This document shows positions 1 through 41,316 of a DNA stretch of 41,316 nt, one piece after another. The stretch is from Nitrospirae bacterium GWB2_47_37 (GTDB lineage: Bacteria > Nitrospirota > Thermodesulfovibrionia > Thermodesulfovibrionales > Dissulfurispiraceae). How positions within the stretch are numbered: position 1 is the stretch's first letter; every line of letters begins with the position of its first letter. The stretch lies in the NCBI GenBank assembly GCA_001803635.1, contig MHDU01000037.1, positions 1-41,316 on the forward strand, written 5' to 3'. The notes under the pieces were generated by a model, which saw only the letters and a program-made list of their open reading frames with translations, ran no database searches and was not told where the DNA came from. A program made the translations under genes and the position numbers.

Positions 1-47
1 TATTCTTGCATTATCATTTTTACATCCTATGTTTTAAGGAGACTGCA

Positions 48-1256
48 ATGCAAAAACTGATAAAACCTTTGGTGCAGAAAAACGATACGAAAATAATTCT
101 CGTTGTCCTCGACGGGCTCGGCGGACTTCCGATTAACGGCAAGACCGAGCTTGAAGCTGCCGATACGCCTAACCTCGACGCGGTTGCGAGGGAATCCGCG
201 TGCGGGTTGCATGTCCCTGTTGCTTACGGCGTTACTCCCGGCAGCGGTCCCGGACATCTCGGGCTTTTCGGATACGATCCGCAGGAATTCCAGATAGGCC
301 GCGGCATACTCGAAGCGCTCGGCCTCGGCGTTGAGATAAAAAATACCGACGTGGCGGTGAGATGTAATTACGCGACTATAAAGGACGGAATTGTCATAGA
401 CCGAAGGGCAGGCAGAATGCCCACAGAACAAACTAAAAAACTCACGGAAAAGTTGCAGGCGGAAATAAAAAAGATTGACGACGCGGAAATAATCTTTGCG
501 CCCGGAATGGAGCACCGCTTTGCGGTGAGGTTGAGATTTCCGTCCGCGCTGGAGCATGACGCGGCAATGATTCCCGATACCGACCCGCAGAGAGAAGGAA
601 AGGCTCCGATCCCTCCGATTCCTCTGTCAAAGAGCGCCGAAAAGGTATCGAAGGTCGCGGAAAAAATAATCGGCAGGGCGCATGAAATATTGAAGAATGA
701 GGAAAAGGCTAATTTTATTCTCACAAGGGGGTTTGCCGTAATGCCGCACATCCCTGCATTTGAAGATGCCTTTGGACTGAAAGCGCTTGCGGTCGCCAAT
801 TATCCGATGTACCGGGGATTGGCAAGGCTTGTGCATATGGACACCCCCGCGATCGAGGGAACCGTTGAAGATGAGATCAATTTTTTAAAGCAGGAGTATA
901 ACGATTACGACTTTTTCTTTGTGCATGTAAAAAAGGTAGATTCATACGGCGAAGACGGCAACTTTGAGGGCAAGGCCGCAAGGATTGAGGAATTCGATAA
1001 ACTCCTGCCGCAGATACTCGATTTAAAGCCGGACGTGCTTATGATTACAGGCGATCACTCTACGCCTGCTTTGATGAAAGGCCATAGCTGGCATCCTGTG
1101 CCTGTGCTTATAAAATCGCCGTATGTGCTCGGCGGGTTATGTTCCGGCTTTTCGGAGCGCGAATGCACAAAAGGAGAACTCGGCATCTTCCCGACGGTAA
1201 ATCTAATGCCCCTTGCGCTCGCAAATGCATTGAGGCTGAAAAAATTCGGGGCGTAA
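48..1256 (+). CDS. apgM: 2,3-bisphosphoglycerate-independent phosphoglycerate mutase, ApgM type
   Basis: It interconverts 3- and 2-phosphoglycerate in glycolysis/gluconeogenesis in the cytosol and belongs to the alkaline-phosphatase-like metalloenzyme family of archaeal ApgM type. The protein is 402 residues, normal for the family. Visible are the N-terminal metal-site stretch VVLDGLGG (Asp22), the PGSGPGHLGLFGYDP block and the C-terminal metal-binding TGDHSTP (about residues 333-339). I chose the ATG at 48 because an AAGGAG ribosome site lies six bases upstream; an in-frame TTG at 6 adds 14 unrelated residues. The next gene follows after 9 bases, so the two are probably co-transcribed. Confidence 0.93.
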   Translation: MQKLIKPLVQKNDTKIILVVLDGLGGLPINGKTELEAADTPNLDAVARESACGLHVPVAYGVTPGSGPGHLGLFGYDPQEFQIGRGILEALGLGVEIKNTDVAVRCNYATIKDGIVIDRRAGRMPTEQTKKLTEKLQAEIKKIDDAEIIFAPGMEHRFAVRLRFPSALEHDAAMIPDTDPQREGKAPIPPIPLSKSAEKVSKVAEKIIGRAHEILKNEEKANFILTRGFAVMPHIPAFEDAFGLKALAVANYPMYRGLARLVHMDTPAIEGTVEDEINFLKQEYNDYDFFFVHVKKVDSYGEDGNFEGKAARIEEFDKLLPQILDLKPDVLMITGDHSTPALMKGHSWHPVPVLIKSPYVLGGLCSGFSERECTKGELGIFPTVNLMPLALANALRLKKFGA

Positions 1257-1265
1257 TACCGCATA

Positions 1266-2621
1266 ATGATAGATACGCATTGCCATCTTGAAATGAGGCC
1301 GTTTGACGACGACAGGGAAGATGTCATCAAAAGGGCTAAGGAAAATTTAGAGGCGGTCATAACCATAGGCTCCGATTTTGAGGGCAGTAAGGGCGCGGTT
1401 GCTCTTGCGGAAAAATACGATTTTGTTTACGCGTCCGTAGGCATCCATCCCCATGACGCAAAGGATTTTAACGACAATATATTCAATCAAATAAAAGCGT
1501 GGGCAAAAAATCCTAAGGTAGTTGCAATCGGAGAGACAGGCCTCGATTATCATTACGACCATTCGCCCCGTGATGTTCAGAAAGAAATCTTTATAAAACA
1601 GCTTGGCTATGCCGTTGAATCGGGCATGCCGGCCATTATCCACAGCAGGGAGGCAAAGGAGGATACTCTGAAAATCCTTAAGGAGTCTCGCGTTTCAAAG
1701 GGCGTCCTGCACTGCTTTTCCGGAGATATGGAAACCGCGGAAAAGGCAATGGAGATGGGGCTTTATATTTCATTCGCCGGAACAATAACTTTTAAAAAGG
1801 CATTGCAGATTCAGGAAATAGCTAAGGTCATACCCGACGAATATCTGCTTATCGAAACGGATGCCCCGTATCTTGCGCCGGAGCCTTTCAGGGGCAAACG
1901 GAACGAGCCGGCTTTTGTGAAGCATACGGCAGAGTTCATCGCAAAACTCCGGGGAGTATCGCTTGAGGATATCGACAGGATTACGACTCTTAACGCAAAA
2001 CGTCTTTTCGGCATCGGAGGCATGCCTGAACGGGGAGAGATAACGTATAAGATACGGGACAGCCTTTATTTGAATATAACCAACCGCTGCACGTCCAAAT
2101 GCAGCTTCTGCATCAAGTTTCACAGCGATTTTGTAAAAGGCCATAATCTCAGGCTTGCGGGAGAGCCCTCTGCGGATGAACTGAAATCGGCGATTGGAGA
2201 CCCTGCCTTATATAAAGAAGTTGTTTTTTGCGGTTACGGAGAACCTCTGCTCAGGCTTGACGCCGTAAAAGAGGTTGCCGCGTGGATTAAAGAAAAGGGA
2301 GGCAGGGTAAGGATAAACACAAACGGACACGGAAATCTTATACATAAAAAAAATATTCTTCCCGAATTGCATGGGCTCGTGGATTCGATGTCGATAAGCC
2401 TCGACGCTCAGGACGAAAAAACTTATAACAAAATCTGCAATCCCGCGTTCAAAAACGCCTTTAACGAAGTCGTGAATTTTATAAAAGAAGCAAATAAATA
2501 CATACCGGAAGTCATCGCGACCGTCGTAACTGCGGAAGGCGTAGATGTCGAGAAATGCAAGGAGATTGCCGATTCACTTGGAGTAAAACTAAGGATTAGA
2601 AGTCTGGATGTCGTCGGTTAA
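1266..2621 (+). CDS. TatD-family metal hydrolase fused to a radical SAM domain
   Basis: Two enzymes are joined in one 451-residue chain. Residues 1-255 are a complete TatD/YcfH-type hydrolase: HCH metal ligands (His5, His7), GIHPHD, GETGLDYH, IHSRE, HCFSG and ETDAPYLAP (about 197-205). Residues 256-451 carry a radical SAM fold with a CX3CX2C iron-sulfur motif (Cys275, Cys279, Cys282) followed by GYGEPLLR. TatD-linked radical SAM proteins are a known family in delta-proteobacteria and relatives; the substrate of the radical half is not established. The 3' end overlaps hisS, which runs the other way, by 33 bases. TatD proteins act as DNase or 3'-5' exonuclease; here the function is inferred from the family. 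Confidence 0.9.
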   Translation: MIDTHCHLEMRPFDDDREDVIKRAKENLEAVITIGSDFEGSKGAVALAEKYDFVYASVGIHPHDAKDFNDNIFNQIKAWAKNPKVVAIGETGLDYHYDHSPRDVQKEIFIKQLGYAVESGMPAIIHSREAKEDTLKILKESRVSKGVLHCFSGDMETAEKAMEMGLYISFAGTITFKKALQIQEIAKVIPDEYLLIETDAPYLAPEPFRGKRNEPAFVKHTAEFIAKLRGVSLEDIDRITTLNAKRLFGIGGMPERGEITYKIRDSLYLNITNRCTSKCSFCIKFHSDFVKGHNLRLAGEPSADELKSAIGDPALYKEVVFCGYGEPLLRLDAVKEVAAWIKEKGGRVRINTNGHGNLIHKKNILPELHGLVDSMSISLDAQDEKTYNKICNPAFKNAFNEVVNFIKEANKYIPEVIATVVTAEGVDVEKCKEIADSLGVKLRIRSLDVVG

Positions 2622-3860
2622 AATTGCCGGAATATCTTTTATTTCAACTTCTCCCTGTCCGCCTTTTTTAAGATTCTTCCACTGAATCTTACCTGCCTTG
2701 AGTTCGTTTTCGCCGATGATAAAGGCGATTTCCGCTCCGATCCTGTCGGCTTTCCTCAATTGGCTTTTCAGGGATGCGCCTGCGTAATTCGGCTCTACCC
2801 AGAAACCCCTGGCCCTTAAATCTTCGGCTATCTTAAAGCCCTCGATCTCCGCCTCTTTTCCGAGAGTTGCGATAAAGACCTTCGGTTGAGGAGTTCTGAG
2901 TTCCGAGTTCTGAGCTTGGAGCAATGTCGCAATCCTTTCCATGCCGATCGCAAAACCTATCGCAGGGGTTGAAGGTCCGCCGAATTCCTCGACAAGCCTG
3001 TCATACCTTCCGCCTGCCGCCACTGCCTTCTGCGCCCCTAAATGCTCGGTCGTTACCTCGAAGGTCGTCCTCGTGTAATAGTCGAGCCCCCTCACTAAAT
3101 TCGGATTCAAGGTATAGGCTATTTTCATTAAGTCCAATCTCGATACGAGTCCGGTAAAATGTTCCCTGCAATCGCCGCATAAATGTTCTGCTACGGCAGG
3201 CGCTCCTTTTCTAAGCTCTATGCACCGCTCTACCTTGCAGTCCAATATCCTCAAGGGATTCGTGTTGTATCTCCTCTGACAGTCCGGGCAGAAATCGGAT
3301 AGTTTACTTTCAAAGAACTTCAAAAGGGCGTTCTTGTAATCAGGTCTGCATTTTTCGCATCCGATGGAATTCAGCTCGAACTTCACTTCCTTCAGCCCTA
3401 TTCCTTCGAGGAGATTTTTGAGCATTGCTATAACCTCGACGTCGATGGACGGCTGGGAAACTCCGAATGCCTCGACCCCTATCTGATAGAACTGCCTGAA
3501 CCTGCCTTTCTGCGGCCTCTCGTACCTGAACATGGGGCCGGAATAAAAGAACTTCTGAGGAACCGGCAGATTGTAGAGATGATGCTCCACATAGCATCTT
3601 ACGGCAGGCGCCGTTCCCTCGGGCCGCATTGTGATGCTCCTTCCGGCCTTGTCCTGAAACGTGTACATTTCTTTTTCGACTATATCGGTTGTTTCTCCGA
3701 TGCTCCTGATAAATACATCGGTGGATTCTATTATTGGAACCCTTATCTCCTGAAAGCCGTATCTTTGAAATATCTCTCTCGCAACGGATTCTATCCTCTG
3801 CCAGACATGAATATCAGGAGGCAGTATGTCCTGAATGCCCTTTAAAGCGTTATACGCCAC
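2589..3860 (-). CDS. hisS: Histidyl-tRNA synthetase
   Basis: It charges tRNA-His with histidine. The 423-residue class II synthetase has the class II motif 2 block MRPEGTAPAVR, the histidine-binding LVRGLDYYTRTTFEV block and a C-terminal anticodon-binding domain. The start is GTG at 3860, preceded by a purine-rich GGGGAGG; it overlaps the end of the divIVA-like gene by 11 bases, so translational coupling is likely. An odd linker QNSELRTPQ between the catalytic and anticodon domains is encoded by a 7-base tandem repeat (2891-2914). It is the last gene of the yggS-proC-yggT-divIVA-hisS run. Confidence 0.96.
   Translation of the reverse strand: MAYNALKGIQDILPPDIHVWQRIESVAREIFQRYGFQEIRVPIIESTDVFIRSIGETTDIVEKEMYTFQDKAGRSITMRPEGTAPAVRCYVEHHLYNLPVPQKFFYSGPMFRYERPQKGRFRQFYQIGVEAFGVSQPSIDVEVIAMLKNLLEGIGLKEVKFELNSIGCEKCRPDYKNALLKFFESKLSDFCPDCQRRYNTNPLRILDCKVERCIELRKGAPAVAEHLCGDCREHFTGLVSRLDLMKIAYTLNPNLVRGLDYYTRTTFEVTTEHLGAQKAVAAGGRYDRLVEEFGGPSTPAIGFAIGMERIATLLQAQNSELRTPQPKVFIATLGKEAEIEGFKIAEDLRARGFWVEPNYAGASLKSQLRKADRIGAEIAFIIGENELKAGKIQWKNLKKGGQGEVEIKDIPAILTDDIQTSNP
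2891..2914. repeat. In-frame heptamer tandem repeat inside hisS
   Basis: Three and a third copies of a 7-base unit (gagttct, gagttcc, gagttct, gag). On the coding strand it yields the extra linker residues NSELRTP between the HisS catalytic and anticodon-binding domains. Because 7 is not a multiple of 3, each copy is read in a different frame, and only certain copy numbers keep the gene open. Confidence 0.75.
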
Positions 3861-4320
3861 CTTCCTCCCCTTCCCTCTCCTTATCGAATTCGAGCATCTT
3901 GAAATGGCTGTCTATAAGTCTTTTAATCTCCTCTTTGAAGTGGCGCCTGATCCCCTTTAGATCGACAATATCCTCGTGTATCTTCACAACCTTTTCCTGG
4001 GCATCTTTTATCATAGTATCGGCCTTAAGCTCGGCCTCTTTCAGAATCAATTCCGCTTCCTTTCGCGCATTGGTCTTGTAATCCTCCACCATCTGCTGCG
4101 TTGCCATCAGGGTTTCGCGGAGCGTGGCGTCCATATTGCTGTATTCCTTAAGCTGCTCGTCCGCCCTGCTTAACTGCTCCTTTAAAGACGCGTTATCCCT
4201 TAAAAGCTCTTCGAGTTCCTCCCGCAGCAGTTCGAGAAAAGAGTATACCTCATCTACATCAAACCCCCTGAACCGCATCGGGAACTGCTTTTGCTGAATA
4301 TCAAGCGGCGTTATTCTCAT
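3850..4320 (-). CDS. DivIVA-domain cell-division/polarity protein
   Basis: The protein has 156 residues. The N-terminus (RITPLDIQQKQFPMRFRGFDVDEVYSFLE, given here only as family signature at residues 2-30) is typical of DivIVA/GpsB membrane-curvature-binding domains, followed by a long charged coiled coil to the C-terminus. DivIVA proteins recruit division or envelope-growth proteins to curved membrane. The ATG is preceded by AAGGAGG and overlaps the yggT stop (ATGA). The gene order yggS-proC-yggT-divIVA matches the conserved cell-division-associated cluster seen in many bacteria. Confidence 0.88.
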   Translation of the reverse strand: MRITPLDIQQKQFPMRFRGFDVDEVYSFLELLREELEELLRDNASLKEQLSRADEQLKEYSNMDATLRETLMATQQMVEDYKTNARKEAELILKEAELKADTMIKDAQEKVVKIHEDIVDLKGIRRHFKEEIKRLIDSHFKMLEFDKEREGEEGGV

Positions 4321-4631
4321 ATCAAAGCCCCTCCTTTCATTTTATAACCTATTTCTATCAATGAACCTATCAGGAATTTCTGAATAAATATAATAGCAAG
4401 AATAACTATTAAAGGAGAAATGTCGATCGGGCCGAGCCTGTGCCCTATAAGACTCCTTATAGGTCTCAGAACCGGCTCCGTAACCGAATGGAGAAACCTT
4501 ACGATCGGATTATAAGGGTCGGGGTTGACCCAGCTTATCAGAGCGGCGATTATTACGACCCATTTGTAAATATCCAGAAGTATGTCGAGGATATTCGCTG
4601 TTGCCAGCACCAGATTTGCGAAGATAAACAT
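4317..4631 (-). CDS. yggT: YggT-family integral membrane protein
   Basis: This is a 104-residue membrane protein with hydrophobic segments near residues 3-37 and 70-92 and the family's ISWVNPDPYNPIVRFLHSVTEPVLRP-type centre (start of the motif ISWVNPDPYNP). YggT proteins have been linked to osmotic and potassium stress and to division-site membrane organisation, but the mechanism is not established. Its ATG overlaps the proC stop by one base (TAATG) and its stop overlaps the divIVA-like start, so the three genes are translationally coupled. Confidence 0.9.
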   Translation of the reverse strand: MFIFANLVLATANILDILLDIYKWVVIIAALISWVNPDPYNPIVRFLHSVTEPVLRPIRSLIGHRLGPIDISPLIVILAIIFIQKFLIGSLIEIGYKMKGGALI

Positions 4632-5419
4632 TACTCCCTCCTCCCGAGTTCTTCAGCGCGCCTGACGGCAGCGTGAAGCGCATCGACTGTTATATCTTTA
4701 AAATATTTTTCCTCAAATACCTTCAGCCCCGCCGCTGTAGTGCCTCCCGGCGATGTTACCATTTCCCGGAGCCTTTCCGGAGCCATTCCGGTATCGAGCA
4801 GTTTAGCTGTTCCCAATAACGTCTGAACTGCAAGTTCAACGGCATGCTCTTTGTTGATGCCCGTTTTCACTCCCCCTTCTATCAGCGCCTCTACAAACAA
4901 TGCGATAAAGGCAGGGCCGCTGCCGGACAAAGCGGTAACCGCATTCATGTACTTTTCGGGCATTGTAAGAACCCTGCCCACAGACATGAAAATATCCCTT
5001 ACGATCGAGATGTCTCTGTCGGAAAAACATTCGCACAAGGACATAACGGACATGCCCTCCTGAACAAGCGCGGGGGTATTGGGCATTACCCGAATGAGCT
5101 TCTTTGTTTTCAACTTTGATTGCAAGTATGAAAGCGTTATTCCCGCGGCTATCGATACCACCGTCTTATCATCGGTAACCATAACTGTTATCTCATCTAA
5201 AACAGCGTCCATATTCTGCGGCTTAACTGCGAGGATAATTATATTGCATAAATTTGCGACTCCTTTATTGTCGGGCGTTGCCTTTATGCCGTATGTCTGC
5301 TCTAAATATTTCCTTCTTTCTTCCCTCGGCTCGGAGACGATAATATCCTTCATGCCTTGAGAAGTCATGCCCTTTATCAACGCCTCCGCCATGTTCCCGC
5401 CGCCTATAAAACCGATCAT
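4631..5419 (-). CDS. proC: Pyrroline-5-carboxylate reductase
   Basis: It catalyses the last step of proline biosynthesis, NAD(P)H-dependent reduction of pyrroline-5-carboxylate. The 262-residue sequence starts with the Rossmann motif MIGFIGGGNMAEALI and contains AVKPQNMD, VMPNTP and the C-terminal signature block TALSGSGPAF...TSPGGTT. It has normal family length. It lies 60 bases downstream of yggS and touches yggT by one base, so it probably belongs to the same transcript. Confidence 0.96.
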   Translation of the reverse strand: MIGFIGGGNMAEALIKGMTSQGMKDIIVSEPREERRKYLEQTYGIKATPDNKGVANLCNIIILAVKPQNMDAVLDEITVMVTDDKTVVSIAAGITLSYLQSKLKTKKLIRVMPNTPALVQEGMSVMSLCECFSDRDISIVRDIFMSVGRVLTMPEKYMNAVTALSGSGPAFIALFVEALIEGGVKTGINKEHAVELAVQTLLGTAKLLDTGMAPERLREMVTSPGGTTAAGLKVFEEKYFKDITVDALHAAVRRAEELGRRE

Positions 5420-5479
5420 CCTTTACCCCTTCATTAAATATATGCCTTTTGTTAATCCTCTATAATACACCAAATCAAC

Positions 5480-6169
5480 CTATTTTCTTTCTCCGAATAT
5501 CGCGGTCCCTATCCTTACCATCGTCGCTCCCTCTTCGATCGCGACCTCGAAATCGCCGGACATGCCCATTGATAATTCCGGAAGTCGATATCCTTTTTTA
5601 TCCGCTTCGTCCCTGATTTCTCTCAATCGCTTAAAATACGGCCTCGCTTTTTCCGCGTCTTCGAAATATGGAGGCATTGTCATAAGCCCTTCGAGTTTCA
5701 AGTTACGCAAATCATTTATTTTTTCTAGTAACGGTATCAGTTCTTTTTCCGGAACGCCGTGCTTTGTCTCCTCTTCCGATAGTTTTACCTGAATTAGAAT
5801 TCTTTGAATTTTTCCCGCCTTGCCGGCCTGCCTGTTGAGTTCTTCCGCAAGGTCTATGGAATCGACAGTGTGAATAAGATCGAATAATTGCACGGCATAC
5901 TTTGCCTTATTTTTCTGGAGATGCCCGATAAGGTGCCACTCTATCCTTGAATTTGAAATCTCAAATCTCAAATCTGAAATTTTCTTCTGAGCCTCCTGAA
6001 CCCTGTTCTCCCCGAATATTCTGAGACCGGCGTTAACCGCCTCTTTAACGGCCTCCGTGCTCACGGTTTTTGTCACTGCAATAAGCTTTATCTCGCTCGG
6101 GCATCTTCCGGCACGCATTGCCGCGTGACTCATTTTTTTCAGGATTATCGATGCGCTTTCTATCATCAT
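5480..6169 (-). CDS. PLP homeostasis protein, YggS/PROSC family
   Basis: This is a 229-residue, single-domain PLP-binding TIM-barrel protein. The PLP lysine is in LIAVTKTV (about residue 32), followed by FGENRVQEA, WHLIGHLQKNK, SMGMSGDFEVAIEEGATMVRIGTAIFG. The family buffers free pyridoxal 5'-phosphate and affects amino- and keto-acid balance; no catalysis is established. An extra DLRFEISNS segment between VQEAQKKI and the WHLIGHLQ block is encoded by a heptamer repeat (5956-5980). No ribosome site is evident. The gene is divergent from the kinase gene 57 bases away. Confidence 0.93.
   Translation of the reverse strand: MMIESASIILKKMSHAAMRAGRCPSEIKLIAVTKTVSTEAVKEAVNAGLRIFGENRVQEAQKKISDLRFEISNSRIEWHLIGHLQKNKAKYAVQLFDLIHTVDSIDLAEELNRQAGKAGKIQRILIQVKLSEEETKHGVPEKELIPLLEKINDLRNLKLEGLMTMPPYFEDAEKARPYFKRLREIRDEADKKGYRLPELSMGMSGDFEVAIEEGATMVRIGTAIFGERK
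5956..5980. repeat. In-frame heptamer tandem repeat inside the yggS-like gene
   Basis: Units aaatctc, aaatctc, aaatctg, aaat. On the coding strand this produces the DLRFEISN-type insertion in a normally compact loop before the conserved WHLIGHLQ block. It is the same kind of 3.x-copy, 7-base insertion as in hisS, though the unit sequence differs. Confidence 0.75.
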
Positions 6170-6225
6170 ATCGGGTTATAGTAGTATCAATTCCAAATAA
6201 ATTCAAGACTGTGTTATCATTTAAA

Positions 6226-7659
6226 ATGGTTGTGAAACATTCCTTCGACCTTTCGCTGAACAGAAAACTTATCCTCATGATGCTCTTTTTAAGTTTCATT
6301 CTTATCTCCGTTCTCTTGTTTTTTTATTCGCAGGCGGAACAGACGCTCTTCCGCGAGATAGAGAGACAAACGATGGAACTTACAAAGGCCATTCAAATAG
6401 GTGTTGAAGAGGTTACCGCGTCGGGCACTACGGACGAGGCGAGGTTATCGACATACCTTAAAGACCTGAATACAAAAGGGGTCAAGGAAATTTCCATAAT
6501 AAGCAACGCGGACGAGATTGTTGCGAGCAGCAACCCCGCAAAGATAGGACAGCCCCTGACCCATAAGAGAAAAGATTTGATCATCAAGGCTGAACTGGGA
6601 GAGCCCGTTTCCCAGGAGGGCGGCACTTATAACGTGATACTGCCTGTTATTGCCGGCAACACGCAATACGGCTATATACATTTAAAGATAAACAAGGATG
6701 ATTTCTCGGAGATCCTCAGAACGAACGCGGTCAAAAGAATTGCCGCTACCCTCTTTGTCTTCGGTATCGGGATTATAATGTCGTTGTTCCTTGCAAAACG
6801 ATATACTCAACCAATTAAACAAGTCGTTGACGCGGCACAGAGAGTTGCCGCCGGAGACCTTAACCAGAGCATTCCCGTAGGGAGCAGCGATGAAATAGGG
6901 CAGTTGTCCCGGAGCTTCAATTTTATGGTGGGCAAGCTCAGGGAAAGCCGGACTCTTGAGGAAAAATTAAGAGAAGCGGAAAACCTTTCCGGACTTGGAC
7001 AGCTTTCTCAGAGCATGGCGCATGAGGTAAGGAATCCGTTGAATTTCATAAATCTCAGCATAGACCACATAGGGGGGAAATACAGGCCGGACGACGCCGA
7101 AAAACAAAAAAAGTTCGACAACCTTATAACCGGCATAAAGCAGGAAGTGCAGAGGCTCGATAAGCTCGTTAACGATTTCCTCGATTACAGCAGGCCGATA
7201 AGGCTAAATTTTGGCCTTGTTAAGGTCGAAGACCTCATGGAAGATGTTATCGCATTAATATGGGCAAAGGCCGAGGCCGACGGCATACGGATCGTCAAAG
7301 AGTATTCTGCGGGCGGCATCGAGATAAAGGTGGATACCGACTTCTTTAAGTCGTGCGTATTGAATACCATTACAAACGCCTTTCATGCGATGGGGGCATC
7401 CGCAGGCGCCGGGGTGTTAAAAATAAAAACAGAGACGGCCGGTAACGAGTTTATCCTGTCCATAACCGATAACGGCAGCGGGGTCGCTCCCGAGAACCTT
7501 TCTAAGATATTTGAGCCCTTCTTTTCAACAAAACAGAACGGCCTCGGCCTTGGGCTGCCGATGACCAAAAGGGTTATGGAAGAGCATAACGGCAGAGTAG
7601 AATTCGAGAGTTCGGAAGGCAAGGGAAGCTCGGTAAGGCTGATCCTGCCGATACCATAA
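6226..7659 (+). CDS. Membrane sensor histidine kinase (HAMP, HisKA, HATPase)
   Basis: A 477-residue two-component sensor. TM1 is about residues 15-34, an extracytoplasmic sensor region follows, TM2 is about 170-190, HAMP about 192-245, and the dimerisation/phosphoacceptor domain has AHEVRNPL with His266. The ATP-binding domain shows an N-box near 383, DNGSGV near 414 and GLGLGLPM near 439. The ATG at 6226 gives a normal N-terminus (MVVKHSFDLSLNRK before TM1); an upstream in-frame ATG would overlap yggS. No ribosome site is seen and a TATCAT box lies six bases upstream, so the transcript may be leaderless. The NtrC-type regulator 16 bases downstream is the likely partner. The stimulus is unknown. 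Confidence 0.93.
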   Translation: MVVKHSFDLSLNRKLILMMLFLSFILISVLLFFYSQAEQTLFREIERQTMELTKAIQIGVEEVTASGTTDEARLSTYLKDLNTKGVKEISIISNADEIVASSNPAKIGQPLTHKRKDLIIKAELGEPVSQEGGTYNVILPVIAGNTQYGYIHLKINKDDFSEILRTNAVKRIAATLFVFGIGIIMSLFLAKRYTQPIKQVVDAAQRVAAGDLNQSIPVGSSDEIGQLSRSFNFMVGKLRESRTLEEKLREAENLSGLGQLSQSMAHEVRNPLNFINLSIDHIGGKYRPDDAEKQKKFDNLITGIKQEVQRLDKLVNDFLDYSRPIRLNFGLVKVEDLMEDVIALIWAKAEADGIRIVKEYSAGGIEIKVDTDFFKSCVLNTITNAFHAMGASAGAGVLKIKTETAGNEFILSITDNGSGVAPENLSKIFEPFFSTKQNGLGLGLPMTKRVMEEHNGRVEFESSEGKGSSVRLILPIP

Positions 7660-7675
7660 GCATGGAGGAAAATCA

Positions 7676-9070
7676 TTGGCAGCAGTAGTAGTAGTGATTG
7701 ACGACGAACACCGCCAGCGGGAGATTCTAAAAACCATACTCGAAGATGACGGGTATGAGGTTCATGCCGCATCTTCGGCTGAACATGGATTGGACGCGAT
7801 AAAAAAACTTAACCCGGATGTTGTCATCACGGACCTCAAGATGGGCGGAATGAGCGGGATGCAGCTTTTAGACGCCATTCCCGAACACGAGTCCAAGCCC
7901 GCCGTTATAATGATGACCGCTTACGGCACTATATCTTCCGCGGTGGAAGCTATGAAAAAAGGCGCCTTTGACTATCTGTCGAAGCCTCTCGAAAAAGACG
8001 TAATTGTGCTTACAGTAAAGAAGGCCGTGGAGCGCATGCGTCTTCTCAAGGAAAATATCAGGCTGCATGACGAGCTTTTCGGTAAGTTCAAGATGGATGG
8101 GATTATCGGAGTCTCCAAAAAAATGAAAGAGGTTATCGAGATCTCGAAAAAGGTCAGCCCTACCGCGGTAACGGTCCTTATTCAGGGCGAAAGCGGTACA
8201 GGCAAGGAACTTATAGCAAGGGCGATACATTATAACAGCAATAGGAAAACTGCGCCTTTCATAGCCGCCAACTGCGCGGCTATTCCGGAAACGCTTATAG
8301 AAAGCGAACTTTTCGGCTATGAGCCCGGGGCATTCACCGGCGCCGCTCACAGGAAAGTCGGGCTTTTCGAATCGGCGGACAGCGGCACGCTGTTTTTGGA
8401 TGAAATAGGGGATCTGCCGTTATTGACCCAGACAAAAATATTGAGGGTTTTGCAGGACAGAGAAATAAGAAGGCTCGGCGGAAAGGACAGCGTAAAGGCC
8501 GATGTAAGGATAATTGCGGCAACGAATAAAGACCTTGAAAAGGAGGTCTCGAACGGAAATTTCAGGGAAGACCTTTATTACAGGCTTAAAGTCGTGACAA
8601 TAGAGCTTCCGCCTTTGCGTGAAAGAAAGGAAGACATAGAATCTTTTGTAAGCTTTTTTATCGAGAGATACAACAAGGAGTTCGGCAAACGGATAAAAGG
8701 AATGAACGAGGCGGCAAAAAAGGCGCTTATGGACTATCACTGGCCCGGAAATATCAGGCAACTCGAATTCGTCATTGAAAGGGCGGTGCTGATGAGCGAC
8801 ACGGATACCATAAGTCTAAACGACATAAAAAGCGAACTCCGTCTGCCGCAGGCGAAAGGCAGTTCCGGCATAGAGATACCGGACGAAGGTCTTGATTTTG
8901 AAGAACTGGAAAGAGACTTGATAAAACAGGCAATGCTTAAATCAAATAACGTTGCCGCAAAAGCAGCCCGGCTGCTCGGCATGAGCTATAAGACCTTCTG
9001 GTACAGGCTTGAAAAATTCGGCATCCACGCGTCCGCAAAAGAGGACAGACTTCCCGAAAAGAGGAACTAA
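7676..9070 (+). CDS. Sigma-54-dependent NtrC-family response regulator
   Basis: A 464-residue enhancer-binding protein: receiver domain at residues 1-120 (acidic pocket Asp9/Asp10, phospho-acceptor Asp53), AAA+ domain about 140-375 with Walker A GESGTGKE (171-178), the sigma-54 contact GAFTGA (218-223), Walker B TLFLDEIGDL, and a C-terminal Fis-type helix-turn-helix (about 425-450, NNVAAKAARLLGMSYKTF). It activates RNA polymerase carrying sigma-54. The start is TTG at 7676, supported by GGAGG eight bases upstream and a proper receiver N-terminus (AAVVVVIDDE). It lies 16 bases after the kinase. The small-protein gene immediately downstream has a sigma-54 promoter and is an obvious target candidate. 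Confidence 0.95.
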   Translation: MAAVVVVIDDEHRQREILKTILEDDGYEVHAASSAEHGLDAIKKLNPDVVITDLKMGGMSGMQLLDAIPEHESKPAVIMMTAYGTISSAVEAMKKGAFDYLSKPLEKDVIVLTVKKAVERMRLLKENIRLHDELFGKFKMDGIIGVSKKMKEVIEISKKVSPTAVTVLIQGESGTGKELIARAIHYNSNRKTAPFIAANCAAIPETLIESELFGYEPGAFTGAAHRKVGLFESADSGTLFLDEIGDLPLLTQTKILRVLQDREIRRLGGKDSVKADVRIIAATNKDLEKEVSNGNFREDLYYRLKVVTIELPPLRERKEDIESFVSFFIERYNKEFGKRIKGMNEAAKKALMDYHWPGNIRQLEFVIERAVLMSDTDTISLNDIKSELRLPQAKGSSGIEIPDEGLDFEELERDLIKQAMLKSNNVAAKAARLLGMSYKTFWYRLEKFGIHASAKEDRLPEKRN

Positions 9071-9144
9071 AACAGCATTCCGATAGGCAATCGTCTACAG
9101 CCCCATCACATAAAAACGCCCATTTAAAGCCAATTGCCGACCGT

Positions 9145-9158
9145 TTATCGCTTATCGC
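9145..9158. repeat. Tandem TTATCGC pair upstream of the sigma-54 promoter
   Basis: Two abutting copies of TTATCGC end 7 bases before the -24 element. The position is close for a classical enhancer, so this may be a regulator half-site or a chance heptamer repeat. Confidence 0.3.
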
Positions 9159-9165
9159 CTTTTTA

Positions 9166-9181
9166 TGGCATAGAAGTTGCT
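9166..9181 (+). promoter_or_regulatory. Sigma-54 (-24/-12) promoter
   Basis: TGGCATA, four bases, TTGCT: the GG of -24 (9167-9168) and GC of -12 (9179-9180) are exactly spaced and five of seven positions of the TGGCACG consensus half match. It lies 56 bases upstream of the small exported protein's ATG and directly downstream of the NtrC-type activator gene. Confidence 0.8.
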
Positions 9182-9236
9182 TATTTGTCTACGCTAAAAA
9201 TTGGGGAATTCTTTTAAAAAGGGAGGTGATTCAAGA

Positions 9237-9458
9237 ATGAAGAAGATAATAGCATTGGTCGTAGCACTTCTTTTTGCTTTCGCAATGACATCCGTTGCGT
9301 TCGCAGCTGAGAAGGCAGCAGCTCCGAAGGCTGAGAAGGCAGCTCCGAAGGCCGAAGAGAAGAAGATGGACGATAAGAAGGCTGACGATAAGAAGGCTGA
9401 CAAGAAAGAGAAGAAGGCTAAGAAGGCTAAGAAAGCAGAAGAGAAGAAAGAGAAATAA
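9237..9458 (+). CDS. Small exported Lys/Ala-rich protein
   Basis: A 73-residue protein: a clear Sec signal peptide at residues 1-23 (MKKIIALVVALLFAFAMTSVAFA with cleavage after AFA), then a mature part of about 50 residues made almost entirely of Lys, Ala, Glu and Asp in repeating KAEKAAPKAEEKK / DDKKADDKKADKK units, reminiscent of histone H1 tails. No catalytic domain. The start at 9237 has GGGAGGTGAT six bases upstream. It is transcribed from a sigma-54 promoter at 9166-9181 and followed by a hairpin at 9474-9503. The function is not known; a highly charged, disordered periplasmic or surface-associated polypeptide is all that can be said. Confidence 0.8.
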   Translation: MKKIIALVVALLFAFAMTSVAFAAEKAAAPKAEKAAPKAEEKKMDDKKADDKKADKKEKKAKKAKKAEEKKEK

Positions 9459-9473
9459 TTACTTCTCGCATAT

Positions 9474-9503
9474 AAAGGGCAGATGCTCTGTCATCTGCCC
9501 TTT
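9474..9503. terminator. Hairpin with weak U-tract between the two small exported-protein genes
   Basis: Perfect 12-base arms (AAAGGGCAGATG / CATCTGCCCTTT) with a 6-base loop, followed by ATTTCTG. The U-tract is short, so partial read-through into the gene at 9540, which has no obvious own promoter, is likely. Confidence 0.6.
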
Positions 9504-9539
9504 ATTTCTGCTCTGTAAAGATAATGTGGAGGATTCTTA

Positions 9540-9896
9540 ATGAAGAAGGCGCTTTCGATATTAGTTTCATTTTTAGTTGCCGTTGTTTTAGCCGGCACGG
9601 CCGTTGCCGCTGAAAAAAAGCCGAAAGTGATTCAGAAAACCGGAGAAGTCGCAGCAATAGATGTTGCGGCAAAATCTCTGACAATAAAACCTGTTAAATA
9701 TAAGGATACGATTGCGGCCACTATAAACGAAAATACCCTCGTGAAGATGAATAGGAAAAAGAAATCCCTAACGGATATAAAGGTCGGAGATACCGTAACG
9801 GTATGGATATTCGAGAAAGACAATATCGCAAAAAGCATCGAGATAAAACCTGCTAAACCCGAAAAAGCAGAACCCGCAAAGCCCGCTAAAAAATAA
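9540..9896 (+). CDS. Exported protein with a small beta-barrel-like domain and a Pro/Ala/Lys tail
   Basis: A 118-residue protein. Residues 1-23 are a Sec signal peptide (cleavage after AVAA region). Residues about 30-98 alternate beta-strand-like segments (GEVAAIDVAAKSLTIKP, IKVGDTVTVWI) resembling DUF5666/OB-like domains. The tail (99-118) is KPAKPEKAEPAKPAKK. GGAGG lies seven bases before the ATG. The Lys/Ala/Pro-rich tail echoes the neighbouring small protein. Function unknown; localisation to the periplasm or outer envelope is inferred from the signal peptide. Confidence 0.8.
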   Translation: MKKALSILVSFLVAVVLAGTAVAAEKKPKVIQKTGEVAAIDVAAKSLTIKPVKYKDTIAATINENTLVKMNRKKKSLTDIKVGDTVTVWIFEKDNIAKSIEIKPAKPEKAEPAKPAKK

Positions 9897-9948
9897 GTTG
9901 TAATAATACAGCCGTCCTAAAAGATATATTGCCTGTTTTCGCAACTTT

Positions 9949-9978
9949 TTGACCTTTTACCGGTCTCTGCGATAAAAT
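9949..9978 (+). promoter_or_regulatory. Sigma-70-type promoter of dapL
   Basis: TTGACC, 18 bases, TAAAAT. It sits 50 bases before the dapL ATG, which has its own AAGGAGG. Confidence 0.6.
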
Positions 9979-10027
9979 AACTGATTATCAAAAACATACC
10001 CACGCTTGTTATTAAGGAGGCATTGCA

Positions 10028-11194
10028 ATGATCAACATCCGACTCGCAGATCGCGTGAAAACCCTGCCGCCGTATCTCTTCGCAACCATCGATAAGATGA
10101 AACAGGACGCCCTTTCAAAAGGAATCGACCTCATAGACCTGAGCATCGGAGATCCCGATATTCCGACTCCTTCGCATATAGTTAACGCCATGAAAAAGGC
10201 CGTTGAAAATCCGGCGCATCATCGTTATCCGTCTTATGAAGGAATGCTTTCCTATAGACAAGCCGTAGCAGACTGGTATAAAAAACGATTCAACGTAAGC
10301 CTCGACCCTAAGACGGAGGTTTTATCCCTCATCGGCTCTAAGGAAGGTATCGGACACATACCCCTTGCCTTTGTTAATCCGGGAGACGTTGTGCTTGTTC
10401 CGTCTCCGGGCTATCCTGTATATCCGGTCGGGACATTGTTCGCAGGCGGGGAACCGCATATAATGCCGCTCGTTGAAGGAAACGGCTTTCTTCCTGATTT
10501 CAAGACGATTCCGGAGGACATTTTAAAAAGGGCAAAGCTGATGTTCCTCAATTATCCCAACAACCCTACGGCGGCAAACGCTTCGGAAGGCTTTTTCAAA
10601 GAAGCCATAGCCCTCGCTGAAAAATACAATATCATCATATGCCACGATGCCGCGTATTCCGAGATGTATTATGACAACGAAAAGCCGGTAAGTTTCCTTG
10701 AAGTTGAAGGCGCAAAGGACGTGGGCATAGAATTCCATTCGTTGTCCAAAACGTATAACATGACCGGATGGAGAATAGGCTTTGCAGTGGGCAATAAAGA
10801 GGTTATAGCGGGGTTGGGAAAAATTAAGAGCAATCTCGATTCCGGCGTGTTTCAGGCCGTTCAGGAGGCATCTATCGTTGCCCTTCAGACAGACGACTCT
10901 ATCTTATCGGATATAAGAAAAGTATATCAGGACCGCCGCGACGCGCTTTATGAAGGGCTGAGGGGGCTGGGCATTCAGGCGAATAAGCCGAAGGCGACGT
11001 TTTATTCATGGACAAAGGTGCCGAAGGATTTTGATTCAACAAAATTCACAACACATCTCCTCGAAAAGGCCGGCGTATTGGGAACGCCCGGAGTAGGTTT
11101 CGGCGCTCCCGGAGAAGGATATATACGGTTTGCGCTGACGCAGCCCGTCGAACGCATAAAAGAGGCTGTCGAGAGGATTAAGAAGGTATTATAG
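10028..11194 (+). CDS. dapL: LL-diaminopimelate aminotransferase
   Basis: This PLP enzyme converts tetrahydrodipicolinate directly to LL-diaminopimelate for lysine and peptidoglycan synthesis, bypassing the DapD/C/E steps. The 388-residue class I aminotransferase has DLSIGDPDIPTP, HRYPSYEGM, NYPNNPTAA, HDAAYSEMYYD and the Schiff-base lysine Lys241 in SLSKTYNMTGWR, which are the DapL/alanine-aminotransferase hallmarks. AAGGAGG precedes the ATG. folK begins one base after the stop, so dapL, folK, yjbQ and the 50-residue gene form one operon. A different class I aminotransferase specificity remains possible. Confidence 0.9.
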   Translation: MINIRLADRVKTLPPYLFATIDKMKQDALSKGIDLIDLSIGDPDIPTPSHIVNAMKKAVENPAHHRYPSYEGMLSYRQAVADWYKKRFNVSLDPKTEVLSLIGSKEGIGHIPLAFVNPGDVVLVPSPGYPVYPVGTLFAGGEPHIMPLVEGNGFLPDFKTIPEDILKRAKLMFLNYPNNPTAANASEGFFKEAIALAEKYNIIICHDAAYSEMYYDNEKPVSFLEVEGAKDVGIEFHSLSKTYNMTGWRIGFAVGNKEVIAGLGKIKSNLDSGVFQAVQEASIVALQTDDSILSDIRKVYQDRRDALYEGLRGLGIQANKPKATFYSWTKVPKDFDSTKFTTHLLEKAGVLGTPGVGFGAPGEGYIRFALTQPVERIKEAVERIKKVL

Positions 11195-11195
11195 A

Positions 11196-11657
11196 TTGGC
11201 GATTGTTTACATCGGCATCGGCTCGAATATAGGGAACAGGCAGGCTAACTGCGCCGGGGCTGTAGAAGAATTAAAAAGCAAAGGCATTACAGTCAAAAAA
11301 ATTTCATCCATGCATGAAACCGAGCCGTGGGGGCTGAAGGAACAGCCTAAATTCATAAATATGGCTGTCGAGGCTGAGACATCCATGTCCCCCGAGGAGC
11401 TTCTCTCCGCGATAAAAGACATAGAAGAAGATATGGGCAGAAAAGAGACCGTTAAATGGGGGCCTCGCATAATGGACCTTGACATCCTGTTCTATGATGA
11501 TATAGTAATTGATATGGAACATTTACACATACCTCATCCCTTGCTCCATAAAAGGGACTTTGTCCTCAATCCCCTCTCCGAGATTGCGCCCGGCAAATTA
11601 CATCCGGTATTGAGAAAGACCGTTGATCAGCTTAAAGAGGCATTGATCCGTGATTAA
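11196..11657 (+). CDS. folK: 2-amino-4-hydroxy-6-hydroxymethyldihydropteridine pyrophosphokinase
   Basis: Transfers pyrophosphate from ATP to hydroxymethyl-dihydropterin in folate synthesis. The 153-residue sequence begins AIVYIGIGSNIGNR and contains ETEPWG, QPKFINMAVEAET and the signature KWGPRIMDLDILFYDD followed by IPHPLLHKRDFVLNPL. The start is TTG one base after the dapL stop, weakly preceded by AAGG; the family's usual N-terminus supports it. Confidence 0.95.
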   Translation: MAIVYIGIGSNIGNRQANCAGAVEELKSKGITVKKISSMHETEPWGLKEQPKFINMAVEAETSMSPEELLSAIKDIEEDMGRKETVKWGPRIMDLDILFYDDIVIDMEHLHIPHPLLHKRDFVLNPLSEIAPGKLHPVLRKTVDQLKEALIRD

Positions 11658-12072
11658 AACATTGAACATAAAAAGCAGTTCAAAGACCGAGTTCATCGAC
11701 ATTACGGATGAGATCCACGAGGCCGTAAAAGAATCCGGCGTTAAAAACGGGATCTGCTATATTTGTGTTCCACACACAACAGCGGGAGTTACAATAAACG
11801 AAGGCGCGGACCCTTCCGTCAAAAGGGACATACTTACAACCCTCAACAGGCTTATTCCATTTGAAGGCGATTACCGGCACATGGAGGGCAATTCTGCCGC
11901 GCATATAAAATCAAGCCTCGTAGGAGTATCCGCAAACGTTTTAATAGAAGACGGCAAGGCCATCCTCGGCACATGGCAGTCCGTTTATTTTTGCGAGTTC
12001 GACGGGCCGAGGCACAGAAGGGCCATCGTCAAGATCATAAATGCCATTGGCGCAACACCTCAGGAGGAATGA
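11650..12072 (+). CDS. yjbQ: YjbQ/UPF0047 family protein (secondary thiamine-phosphate synthase)
   Basis: 140 residues. It shows the family's conserved blocks VPHTTAGVTINE, GNSAAHIKSSLVG and GTWQSVYFCEFDGPRHR with conserved His and Glu residues. Family members show weak thiamine-phosphate-synthase activity and bind metal; the true cellular role is uncertain. It starts with GTG at 11650 and overlaps folK by 8 bases, implying translational coupling. Confidence 0.92.
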   Translation: MIKTLNIKSSSKTEFIDITDEIHEAVKESGVKNGICYICVPHTTAGVTINEGADPSVKRDILTTLNRLIPFEGDYRHMEGNSAAHIKSSLVGVSANVLIEDGKAILGTWQSVYFCEFDGPRHRRAIVKIINAIGATPQEE

Positions 12073-12073
12073 A

Positions 12074-12226
12074 ATGACCGAAAATAAAGTCTTATGCGTC
12101 GTATGCGCGTGGAAGGCTACCTGCCAAAAACAGTTTTCCTTGAAGGCCGGACAGAAATGCGCGGAGTTTGTGAGGGATGTTTCGATAAAAGAGGAAAAGG
12201 AAGAAAAGAGCAAGAAAGAAAAATAA
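12074..12226 (+). CDS. Small cysteine-containing protein
   Basis: A 50-residue protein with four cysteines (Cys8, Cys11, Cys17, Cys29: LCVVCAWKATC...GQKC) and a highly charged EKEEKSKKEK tail. The cysteine pattern suggests binding of a metal or Fe-S centre. GGAGG from the end of yjbQ lies directly upstream of the ATG and the spacing to yjbQ is one base. I do not recognise a named family. Confidence 0.75.
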   Translation: MTENKVLCVVCAWKATCQKQFSLKAGQKCAEFVRDVSIKEEKEEKSKKEK

Positions 12227-12255
12227 TAGTTTATGTTGTCGTTTATTGACAATTA

Positions 12256-12284
12256 TTGACAATTAATGAGCATGAGAGTATATT
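12256..12284 (+). promoter_or_regulatory. Sigma-70 promoter of the riboswitch–kimA transcript
   Basis: TTGACA, 17 bases, TATATT: near-consensus with ideal spacing. A second TTGACA lies at 12246-12251. Predicted start about 12291, just before the riboswitch. Confidence 0.8.
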
Positions 12285-12295
12285 AAAATCAAACA

Positions 12296-12426
12296 GCAGC
12301 CGAGATCCATTCAAAGAATGGATGCGGGGGACCCAAATTTTGGGGCGTATTCCTTTATGGATAGGGAACTTCCATTCCCGAGCCCGTCAGCTAACCTCGT
12401 AGGCATTTGGAAGGGCAATGGTTAGG
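12296..12426 (+). ncRNA. Cyclic-di-AMP riboswitch (ydaO/yuaA motif)
   Basis: The conserved core is readable: GCAGCCGAGATCC, GCGGGGGACCCA, TGGGGCG, TAGGGAA and the near-invariant CGAGCCCGTCAGCTAACCTCG, then AGGCATTTGG. It is followed at once by an intrinsic terminator and the kimA-like gene. In this class, c-di-AMP binding favours termination. It would therefore act as an OFF switch for potassium import. An Infernal scan against the ydaO-yuaA Rfam model would confirm the boundaries. Confidence 0.92.
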
Positions 12427-12430
12427 AATG

Positions 12431-12456
12431 AAAACCGCCGCCCGGCGGTTTTTTTT
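12431..12456 (+). terminator. Intrinsic terminator of the c-di-AMP riboswitch
   Basis: Stem AACCGCC / GGCGGTT with a GCCC loop followed by eight T. It lies between the riboswitch core and the ribosome site of kimA, as the expression platform. Confidence 0.88.
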
Positions 12457-12493
12457 ATTTCCCTCCGCTTGCCCTCTAAAAAGGAGGAGCAAC

Positions 12494-14305
12494 ATGTCTC
12501 TGAAAAACTTTCTCATCGGCAGTCCTATCGAAACCATTAGAGAGAAACACGAGCGTATATCTAAAAAGGTGGGGCTTGCGGTATTCTCATCCGATCCGCT
12601 CTCATCCGTCGCATACGGAACTGAAGAAATAATGTTCGCCCTTATAGTCGGTGGAACCGCCCTCCTCAATTATACGTTGCCTATTGCCATTGCGATTGTC
12701 ATCACTGTTGCGATTGTGGTCATCTCCTATTATCAGACAATTCACGCGTATTCTTCCGGTGGAGGGGCATATATAGTTGCAAAGGAGAACCTTGGCGTAC
12801 TTCCGGGGCTTATTGCCGGATCAGCCCTCCTCATTGATTATGTTCTCACCGTTACAGTAAGTATTGCTGCAGGCATAGCCGCCATCACCTCGGCGTTTCC
12901 GGCGACCCGCGACTATACCGTTACAATGTGTATTGCATCCATACTTTTTATAAGCATAATAAACCTCAGAGGTGTAAGAGAGTCAGGAAAGGTGTTTTCG
13001 TCACCGGTATATATCTTCATAGGGAGCCTGCTTCTACTCCTTGCTGCAAGCCTTACGAAATCCTTATCGTTTCCGCGCATAGAGTATCGCGAGGTCACGG
13101 GAACGGTAGCAAGTATATTCCCGATGTTCATAATACTGAAGGCCTTCGCCTCAGGTTGCGTCACCCTCACCGGCATCGAGGCAATCTCAAACGGGGTCCG
13201 CGCGTTCAAAGCTCCTGAAGCAAAAAACGCGGGGATAACCCTTGTGTGGATGGCGTTCATGCTTGGCTTTCTTACTATCGGAATAGCTTATTTCGCCAAT
13301 TATTACGGGATACTTCCAAACTCAAACGAGACCGTCGTATCTCAGCTTGCGCGAACTGTATTTTCCAAAGGCGCTGTCTATTATACGATCCAGTTTGCCA
13401 CAATGCTGGTACTCATCCTTGCAGCGAACACTTCGTTTGCGGATTTTCCGAGGCTCTCCTCCATCATGGCAAATGACCGTTATCTGCCGAGACAGTTAGG
13501 CAATCGGGGTGACAAACTCGTATTTTCAAACGGCATCCTGATACTCGGTTTTCTTTCGGCCCTGTTGGTAGTGCTCTTCAGGGGAGATACCCATTCCCTA
13601 ATCCCTCTTTATGCTGTCGGTGTTTTCACAGCCTTTACTTTATCCCAGGCAGGAATGGTCAGGCACTGGTTCAAGGATAAAGGAAGGGGTTGGCGTAAGA
13701 GCGCTGTTATAAACGGCATCGGGGGCATTACCACCGGCGTAGTCCTTGTGGTAATCGCAGTAGAAAAATTCACTCACGGCGCTTGGATAGTGCTCATCGC
13801 CATCCCGGTTCTGGTTTATCTGACACAAAAGGTGCATCAGCATTATCTATCTGTTGCAGACCAGCTTTCTCTCGAAGGCGCTGACACGGGAAGAGAATAT
13901 ACGCATCATTCGGTTATCATACCTGTATCAGGATTGCAGACAGCGGTGTTGAACGCTATTAAGTATGCAAAGGCGCTTTCAGACGATGTGGCTGCGGTTT
14001 ATGTCTGCCTTGATACCGCTGAGATGGAGAAGATGCAGACGAAATGGAAAATTTACGGTATGGGTGTTCCTCTCGTCATCCTGCACTCTCCCTACCGTTC
14101 AATAATCGAGCCTCTTATGGATTACATAGACGGAATCCGCGAGCGCTATGAAGACGGCATTATTACGGTAGTACTGCCGGAGTTCGTGCCGCAGAAGTGG
14201 TGGCATCATCTTCTGCATAACCAGACAGCGCTCCTTCTTAAAGGGATCATTCTGTTTAAAAAAGGAGTCGTATCCACGAGCGTTCCATTGCATCTCAGGA
14301 AATGA
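12494..14305 (+). CDS. kimA: KimA-like potassium importer (APC superfamily)
   Basis: A 603-residue permease resembling Bacillus subtilis KimA (YdaO), a high-affinity proton-coupled potassium importer. It begins MSLKNFLIGSPIET and contains SSDPLSSVAYGTEEI, SYYQTIHAYSSGGGAYIVAKENLG and about 12 hydrophobic segments up to residue about 460, then a cytosolic C-terminal domain. The ATG at 12494 has AAGGAGG upstream and lies beyond the riboswitch terminator. Homologues are often annotated as amino-acid permeases; control by a c-di-AMP riboswitch strongly favours potassium import, as in Bacillus. Confidence 0.88.
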   Translation: MSLKNFLIGSPIETIREKHERISKKVGLAVFSSDPLSSVAYGTEEIMFALIVGGTALLNYTLPIAIAIVITVAIVVISYYQTIHAYSSGGGAYIVAKENLGVLPGLIAGSALLIDYVLTVTVSIAAGIAAITSAFPATRDYTVTMCIASILFISIINLRGVRESGKVFSSPVYIFIGSLLLLLAASLTKSLSFPRIEYREVTGTVASIFPMFIILKAFASGCVTLTGIEAISNGVRAFKAPEAKNAGITLVWMAFMLGFLTIGIAYFANYYGILPNSNETVVSQLARTVFSKGAVYYTIQFATMLVLILAANTSFADFPRLSSIMANDRYLPRQLGNRGDKLVFSNGILILGFLSALLVVLFRGDTHSLIPLYAVGVFTAFTLSQAGMVRHWFKDKGRGWRKSAVINGIGGITTGVVLVVIAVEKFTHGAWIVLIAIPVLVYLTQKVHQHYLSVADQLSLEGADTGREYTHHSVIIPVSGLQTAVLNAIKYAKALSDDVAAVYVCLDTAEMEKMQTKWKIYGMGVPLVILHSPYRSIIEPLMDYIDGIRERYEDGIITVVLPEFVPQKWWHHLLHNQTALLLKGIILFKKGVVSTSVPLHLRK

Positions 14306-14358
14306 CTTAAGAATTGAGAAAATATTTCTCAGCAGAAAATCATTGCGGATGCAGGGTT

Positions 14359-16089
14359 CTACGTCTTTTCGCCCTTGACCGGCTTTAGCCGTTTCAAAAG
14401 TCTTTCCGAGTCGAGCGTATTCAGCACATCGCCCTTTTCGAGCCAGCCCCGGCGCGCAATGGATACGCCGTATCTCATATAATCGAATTGGTTTGTTACG
14501 TGAGTATCCGTGCTTATAACTAACGGTATTCCCATTTCCTTTGCCCTTTTGGCATAAGCATCATTCAGGTCGAGCCGTAACGGATAGGCATTTATTTCCA
14601 TAGCCGTTCCGGTCTTCTTTGCGGTTCTCAATATCTCATCCATATCCACATCATACGCATCCCTTTCTCCGATAAGCCTTCCTGTGGGATGAGCGATTAT
14701 GCTCACATAGGGATTTTTCATGGCCGATGTCATGCGGTATGTAAGCTGCTTCTTGGACTGCCTGAATCCTGAATGTATGGATGCAACGACAATATCGAGC
14801 TCTTTCAGCAGGTCGTCCGAAAAATCGAGACTCCCGTCGCTGCGTATATCGACCTCAACCCCGTGCAGCACTCTGAAACCCCTAAGTTTTTTATTTATCG
14901 CTACTATCTCCTTTTTCTGCTCAAGGAGCCTCTCGCCGGTCAAGCCGTGCGCTATGCCGAGCCCCTTTGAGTGATCCGTCAGTGCAATGTATGAATAGCC
15001 CCTCTCTTTTGCGGCCTCTATCAATTGCAGGAAGGTATGGCTTCCGTCGCTCCATTTTGAATGGACATGGAGATCGCCCTTTATGTCCTTAATTTCCACA
15101 AGCCCCGGCAGTTTGCCTGCTAAAGCAGCGTCTATCTCTCCCTGATCTTCCCTTAATTCAGGAGGGATGTATGAAAGTCCTAAAATTTTGTAAACATCCT
15201 CCTCTTTTTCTCCGCCGATTTTTTTATCGTCTTTTTCTCGGAATATCCCGTATTCGTTTATTTTAAGCCCCTTCTTCATCGCCATTTCTCTGAGCCTGAT
15301 ATTATGCTCCTTGCTTCCGGTGAAATAGGCAAGAGCGGCCCCGTATGCTTCTTTTTCAACGACCCTCAAATCAACCTGCAACCCCTCATTGATTACGATG
15401 CTGGATTTTGTAGGCCCCTTCATGAGAACCTGTTTTACATTAGGAAGATGCGTAAAAACCTTCATCACTTCTCCGGGATTATCGGATGTCGCAAGAATAT
15501 CGATGTCCTTAATGGTATCCTTCCATCTCCTTAAACTTCCTGCTATGTCTATCTTATTTACAGGAGCGCTCTTCTTAAGGTTTTCGAGGATGTCGTTCGC
15601 CATGGGAAGGACTTTTCCGAGAGGCCGGCGCTCCTTTCCCCTCTTGAGCATCTCTATACCTTTTAAAATATTTTCTTCGGTCTTCTCCTTTATGCCGGGG
15701 AGTCCCGATAATTTATGAGCAATAGCGAGCCTTTCAAGGTCATCTATGCCTTTGATTTTAAGCTCGTCATAAAGCAATTTCGATGTCTTCGGCCCGAGTC
15801 CGGGCACGGAGAGAAGTGTGAGCAACCCTTCGGGAACCTCCCTCTTTAGTTCGTCATGAGCCTGCATCCTTCCAGTCTTTATATATTCTTCAATCTTTCC
15901 GGCAAGGTCATTTCCAATTCCGGGAATCTTCAAAATTTCTTCGCGGGAAACATCTTCTATATTTTTGGACAGACTTTCGATATTCTGCGCGGCCCTTCTG
16001 TATGCCCTTATACGAAAAGGGTTCTCGCCCTTTATTTCAAGAAGCTCCGCGATTTCATCAAATATCTTCGCTATCTCCTGATTTTTCAT
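14359..16089 (-). CDS. polX: Family X DNA polymerase with PHP domain
   Basis: A 576-residue repair polymerase for gap filling, with 3'-5' exonuclease or AP-endonuclease activity in the PHP part. Domains: N-terminal helix-hairpin-helix 8 kDa-type region (residues 1-150, KIPGIGNDLAGKIEE and LSVPGLGPKTSKLL), nucleotidyltransferase palm with GSLRRWKDTIKDIDILA, and PHP domain from about 338 (DLHVHSKWSDGSH) to IAHPTGR and ISTDTHV. The gene ends convergently with kimA, 53 bases away. The 454-base upstream intergenic region has two long inverted repeats. Confidence 0.95.
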   Translation of the reverse strand: MKNQEIAKIFDEIAELLEIKGENPFRIRAYRRAAQNIESLSKNIEDVSREEILKIPGIGNDLAGKIEEYIKTGRMQAHDELKREVPEGLLTLLSVPGLGPKTSKLLYDELKIKGIDDLERLAIAHKLSGLPGIKEKTEENILKGIEMLKRGKERRPLGKVLPMANDILENLKKSAPVNKIDIAGSLRRWKDTIKDIDILATSDNPGEVMKVFTHLPNVKQVLMKGPTKSSIVINEGLQVDLRVVEKEAYGAALAYFTGSKEHNIRLREMAMKKGLKINEYGIFREKDDKKIGGEKEEDVYKILGLSYIPPELREDQGEIDAALAGKLPGLVEIKDIKGDLHVHSKWSDGSHTFLQLIEAAKERGYSYIALTDHSKGLGIAHGLTGERLLEQKKEIVAINKKLRGFRVLHGVEVDIRSDGSLDFSDDLLKELDIVVASIHSGFRQSKKQLTYRMTSAMKNPYVSIIAHPTGRLIGERDAYDVDMDEILRTAKKTGTAMEINAYPLRLDLNDAYAKRAKEMGIPLVISTDTHVTNQFDYMRYGVSIARRGWLEKGDVLNTLDSERLLKRLKPVKGEKT

Positions 16090-16144
16090 ATATTAACCTT
16101 ATACCAATTTCATACGGCATAGTCAAACAATCATCAGGATGTAA

Positions 16145-16294
16145 GGCATACTTCAAAAGCCTTTACTAAGTGTAGTTGCCGGTGCAATCCGGAGATAACC
16201 TTTGTATCATCCAATAAAAAAGCAATGTTGTAGCTCACGAGAAAGAGAATGCTGTTATTACATTACGTATGAGTAAAGGCTTTTTCAGCACGCC
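16145..16294 (-). repeat. Inverted-repeat element 1 (possible structured RNA) upstream of polX
   Basis: Arms at 16145-16167 and 16272-16294: 13 perfect bases (AAAAGCCTTTACT / AGTAAAGGCTTTT) extended by 8 further pairs after a 2-base mismatch. The two imperfect outer pairs become G·U only when read as minus-strand RNA. The 104-base interior has no coding frame. It may be a 5' leader or independent RNA, or a MITE-like element; the strand is tentative. Confidence 0.5.
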
Positions 16295-16335
16295 TCACAT
16301 CACATAACTTGCAATCAAACATTTGAAAGATTTCA

Positions 16336-16505
16336 GCACATAGCGCGGGTCTGCTTCAATGACTTTATCAGCGGAACCCCCTAATCATATTCTCCTATAT
16401 CCGTCCTCCGCATCGGCGCTATCCGCTTGATGAAGCATATATCATCTTTGCTATGCATAAAGAACACCACTTATAAAGGCGTTGAAGCGGACTTGCACTA
16501 TGTGC
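16336..16505 (+). repeat. Inverted-repeat element 2 (possible structured RNA or MITE) upstream of ubiX
   Basis: Arms at 16336-16368 and 16473-16505, 33 bases each. Read as plus-strand RNA, only three positions fail to pair (two mismatches plus one arm-end position) and four pairs are G·U. Inside, AGCGGA (near 16369) pairs with TCCGCT and GCATA with TATGC. No coding frame of note. It sits just before the -10 box of ubiX. Confidence 0.5.
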
Positions 16506-16532
16506 CGTTCGGATATGATCTGTGATATTTAG

Positions 16533-16538
16533 TATAAT
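16533..16538 (+). promoter_or_regulatory. -10 box of ubiX, predicting a leaderless transcript
   Basis: TATAAT ends five bases before the ubiX ATG and no ribosome site is present, so transcription should begin at or next to the start codon. No convincing -35 hexamer. Confidence 0.5.
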
Positions 16539-16543
16539 AAGAC

Positions 16544-17125
16544 ATGAAACGATACATACTCGCAATAACAGGCGCGAGCGGCTCGATATTCGGAGTAAAA
16601 CTGCTTGAGGAACTGCTTAAAACCGCCGAGGTTCATCTTGCAATATCATCGAATACCTTTCCCATAATTAAAGACGAGACTGGCATCGACTGGTCGGAAG
16701 ATACAGAAAACAAAATTAGAAAGCATTTCAACATGAAAAGGCTGTTTTTCTATGAAGACAAGCATATGGAAGCGCCCATAGCGAGCGGCTCGTTCAAGAC
16801 GGACGGAATGTTTGTTGTCCCATGCACAATGAAGACCTTGGCAGGCATCGCAAACGGCTATGCTAACAATCTAATTGAAAGGGCTGCGGATGTAACTATA
16901 AAAGAAGGAAGGCCACTACTTCTCTGTCCGCGCGAAATGCCTTTCAGCGCCATACACCTTGAGAATATGCTCAAGCTTGCAAGGCTCGGCGTCAAGATAG
17001 CGCCGCCTGTTCCTGCCTTTTATCACAAGCCGAAAAGCTTGGACGATATAGTGAGCTTTATTGTCGGAAAAATGCTGGACGCCTTCGACATCGAGCATAC
17101 ATTATTTAAGAGATGGGGAAGTTGA
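16544..17125 (+). CDS. ubiX: Flavin prenyltransferase UbiX
   Basis: Makes the prenylated FMN cofactor used by UbiD-type decarboxylases. 193 residues, normal length. Hallmarks: AITGASGSIFGVKLLEEL nucleotide-binding start, SNTFPIIKDETG, APIASGSFKTDGMFVVPCTMKTLAGIANGYANNLIERAADVTIKEGRPLLLCPREMPFS (key blocks ASGS, PCTM, PREMP). No UbiD partner lies in this window. No Shine-Dalgarno; a TATAAT lies just upstream. Confidence 0.95.
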   Translation: MKRYILAITGASGSIFGVKLLEELLKTAEVHLAISSNTFPIIKDETGIDWSEDTENKIRKHFNMKRLFFYEDKHMEAPIASGSFKTDGMFVVPCTMKTLAGIANGYANNLIERAADVTIKEGRPLLLCPREMPFSAIHLENMLKLARLGVKIAPPVPAFYHKPKSLDDIVSFIVGKMLDAFDIEHTLFKRWGS

Positions 17126-17162
17126 ATAGAAGCTGACACTGGATTATTGTTTGAAATTTCTT

Positions 17163-17168
17163 TATAAT
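17163..17168 (+). promoter_or_regulatory. -10 box of the restriction-modification gene
   Basis: A consensus TATAAT 12 bases before the ATG at 17181, with no ribosome site between, predicts a leader of only about six bases. No clear -35. Confidence 0.4.
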
Positions 17169-17180
17169 CCTTGTAGTTAT

Positions 17181-20100
17181 ATGCCGAAACAAAAAATTAT
17201 CAGTCTGATTCAATCACTTGGTTTCCAAAATGAAACCTCGAAGGACATCTTTGTCAGGGAATATAAAAAACACAACTACACAATTACTATCGATACTCAA
17301 AAGGAAAAAATTTCTTATCCTGCACCTATTCAAGTAGGCGACAAAACCACCTGTAATTTTTTACGTCCTGAAAACTTTGTAGTCCTTGAATGTGTTGACC
17401 GGTTACTTAAAAAAGGTTATCGGCCAAAAGACCTTTATCTCGAAAAAAAATGGTCGCTGGGGCGGACTCAAAAAAGCGGAAAAGCTGATATAACGATTCA
17501 AAATGGCGGCGGGAATACAATACTGATAATTGAATGCAAAGTCTGTGGGCAGGAATACGAAAAAGGGAAAAGCAGAATGCAGGCCAATGGAGGCCAGCTT
17601 TTCAGTTATCTGCAACAGGATAGAAATACAAAATTCCTTTGTTTGTATACATCTGCACTGTCTGAACAAGGCGTTAAATATGAAAATGCCATCGTCCGCA
17701 TAGAAGATGATGATAAACTCAGAGAGCAGTTCGAGAAAGGGAACGAAGACATCAAGCTTTATGTGAACGCAAAAACGGTTGAGGAACTGCATCAGGTCTG
17801 GAAAGAAAATTACAGTTGTTACTTCCATCCAAACGGGATTTTTGAAGAAGATGTTCAACCTTATAAGATTGACCTTAAACCGCTAAAGATCAAAGATCTG
17901 AAGCAGTTGAAAGAGGGCGACGGCAGCTTCATTCATAACCAGTTTGCCGAAATCCTAAGGCATAATAATATCTCTGATAAGGAAAACGCCTTCAATAAGA
18001 TGATTTCACTTTTCCTCTGCAAGGTTGTTGATGAGAGCAAGGAGTCCAATGAGGTAGTGGATTTCCAATGGAAAGAAGGAATAGACAACTACGAAGACCT
18101 TCAGGACCGTATTCAGAAATTATATCAAAAAGGCATGAAGGAATACCTTAAAGAGGAGATCATTTATTTCGAAAACGACTATGTTGAAAAGGCATTCAGA
18201 TACCATAAAAAAGCGGTCGCTAAAGACAAGATGACCAGGATGCTGAAGGCACTCAAGTTCTATACAAACAATGAGTTTGCCTTTAAAGAGGTCCACAACG
18301 AGAAACTGTTCGAACAGAACGCAAAGGTAGTAAACGAGGTTGTACAGCTTTTGCAGCCTTATCGCATTAAGTATTCGCAGAAACAGCAATTCCTCGGCAA
18401 TCTCTTCGAATTATTGCTGAACGACGGACTCAAGCAGTCTGAAGGCCAGTTTTTCACCCCTGTTCCGATTACACGCTTTATAGTTTCGTCCTTGCCGATC
18501 CATGACTTTATTTCAGACCGCTGGAAAAAAGGCGAAGTTCATCTCTTGCCTAGAGTTGTAGATTATGCCTGCGGCAGCGGTCATTTTCTTACGGAAGCGA
18601 TTGATGAGATTCAGGGGGTTATTGGAAACCTTGGCATGAGTCAACACAGGGATGATACACGGTGGGCAAAGGATTATATTTTCGGGATAGAAAAAGATTA
18701 TCGCCTGGCGCGTATCTCCAAAATTGCCTGTTTCCTGAACGGCGCAGGGGATGCGAATATTATTTACGGTGACGGCCTTGAAGGTCATGACCAACTAAGT
18801 GAAACCGAGGGATTCGATATCCTAATTGCAAATCCACCTTATTCCATTAAGGATTTCAAACAACATCTTCCAGTCAAGCGTCTCAATTTTGAGTTGCTGG
18901 ATTATCTTTCCGATACTGCAAGCGAAATTGAGACTCTATTTGTCGAGCGCATTGCGCAACTTTTGAGGCCGGGAGGAATGGCCGGGGTAATCCTGCCAAG
19001 TTCGATTTTGAGCAACAGCGGCATATATACCCGCGCTCGTGAAGTTATCTTAAAAAATTTCCATATCAGGGCCATTGTTGAACTCGGCGGGCAAACATTT
19101 ATAGCCACTAACACAAATACGGTTATACTCTTCCTTCAGAAACATATAAATGGTGACAACCAGCACTTTGCTTATCGCGCCGATGCTATCTATGATGAAC
19201 AGCAATTGGATGACGCGGAATATCTTGACGGCCATATGCTTCATGGATATTGCAGACAGATTAGCGTTGATTATGATGATTATGTAAGTCTCATACAAAG
19301 AAAACCGTCTGATTCTCTCAGAAAAAATGAGTTTCTCACAGCTTATCAAAAATGGTTTGATGGGCTGACCGAGATCAATAACCTGAAAAGTCAGGCGTCT
19401 TTTCAAAAAAGAGACAAAGAAGATATAAGGCTGGAGCTTAATCGTCTCTTCCTGGATAAGGTTATTGCGAAGGAAAAGGAGAAATTCTATTTCTTCTGCC
19501 TTGCATACGGGCAGCATGTGGTACTTGTAAAAGCAGGCGACAAAGATAAAGAGAAGGCATTCCTCGGTTACGAATGGAGCAAGCGTCGAGGGTATGAAGG
19601 GATGAAGGTCATCGGCCCCGGCAAGCTCTGCGATAAGAATGACTTCAATAATTCCGAAAGGTGCAATAGCTATATAAGACAGACTTTTTTGGGGAAAGCG
19701 ATTGATTCAATTCATGAGTCAGCTGCCGAGCATGTCAGCACTGCAAGGCTTATAGATATGATGGACTTTTCACGGATTGAATTTGATAAGCAGATAGGAC
19801 TAAGCCTCAAAAGCAAAATTATTGGAAAAAGTCGCTGGCCGTTAGAAAAATTAGGGGAATTGGCCATTTTCCTGAAAAGAGGTAAATCACCTTCTTACGG
19901 AGCATCTAGCATTCAAATAATTAAATCCGGCCAAGCAAGAGGTTATTTCTCTTTTGATTTCACAAAGCAATTTTTCGTTGATAGCAGTTTTGTACTAGAT
20001 GAAAGAAAGCTCGAAAAGGGGGATATCCTCATAAATTCAACTGGTGTTGGTACAGCGGGGCGAGTCACCTATTTTGATTTGGATGGTGATTTTGTTGTCG

Positions 20101-20936
20101 ATAGTCATATTACTATTTTTCGTCCTGATAGGAGCAAAGTGCTTCCCAAGTATGCCTTATATGCACTTGCAAGGATTGGCTTCAAGAATATTGAAGGTTT
20201 AGCCCAGGGCCAAAGCGGGCAAATTGAACTATCGTTATCAATAATAGAAAGCCTTCAAATACCTATTCCTCCCCTTGATATACAGAAGACAATCATTGAA
20301 GAAATGGAGACGGTGGAGAAACAGGCAGAAAAGGATAGGCAAGTTATTGAAGAGTTACAGACTGGCCTAAGTGATATTATCAAGAGCTTCAGTAAGACGC
20401 GACGTATCAATGAAGTCTTCACCATGTCCGATAACAAGGTTGATCCTGGAAGAAGACCGGATGATGATTTCTCTTATATTGGGCTTGAGCACATCGATAG
20501 TAATAGCGGCACACTACTTGAAAAAGTCACAGTGAAAGGCTCAACACTCAAGAGTTCAAAAAACAGCTTTTGCAAAGGGAATTTACTATATGGAAAGTTG
20601 CGGCCATATCTGAATAAAGTTTATCTTGCCGAGTTTGATGGTGTTTGTTCAACAGATATTCTTGTCCTCAAGCCTCACAATGGAATAATTCTTAAACATA
20701 TTCTCCTTAGCAAGCCCTTTGTCGAAAAGGCATCTTCTCTCATGAAGGGAGCAAGCCTGCCAAGAATCGGCGTCAAGGATTTCATGAATTTGACGATAAA
20801 ATATCCTGATGAAAAGAGCCAAGCGGATGTTGTTAAGGAGCTTCTGAATTATGAGCATCGCATCGCTGAACTGAAATCTCAAATAGCAGAGGCCGAATCA
20901 AAAAAAATTGCTATACTGGATAAATATTTGAAATAA
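17181..20936 (+). CDS. Single-chain restriction-modification-specificity enzyme (AloI-like, Type IIG/IIB)
   Basis: A 1251-residue enzyme combining nuclease, methyltransferase and DNA recognition. Residues about 1-210 form an HsdR-N/PD-(D/E)XK nuclease (GKAD about 102, then IIECK with Glu118 and Lys120). About 390-690 is an N6-adenine methyltransferase (SAM motif DYACGSGHF at 461; catalytic NPPY at 551-554). From about 885 and 1070 two HsdS-like target-recognition domains follow, each ending in a coiled coil (IPPLDIQKTI..., YPDEKSQADVV...), implying a bipartite recognition site. No helicase domain, so not Type I. Size and order match AloI/CjeI-type enzymes, which cut on both sides of their site. 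BrnT follows 24 bases downstream. AT-richer than its neighbours, suggesting transfer. Confidence 0.88.
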   Translation: MPKQKIISLIQSLGFQNETSKDIFVREYKKHNYTITIDTQKEKISYPAPIQVGDKTTCNFLRPENFVVLECVDRLLKKGYRPKDLYLEKKWSLGRTQKSGKADITIQNGGGNTILIIECKVCGQEYEKGKSRMQANGGQLFSYLQQDRNTKFLCLYTSALSEQGVKYENAIVRIEDDDKLREQFEKGNEDIKLYVNAKTVEELHQVWKENYSCYFHPNGIFEEDVQPYKIDLKPLKIKDLKQLKEGDGSFIHNQFAEILRHNNISDKENAFNKMISLFLCKVVDESKESNEVVDFQWKEGIDNYEDLQDRIQKLYQKGMKEYLKEEIIYFENDYVEKAFRYHKKAVAKDKMTRMLKALKFYTNNEFAFKEVHNEKLFEQNAKVVNEVVQLLQPYRIKYSQKQQFLGNLFELLLNDGLKQSEGQFFTPVPITRFIVSSLPIHDFISDRWKKGEVHLLPRVVDYACGSGHFLTEAIDEIQGVIGNLGMSQHRDDTRWAKDYIFGIEKDYRLARISKIACFLNGAGDANIIYGDGLEGHDQLSETEGFDILIANPPYSIKDFKQHLPVKRLNFELLDYLSDTASEIETLFVERIAQLLRPGGMAGVILPSSILSNSGIYTRAREVILKNFHIRAIVELGGQTFIATNTNTVILFLQKHINGDNQHFAYRADAIYDEQQLDDAEYLDGHMLHGYCRQISVDYDDYVSLIQRKPSDSLRKNEFLTAYQKWFDGLTEINNLKSQASFQKRDKEDIRLELNRLFLDKVIAKEKEKFYFFCLAYGQHVVLVKAGDKDKEKAFLGYEWSKRRGYEGMKVIGPGKLCDKNDFNNSERCNSYIRQTFLGKAIDSIHESAAEHVSTARLIDMMDFSRIEFDKQIGLSLKSKIIGKSRWPLEKLGELAIFLKRGKSPSYGASSIQIIKSGQARGYFSFDFTKQFFVDSSFVLDERKLEKGDILINSTGVGTAGRVTYFDLDGDFVVDSHITIFRPDRSKVLPKYALYALARIGFKNIEGLAQGQSGQIELSLSIIESLQIPIPPLDIQKTIIEEMETVEKQAEKDRQVIEELQTGLSDIIKSFSKTRRINEVFTMSDNKVDPGRRPDDDFSYIGLEHIDSNSGTLLEKVTVKGSTLKSSKNSFCKGNLLYGKLRPYLNKVYLAEFDGVCSTDILVLKPHNGIILKHILLSKPFVEKASSLMKGASLPRIGVKDFMNLTIKYPDEKSQADVVKELLNYEHRIAELKSQIAEAESKKIAILDKYLK

Positions 20937-20960
20937 GCTGATCAAATGAGGATTTAGCAC

Positions 20961-21257
20961 ATGAAATTTGAATGGGACATTGAAAAAGAAAAGGCAAACA
21001 ATAAAAAACACAAGGTGACATTTCTTGAAGCCTGTTATGTCTTTGCAGACAAATATATGTTAACTTTTTTTGATAAGGAGCATTCTGAAGACGAAGACAG
21101 ATGGATAACATCAGGACAAATTCCAAACGGCAAAATTCTTGTAGTGAGCCATACATACAGAAAAATAAAGGGCAAAGAATCCGTACGGATTATTTCTGCA
21201 AGGGAAGCTACACGGCATGAAGAAAAACAATATTTTGAAAGGAGAGTAATATCATGA
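20961..21257 (+). CDS. brnT: BrnT-family ribonuclease toxin
   Basis: A 98-residue type II toxin of the RelE-like fold. The sequence KFEWDIEKEKANNKKHKVTFLEA and the C-terminal block SVRIISAREATRHEEKQYFE are the BrnT signature. GAGG lies upstream of the ATG. Its stop overlaps the start of the antitoxin gene (ATGA). It follows the restriction gene by 24 bases, so the two may share a transcript, in which case the TA pair could act as an addiction module for the restriction system. Confidence 0.92.
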   Translation: MKFEWDIEKEKANNKKHKVTFLEACYVFADKYMLTFFDKEHSEDEDRWITSGQIPNGKILVVSHTYRKIKGKESVRIISAREATRHEEKQYFERRVIS

Positions 21258-21457
21258 AAAAAGAATACGATTTTTCAAAAGCTGAGCAAGGCAAATTTTA
21301 TAGGCCAATAGAAGAACTCGAAATCCCAGTATACCTCGACAAAGAGATTAAAACTTTTTACAGCGCAAAAGCCCTAAAGAAAAATATTGACCTAAATAAA
21401 ATCGTCAATACCATATTACGCAAAGAAATGGAAATGTTGAAGGCAATGGGAATGTAA
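21254..21457 (+). CDS. brnA: BrnA-family antitoxin
   Basis: A 67-residue partner of BrnT. It has an N-terminal toxin-binding segment (KKEYDFSKAEQGKFYRP) and a C-terminal ribbon-helix-helix-like DNA-binding part (IPVYLDKEIKTFYSAKALKKNIDLNKIVNTILRKEME in family pattern: IPVYLD, then helices). It overlaps brnT by 4 bases, giving translational coupling. Members autoregulate their operon with the toxin. Confidence 0.88.
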   Translation: MKKEYDFSKAEQGKFYRPIEELEIPVYLDKEIKTFYSAKALKKNIDLNKIVNTILRKEMEMLKAMGM

Positions 21458-21550
21458 GTAAAGCATTGCCTAACCCGTTGAAAAACTGGAAATCAGGAAC
21501 ATATGACTTATCTCATACATATAATGCCTACCTTCTGTTAAAATAAAATC

Positions 21551-21799
21551 ATGAAAGAGAGCTGCCCCGGAAGCAAAGAGATAACAAATCCATATCCCGA
21601 AGACCTGATTTGCGCCTTTTGCACGAATAAAAACGAGATATGGTCCGACGAGCCGGATACCGCATGCAAAAAATGCGGAAAGACCATAACGAGAGACATG
21701 AAATCCTCGTGCCTGCAGTGGTGCCCTGCGGCTAAAGAATGCGTGGGCGCTGAAAAATACGAGCGGTTAATGAAGAAGTTCAGAGAACAAAATCCTTGA
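21551..21799 (+). CDS. Small zinc-ribbon-like protein
   Basis: An 82-residue protein with eight cysteines: CPGSKE near the start, CAFC (Cys21 region), CKKCG, then CLQWCPAAKEC. The paired CxxC motifs indicate zinc binding. Homologues of this pattern occur widely in bacteria, sometimes labelled phosphohydrolase-associated; function unknown. TAAAAT lies 6 bases before the ATG, so it may be leaderless. hemH starts 31 bases after its stop. Confidence 0.75.
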   Translation: MKESCPGSKEITNPYPEDLICAFCTNKNEIWSDEPDTACKKCGKTITRDMKSSCLQWCPAAKECVGAEKYERLMKKFREQNP

Positions 21800-21830
21800 A
21801 TCCTTTCCGCTAATCCTGTATCCTAATTCC

Positions 21831-22769
21831 GTGATAGGCGTTATCCTTTTAAACATGGGCGGGCCCGATTCACTCGATGCCGTCAAGCCCTTTCTGCAAA
21901 ATCTCTTTTCGGACAGGGATATAATCCGCCTCGGCCCGGCGTTCCTACAAAAAACCATAGCGTCCCTCCTTATAAACAAAAGGCTCAAAAGCGTTATGGA
22001 AGCCTACAACCTTATCGGAGGCAAATCTCCGCTGACCGACATTACAAATGCACAAGCAAAAGCGCTTGAGGGCACGTTGAAAGGGGTTAAGGTATATGTC
22101 GGCATGAGGTACTGGCATCCGTTCATCGAAAACGCGATCGACCATGCATTAAAAGACGGGGCGGAATGGATTTTGGGCTTAAGCCTTTATCCGCACTACT
22201 CCATCGCAACTACCGGCTCTTCCGTGAAAAAGTTCGATGAGGTTATAAAAAAATACCACGTGGATCATTTCTGCGTTACCTCATGGTTCAAGCATCCGCT
22301 TTACATCGATGCCCTTGTGGAAAAAATACAGCGGGGATTAAGGGCATTCGACAAAAAACCTATTGTGCTTTTCAGCGCGCACAGCCTTCCTGAAAAATTT
22401 ATCGACAAAGGCGATCCTTACGTAAACGAGATAAACGGCACGATACAGGCAATAACAAAAAAACTGGACATCGAATGGCGTCTCTCATATCAGAGCAAGA
22501 CAGGCCCCGTGAAATGGCTCAAACCGACAACAGAGCACATGCTCCATGAGCTTGCGGATGAGGGGGTAAAAGACCTTCTTGTCGTGCCGATCAGCTTTGT
22601 TTCGGATCATATAGAAACCCTTTATGAAATAGACATCCTCTATAAAGACATGGCTCAGGAGCTTGGAATAAATCTTAAACGGGTCGAATCTTTGAACACG
22701 TCGCCAAAATTCATAGAGGCACTCAAAGATATTGTCATAACAAATGCAAGGAACGAAGGCCGGCTCTAA
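21831..22769 (+). CDS. hemH: Ferrochelatase
   Basis: It inserts ferrous iron into protoporphyrin IX (or coproporphyrin III) in the last steps of heme synthesis. 312 residues. The GTG start gives the canonical GVILLNMGGPDSLDAVKPFL N-terminus (start of family pattern LLNMGGPDS). The metal-site His184 is in SAHSLPE, followed by SYQSKTGPVKWLKP and the glutamate Glu262 in SDHIETLYEID. The next gene starts one base after the stop, so the two heme genes are coupled. Confidence 0.95.
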   Translation: MIGVILLNMGGPDSLDAVKPFLQNLFSDRDIIRLGPAFLQKTIASLLINKRLKSVMEAYNLIGGKSPLTDITNAQAKALEGTLKGVKVYVGMRYWHPFIENAIDHALKDGAEWILGLSLYPHYSIATTGSSVKKFDEVIKKYHVDHFCVTSWFKHPLYIDALVEKIQRGLRAFDKKPIVLFSAHSLPEKFIDKGDPYVNEINGTIQAITKKLDIEWRLSYQSKTGPVKWLKPTTEHMLHELADEGVKDLLVVPISFVSDHIETLYEIDILYKDMAQELGINLKRVESLNTSPKFIEALKDIVITNARNEGRL

Positions 22770-22770
22770 A

Positions 22771-23979
22771 ATGAGCAAATACGACATTGTCATAATCGGC
22801 GCGGGAATAAGCGGGCTGAGCCTTGCCCATTACTGCGCCGGAGACGGCCTTAAAACTCTGGTGATCGAAAAAAACGAAAGGGTCGGCGGCACACTGCACT
22901 CGGAACGCTTTGAAGACATCGGTTTCTGGATAGAGATGGGCGCCCATACCTGTTACAACTCTTATCGCAATTTGATAGGGATAATTGAAGACGGCGCATT
23001 CGTCAATAAGCTTATTTCACGCGAAAAAGTCCCGTTCAAAATGCTCGTTGACCATAAAATAAAATCCATCCCTTCTCAGCTTGATTTCCTGGAACTCCTC
23101 TTATCCGTGCCCAAAATATTCGGCCTGAAAAAAGAGGGGCAGAGCGTAAGGTCTTATTATTCAAAAATCCTCGGAAATAAAAATTTCGATTGCGTGCTGT
23201 CCCCTGCCCTTAATGCGGTAATATCTCAGGACGCAAGCGATTTCCCTGCGGACATGCTTTTTAAGAAGCGCTCCCGCAGAAAAGACATCATGAAAAAATT
23301 CACGCTGACTAACGGGATTCAAACCATCACCGATCTCATCTCGGCTCAGAAAAATATCGAGATCGCGACAGGCAAAAAAGTCCTTTCAATAGAATCTAAC
23401 GGCGCTATTTTTAAGACGGCTACAGCCGGCGAAATATACGAATCGGAGAGTCTGGCTGTTGCCGCGCCTGCTTCCGTAGCAGCGCAGTTGCTTGGGGAAA
23501 GCTTTCCTGAACTCTCAAAAGACCTGTCGCAGATTAAGGTTGAATCCGTAGAGTCCGTCGGCATTGCGGTCAAAAAAGAATTGACGGCTTCAATACCGCC
23601 GACGGCAGGCATCATTCCATCTTCTTGGCCTTCATCGGACAGCTTTTATTCCGTGGTATCGAGAGATACGGTCAAGCACGATTCGCACAGGGGATTTACA
23701 TTCCATTTCAAGCCCGGCATTCTAAATAATGGCGCCAAGCTCAGGCGGATAGCCGAAGTGCTTGGAATTAAGACCGCGCAAATCGAACATATGGCGGCGA
23801 AAGAGAACTTTGTGCCTTCACTCAAAGTCGGCCATGAAACACTGGCAGGCAAAATCGAGCGATCCATATCAGCAACCCGCCTGCTCCTCACAGGCAATTA
23901 TTTCGACGGCATGGCAATAGAAGACTGCGTTACAAGATCGCTCAAAGAGTTCATGCGGCTGAAAAAACTGCTCGGATAA
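22771..23979 (+). CDS. hemG: Protoporphyrinogen oxidase (HemY/HemG-type flavoenzyme)
   Basis: A 402-residue FAD enzyme: VIIGAGISGLSLAHYC dinucleotide-binding motif near residues 6-18, then IEKNERVGG. The C-terminal LLTGNYFDGMAIEDCVTRSLKE is the PPOX/amine-oxidase FAD-contact motif. It oxidises protoporphyrinogen IX. It is shorter than the usual about 460 residues and lies right after hemH. I used the ATG at 22771; an upstream in-frame ATG (22744) falls within hemH. A coproporphyrinogen-oxidising role is also possible. Confidence 0.85.
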   Translation: MSKYDIVIIGAGISGLSLAHYCAGDGLKTLVIEKNERVGGTLHSERFEDIGFWIEMGAHTCYNSYRNLIGIIEDGAFVNKLISREKVPFKMLVDHKIKSIPSQLDFLELLLSVPKIFGLKKEGQSVRSYYSKILGNKNFDCVLSPALNAVISQDASDFPADMLFKKRSRRKDIMKKFTLTNGIQTITDLISAQKNIEIATGKKVLSIESNGAIFKTATAGEIYESESLAVAAPASVAAQLLGESFPELSKDLSQIKVESVESVGIAVKKELTASIPPTAGIIPSSWPSSDSFYSVVSRDTVKHDSHRGFTFHFKPGILNNGAKLRRIAEVLGIKTAQIEHMAAKENFVPSLKVGHETLAGKIERSISATRLLLTGNYFDGMAIEDCVTRSLKEFMRLKKLLG

Positions 23980-23993
23980 AAATCCCATCCCTA

Positions 23994-24022
23994 TTGCCTG
24001 TAACCTTTGAAATAGGCATAAT
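23994..24022 (+). promoter_or_regulatory. Sigma-70 promoter of the cytosine methyltransferase
   Basis: TTGCCT, 17 bases, CATAAT. The -10 ends six bases before the ATG at 24029, and no ribosome site is present: a leaderless transcript is predicted. Confidence 0.55.
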
Positions 24023-24028
24023 ATCGGC

Positions 24029-25231
24029 ATGTCAAGAAATAAAAAATTGCCGGGCTATAGGCTTGTAGACCTGTTTTGCGGAGCAGGAGGTCTTACACTC
24101 GGCTTCTCTCAATTTTTTGGGCAAATATTCGTTCCGGTCTGGGCGAACGACTTCAACCCGTACGCGGCAAAGACCTATGAAAAGAACTTCGGATGCCGGT
24201 GCACGACCGACGACATATTAGAAATAACAGAGAAAAGGATTAATGAAATACCAAAGGCCGATGTAGTAATCGGCGGGCCTCCCTGTCAGGGTTTCAGCCT
24301 TCTGAATAAAGGGCGAAAAGACGACTCGAGAAAACAGCTTTGGCGGCCATATCTTCAAATCGTAGAACATACAGGGGCGCAGATATTCGTCATGGAAAAC
24401 GTTCCTCAACTGATAGGCTCGGAAGAACATAAGGAAATAATCGAAGTCGCCGGCTCCATCGGTTTTAAATTAGCATGGGCTAAACTGTGCGCGGCTGATT
24501 ACGGCGTTCCTCAAACCCGCATGCGAGCATTTATTATCGGCTGTAAATTTACCGATCCGTCCCGATTTTTCCCGCCGAAAAAAACTCATCAAAAACCTGC
24601 CGGACTGAAAGCCGACCCTCTATTCCAACCAATACCGTGGCGGACAATTCGGGACGCTATCGGCGACCTGCCCAAGCCTGTCGGCACGGAAATTCGAGAT
24701 GAACCGCCGCCGTTGGATTTGCATTTCGGAAGGACGCCTACGCCATTAAGTCTAAAAAGATACAAGACCATATCAAAAGAAGGAATGAATCGTTTCGATC
24801 TTCAAAGGCTTGCGCCTGAACTCACTCCTGCCTGCTGGATCCGTAAGACCCAAGGCGGCACCGACCTTTTCGGGCGTTTGTGGTGGGATAGACCGGCTTT
24901 CACTATACGCACCGAGTTTTTCAAGCCGGAGAAGGGACGTTATTTACATCCGGACCAGCATCGCCCGATAACTCACCGTGAGGCTGCGCGGCTGCAATCG
25001 TTTCCGGATTCTTTCAGCTTTATCGGCAGCAAGACTGAAATAGCTAAACAGATAGGCAATGCAGTGCCGCCTATGCTCGCCGCCGGAGTTGCGGACAGTG
25101 TTCTATCATTATTTATGAGCAGAGAAACGGAATATAATGGACAAGTTCACAAAACAAAAAAGAGCGCAAATTATGGCGAGTATCAAGGGACGAGGTACGT
25201 CGCCGGAAAAGTCGGTACGCAGTTGCCTTAG
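24029..25231 (+). CDS. C5-cytosine DNA methyltransferase
   Basis: A 400-residue Dcm/M.HhaI-type enzyme. Motif I DLFCGAGGLTLGF, motif IV GGPPCQGFS with catalytic Cys86, motif VI MENVPQL, motif VIII QTRMRAF, motif IX REAARLQSFPDSF and motif X QIGNAVPPMLAAG are all present, with a target-recognition region of about 100 residues between VIII and IX. The last about 30 residues are encoded by DNA that also encodes the start of Vsr in another frame (25137-25231). With no adjacent restriction endonuclease it may be an orphan or part of a lost system; Vsr partners normally repair T:G from its deamination. Confidence 0.95.
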   Translation: MSRNKKLPGYRLVDLFCGAGGLTLGFSQFFGQIFVPVWANDFNPYAAKTYEKNFGCRCTTDDILEITEKRINEIPKADVVIGGPPCQGFSLLNKGRKDDSRKQLWRPYLQIVEHTGAQIFVMENVPQLIGSEEHKEIIEVAGSIGFKLAWAKLCAADYGVPQTRMRAFIIGCKFTDPSRFFPPKKTHQKPAGLKADPLFQPIPWRTIRDAIGDLPKPVGTEIRDEPPPLDLHFGRTPTPLSLKRYKTISKEGMNRFDLQRLAPELTPACWIRKTQGGTDLFGRLWWDRPAFTIRTEFFKPEKGRYLHPDQHRPITHREAARLQSFPDSFSFIGSKTEIAKQIGNAVPPMLAAGVADSVLSLFMSRETEYNGQVHKTKKSANYGEYQGTRYVAGKVGTQLP

Positions 25232-25544
25232 GCGGCTTGGGGTGCGTTTCCGCGGAAACGTAGAAAATTTGCCCGGAACGCCTGATTTTGTAATCCAAGG
25301 GCAAAAGAAAGCAATCTTTGTTCACGGTTGTTTCTGGCACGGCCATAAGGGATGCCGAAGGTCCGAAAGGCCGGAAACTAACAGACCGTTTTGGGATAAA
25401 AAAATTGACGGTAATATTGCGAGAGATCGTAGAAATCTGCGGGAATTAAAAAAAGAAGGCTGGAAAGTTCTCGTAATTTGGCAGTGTCAGATAAAGGATG
25501 AGAGTAAAATTATGCAGCGGCTTTTACGGTTTGCCGAAAAGTAA
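25137..25544 (+). CDS. vsr: Very short patch repair endonuclease
   Basis: A 135-residue nickase that acts 5' of the T in T:G mismatches arising from deaminated 5-methylcytosine. Signature: MDKFTKQKRAQIMASIKGRGTSPE (start KRAQIMASIKG), LPGTPDFV with a catalytic Asp, FVHGCFWHGHKGC zinc/catalytic block and the C-terminal GWKVLVIWQCQI. Full length. It overlaps the methyltransferase by 95 bases in the +1-type alternative frame. No strong ribosome site, so translational coupling is likely. Confidence 0.95.
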   Translation: MDKFTKQKRAQIMASIKGRGTSPEKSVRSCLRRLGVRFRGNVENLPGTPDFVIQGQKKAIFVHGCFWHGHKGCRRSERPETNRPFWDKKIDGNIARDRRNLRELKKEGWKVLVIWQCQIKDESKIMQRLLRFAEK

Positions 25545-25553
25545 AAATGGGCT

Positions 25554-25991
25554 TCACGGTTCGACAATATCAAGCCCCTCAGCCTGCGGCAGCCGCTTGA
25601 AATCCGCGCTGTTTAAGGTAAGCAGTGTTTCGGCTCCGGCTTTTACCGCAGTCGCGCAGATAAGCGCATCATATATTATCCCCCCTGAAAATCCATCGTC
25701 TTTCAGTTTCTTTATTACAGTCTTATAATCGGCAGCCGACAAGGCAGTTATCTCCGCGATATTAATGACATCTTCCTGTATCAAGCGCCATGCGATATCA
25801 GGGCTTATGCGGGGACTTACCGGCAGCGTTGTGAGAACTGCATAAAGTTCGGCAAGGGTATGCGCAGAGACAATCAGGGAAAACTCTCCTGATTTTGCCT
25901 TTCTAAGCCAAGGGAAAGCGCGAGCATGTGCGGGATGCGGCTTTACAAGGGCAGCCACGAATACGCTTGTATCAAAGAGAACTTTTGTCAT
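25554..25991 (-). CDS. vapC: PIN-domain toxin (VapC family)
   Basis: A 145-residue VapC-type ribonuclease. It shows the PIN acidic residues: Asp7 in LFDTSVFVAA, Glu in HTLAELYAVL, Asp in IIYDALICATAV and the last one in LTLNSADFKRL. It targets RNA, usually tRNA or rRNA. The start overlaps the antitoxin stop (TAATG). Its C-terminal sequence is closely resembled by a decayed fragment at 26916-27004. Confidence 0.9.
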   Translation of the reverse strand: MTKVLFDTSVFVAALVKPHPAHARAFPWLRKAKSGEFSLIVSAHTLAELYAVLTTLPVSPRISPDIAWRLIQEDVINIAEITALSAADYKTVIKKLKDDGFSGGIIYDALICATAVKAGAETLLTLNSADFKRLPQAEGLDIVEP

Positions 25992-26248
25992 TATGCTCCT
26001 GACGAAACTTTCGCGTTCCGGTCTTCACGTATCATACGCACCCATGCCGCTATATCTCCTGCGGCTTCTCCGTCAAAAATCAGCAGTCCGTTTTCAACCT
26101 GCAAGGGCGGCTTCTCGGATACCTGCCTGATGACAATTTCCTGATTTTGCCCGTCTATCTCAACCTGCGCGCCCGGAGTAAGCCCGAAACGCTTCCGTAT
26201 CTCCTTAGGCACCACTATCCTGCCGAACCTGTCAATTGTTGTTTTCAT
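25991..26248 (-). CDS. vapB: AbrB-type antitoxin (VapB)
   Basis: An 85-residue antitoxin with an N-terminal SpoVT/AbrB swapped-hairpin DNA-binding domain (MKTTIDRFGRIVVPKEIRKRFGL) and a C-terminal toxin-wrapping tail. I chose the ATG at 26248 because AGAGGTGA lies just upstream; an in-frame GTG at 26257 overlaps that site. Upstream are a consensus TATAAT (26268-26273, minus) and palindromic TGCCA/TGGCA sites expected for autoregulation. Confidence 0.88.
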   Translation of the reverse strand: MKTTIDRFGRIVVPKEIRKRFGLTPGAQVEIDGQNQEIVIRQVSEKPPLQVENGLLIFDGEAAGDIAAWVRMIREDRNAKVSSGA

Positions 26249-26267
26249 GGCAATCACCTCTTATGCC

Positions 26268-26311
26268 ATTATACCATGCCAAATGGCAAAAATAAATGCC
26301 AATTTATAATA
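26268..26311 (-). promoter_or_regulatory. Promoter and operator of the AbrB/PIN pair
   Basis: Minus-strand TATAAT (26273-26268) is followed upstream by TGCCAAATGGCA (26277-26288), an inverted repeat with two-base spacer, and another TGCCA about 10 bases further. This arrangement fits an autoregulated operator. No good -35 hexamer is visible. Confidence 0.55.
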
Positions 26312-26453
26312 TGTGGCTTAGGGAATTATTTCGGCGGCATGGCGTTAGCCGCTATTAAAAAAATCCTTGGGATATGCTATAGTTTAGACAGTTTTGGGAA
26401 AATACGGCAGGGCGGATAGTAATTATTAGGGCAAAAATATAAAAGGGTAAGTG

Positions 26454-26879
26454 ATGAATAACGAACTTACTGATCAACAATTCGAGGAGCTTAAGCTCCT
26501 TTATAGCATTAGCGCCTCAGACCTATCTTTCTTCAAGCGTCAACAGTGGGTAATAACAAATTATGCTTTAATATTATATGCCACTCTTATTACTATTGGC
26601 ACAAAATTGCTGCCTGATCCTTTAATGTGTTGGGAAAAGATAATTTTGGGCATAGTTGCAGGAGCAACTTGGATCGTTGCGAGCATTGTTCATTACCACT
26701 TACAAGGAGCTATAAACATCCGTCGCGAACGGCTAAAAAAATGCCGAGAGAAATTCAGCAAAACATTTCTTGAAGCATGGTCGTCAGGGGAGGACTCCTC
26801 AGATTATGTTTATAAAATATTATATATAGTTCTAATTTTAGGTTTTGGATCTGTATTGTGGGTTTTATTCTCTATTTAA
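26454..26879 (+). CDS. Hypothetical membrane protein, three predicted transmembrane segments
   Basis: A 141-residue protein I do not recognise. Hydrophobic segments at about residues 33-53, 64-82 and 118-141, separated by a basic RRERLKKCREKFSK stretch that would lie in the cytoplasm. AAGGG lies upstream; an alternative in-frame GTG is at 26451. It stands alone in the accessory stretch, between a TA pair and a PIN remnant, so a defence-associated role is possible but unsupported. Confidence 0.7.
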   Translation: MNNELTDQQFEELKLLYSISASDLSFFKRQQWVITNYALILYATLITIGTKLLPDPLMCWEKIILGIVAGATWIVASIVHYHLQGAINIRRERLKKCREKFSKTFLEAWSSGEDSSDYVYKILYIVLILGFGSVLWVLFSI

Positions 26880-26915
26880 ACACAGTATCCCTTTAAAAAA
26901 TTTCCCCATAAATAT

Positions 26916-27004
26916 TCACGGTTCAACAATCTTAATCCTCTCTGCCGTCGGCAGCCGCCTGAAATCCTCTCTCTGCTTGGACGTCAGCCGGAAGATTCTG
27001 CCAT
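26916..27004 (-). pseudogene. Decayed C-terminus of a second PIN/VapC toxin
   Basis: The minus-strand frame ending at 26916 encodes LTSKQREDFRRLPTAERIKIVEP before a stop. The last 15 residues match the intact VapC's FKRLPQAEGLDIVEP at 10 positions, and the DNA is similar too (both end in CACGGTTC on the + strand). The frame extends only about 29 codons and no start or PIN core remains. Confidence 0.65.
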
Positions 27005-27016
27005 AATAAGATTGTT

Positions 27017-27910
27017 ATGCTTAGAAAAGGAACACTGCTGCGTTTAATCGATGCGGTCTCGGAAAAGGCGCTCGCTAACGGCTCATTACTGCCGATCAGT
27101 ACGGTTTCCGAGTATGTGGATGACAACGGCGTTCGTTTTGTGGTGCGTATTTTGTCGAATCTCGTACGAAAGGACGAAGACCGGCTCAAAAGGGCGCAGG
27201 AAAAAAGAGGGAACCCCTTTCTCCCATATGAAAAAGAGCTTTTCGTTGCAGACCTCGGTCCGACACATCTCGCTCTTCTGAACAAGTTCAATGTCATGGA
27301 GCGGCATCTGCTCATCGTGACGAGAGAGTTCGAGGATCAGGAAAATCTTCTTACGCCGGCTGACTTTTCGGCCCTCTGGATCTGCATGGCTGAATATGAC
27401 GCGGTCGGTTTCTATAACGGCGGAGAGGCCGCAGGCGCGAGCCAGCCGCACAAGCACCTGCAGATCGTGCCGCTTCCGCTTGCCGAGCAGGGGCCTCATG
27501 TTCCGATCCAGCCTCTTGTGGACGAGATCAAGGATACGGGCAGGATTACGCGGCTTCGTTCTTTCGGGTTCCGCCACTGTTTCGTTAAGTTTGAGTTGGA
27601 CAATTCAGGGTTTCCCCGCACCCCTGAGGAGCAGTGCTATGCTCTTTACCGGGCGATGCTTTCGGATCTCGGGATGTCTGTTCCTGGTGAGAAAGAGACG
27701 GTAAGGCAATCCGGATCGTATTGCCTTGTGATTACGCGACAGTGGATGCTGCTTGTGCCGAGGTCGCAGGAATTCTATGGGGAAATCTCTGTCAATTCAC
27801 TCGGATTTGCCGGCTGTCTTCTCGTCAGGAAGCCTGAGCATCTTGACCTCGTCAAAAAGACCCGCCCTCTTGAGTTATTGCGGTCTGTGTCGATTCCTCT
27901 TGGACGGTAA
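27017..27910 (+). CDS. Ap4A phosphorylase / ATP adenylyltransferase (APA-like)
   Basis: A 297-residue HIT-superfamily enzyme related to yeast APA1/APA2, which convert Ap4A plus phosphate to ADP and ATP. Visible are NPFLPYEKELFVADLGPTH, NKFNVMERHLLIVTREFEDQ, NGGEAAGASQPHKHLQIVPLP (His145, His147, Gln149; note the family's ASQPHKHLQ) and a C-terminal region LLVPRSQEFYGEISVNSLGFAG. GC-rich relative to its immediate neighbours. No Shine-Dalgarno; CATAAT lies just upstream of the ATG. Confidence 0.88.
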   Translation: MLRKGTLLRLIDAVSEKALANGSLLPISTVSEYVDDNGVRFVVRILSNLVRKDEDRLKRAQEKRGNPFLPYEKELFVADLGPTHLALLNKFNVMERHLLIVTREFEDQENLLTPADFSALWICMAEYDAVGFYNGGEAAGASQPHKHLQIVPLPLAEQGPHVPIQPLVDEIKDTGRITRLRSFGFRHCFVKFELDNSGFPRTPEEQCYALYRAMLSDLGMSVPGEKETVRQSGSYCLVITRQWMLLVPRSQEFYGEISVNSLGFAGCLLVRKPEHLDLVKKTRPLELLRSVSIPLGR

Positions 27911-27954
27911 GAAATTAAATATGGTATTATATCCTTAGTTTTGCTGGAAGCTTC

Positions 27955-28149
27955 ATGAAAAATACGCCGGAAAAATTATCTGCGCGCCTCCGCTTTCCGG
28001 AGGACGAAAAAACACTCCCTTGGCTCCCCCTCATACTGGACGCCTTTGCTGTTATAGACAAAGGAGGATGGATGATTTCAATTTCGGGAAAGCGGCCTCA
28101 CACGGAGGCTAACAGCTCCTTCAAAGGCTGCTCGCTACTATCTTCTTAG
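27955..28149 (+). pseudogene. Truncated YkgJ-like cysteine-cluster protein (N-terminal fragment)
   Basis: A 64-residue frame with the N-terminal hallmark of YkgJ-family proteins: LPWLPLILDAFAVIDKG, then SSFKGCSLLSS. In full proteins this region leads into KGCxxCC and a Cys-rich metal-binding domain. Here the sequence stops straight after KGCSLLSS, and the downstream DNA is occupied by an oppositely oriented gene. A truncated remnant is the simplest reading. Confidence 0.6.
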
Positions 28150-28633
28150 ATTCTTCGGCGATTAGATGGCAGTCCACGCGAATGGACCGGTTTTTGAGAT
28201 GATCTTCCATCTGTTTTTTTGCCTTGTGGCAAAGCTTTCTTAAAATATCGAAACGCTTTCCGTAATAGAGCCATGGGAACATGTCGTTTATATCCGAGGT
28301 CTTGAAAGGCTGGATTTCTTTGGAGCCTATGCCCGCATTTTTTAAAAGCGTGAACACGTCGCCTGTTTCCGGTTTTTTAGGCTGCCATAATGAAACCTGC
28401 AAAAGGTTCTGCCAGTTGAGCACTAAATGTATCTTTGCCGTTTTCGTTGACCCTGAATTGCAGGATTCCACGACTCCGGATACCGCTCCGAAAATAGCTC
28501 CTGCGTTGTCCGTCACATAAACGTCGTCGCCGTAACGGAACAACTCCTGATGCGCCTGTTTCGCAAGGGCGCTGTCGCAAATTATAAGCTTGTTGTTATC
28601 CTTCGGATTATCTATGGGACATAGAACGGACAT
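28121..28633 (-). CDS. Hypothetical protein
   Basis: 170 residues, no family recognised. Its N-terminal half has two cysteines and SALAKQAHQELFRYGDDVYVTDNAGAIFGAVSGVVE, then HLVLNWQNLLQVSLW, and the C-terminal half is helical and basic. There is no signal peptide or membrane segment. The ATG at 28633 has weak ribosome-site support. The 3' end overlaps the YkgJ fragment by 29 bases in the opposite direction. Confidence 0.6.
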   Translation of the reverse strand: MSVLCPIDNPKDNNKLIICDSALAKQAHQELFRYGDDVYVTDNAGAIFGAVSGVVESCNSGSTKTAKIHLVLNWQNLLQVSLWQPKKPETGDVFTLLKNAGIGSKEIQPFKTSDINDMFPWLYYGKRFDILRKLCHKAKKQMEDHLKNRSIRVDCHLIAEESKKIVASSL

Positions 28634-28656
28634 CGGTTAATTTTAGCATATTAATC

Positions 28657-29898
28657 TCATTTTAACCTCAAAAAAGCCAATGCCTCTATATGATGCGTCT
28701 GGGGGAAAAAATCCATCATCCTCAAGGATTCGATCTCATATTTCAGAAGGAGTTTTTTCAGGTCTCGCGCAAGGGTCGCGGGATTGCAGGATACATAAAC
28801 TATCCTTTCCGGCGTCATCGAGACGATCTTTTCGATCGCCCTGTTTGTAAGGCCGGCCCTCGGCGGATCCGCGATTAAAATATCGATGCGGTCTTTAACG
28901 GTCAATGCCTCTATGGATGAGCGGATAAATCTGCAATTTCTTATGCCGTTTGCTCGGACATTCCTCTTTCCGTCTTCGACGGCATGAGGATTCTCCTCAA
29001 CGGCGATCACGTATCGGGCATAAAGAGAAACAGGAAGAGAAAAATTCCCGGCGCCCGCATACATATCCAAAACTCTTTTCCCGCTTAGAGGTTGCAAAAG
29101 GTCTTTTAAAAGTCTTAGGGCATCATTGTTAAGCCTCCAGTTGCTCTGGAAGAAGCTCATTGGGGACAGGGTATATTTTTGAGAGTCGAGGTTAAGGGTT
29201 ATGAATTCCTTCCCTCGTTTTAACGGCCTGTTATCGCCGAAGTCTATGAAGACCCCGGAAAAGCCGATATCAATTAAGGCAGACGCTAAATCATTCCACG
29301 CGGATAATTTCCTGTCCTTAGCCTTAATCAGCGCTGCTGCCTCGTCTCCGTATGAAATATGCATTTCTTCGATCCCGCTAAAAAGCCTTTCTTCTTTTAA
29401 AAAATTCCTGATTTTGGAGAGAAATTCGTTTATCTCGTCTATCATAAGAGGACAACTGTCTATATCTATGACCTCACGCGTCTTTTCCCTGTAAAATCCG
29501 ATTCCTCCGCGCGAAACCTTGAACTGCCCCCTGTATCTGTAATTATATGGATTGCCTGCTAATGATCCGGAAAGGTTTATCTCGATTTTCGCCGATCTCT
29601 TAAGGCAGTCTTTGAGGATTTCTTCTTTCAGTCTTATCTGTCCGGGATATGCGATATATTGAAGCCTGCATCCGCCGCATGTTCCGAAATATTTGCAGGG
29701 CGGCTCTATTCTGTCCTGAGAGGGTTCTATTACCTTTACAACCGAGGCGTTATAATAATCCTTTTTTTCTTCTTCTATCCCAGCTTCTATGGTCTCGCCG
29801 GGTATTGCTCCTTTTACGAATACTATCTTTCCTTCCCATCTGGCTATGGATAATCCGCCGTACGCGGGGGATTCGGCCTTAAGGACAATACCGGCCAA
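28657..29898 (-). CDS. RlmD/TrmA-family RNA (uracil-C5)-methyltransferase
   Basis: A 413-residue SAM-dependent methyltransferase. TRAM domain at residues about 1-55; 4Fe-4S cluster motif CKYFGTCGGCRLQ (CX5CX2C); C-terminal SAM fold DMYAGAGNFSLPVS; ADPPRAGL and catalytic YVSCNPATLARDL. RlmD methylates 23S rRNA U1939, TrmA relatives tRNA U54; sequence alone does not decide. The TTG start lies 6 bases after the response-regulator stop, with AGGGGA upstream. Confidence 0.93.
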   Translation of the reverse strand: MAGIVLKAESPAYGGLSIARWEGKIVFVKGAIPGETIEAGIEEEKKDYYNASVVKVIEPSQDRIEPPCKYFGTCGGCRLQYIAYPGQIRLKEEILKDCLKRSAKIEINLSGSLAGNPYNYRYRGQFKVSRGGIGFYREKTREVIDIDSCPLMIDEINEFLSKIRNFLKEERLFSGIEEMHISYGDEAAALIKAKDRKLSAWNDLASALIDIGFSGVFIDFGDNRPLKRGKEFITLNLDSQKYTLSPMSFFQSNWRLNNDALRLLKDLLQPLSGKRVLDMYAGAGNFSLPVSLYARYVIAVEENPHAVEDGKRNVRANGIRNCRFIRSSIEALTVKDRIDILIADPPRAGLTNRAIEKIVSMTPERIVYVSCNPATLARDLKKLLLKYEIESLRMMDFFPQTHHIEALAFLRLK

Positions 29899-29903
29899 AT
29901 CCC

Positions 29904-30257
29904 CTACTTCCTGCTCTCAACTACCTGTTTTATCGTAGCCTTCAAACCGCTGAGATCCGACGACTTGACCACATAGGCGTCGGAAACCCATACCGAAAAA
30001 TCGTCGCGGTAGTCATACGCTGTGAGCATTATTACGGGAATTTCGGGCCTTTTCTCCTTCAGTTGCCTCAAAACCTGAATGCCGTCGATGTCCGGCATCA
30101 AAATGTCGAGGGTTACAATGTCGGGGTTTTCGCTTTCAAAGACATCGAGCGCCTCCTGCCCGGAATTCGCAGTAACGACGGCATACCCCTCTTCCTCCAG
30201 CTCGGCCTTGTAGAGCTTTAAAATGTTTTTCTCATCGTCAACAATAAGTACCTTCAT
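29904..30257 (-). CDS. Receiver-only response regulator
   Basis: A 117-residue CheY-like protein with the phospho-acceptor Asp51 (TLDILMPD), acidic pair Asp7/Asp8 and conserved Lys in YVVKSSD. No output domain. The ATG overlaps the kinase stop (ATGA), so the kinase is its likely partner. It may hand phosphate on, or act by protein contact. Confidence 0.93.
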   Translation of the reverse strand: MKVLIVDDEKNILKLYKAELEEEGYAVVTANSGQEALDVFESENPDIVTLDILMPDIDGIQVLRQLKEKRPEIPVIMLTAYDYRDDFSVWVSDAYVVKSSDLSGLKATIKQVVESRK

Positions 30258-33010
30258 ACGACCTCCTCTTCAAAAGGTAGAATTATCTTAAACTTAGTAC
30301 CCCTTCCCCACGCGCTCTCAATCTCTATTTTACCATCATGTTCCTCGATAATCCTCTTTGTGATCGAAAGGCCCAGACCGGTTCCGGTAGGGCGGGTGGT
30401 AAAAAAGGGGTCGAATATGCGACCCATATCCTCTTCCTTTACGCCGCAGCCGGTGTCCTCTATCTCTATCACCGCTTCCTTATTCTCGGCCCTATGGCCG
30501 AAAAGATCCGCGTCCGAGTATTCGGTTTTAATATTCGCCCTCATGCGTATTTGCCCGTTTTCAGTAGCCTGATTGGCATTGTTCGCCAAGTTTAAGATCG
30601 CTTCTTTAAACCTGTCATGATCTATGTATATATTGAAACTGCGTTCTATCTCTTTTATAAGGACATTGCCCCTCTCGTATACCGCGGGCTCAAGCAGATT
30701 TATAATGTTATCGAAAAGCCCGCTTACGTCAACCGATTTCCTGTCGAGCCGCGCGCTCTTAACAAAACTCAACGTGTCGTTCAGAATCCCCTCAAGGCGT
30801 TTCGTTTCATCGACGATTATCCTCGAATATTCCTTCAAATCGCCGTCCAGCCTCTTTTCGAGCCTCCGCGCGAACCCGCCGATTGAAAGGAGCGGATTCC
30901 TTATTTCATGCGCCACTTTTGCCGCCATTTCTCCGAGGGCGGCCATCCTCTCGGCGGTAATGACCTTTTCCTTCAGTTTTTTGAGTTCCGTAATATCCCT
31001 GACGATATGAACGGTTCCCATAAGTTCTCCGGACATATCGAGGATAGGCGAACATGATATAAGGAATGCCTTTCCGTGCTGCATATCTTCCAGTTCTTCG
31101 AGAAATGGTCTTTTAATCGACATCTCCTCCTGTCGATAACGCACCTCGCATTTATCGAATTCATGAAGCGCTTCAAAACTTTTTTTGCCTATTATCTCTT
31201 CCGGTTTCTTTCCCGTCATATCGAGGACGGCCTTATTGACCCGCTTAATTATAAAATCCCTGTCGGTGACGTACAGGATATCCGATATGGATTCGAAGAT
31301 GTTTTCAAGTTCCTGCTCCGCCCTTGTAACATGATCGAACAGCCGCGCGTTTTCTATGGCGGATGCTATCTGGTCGGTAAAGCCCTTGAGAAAGTCCATG
31401 TCGTGATCGGTAATAGGCCTGCGCGAATATAAGTTATCGACCCATAAAACGCCTATCACCCTGTCCATGGATATCAAAGGCACTACGGCATAAGCGGCCG
31501 TGCCGAGTTGCTGAATGAGGATCAGGTCCGAAAGCCTTTCCGCATACACATCGATAACGTTAAACGCCGTTTTCTCTTTGACCGTCTTTGTCAATATCGT
31601 ATCAAGATCGAGAGAGACCTCTATCCCGCAGCACAGCCTGTCCATAAAAGAGTCTTTCCTCAGAGGGCTGCTTTCTATCTCATCGAGGAGGGATTGAAGA
31701 TTTTTGTGTTCCATTGAAAGCCGCGACCATATCTGCCATGCCTCTTCATGAGTTGCGGGGCCTACTCCCATAGCGCCTTTCAAGACCCCTTTATCCTCAT
31801 CGAGAAGGAAAAGCATGGCGCGGTTAAAACCGAGGCCGTCGCCCATCGTTACCGCAGTGAGCACCATCCTGAGCAGCTTATCCAGTTCGAGCGTACCCCT
31901 CATCGCGGAGCTTATGAAGAAAAGCCTCGAAAGCTCATTGTTTTTCCGCAGAAGCTCTTTCTCTATCCTCTTCTTTTCGGTTATGTCTCTGGCTATGCCG
32001 CTTATGCCGATTATAGTCCCTGTCGAGCTTTTTATCGGAGACAGGGTAAGGCTTACGTCGATAAGCAGCCCGTCCTTTGTCCTCCTGACGGTCTCTATGC
32101 CTTTTATCGTTTCTCCGTTCTTCACACGATCGCTGTAATTTTTTTCCATCTCGATCAGGAATTCCGGTATAAAGGGCATGAATTGTCCTCTTGCCTCATC
32201 TTTGTCATAACCGTAAATCTTTTCAGCGCCGATATTCCACGAGGTGACGACCCCTTCCATGTCCGTCGTTACTATGGCGTCGGCTGTATTTTCTATAAGA
32301 CCCTGCAAATAATCTTTCAGTTCTTCTACCCTATCTTTCGCCTCGACCGCCTCTTTTTCCTGTCTCACCGCGGTTTCATATAAGATCGACTTGTCTATCG
32401 CTATGGCGGCTATGGATGCGAAACCTTCGAGCGTTATCATGTCGTCGTCCGTAAAAGGCATTATAGAGCCATCGGGTGATTTCTTATCGTAAATGCCGAA
32501 TGTGCCTATTATCTGATCCCCTATCTTTAAAGGGGTGCATATAGCAGTCTGAATGCTTATATTGGGAGCTATTGTGCCGAATTCCTCCGGGCTCACGGCG
32601 ATTATCGTCTTCCCTTCCGCCGCTACCTTTCCGGCAATGCCTTGTCCGACCGAAACCGTTATATCCTCCCTGATAGCTTCCGGAAATCCGAAGGAGGCCC
32701 TCACCTTAAGTTTTCCGTCCTCCATAAGGCGGATCATACAGCCTACCGCGTTAAAAAGCTTGGCCGCTTCTGCGGATATCTTCTTGAGCAGTTCGTCGAA
32801 GTCGGTGATGGATATGATAGCCTTGGTGAGTTCGTATACGACTGTAATCCTGTTGAGCTGCTCTCTCGTTATATTGTAAAGCTCTACGTTTCTGTCTACG
32901 GTTTCCTGAAGTTTTTTAAGCATCTCCCTGTCGTTGCCGAGAAGATCTTCCATGGAGATGCTTGTGGATTCTCCGCTCATCTCGCGTGATATGTAAGCTT
33001 TTTCCGTCAT
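30254..33010 (-). CDS. Soluble multi-sensor histidine kinase (GAF-PAS-GAF-PAS)
   Basis: A 918-residue cytosolic kinase without membrane segments. Order: GAF at about 55-220, PAS about 235-350, GAF about 370-590, PAS about 600-710, HisKA with AHEIRNPLLS (His701), HATPase with NLANNANQA, DTGCGV and GTGLGLSI. It probably senses a small molecule or cellular state rather than an external signal. I chose the ATG at 33010 (overlapping the glgA stop as ATGA); a longer frame runs inside glgA. It is coupled to glgA and to the receiver gene. Confidence 0.92.
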   Translation of the reverse strand: MTEKAYISREMSGESTSISMEDLLGNDREMLKKLQETVDRNVELYNITREQLNRITVVYELTKAIISITDFDELLKKISAEAAKLFNAVGCMIRLMEDGKLKVRASFGFPEAIREDITVSVGQGIAGKVAAEGKTIIAVSPEEFGTIAPNISIQTAICTPLKIGDQIIGTFGIYDKKSPDGSIMPFTDDDMITLEGFASIAAIAIDKSILYETAVRQEKEAVEAKDRVEELKDYLQGLIENTADAIVTTDMEGVVTSWNIGAEKIYGYDKDEARGQFMPFIPEFLIEMEKNYSDRVKNGETIKGIETVRRTKDGLLIDVSLTLSPIKSSTGTIIGISGIARDITEKKRIEKELLRKNNELSRLFFISSAMRGTLELDKLLRMVLTAVTMGDGLGFNRAMLFLLDEDKGVLKGAMGVGPATHEEAWQIWSRLSMEHKNLQSLLDEIESSPLRKDSFMDRLCCGIEVSLDLDTILTKTVKEKTAFNVIDVYAERLSDLILIQQLGTAAYAVVPLISMDRVIGVLWVDNLYSRRPITDHDMDFLKGFTDQIASAIENARLFDHVTRAEQELENIFESISDILYVTDRDFIIKRVNKAVLDMTGKKPEEIIGKKSFEALHEFDKCEVRYRQEEMSIKRPFLEELEDMQHGKAFLISCSPILDMSGELMGTVHIVRDITELKKLKEKVITAERMAALGEMAAKVAHEIRNPLLSIGGFARRLEKRLDGDLKEYSRIIVDETKRLEGILNDTLSFVKSARLDRKSVDVSGLFDNIINLLEPAVYERGNVLIKEIERSFNIYIDHDRFKEAILNLANNANQATENGQIRMRANIKTEYSDADLFGHRAENKEAVIEIEDTGCGVKEEDMGRIFDPFFTTRPTGTGLGLSITKRIIEEHDGKIEIESAWGRGTKFKIILPFEEEVV

Positions 33011-34434
33011 ATCTTCCTGCCCGAATAAAGGTCTAAATACATTGCGGCTGGTTTTCTCCATGAGAAATCCCTGTTCATAGCGTTTCTGATCGTCTTGTGC
33101 CACATTTTTTTATCCGCATACCTATTCAGCGCCCTGTTTATGCCGGACACCAGAGACACCGTTGAGTATTCGTCAAAGAGGAAGCCTGAGACGCCGTCCT
33201 CTATAGTGTCGGAAAGCCCGCCGGTCATCCTCGCTACCGGGATCGTCCCATAGCGCATTGCTATCATCTGCCCCAAACCGCACGGCTCATACCGGGACGG
33301 CATCAGAAAAATATCGGCTCCGGCGTATGCAAGATGAGCAAATGCCTCATCGAACTCGGAATGCAGAAAGAGAGCATCGGGAAAGCGGTTCCTTGCGGAA
33401 TTCAGCAGTGTCAGGTAATGCTCTTCTCCTTTTCCAATTATAGCAATATTTACGCCGGTTGCAATCATTTGAGGAACCGCGCCCGTTAAAATGTCGATGC
33501 CTTTCTGGCCTGCGATTCTCCCGATAAAACATAAAAGCGGCGTATTAATATCTCCCCTGAACGAGCATTTTTTCATCAGCTCGGCCTTGCATCGCGCCTT
33601 GCCCGACAGTTTAAGTTTATCGTAAACATAGGGCAGGAATTTATCGGCAGCCGGATCCCATTCTTTATAATCTATCCCATTGGGTATCCCGACAAGGTTT
33701 GCCGCTCTTTTTCTGAGAATGCCGTCAAGTCCGAAACCTGATTCGGGCATAAGTATTTCTTTTGCATATGTCCTGCTGACCGTAGTTATAATATCCGCTC
33801 CGACTATGCCGGCCTTAAGAAAATTAATATTCCCGTAAAATTCGAGTCCTCCCATATGAAAAAGGTCCCAGCCGAGTCCCGTTATTTCCATTGTTTGAGA
33901 CGGGAAGATACCCTGATATCCGAGATTGTGAATTGTAATAACTGATTTTGTCCCTGAGAATACGGGGGAATCCCGGTAAACCGTTTTCATATAAATAGGG
34001 ATGAGCCCTGTCTGCCAATCGTTGCAGTGCATAATGTCGGGACGAATATCGAGCCTTTTGCATGCCTCAAGAACGCCTCTGCAAAAAAAGACGAACCTCT
34101 GGTCGTTATCCGGATAATCGGCGTAAGGCGTTCCATAAAGCTCGTCCCTGTCGAAAAACTCATTGCTGCCGATAAAAAAGACATGGGGTAATGGCGTCCC
34201 CATTGAAAACACTCTGCATTTTCTTACCGCCTTTCCGAGGGGTATATCGACTTCAACGCCTGTGTATCGAATATCATCCGCGAACTGCTCTCTTGTCTTT
34301 TTGTATAGGGGAACGAACAGGAATGCGTCGATGCCCATGTTCGTGTATTCTTTAAAGAGCGTTCCCGCGACATCGGCAAGCCCTCCGGTCTTTGAAAAAG
34401 GAACGGCCTCCGATGTTGCTATGGCAACCTTCAT
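33007..34434 (-). CDS. glgA: Glycogen synthase (ADP-glucose type, GT5)
   Basis: Elongates alpha-1,4-glucan from ADP-glucose. 475 residues. The N-terminus is MKVAIATSEAVPFSKTGGLADVAG with the KTGGL motif (residues 15-19); further HNLGYQGIFP, SRTYAKEIL, GIPNGID, GRIAGQKGIDIL, PSRYEPCGLGQMIAMRYGTIPVA. Full length. It lies 15 bases after galT and its stop overlaps the kinase start. Confidence 0.95.
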   Translation of the reverse strand: MKVAIATSEAVPFSKTGGLADVAGTLFKEYTNMGIDAFLFVPLYKKTREQFADDIRYTGVEVDIPLGKAVRKCRVFSMGTPLPHVFFIGSNEFFDRDELYGTPYADYPDNDQRFVFFCRGVLEACKRLDIRPDIMHCNDWQTGLIPIYMKTVYRDSPVFSGTKSVITIHNLGYQGIFPSQTMEITGLGWDLFHMGGLEFYGNINFLKAGIVGADIITTVSRTYAKEILMPESGFGLDGILRKRAANLVGIPNGIDYKEWDPAADKFLPYVYDKLKLSGKARCKAELMKKCSFRGDINTPLLCFIGRIAGQKGIDILTGAVPQMIATGVNIAIIGKGEEHYLTLLNSARNRFPDALFLHSEFDEAFAHLAYAGADIFLMPSRYEPCGLGQMIAMRYGTIPVARMTGGLSDTIEDGVSGFLFDEYSTVSLVSGINRALNRYADKKMWHKTIRNAMNRDFSWRKPAAMYLDLYSGRKI

Positions 34435-34449
34435 CTTAAGTTCCGGATT

Positions 34450-35448
34450 TTATATTTTGGCTTCCCTGAGGAATTTGGCAGCTTCCTCGGGAGGCGTGGG
34501 ATTGATAAAAAAGCCGGAGCCCCACTCGAAACCGGCCCTTTTCGTGAGTCTCGGCAGGATCTCCAAATGCCAGTGATAGTATTCATTGACCTCTTCTTTA
34601 AAGGGAGAGGTGTGGAGTATAAAATTATAGGGAGGCGAATCGAGAACCTTGTCTATCTGCTTCAGCGTCCTTTGCAATATTTCGGCAAAGCTCGAAAAGC
34701 TCTTCTCGGGAGGAGCAAAACTGGATTCATGCCGTTTGGGGAGTATCCATGTCTCAAAGGGATCCCTCGGTGCAAAAGGAGCAAGGGAAACATACTTATC
34801 ATTTTCGTAAATAATCCTTTTGCTCGAATCGAGTTCCTGATTGACTATGTCGCAGAAGATGCAGCGCTCCTTGCTGTCATAATATTTTTTCGAGGACTCC
34901 ATCTCTTCCCGAACAGTCTTAGGCACTATGGGGAGAGCTATAAGCTGGCTGTGGTTGTGCTCCAGCGAGGAGCCTGCCACTTCGCCCTCGTTCTTGAAGA
35001 TCAGTACATACTTAAATCGCATGTCTTTTTTCAAATCCGCAAGCCTGAAATAATACGCCCACAGGACATCTTCGACTGCCCTTTGTGGCATTGTGGCGAG
35101 CGATAACCGGTGATCCGGCGTCTCTATTATGACCTCATGCGCGCCGATTCCGTTCATTATGTCGAACACCCCTTCGCCGCGCTTGTTAAGTTCTCCATGT
35201 ATCTGAAGCGCGGGGAATTTGTTCGGGACTACCCTAAGCGTCCATCCGGGGGAATTTGGAGGCGTACTCGCCGGCCTGAACGCTATTATTTCGGGTGTTG
35301 TGGTATGCTCATTTCCGGGACAAAAAGGGCAAAACCCGCCTGCCTTTCTTTTTTGCGACGGCGATACGAAATCCGCAGGCCTCTTGCCCCTTTCAATGGA
35401 TATGATGACCCATCTTCCGGATATAGGGTCTTTTCTCAATTCAGGCAT
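34450..35448 (-). CDS. galT: Galactose-1-phosphate uridylyltransferase family
   Basis: A 332-residue HIT-superfamily enzyme. CPFCPGNE carries the N-terminal Zn-binding cysteines; EHNHSQLIALPIVP contains the catalytic His region; CIFCDIVNQE and HLEILPRLTKRAGFEWG follow. It may use ADP-glucose or glucose-1-phosphate in glycogen metabolism rather than galactose only, since it precedes glgA. I used the ATG at 35448 with GGAGG five bases upstream; a longer frame extends into a repeat element. Confidence 0.85.
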   Translation of the reverse strand: MPELRKDPISGRWVIISIERGKRPADFVSPSQKRKAGGFCPFCPGNEHTTTPEIIAFRPASTPPNSPGWTLRVVPNKFPALQIHGELNKRGEGVFDIMNGIGAHEVIIETPDHRLSLATMPQRAVEDVLWAYYFRLADLKKDMRFKYVLIFKNEGEVAGSSLEHNHSQLIALPIVPKTVREEMESSKKYYDSKERCIFCDIVNQELDSSKRIIYENDKYVSLAPFAPRDPFETWILPKRHESSFAPPEKSFSSFAEILQRTLKQIDKVLDSPPYNFILHTSPFKEEVNEYYHWHLEILPRLTKRAGFEWGSGFFINPTPPEEAAKFLREAKI

Positions 35449-35465
35449 AAATCCTCCATTATAGA

Positions 35466-35526
35466 GGGGGACAGTCCCGATTCTACGACTCCGCTTTGCT
35501 CCGTCCGTAAATCTGGGACAGTCCCC
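35466..35526. repeat. REP-like element with two GGGACAGTCCC copies
   Basis: Two imperfect-palindromic 11-mers (gggacagtccc) at 35468-35478 and 35514-35524, about 35 bases apart with a GC-rich middle. It lies in the 5' region of galT. Similar gggactgtccc repeats are common in delta-proteobacterial/Nitrospirota genomes, often linked to REP-associated transposases; this link is recalled rather than shown here. Confidence 0.55.
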
Positions 35527-35555
35527 TAATTCCACAAGTCATCCGCTCTTTGAGT

Positions 35556-35565
35556 TATAATTATA
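35556..35565. promoter_or_regulatory. Shared divergent -10 region between galT and the metallo-hydrolase gene
   Basis: TATAATTATA is nearly self-complementary: TATAAT on + (35556-35561) for the gene at 35571, and TATAAT on - (35565-35560) towards galT. On + the -10 ends nine bases before the ATG, so that transcript should be leaderless. No convincing -35 on either side. Confidence 0.45.
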
Positions 35566-35570
35566 CCACT

Positions 35571-36539
35571 ATGAAGCCAACTTTTCATGCACGCCCCGTC
35601 AACGGCCCGTTCGAGGATCCGTGTATTTATATAAGGATCACGAGGGAAAGAAGGGCTCTTCTTTTCGATCTCGGATACATAGACAGGCTCGAACCCGGAA
35701 ATCTCTTAAAGATCACGGATGTATTTGTAACCCACATGCATATGGATCATTTTGCCGGATTCGATACCCTATTAAGAAACATCCTAAGGAGAGACGCTCC
35801 ACTGAGGATTTTCGGCCCTGAAAATATAATCTATTGCGTGGAAGGGAAACTCAAGGGATATACGTGGAATTTAATAAAAGACTATCCCTTGAAAATAGAT
35901 GTGTTCGAAATAAAAAACGGCTCCATATCGCAGGCGGGCTTTTATGCTGAGAATGCGTTTGAGAAGATAATGCATAATGAAAAGAAATTCGATGGAACCC
36001 TTATACGAGAGCCTTTGTTTGAGGTAAAGGGACTGACGCTTTCGCATCAAATCCCCGTAACGGCTTACACAATCGAAGAAGACTTTCATATAAACATTAA
36101 CAAGGCTATGCTTGAAGCAAAGGAACTGCCTGTAGGCCCGTGGCTGTCGGACCTCAAAACGGCAATAAGAGAAAAAAGTCCCGATAATACGATATTCGAG
36201 GTTGATAACAAAACCCTGAGTCTAAAAAATCTGAAGGAGATCGCTACAATTACAAAAGGGCAGAAGATTTCTTATGTGATGGATGTGTCCCCTGCGGATG
36301 AAAATATCGAAAAGATCATTCCTTTTGTCAAAGGCTCGGACATATTATTCTGCGAGGCTTATTTTCTGGAAAACGACAGAGACAGGGCATACGAAAGACA
36401 TCACCTTACGTCGGCGATTGCGGGAAGGATTGCCCGGGAGGCAAATGTGGAGAACCTCGAAATCATGCATTTTTCGCCTAAATACAGGCATTGCGCGGAT
36501 GATTTATACAATGAGGCAATGAAGGAGTTTAAGGGATAA
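35571..36539 (+). CDS. RNase Z-like metallo-beta-lactamase fold hydrolase
   Basis: A 322-residue protein with the metal site THMHMDHFAGFD (HxHxDH) near residue 57 and a late Asp/His pair (MDVSPADEN, then HHLTSAIAG and MHFSPKYRH) as in tRNase Z relatives. It probably processes RNA 3' ends or is a paralogue of unknown substrate. No ribosome site; see the shared -10 box. bioA starts 4 bases after its stop. Confidence 0.82.
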   Translation: MKPTFHARPVNGPFEDPCIYIRITRERRALLFDLGYIDRLEPGNLLKITDVFVTHMHMDHFAGFDTLLRNILRRDAPLRIFGPENIIYCVEGKLKGYTWNLIKDYPLKIDVFEIKNGSISQAGFYAENAFEKIMHNEKKFDGTLIREPLFEVKGLTLSHQIPVTAYTIEEDFHININKAMLEAKELPVGPWLSDLKTAIREKSPDNTIFEVDNKTLSLKNLKEIATITKGQKISYVMDVSPADENIEKIIPFVKGSDILFCEAYFLENDRDRAYERHHLTSAIAGRIAREANVENLEIMHFSPKYRHCADDLYNEAMKEFKG

Positions 36540-36543
36540 AGGC

Positions 36544-37926
36544 ATGAGCTATTCGGATGAAATAAAAAAACTAAAAGAATCGGACAAAAAATTCGTCTGG
36601 CATCCTTTCACGCAGATGAAGGACTGGTTTGAGGAAGACCCTATAATAATCACCGAGGGGAGGGACTGTTTTGTAAAAGATGCTTACGGGAAATGGTACC
36701 TCGACGGCGTTTCATCAATATGGGTAAACATTCACGGCCACAGGAAAAAAGAAATAGACGATGCGATAAAAACCCAGCTCGATAAAATAGCGCACTCGAC
36801 ACTTTTAGGTCTCGGCAATATTCCATCCATCGAGCTTGCGGAAAAGCTTATAAATCTTACGGATAAATCCTTTGCCGGATTGACGCCGAGATTGTCAAAA
36901 GTATTTTATTCCGACAACGGCTCGACCGCTGTTGAGGCGGCTTTAAAGATGGCATTTCAATACTGGATTCACAAAGGAGTAAAGGGCAAACAAACATTTT
37001 TATCCCTTAAAAACGCTTACCATGGAGATACGATTGGCGCGGTAAGCGTCGGCGGCATCGATATATTCCATGACATGTTCAGCCCGCTTCTTTTTAAGGC
37101 GTATAAAGCCCCTTCTCCTCATTGTTACAGATGCGAACTCGGCAAAACCTCTTTGGAATGCTCTTTTACATGCCTTAAGGAAATGGAAAATATCTTAGAG
37201 AAACATTCAGATGAAATAGCCGCGGTCATTATAGAGCCGATTGTTCAGGCTGCAGGCGGAATGATTGTCTGGCCTGAGGGATATTTAAAAGACTTAAGAG
37301 AGTTATGCAATAGATATAATGTGCTTCTGATAGCGGATGAAGTGGCAACTGGATTCGGCAGGACGGGAAAAATGTTTGCCTGCGAACATGAAAATATAGT
37401 CCCGGATATTATGTGCCTTTCAAAGGGAATTACAAATGGATATATGCCATTGGCTGTAACCTTAGCCACCGACGAAATCTTTAATGCATTCCTCGGCGAA
37501 TTCAAAGAACTAAAAACATTTTTTCACGGCCATTCATACACAGGCAATCCCCTTGCATGCGCTGCCGCGATTGCGAGCATCGATTTATTCGATAAAGAAG
37601 AGACATTGAAAAATATGCGGCCTAAAATCGCACTGCTCGAAGATAGATTAAAAGAAATTGCCGATTTGCCGATTGTCGGCAATGTAAGAAACAAAGGCTT
37701 AATCGCCGGCATCGAGCTTGTGAAGGATAAGCCCTCAAAAGAGCCTTTCCCTTGGGAAAAAAAGATGGGATGGAATGTCGCTTATAAAGCAAGAGAGGGA
37801 GGGGTTTTGATAAGGCCTCTCGGAAATGTTATTGTCGTCATGCCGCCGTTGAGCATAAGCATCGAAAACCTGAAACGGTTGATGGATGTGATAAAAAAGG
37901 CTATAATTGTGGTAAGTTCATCTTAG
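36544..37926 (+). CDS. bioA: Adenosylmethionine-8-amino-7-oxononanoate aminotransferase
   Basis: Makes 7,8-diaminopelargonate in biotin synthesis. 460 residues, class III aminotransferase: WHPFTQMKDW, DGVSSIWVNIHGH, FYSDNGSTAVEAALKM, PIVQAAGGM, ADEVATGFGRTG and Schiff-base Lys294 in LSKGITNGYMPLA. No other biotin genes are in the window. Its 3' end contains a sigma-70-like promoter (37879-37907) that is duplicated after the following TA pair. Confidence 0.95.
   Translation: MSYSDEIKKLKESDKKFVWHPFTQMKDWFEEDPIIITEGRDCFVKDAYGKWYLDGVSSIWVNIHGHRKKEIDDAIKTQLDKIAHSTLLGLGNIPSIELAEKLINLTDKSFAGLTPRLSKVFYSDNGSTAVEAALKMAFQYWIHKGVKGKQTFLSLKNAYHGDTIGAVSVGGIDIFHDMFSPLLFKAYKAPSPHCYRCELGKTSLECSFTCLKEMENILEKHSDEIAAVIIEPIVQAAGGMIVWPEGYLKDLRELCNRYNVLLIADEVATGFGRTGKMFACEHENIVPDIMCLSKGITNGYMPLAVTLATDEIFNAFLGEFKELKTFFHGHSYTGNPLACAAAIASIDLFDKEETLKNMRPKIALLEDRLKEIADLPIVGNVRNKGLIAGIELVKDKPSKEPFPWEKKMGWNVAYKAREGGVLIRPLGNVIVVMPPLSISIENLKRLMDVIKKAIIVVSSS
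37879..37915 (+). repeat. Direct repeat copy 1 within the bioA 3' end, carrying a promoter
   Basis: 37 bases identical but for one position to 38609-38645. It contains TTGATG, 17 bases, TATAAT and can drive the toxin–antitoxin genes. It lies in the last codons of bioA. Confidence 0.85.
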
Positions 37927-37959
37927 AGCTTATGCTATCTGAGTATAAAAGGAGTTTAT

Positions 37960-38205
37960 ATGCATAATGCGGCCTTAAAAATCACCGAAATTTCAAAAGA
38001 GTTAGCCATGCTGCCTGCTGAGAAACTTGATGAGGTCAAAAAATTTATAGACTTCATCTTATCCAAAAAAAAGGCAAAAAATAAGAGGATTGTTCAGCTT
38101 GAAGGGATATGGGAAGGGAAAGGTTTTGAGAAGATTAATATAGGAAAAGAACTCAAAACAATTAGGAAGGAATGGTCAAAAACTATTTTAAAAAGGCAGC
38201 CATAA
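37960..38205 (+). CDS. Antitoxin-like protein (DUF2281/VapB type)
   Basis: An 81-residue protein with helical LPAEKLDEVKKFIDFILSKKKAK, typical of DUF2281-like antitoxins, and a charged C-terminal tail for toxin binding. AAAGGAG lies upstream of the ATG. The PIN toxin starts three bases after its stop. The pair is flanked by a 37-base direct repeat, so it looks like an insertion behind bioA. Confidence 0.75.
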   Translation: MHNAALKITEISKELAMLPAEKLDEVKKFIDFILSKKKAKNKRIVQLEGIWEGKGFEKINIGKELKTIRKEWSKTILKRQP

Positions 38206-38208
38206 AAG

Positions 38209-38598
38209 ATGGAGTATCTTGCTGATACTGTAACAATCATCCGACACTTTTCAAAAACAGGGGAAATAGGCAAGAAGGCAAAGGCAGTAATTCAAGATGC
38301 AGAGCGGGGCATTCATCATATTCATATCTCTGTAATATCCATAGTTGAAATAATGTATTTATCGCAAAAAAAGCGTATAAAAATAAACCTTAAAGAAACC
38401 TTAGACCTTATTAACGAGTCGGTAAATTATGCTATTGCAGATTTAACTCCTCAGATTGTTACAGTTGCTCAGGATATCGTCTTCCCCGAATTGCATGATA
38501 GGCTGATAATCGCTACTGCCAAGCACATGGGTATTCCGTTATTGACAAGCGACAAAAGAATTCGAGGGGAAAAGATTGTTGAGACTATATGGGATTAA
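38209..38598 (+). CDS. vapC: PIN-domain toxin (VapC family)
   Basis: A 129-residue PIN protein: first acidic residue Asp6 in LADTVTIIRHF, Glu in SIVEIMYL, Asp in ELHDRLIIATAKHMGIPLLTSD, then the last Asp in LTSDKRI. PIN toxins cleave RNA. It follows the antitoxin-like gene by three bases. Confidence 0.86.
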   Translation: MEYLADTVTIIRHFSKTGEIGKKAKAVIQDAERGIHHIHISVISIVEIMYLSQKKRIKINLKETLDLINESVNYAIADLTPQIVTVAQDIVFPELHDRLIIATAKHMGIPLLTSDKRIRGEKIVETIWD

Positions 38599-38608
38599 TT
38601 TCGCCTGT

Positions 38609-38645
38609 TTGATGGATGTGATAAAAAAGGCTATAATTGCGGTAA
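38609..38645 (+). repeat. Direct repeat copy 2, promoter of the LysM gene
   Basis: The second copy of the 37-base repeat, with TTGATG (38609-38614), 17 bases, TATAAT (38632-38637), 32 bases before the LysM gene's ATG. It lies 730 bases from copy 1, with one mismatch between them. Confidence 0.85.
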
Positions 38646-38669
38646 ATAGTTAATATTAGGAGAAGACCG

Positions 38670-39629
38670 ATGAACATTTTTAGATTTGTTTCTATTTTAA
38701 TTGTTGCCTTATCCCCGGCCCTGCTTCTCGCCGAGGAATACACGATTAAGAAAGGCGATACCTTATGGGACATTTCCGAAGAAAAGATGAAAGACCCGTT
38801 CCTATGGAAAAAGATATGGGAGGCAAACCCTCACATAAAAAATCCACACCTAATATTCCCTGACCGGAAACTGAATATCCCGGATGACCTGACAAAAAAA
38901 GAAGACATAAAAGAGGACAAGGCGATCGCATCCAAAAAGTCTGAGGCAATACAGCCCGTAAAGATAACGCCGAAGAAAATACCGATACGTCAATGGGGAT
39001 ATCTTGTTTCAAAGGAAGCGCTCCTGCAGAGCGGGTTCATTACGGATGCCGTAACTGTTCCGGGGAAAATATCGGGCTCGCCCAAAAAGCAAGACCTTAT
39101 GGGACGGGGCGATTATGTATATATAGAAACGGATAAACCCTCAAATATCGGAGACAAATTTTATATATTAACCGCCGGCAAAAAAATCAGCCATCCTGTA
39201 ACCGAAAAATTGGTAGGTTATCTGGTAAAGATTAAGGGTGTCCTTGAGATTCAAGGGGAAGATAACGGAAACAAAAAAGCATTGATCGTAGAATCATACG
39301 AGGAAATAACGCCGGAAGACAAAATCGCACCCTTTTATCCTGTCGAACCTCCTTTAAGGCCTGAAAAAGAAAGAAGGCCGGCTGTTAACGGTACGATTAT
39401 AAAATTGTGGAATGATTACAATATAAGCGGCGGCGGCGATATTGTTTATCTTGACAAGGGAGCAAAAGACGGTATTGAGGTCGGAGATGTTTTCACCGTA
39501 ATCTCAGGCGAAAAACCGCATGTCAATATAGGAACCGCTCAGGTAATAAGCCTAAAAGACAAAACCTCCGTTGCCTTATTGAAAAAAGCTGTCGGCGAGA
39601 TAAAAACAGGAGATTCGTTCAGGAATTAA
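38670..39629 (+). CDS. Exported LysM-domain protein
   Basis: A 319-residue protein: Sec signal peptide (residues 1-21, cleavage after LLLA), LysM domain at about 25-70 (EYTIKKGDTLWDISEEKM...HLIFPDRKLNIP), a linker of about 60 charged residues, then a C-terminal beta-rich region with DIVYLDKGAKDGIEVGDVFTVIS. LysM binds peptidoglycan, so it acts at the cell wall. AGGAGA lies upstream. It is followed by a strong terminator. Confidence 0.9.
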   Translation: MNIFRFVSILIVALSPALLLAEEYTIKKGDTLWDISEEKMKDPFLWKKIWEANPHIKNPHLIFPDRKLNIPDDLTKKEDIKEDKAIASKKSEAIQPVKITPKKIPIRQWGYLVSKEALLQSGFITDAVTVPGKISGSPKKQDLMGRGDYVYIETDKPSNIGDKFYILTAGKKISHPVTEKLVGYLVKIKGVLEIQGEDNGNKKALIVESYEEITPEDKIAPFYPVEPPLRPEKERRPAVNGTIIKLWNDYNISGGGDIVYLDKGAKDGIEVGDVFTVISGEKPHVNIGTAQVISLKDKTSVALLKKAVGEIKTGDSFRN

Positions 39630-39630
39630 C

Positions 39631-39666
39631 AAAAAAGGGGGCTGCCGATCGGCAGCCCCCTTTTTT
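39631..39666. terminator. Bidirectional intrinsic terminator between the LysM gene and rpoD
   Basis: A perfect 36-base palindrome: A6, GGGGGCTGCCGAT/ATCGGCAGCCCCC, T6. It ends the LysM transcript on + and the rpoD transcript on -. Confidence 0.95.
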
Positions 39667-39678
39667 GGTTGCGATTTT

Positions 39679-41112
39679 TTAACTGGTCAATATCTTTAAC
39701 GCCCTTAACCTGCTCGGATGTTTCAGTTTCCTTAAGGCCTTTGCCTCAATCTGTCTTACGCGCTCCCTTGTGATGGAAAGATATCTGCCGACCTCTTCAA
39801 GGGTATGATCCCTGTCGACGCCTATGCCGAACCGCATCCTTATAACGGTCTCTTCTTTGGGAGTGAGAGTTCTCAATACCCGCTGTATCTGCTCCGAGGT
39901 CTCTATCCTTTCGGCATCGGAATATGGCGAAGGGCTTGCCTTATCCCCTATGAAATCCTCAAGCTCCGTATCCTCGTCGCCGATAGGCGTCTGAAGCGCG
40001 ATCGGGTCTTGAATGGCCCTGAAGACCTCTTCGACCTTTCTACCCGGCACCACGAGCTTCTTGGCTATTTCTTCGTTGGTCGGTTCGCGTCCTAACTGCT
40101 GGGTAAGCTCCCGCGATGCCTTGGTGACGCGGTTGTAAAACTCCATCATATGAACAGGAACGCGGATCGTCTTTGTCTGATCGATAAGCGCCCTTGTAAT
40201 GGCCTGTCTTATCCACCACGTCGCGTATGTGCTGAATTTAAAGCCCTTCTCGTATTTGAATTTATCTACAGCCTTCATAAGGCCTATATTTCCTTCTTGT
40301 ATGAGATCCAATAAAGGCAATCCCCTGCCCACATAGTTTTTGGCTATATTGACAACCAGTCTGAGGTTCCTTGTGATAAGCTCGTTTTTAGCCTCAGTAA
40401 CAAGATATCGCGCCTTTGATATCCTGCTCCAAATGTCCTTTATGGCATCGACTCTTATGCCTGCTTCGCCCTCTACCCGTTTGTAATCGGCCTGAACTTC
40501 TTTCAAAAGTATTTCCAATTTTTTAGTGCTTTGGTCTTTTTTCTTTTTTTCGTTTATAGCCGACCTTAACTCTTTCAAGGCGCCGTATTTTTTAATCTTC
40601 CTGTCGGCGATCTCCACTATTTCCATCAACTCTTCAAGCCTTAAAAGGGTCTTTATAAGGGCTTCATCCGCCTTTTCTTCTTCCGTTAATAGTTCTTCCT
40701 CTTCTTCCTCGGTCTCGCTCGTTTCCAACATCTTTGTATAGAGGGGCAATCCCGATATGGTTTCCTTTATAATCCCTTTTCCTTCTTCGAGCTTTTTTGC
40801 AAGTTCCGTCTCTTCGTACTTGGTAAGGATGGAAATATCGCCCATGGAATTGAAGTATGCCTGAACCAGATCTTCCGCGCGCTCCGGCTCTTCTACCTCT
40901 TCTTCCGCCTCTTCTTCCGCGGGCGCGCCCTCTTCATAATCGACGACCTTAACGCCCATATCGCTGAGGACATCCATAAGGTCTTCTATTTCATTCGGAG
41001 AAAAGAATTCGGACGGCAGGGCCTCATTGATCTCGTCGTATGTTATGACTCCGCGCCTCTTGCCGAGGTTTACAATCTCTTCAAATATGTCTCTCTCTTT
41101 CATCGCAGCCAT
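39679..41112 (-). CDS. rpoD: RNA polymerase primary sigma factor (sigma-70)
   Basis: The housekeeping sigma factor. Region 1.1 (residues 1-70), acidic linker (EEAEEEVEEPE), region 1.2 (EDLVQAYFNSMGDISIL), a short non-conserved region, region 2 (RLVVNIAKNYVGRGLPLLDLIQEGNIGLMKAVDKFKYEKGFKFSTYATWWIRQAITRA in conserved order; core FSTYATWWIRQAI), regions 3 and 4 with helix-turn-helix TLEEVGRYLSITRERVRQIE. 477 residues, shorter than the proteobacterial form. I chose the ATG at 41112 (AAGGGG just upstream); an ATG at 41103 is also possible, and the TTG at 41130 lies in a terminator T-run. Confidence 0.95.
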   Translation of the reverse strand: MAAMKERDIFEEIVNLGKRRGVITYDEINEALPSEFFSPNEIEDLMDVLSDMGVKVVDYEEGAPAEEEAEEEVEEPERAEDLVQAYFNSMGDISILTKYEETELAKKLEEGKGIIKETISGLPLYTKMLETSETEEEEEELLTEEEKADEALIKTLLRLEELMEIVEIADRKIKKYGALKELRSAINEKKKKDQSTKKLEILLKEVQADYKRVEGEAGIRVDAIKDIWSRISKARYLVTEAKNELITRNLRLVVNIAKNYVGRGLPLLDLIQEGNIGLMKAVDKFKYEKGFKFSTYATWWIRQAITRALIDQTKTIRVPVHMMEFYNRVTKASRELTQQLGREPTNEEIAKKLVVPGRKVEEVFRAIQDPIALQTPIGDEDTELEDFIGDKASPSPYSDAERIETSEQIQRVLRTLTPKEETVIRMRFGIGVDRDHTLEEVGRYLSITRERVRQIEAKALRKLKHPSRLRALKILTS

Positions 41113-41134
41113 TAACCCCTTTACGAACAAAAAA

Positions 41135-41164
41135 AATTAAAGAAAGGAAACCCTTTCTTTAATT
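41135..41164 (-). terminator. Intrinsic terminator downstream of the 23S rRNA gene
   Basis: On the minus strand: 13-base perfect arms (AATTAAAGAAAGG / CCTTTCTTTAATT), GTTT loop, then a T-run of eight. It stops read-through of rRNA transcription before rpoD. It overlaps the rpoD promoter by three bases (see 41162-41189). Confidence 0.8.
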
Positions 41165-41189
41165 ATATAACGCAATTTAGATATTGCAA
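41162..41189 (-). promoter_or_regulatory. Sigma-70 promoter of rpoD
   Basis: TTGCAA (41189-41184), 16 bases, TATAAT (41167-41162). The predicted start, about 41155, lies inside the first arm of the terminator hairpin. Confidence 0.6.
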
Positions 41190-41245
41190 GTAAAAAGTTT
41201 GACAAAATATGGGAAGAGGGAGAGCAGAGGAGGAAAGGATAAAGA

Positions 41246-41316
41246 GGTCAAGGCTCACGGTCAATTAGTACTGGTAAGCTGAACACATTACTGTGCTTAC
41301 ACCTCCAGCCTATCGA
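41246..41316 (-). rRNA. rrl: 23S ribosomal RNA, 3' end (partial)
   Basis: The reverse complement reads GATAGGCTGG...GTGTAAGC, ...CAGCTTACCAGTACTAATTG and ...GTGAGCCTTGACC, the characteristic 3' end of bacterial 23S rRNA. It runs off the end of the window, and the 3' end is set by this pattern only. Confidence 0.93.

Follow-up and report, generated by a model that had tools for sequence, protein, structure and literature searches.

Head-to-head MITE-like insertions carrying a strand-biased hairpin in the polX-ubiX gap of a Nitrospirota genome

The window analysed here is a stretch of 41,316 nucleotides of contig MHDU01000037.1 from Nitrospirae bacterium GWB2_47_37. In it, the divergent genes polX and ubiX are separated by 454 bases (polX starts at 16089 on the minus strand, ubiX at 16544 on the plus strand), and the gap holds a composite of two repeat units, each of which points outward to one of the genes. 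The features of the locus, in window positions, are as follows.

14359–16089, minus strand: polX, flanking gene (ORF of 576 aa; the ortholog in the relative G001 adjoins ubiX)
16118–16519, no strand assigned: whole composite, two units placed head to head (its outer limits deduced from the worn terminal repeats)
16129–16301, minus strand (structure-bearing): element 1, a type E1 unit (repeat limits against other copies)
16137–16167, minus strand: 3' arm of element 1 on its own strand (inverted repeat; pairing across 22 copies)
16168–16271, minus strand: core (loop) of element 1, conserved and non-coding (alignments; flat codon-position variation)
16272–16302, minus strand: 5' arm of element 1 on its own strand (inverted repeat; pairing across 22 copies)
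16302–16335, no strand assigned: spacer between the two units, common to most composites (alignment of ten composites)
16336–16505, plus strand (structure-bearing): element 2, a type E2 unit (repeat limits against other copies)
16336–16368, plus strand: 5' arm of element 2 (33-pair stem in 22 copies)
16369–16472, plus strand: core (loop) of element 2 (alignments; without a consensus fold)
16473–16505, plus strand: 3' arm of element 2 (33-pair stem in 22 copies)
16544–17125, plus strand: ubiX, flanking gene (ORF of 193 aa; orthologs in six relatives)

Elsewhere in the window, a c-di-AMP riboswitch (ydaO/yuaA leader, RF00379, 88.4 bits) lies at 12288–12420 on the plus strand, with a large transporter-like ORF (12407–14305) directly downstream of it. 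An ORF of 1261 aa on the plus strand (17151–20936), downstream of ubiX, resembles a fused restriction-modification protein; by eye, it contains the N-6 methylase motif NPPY and a specificity-like C-terminus. The end of the contig falls inside a 23S rRNA gene (41244–41316, minus strand).

Both strands of the polX-ubiX gap fold better than dinucleotide shuffles, with z values of −3.8 and −5.4. A first-pass annotation of the window had described two hairpin-forming elements in the gap, which was right and even understated. The inverted repeats are real: that of element 1 joins 16138–16167 to 16272–16301 (30 nt, 83% complementary) and that of element 2 joins 16336–16374 to 16467–16505 (39 nt, 79% complementary). 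The arm length given for element 1 needed revision, the 23 bases reported being the inner part of an arm of ~30 bp. The motifs CTTCAA, CTTTA, TAAAGGC and TTTCAGCAC, listed in that annotation as common to both elements, each occur in both. Its suggestion of a single diverged family was likewise borne out: the cores of elements 1 and 2 align on homologous strands, and one covariance model (R1, comprising the core and 14 inner pairs) matches element 1 at 16151–16289 on the minus strand (119.8 bits) and element 2 at 16352–16488 on the plus strand (126.9 bits).

The search for dispersed genomic copies that had been proposed beforehand revealed a sizeable repeat family. BLAST of the gap against its own genome returned 48 places, the gap itself included; these comprise nine additional copies of the complete pair at 78–86% identity, which are head-to-head composites of the same kind, and numerous copies or fragments of one half or the other. 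The R1 model yielded 73 matches in this genome, 20 to 81 matches per genome in five genomes of genera g3 and g6, and at least 32 in each of two congeners. Across the phylum, the family was detected in 8 of 396 genomes and 3 of 170 genera, all within one Nitrospirota family, with strict filters that could miss weak relatives. Named relatives with exact matches are FK1.bin72 and NC_groundwater_1709, both MAGs of an uncultured 'Nitrospirae bacterium', and a search of viral contigs with one exact core pattern, a weak test, gave 0 matches. Alignment of the copies placed element 1 (minus strand), element 2 (plus strand) and a third type, a frequent neighbour of element 1, in one family; the three types have a common core closed by CTTTA/TAAAG and unlike outer arms. 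The copies are intergenic; judged by eye, they occur alone or two together among ordinary genes.

Some loci resemble the family less closely. L180, in the same genome, is a weak model match (33.7 bits) that resembles units of ~330 bp in G007, a closed genome of genus g6. There, L224, L232 and L233 carry type I ends around a different, related-looking hairpin, L224 and L233 being ~330 bp long.

The core measures ~105 nt (range 104–114) and is better conserved between subfamilies than the outer arms. RNAalifold returned no consensus fold of the core for either 33 or 50 sequences, an uncommon result for a structured RNA. Many cores (e.g. L146, L153, L167 and L185) are crossed by an open frame, about ...KNIYLVSVIYNIGYLLDDAFIISHIHLNQHFLKSL... 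(for example RKDFKPRTCKNIYLVSVIYNIGYLL...), with fewer stops than the other frames. A coding core was nevertheless rejected: variation is flat over codon positions, the lengths have no period of three, and searches against Pfam and NCBIfam found nothing significant. The first-pass annotation had recognised no known RNA family in the gap, and a search of the whole window with Rfam agrees, no model reaching its gathering score there. In e-value mode a single weak match appeared in the gap (mir-9465, 17 bits, E 0.89), which is a chance match. 6S RNA and other known Rfam RNAs were rejected on the basis of these gathering-score and permissive scans; the earlier suggestion of small RNAs of 6S-like length also disagrees with the 73 copies and with a core that has no consensus structure.

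The origin of the oversized gap is apparent from the closest relative that has the locus. In G001, a congener, only ~65 bp separate the divergent polX (92% identity) and ubiX (90%), and the element is absent. Intact copies in relatives are bounded by terminal inverted repeats, CCATAATCCGTA...TACGGATTATGG or CCYAAATTGAGCGATT...AATCGCTCAATTTRGG, and are flanked by AT-rich target-site duplications of 5–6 bp (examples are TAATGA, AAATGA, ATGTTT, GATTTT, TAATA and TTTTA). In 33 bounded units, the identity of the two flanks was 0.479 at 5 bp, compared with 0.369 after permutation (p 0.0025), and 0.500 at 6 bp, compared with 0.342 (0 of 2000 permutations reached this value); no excess was seen at 2–4 or 8–9 bp. 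At the window's pair itself the ends are worn and a target-site duplication is not visible; its outer sequences, CATAGTCAAACAATCATC (16118–16135) and GTTCGGATATGAT (16507–16519), resemble the ends CATAATCCGTAATCATC and TTACGGATTATG of other copies. Several properties expected of a MITE were found, namely short (<~500 bp), non-coding, dispersed units with terminal repeats, a duplicated target and an empty orthologous site. We therefore conclude with high confidence that the pair represents lineage-specific MITE-like insertions, which explains the oversized gap; of the possibilities first raised for the elements, that of degenerate MITEs is the one that these dispersed copies, intact ends, duplications and empty gap uphold.

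In one copy of the same genome (L014) the loop is deleted, and the genome G030 contains units of ~80 bp that have identical terminal repeats and lack the hairpin module. In the G030 units L237–L240, a short GC-rich palindrome, CCTGTCTGCGTGCAACGCACAGGCAGG, replaces the module; 102 such termini occur in that genome. At L234 (G007:C1, ~1491320), a short unit with type II ends adjoins a CRISPR-like array with the repeat GTTTCAGTCCCTGACGTCAGGGATGTCCGCTGGGAC and unique spacers.

The distribution of the copies also bears on the proposal that the elements form a cis-regulatory leader of polX or ubiX. Such a role would suit a composite between divergent genes whose units read outward to each of them, but the G001 gap lacks the element and tens of family copies adjoin unrelated genes. 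An ancestral leader of either gene was rejected on these two grounds. Furthermore, the structure-bearing strand of solo copies between tandem genes, as judged from rough ORF calls, is antisense in 26 cases and sense in 7 (p 0.0013; the solo copies include L132, L138, L146 and L166), which argues against leader function. We consider a leader highly improbable, and the polX leader that the first-pass annotation raised as a possibility is not supported. The antisense excess is compatible with selection against hairpins within mRNAs or with an antisense transcript of the element's own.

The sequence of the closing stem changes between copies while its pairing is retained. In 22 copies of element 2, 93% of the cells of the 33-pair stem are paired and 12 pairs have changed on both sides. 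In a dereplicated set of 52 stems, drawn from three genera, standard pairs make up 82% of positions, compared with 61% in shuffled and about 40–43% in slid arms, and double-changed cells number 407 against 162 in the shuffles; since the shuffles ignore relatedness, the size of this covariation signal is approximate. The mismatches are strongly biased. Arm mismatches had been said to become G·U on the minus strand for element 1 and on the plus strand for element 2, and this holds in 22 copies of each (60 G·U against 3 A·C and 79 against 11, respectively). A strand-neutral alignment of 120 stems gave G·T:A·C counts of 304:46 and G·A:C·T counts of 248:10; with one representative for each of 18 arm clusters, the counts were 36:13 and 40:2. 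Many subfamilies contain a tandem G·A in the stem, where element 2 has normal pairs. A covarying structure on one strand, as demanded of a structured RNA, is hence found for the closing stem.

Complementary arms could also stem from ordinary MITE biology, through descent from a palindrome and homogenisation at the DNA level by template switching or gene conversion, and quasi-palindrome correction can indeed restore complementarity without selection. Homogenisation of the arms, however, predicts no strand preference among the mismatches, in conflict with the ratios of 36:13 and 40:2 per arm cluster, and we regard this explanation as unlikely. It rather appears, judging from these sequence patterns, that a folded single strand, either RNA or ssDNA, is under selection. 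In a usual MITE the ends are the conserved part and the interior drifts. Here compensatory change on one strand maintains the inner stem, and conservation is better in the loop, which likewise suggests selection on a single-stranded form. We have good confidence that compensatory and strand-biased changes preserve the hairpin, an uncommon behaviour for a MITE.

Taken together, these data make it very probable that the gap holds a composite insertion of MITE-like units, moved in trans, whose hairpin is kept for its single-stranded form. According to this model, the gap grew through the insertion of a head-to-head pair of copies of a MITE-like, non-autonomous element. A full unit measures ~210 bp and runs from one terminal inverted repeat through the 5' spacer (~10–14 nt), an imperfect arm of ~30 bp, the core of ~105 nt and the second arm to the other terminal repeat; units insert into intergenic DNA with duplication of 5–6 bp. 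The units would be moved in trans by a transposase that recognises the CC-starting termini, most likely one of IS1380 type, and the hairpin would be retained since its single-stranded form, most probably a transcript, has a function or is required for the spread of the element.

The nature of this single-stranded form can be argued in two ways. One candidate is a structured ncRNA that moves with the units: it would be transcribed off the structure-bearing strand and act in trans or in cis, with the MITE ends as its vehicle; this reading extends the MITE-like explanation and does not oppose it. The strand-specific compensatory changes, the mismatch bias and the conserved core speak for such an RNA, as does the existence of MITE-derived sRNAs in Coxiella burnetii (PMC5896051). 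Against it, a simple promoter and terminator scan of the gap found no consensus site and nothing above shuffles, the core is without structure, and ssDNA would leave identical signs. We consider a mobile RNA quite possible, if short of probable. The structured RNA suggested at the outset has accordingly gained strong covariation and strand bias in its favour, but these are signs that ssDNA is expected to leave as well. Under that second possibility, one DNA strand would fold at some step of the element's replication or transposition. Such a requirement would account for the strand bias equally well and suit a mobile element without an expressed product, and G·T and tandem sheared G·A pairs are tolerated in DNA hairpins too. 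However, the 80-bp units with the same ends and no hairpin module have spread as well, so movement does not depend on the module, and duplications of 5–6 bp point to double-strand cut-and-join instead of a single-strand mechanism. A hairpin required as ssDNA therefore seems rather doubtful to us. For the hairpin kept in MITE-like units, RNA is our leading guess, made from sequence comparison. More tentatively, the units might constitute a mobile structured RNA family that is absent from Rfam: a transposon-borne ncRNA gene, present in 20–80 or more copies per genome of one Nitrospirota family, with a covarying closing stem and a conserved unpaired core of ~105 nt. This core would act as RNA, for instance by targeting other transcripts in trans or by partnering a transposition protein. 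Whether bacterial MITEs can carry working RNAs becomes directly testable in this clade, where natural variants number in the hundreds.

As for the mobilising transposase, an IS1380-type enzyme is our best guess. CC-starting termini combined with duplications of 5–6 bp recall elements of that type, and an IS1380-like element of G007 has the termini CCCAAATTGCGAAGGG, the first nine bases of which equal those of type II units, and TTTAAA flanks. Profile searches with PF01609 and PF13701 found no match in the genome of the window or in G004, and among the positions listed no pair of exact ends lay at the distance expected of an autonomous IS with identical ends. Many contig ends of G004 and G030 lie close to such termini. 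The IS1380 family itself encodes a transposase, and only the outermost bases match the present units.

Several known systems invite comparison. REP/BIME hairpins often occur paired, in inverted orientation and between genes; REP units measure ~20–40 nt and are not known to have a target-site duplication. In this they are unlike the present units of ~210 bp, with their terminal repeats and duplications of 5–6 bp. Integron attC sites were considered because one strand folds; these are defined by an R'/R'' core (RYYYAAC/GTTRRRY) and a cassette arrangement. Small mobile repeats whose transcripts form hairpins are already known (reviewed in PMC2229807). Correia/NEMIS, ERIC, RUP and RPE repeats resemble the present family in being ~100–200 bp long and intergenic with terminal repeats, and they give long stem-loop transcripts, with target-site duplications for several of them (PMC2229807). 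Their ends are typically TA, whereas those of the present family start with CC, and its arms vary between subfamilies, with better conservation in the loop than in the arms. The MITE families QMITE1 and QMITE2 of C. burnetii (PMC5896051), some copies of which are sources of small RNAs, are also alike in having ~50 copies, direct as well as terminal repeats, and stable hairpins. QMITE2 is 150–190 bp long with full and small forms, a likeness by description. Direct repeats in these families measure 2–3 or 7–11 nt as opposed to the 5–6 of the present family, and the part of PMC5896051 used here mentions neither stem compensation across subfamilies nor strand-biased mismatches. Undescribed in the open-licence literature searched, the present family is set apart from these systems by its CC ends and its duplications of 5–6 bp, and above all by arms that change between subfamilies with pairing kept on one strand.
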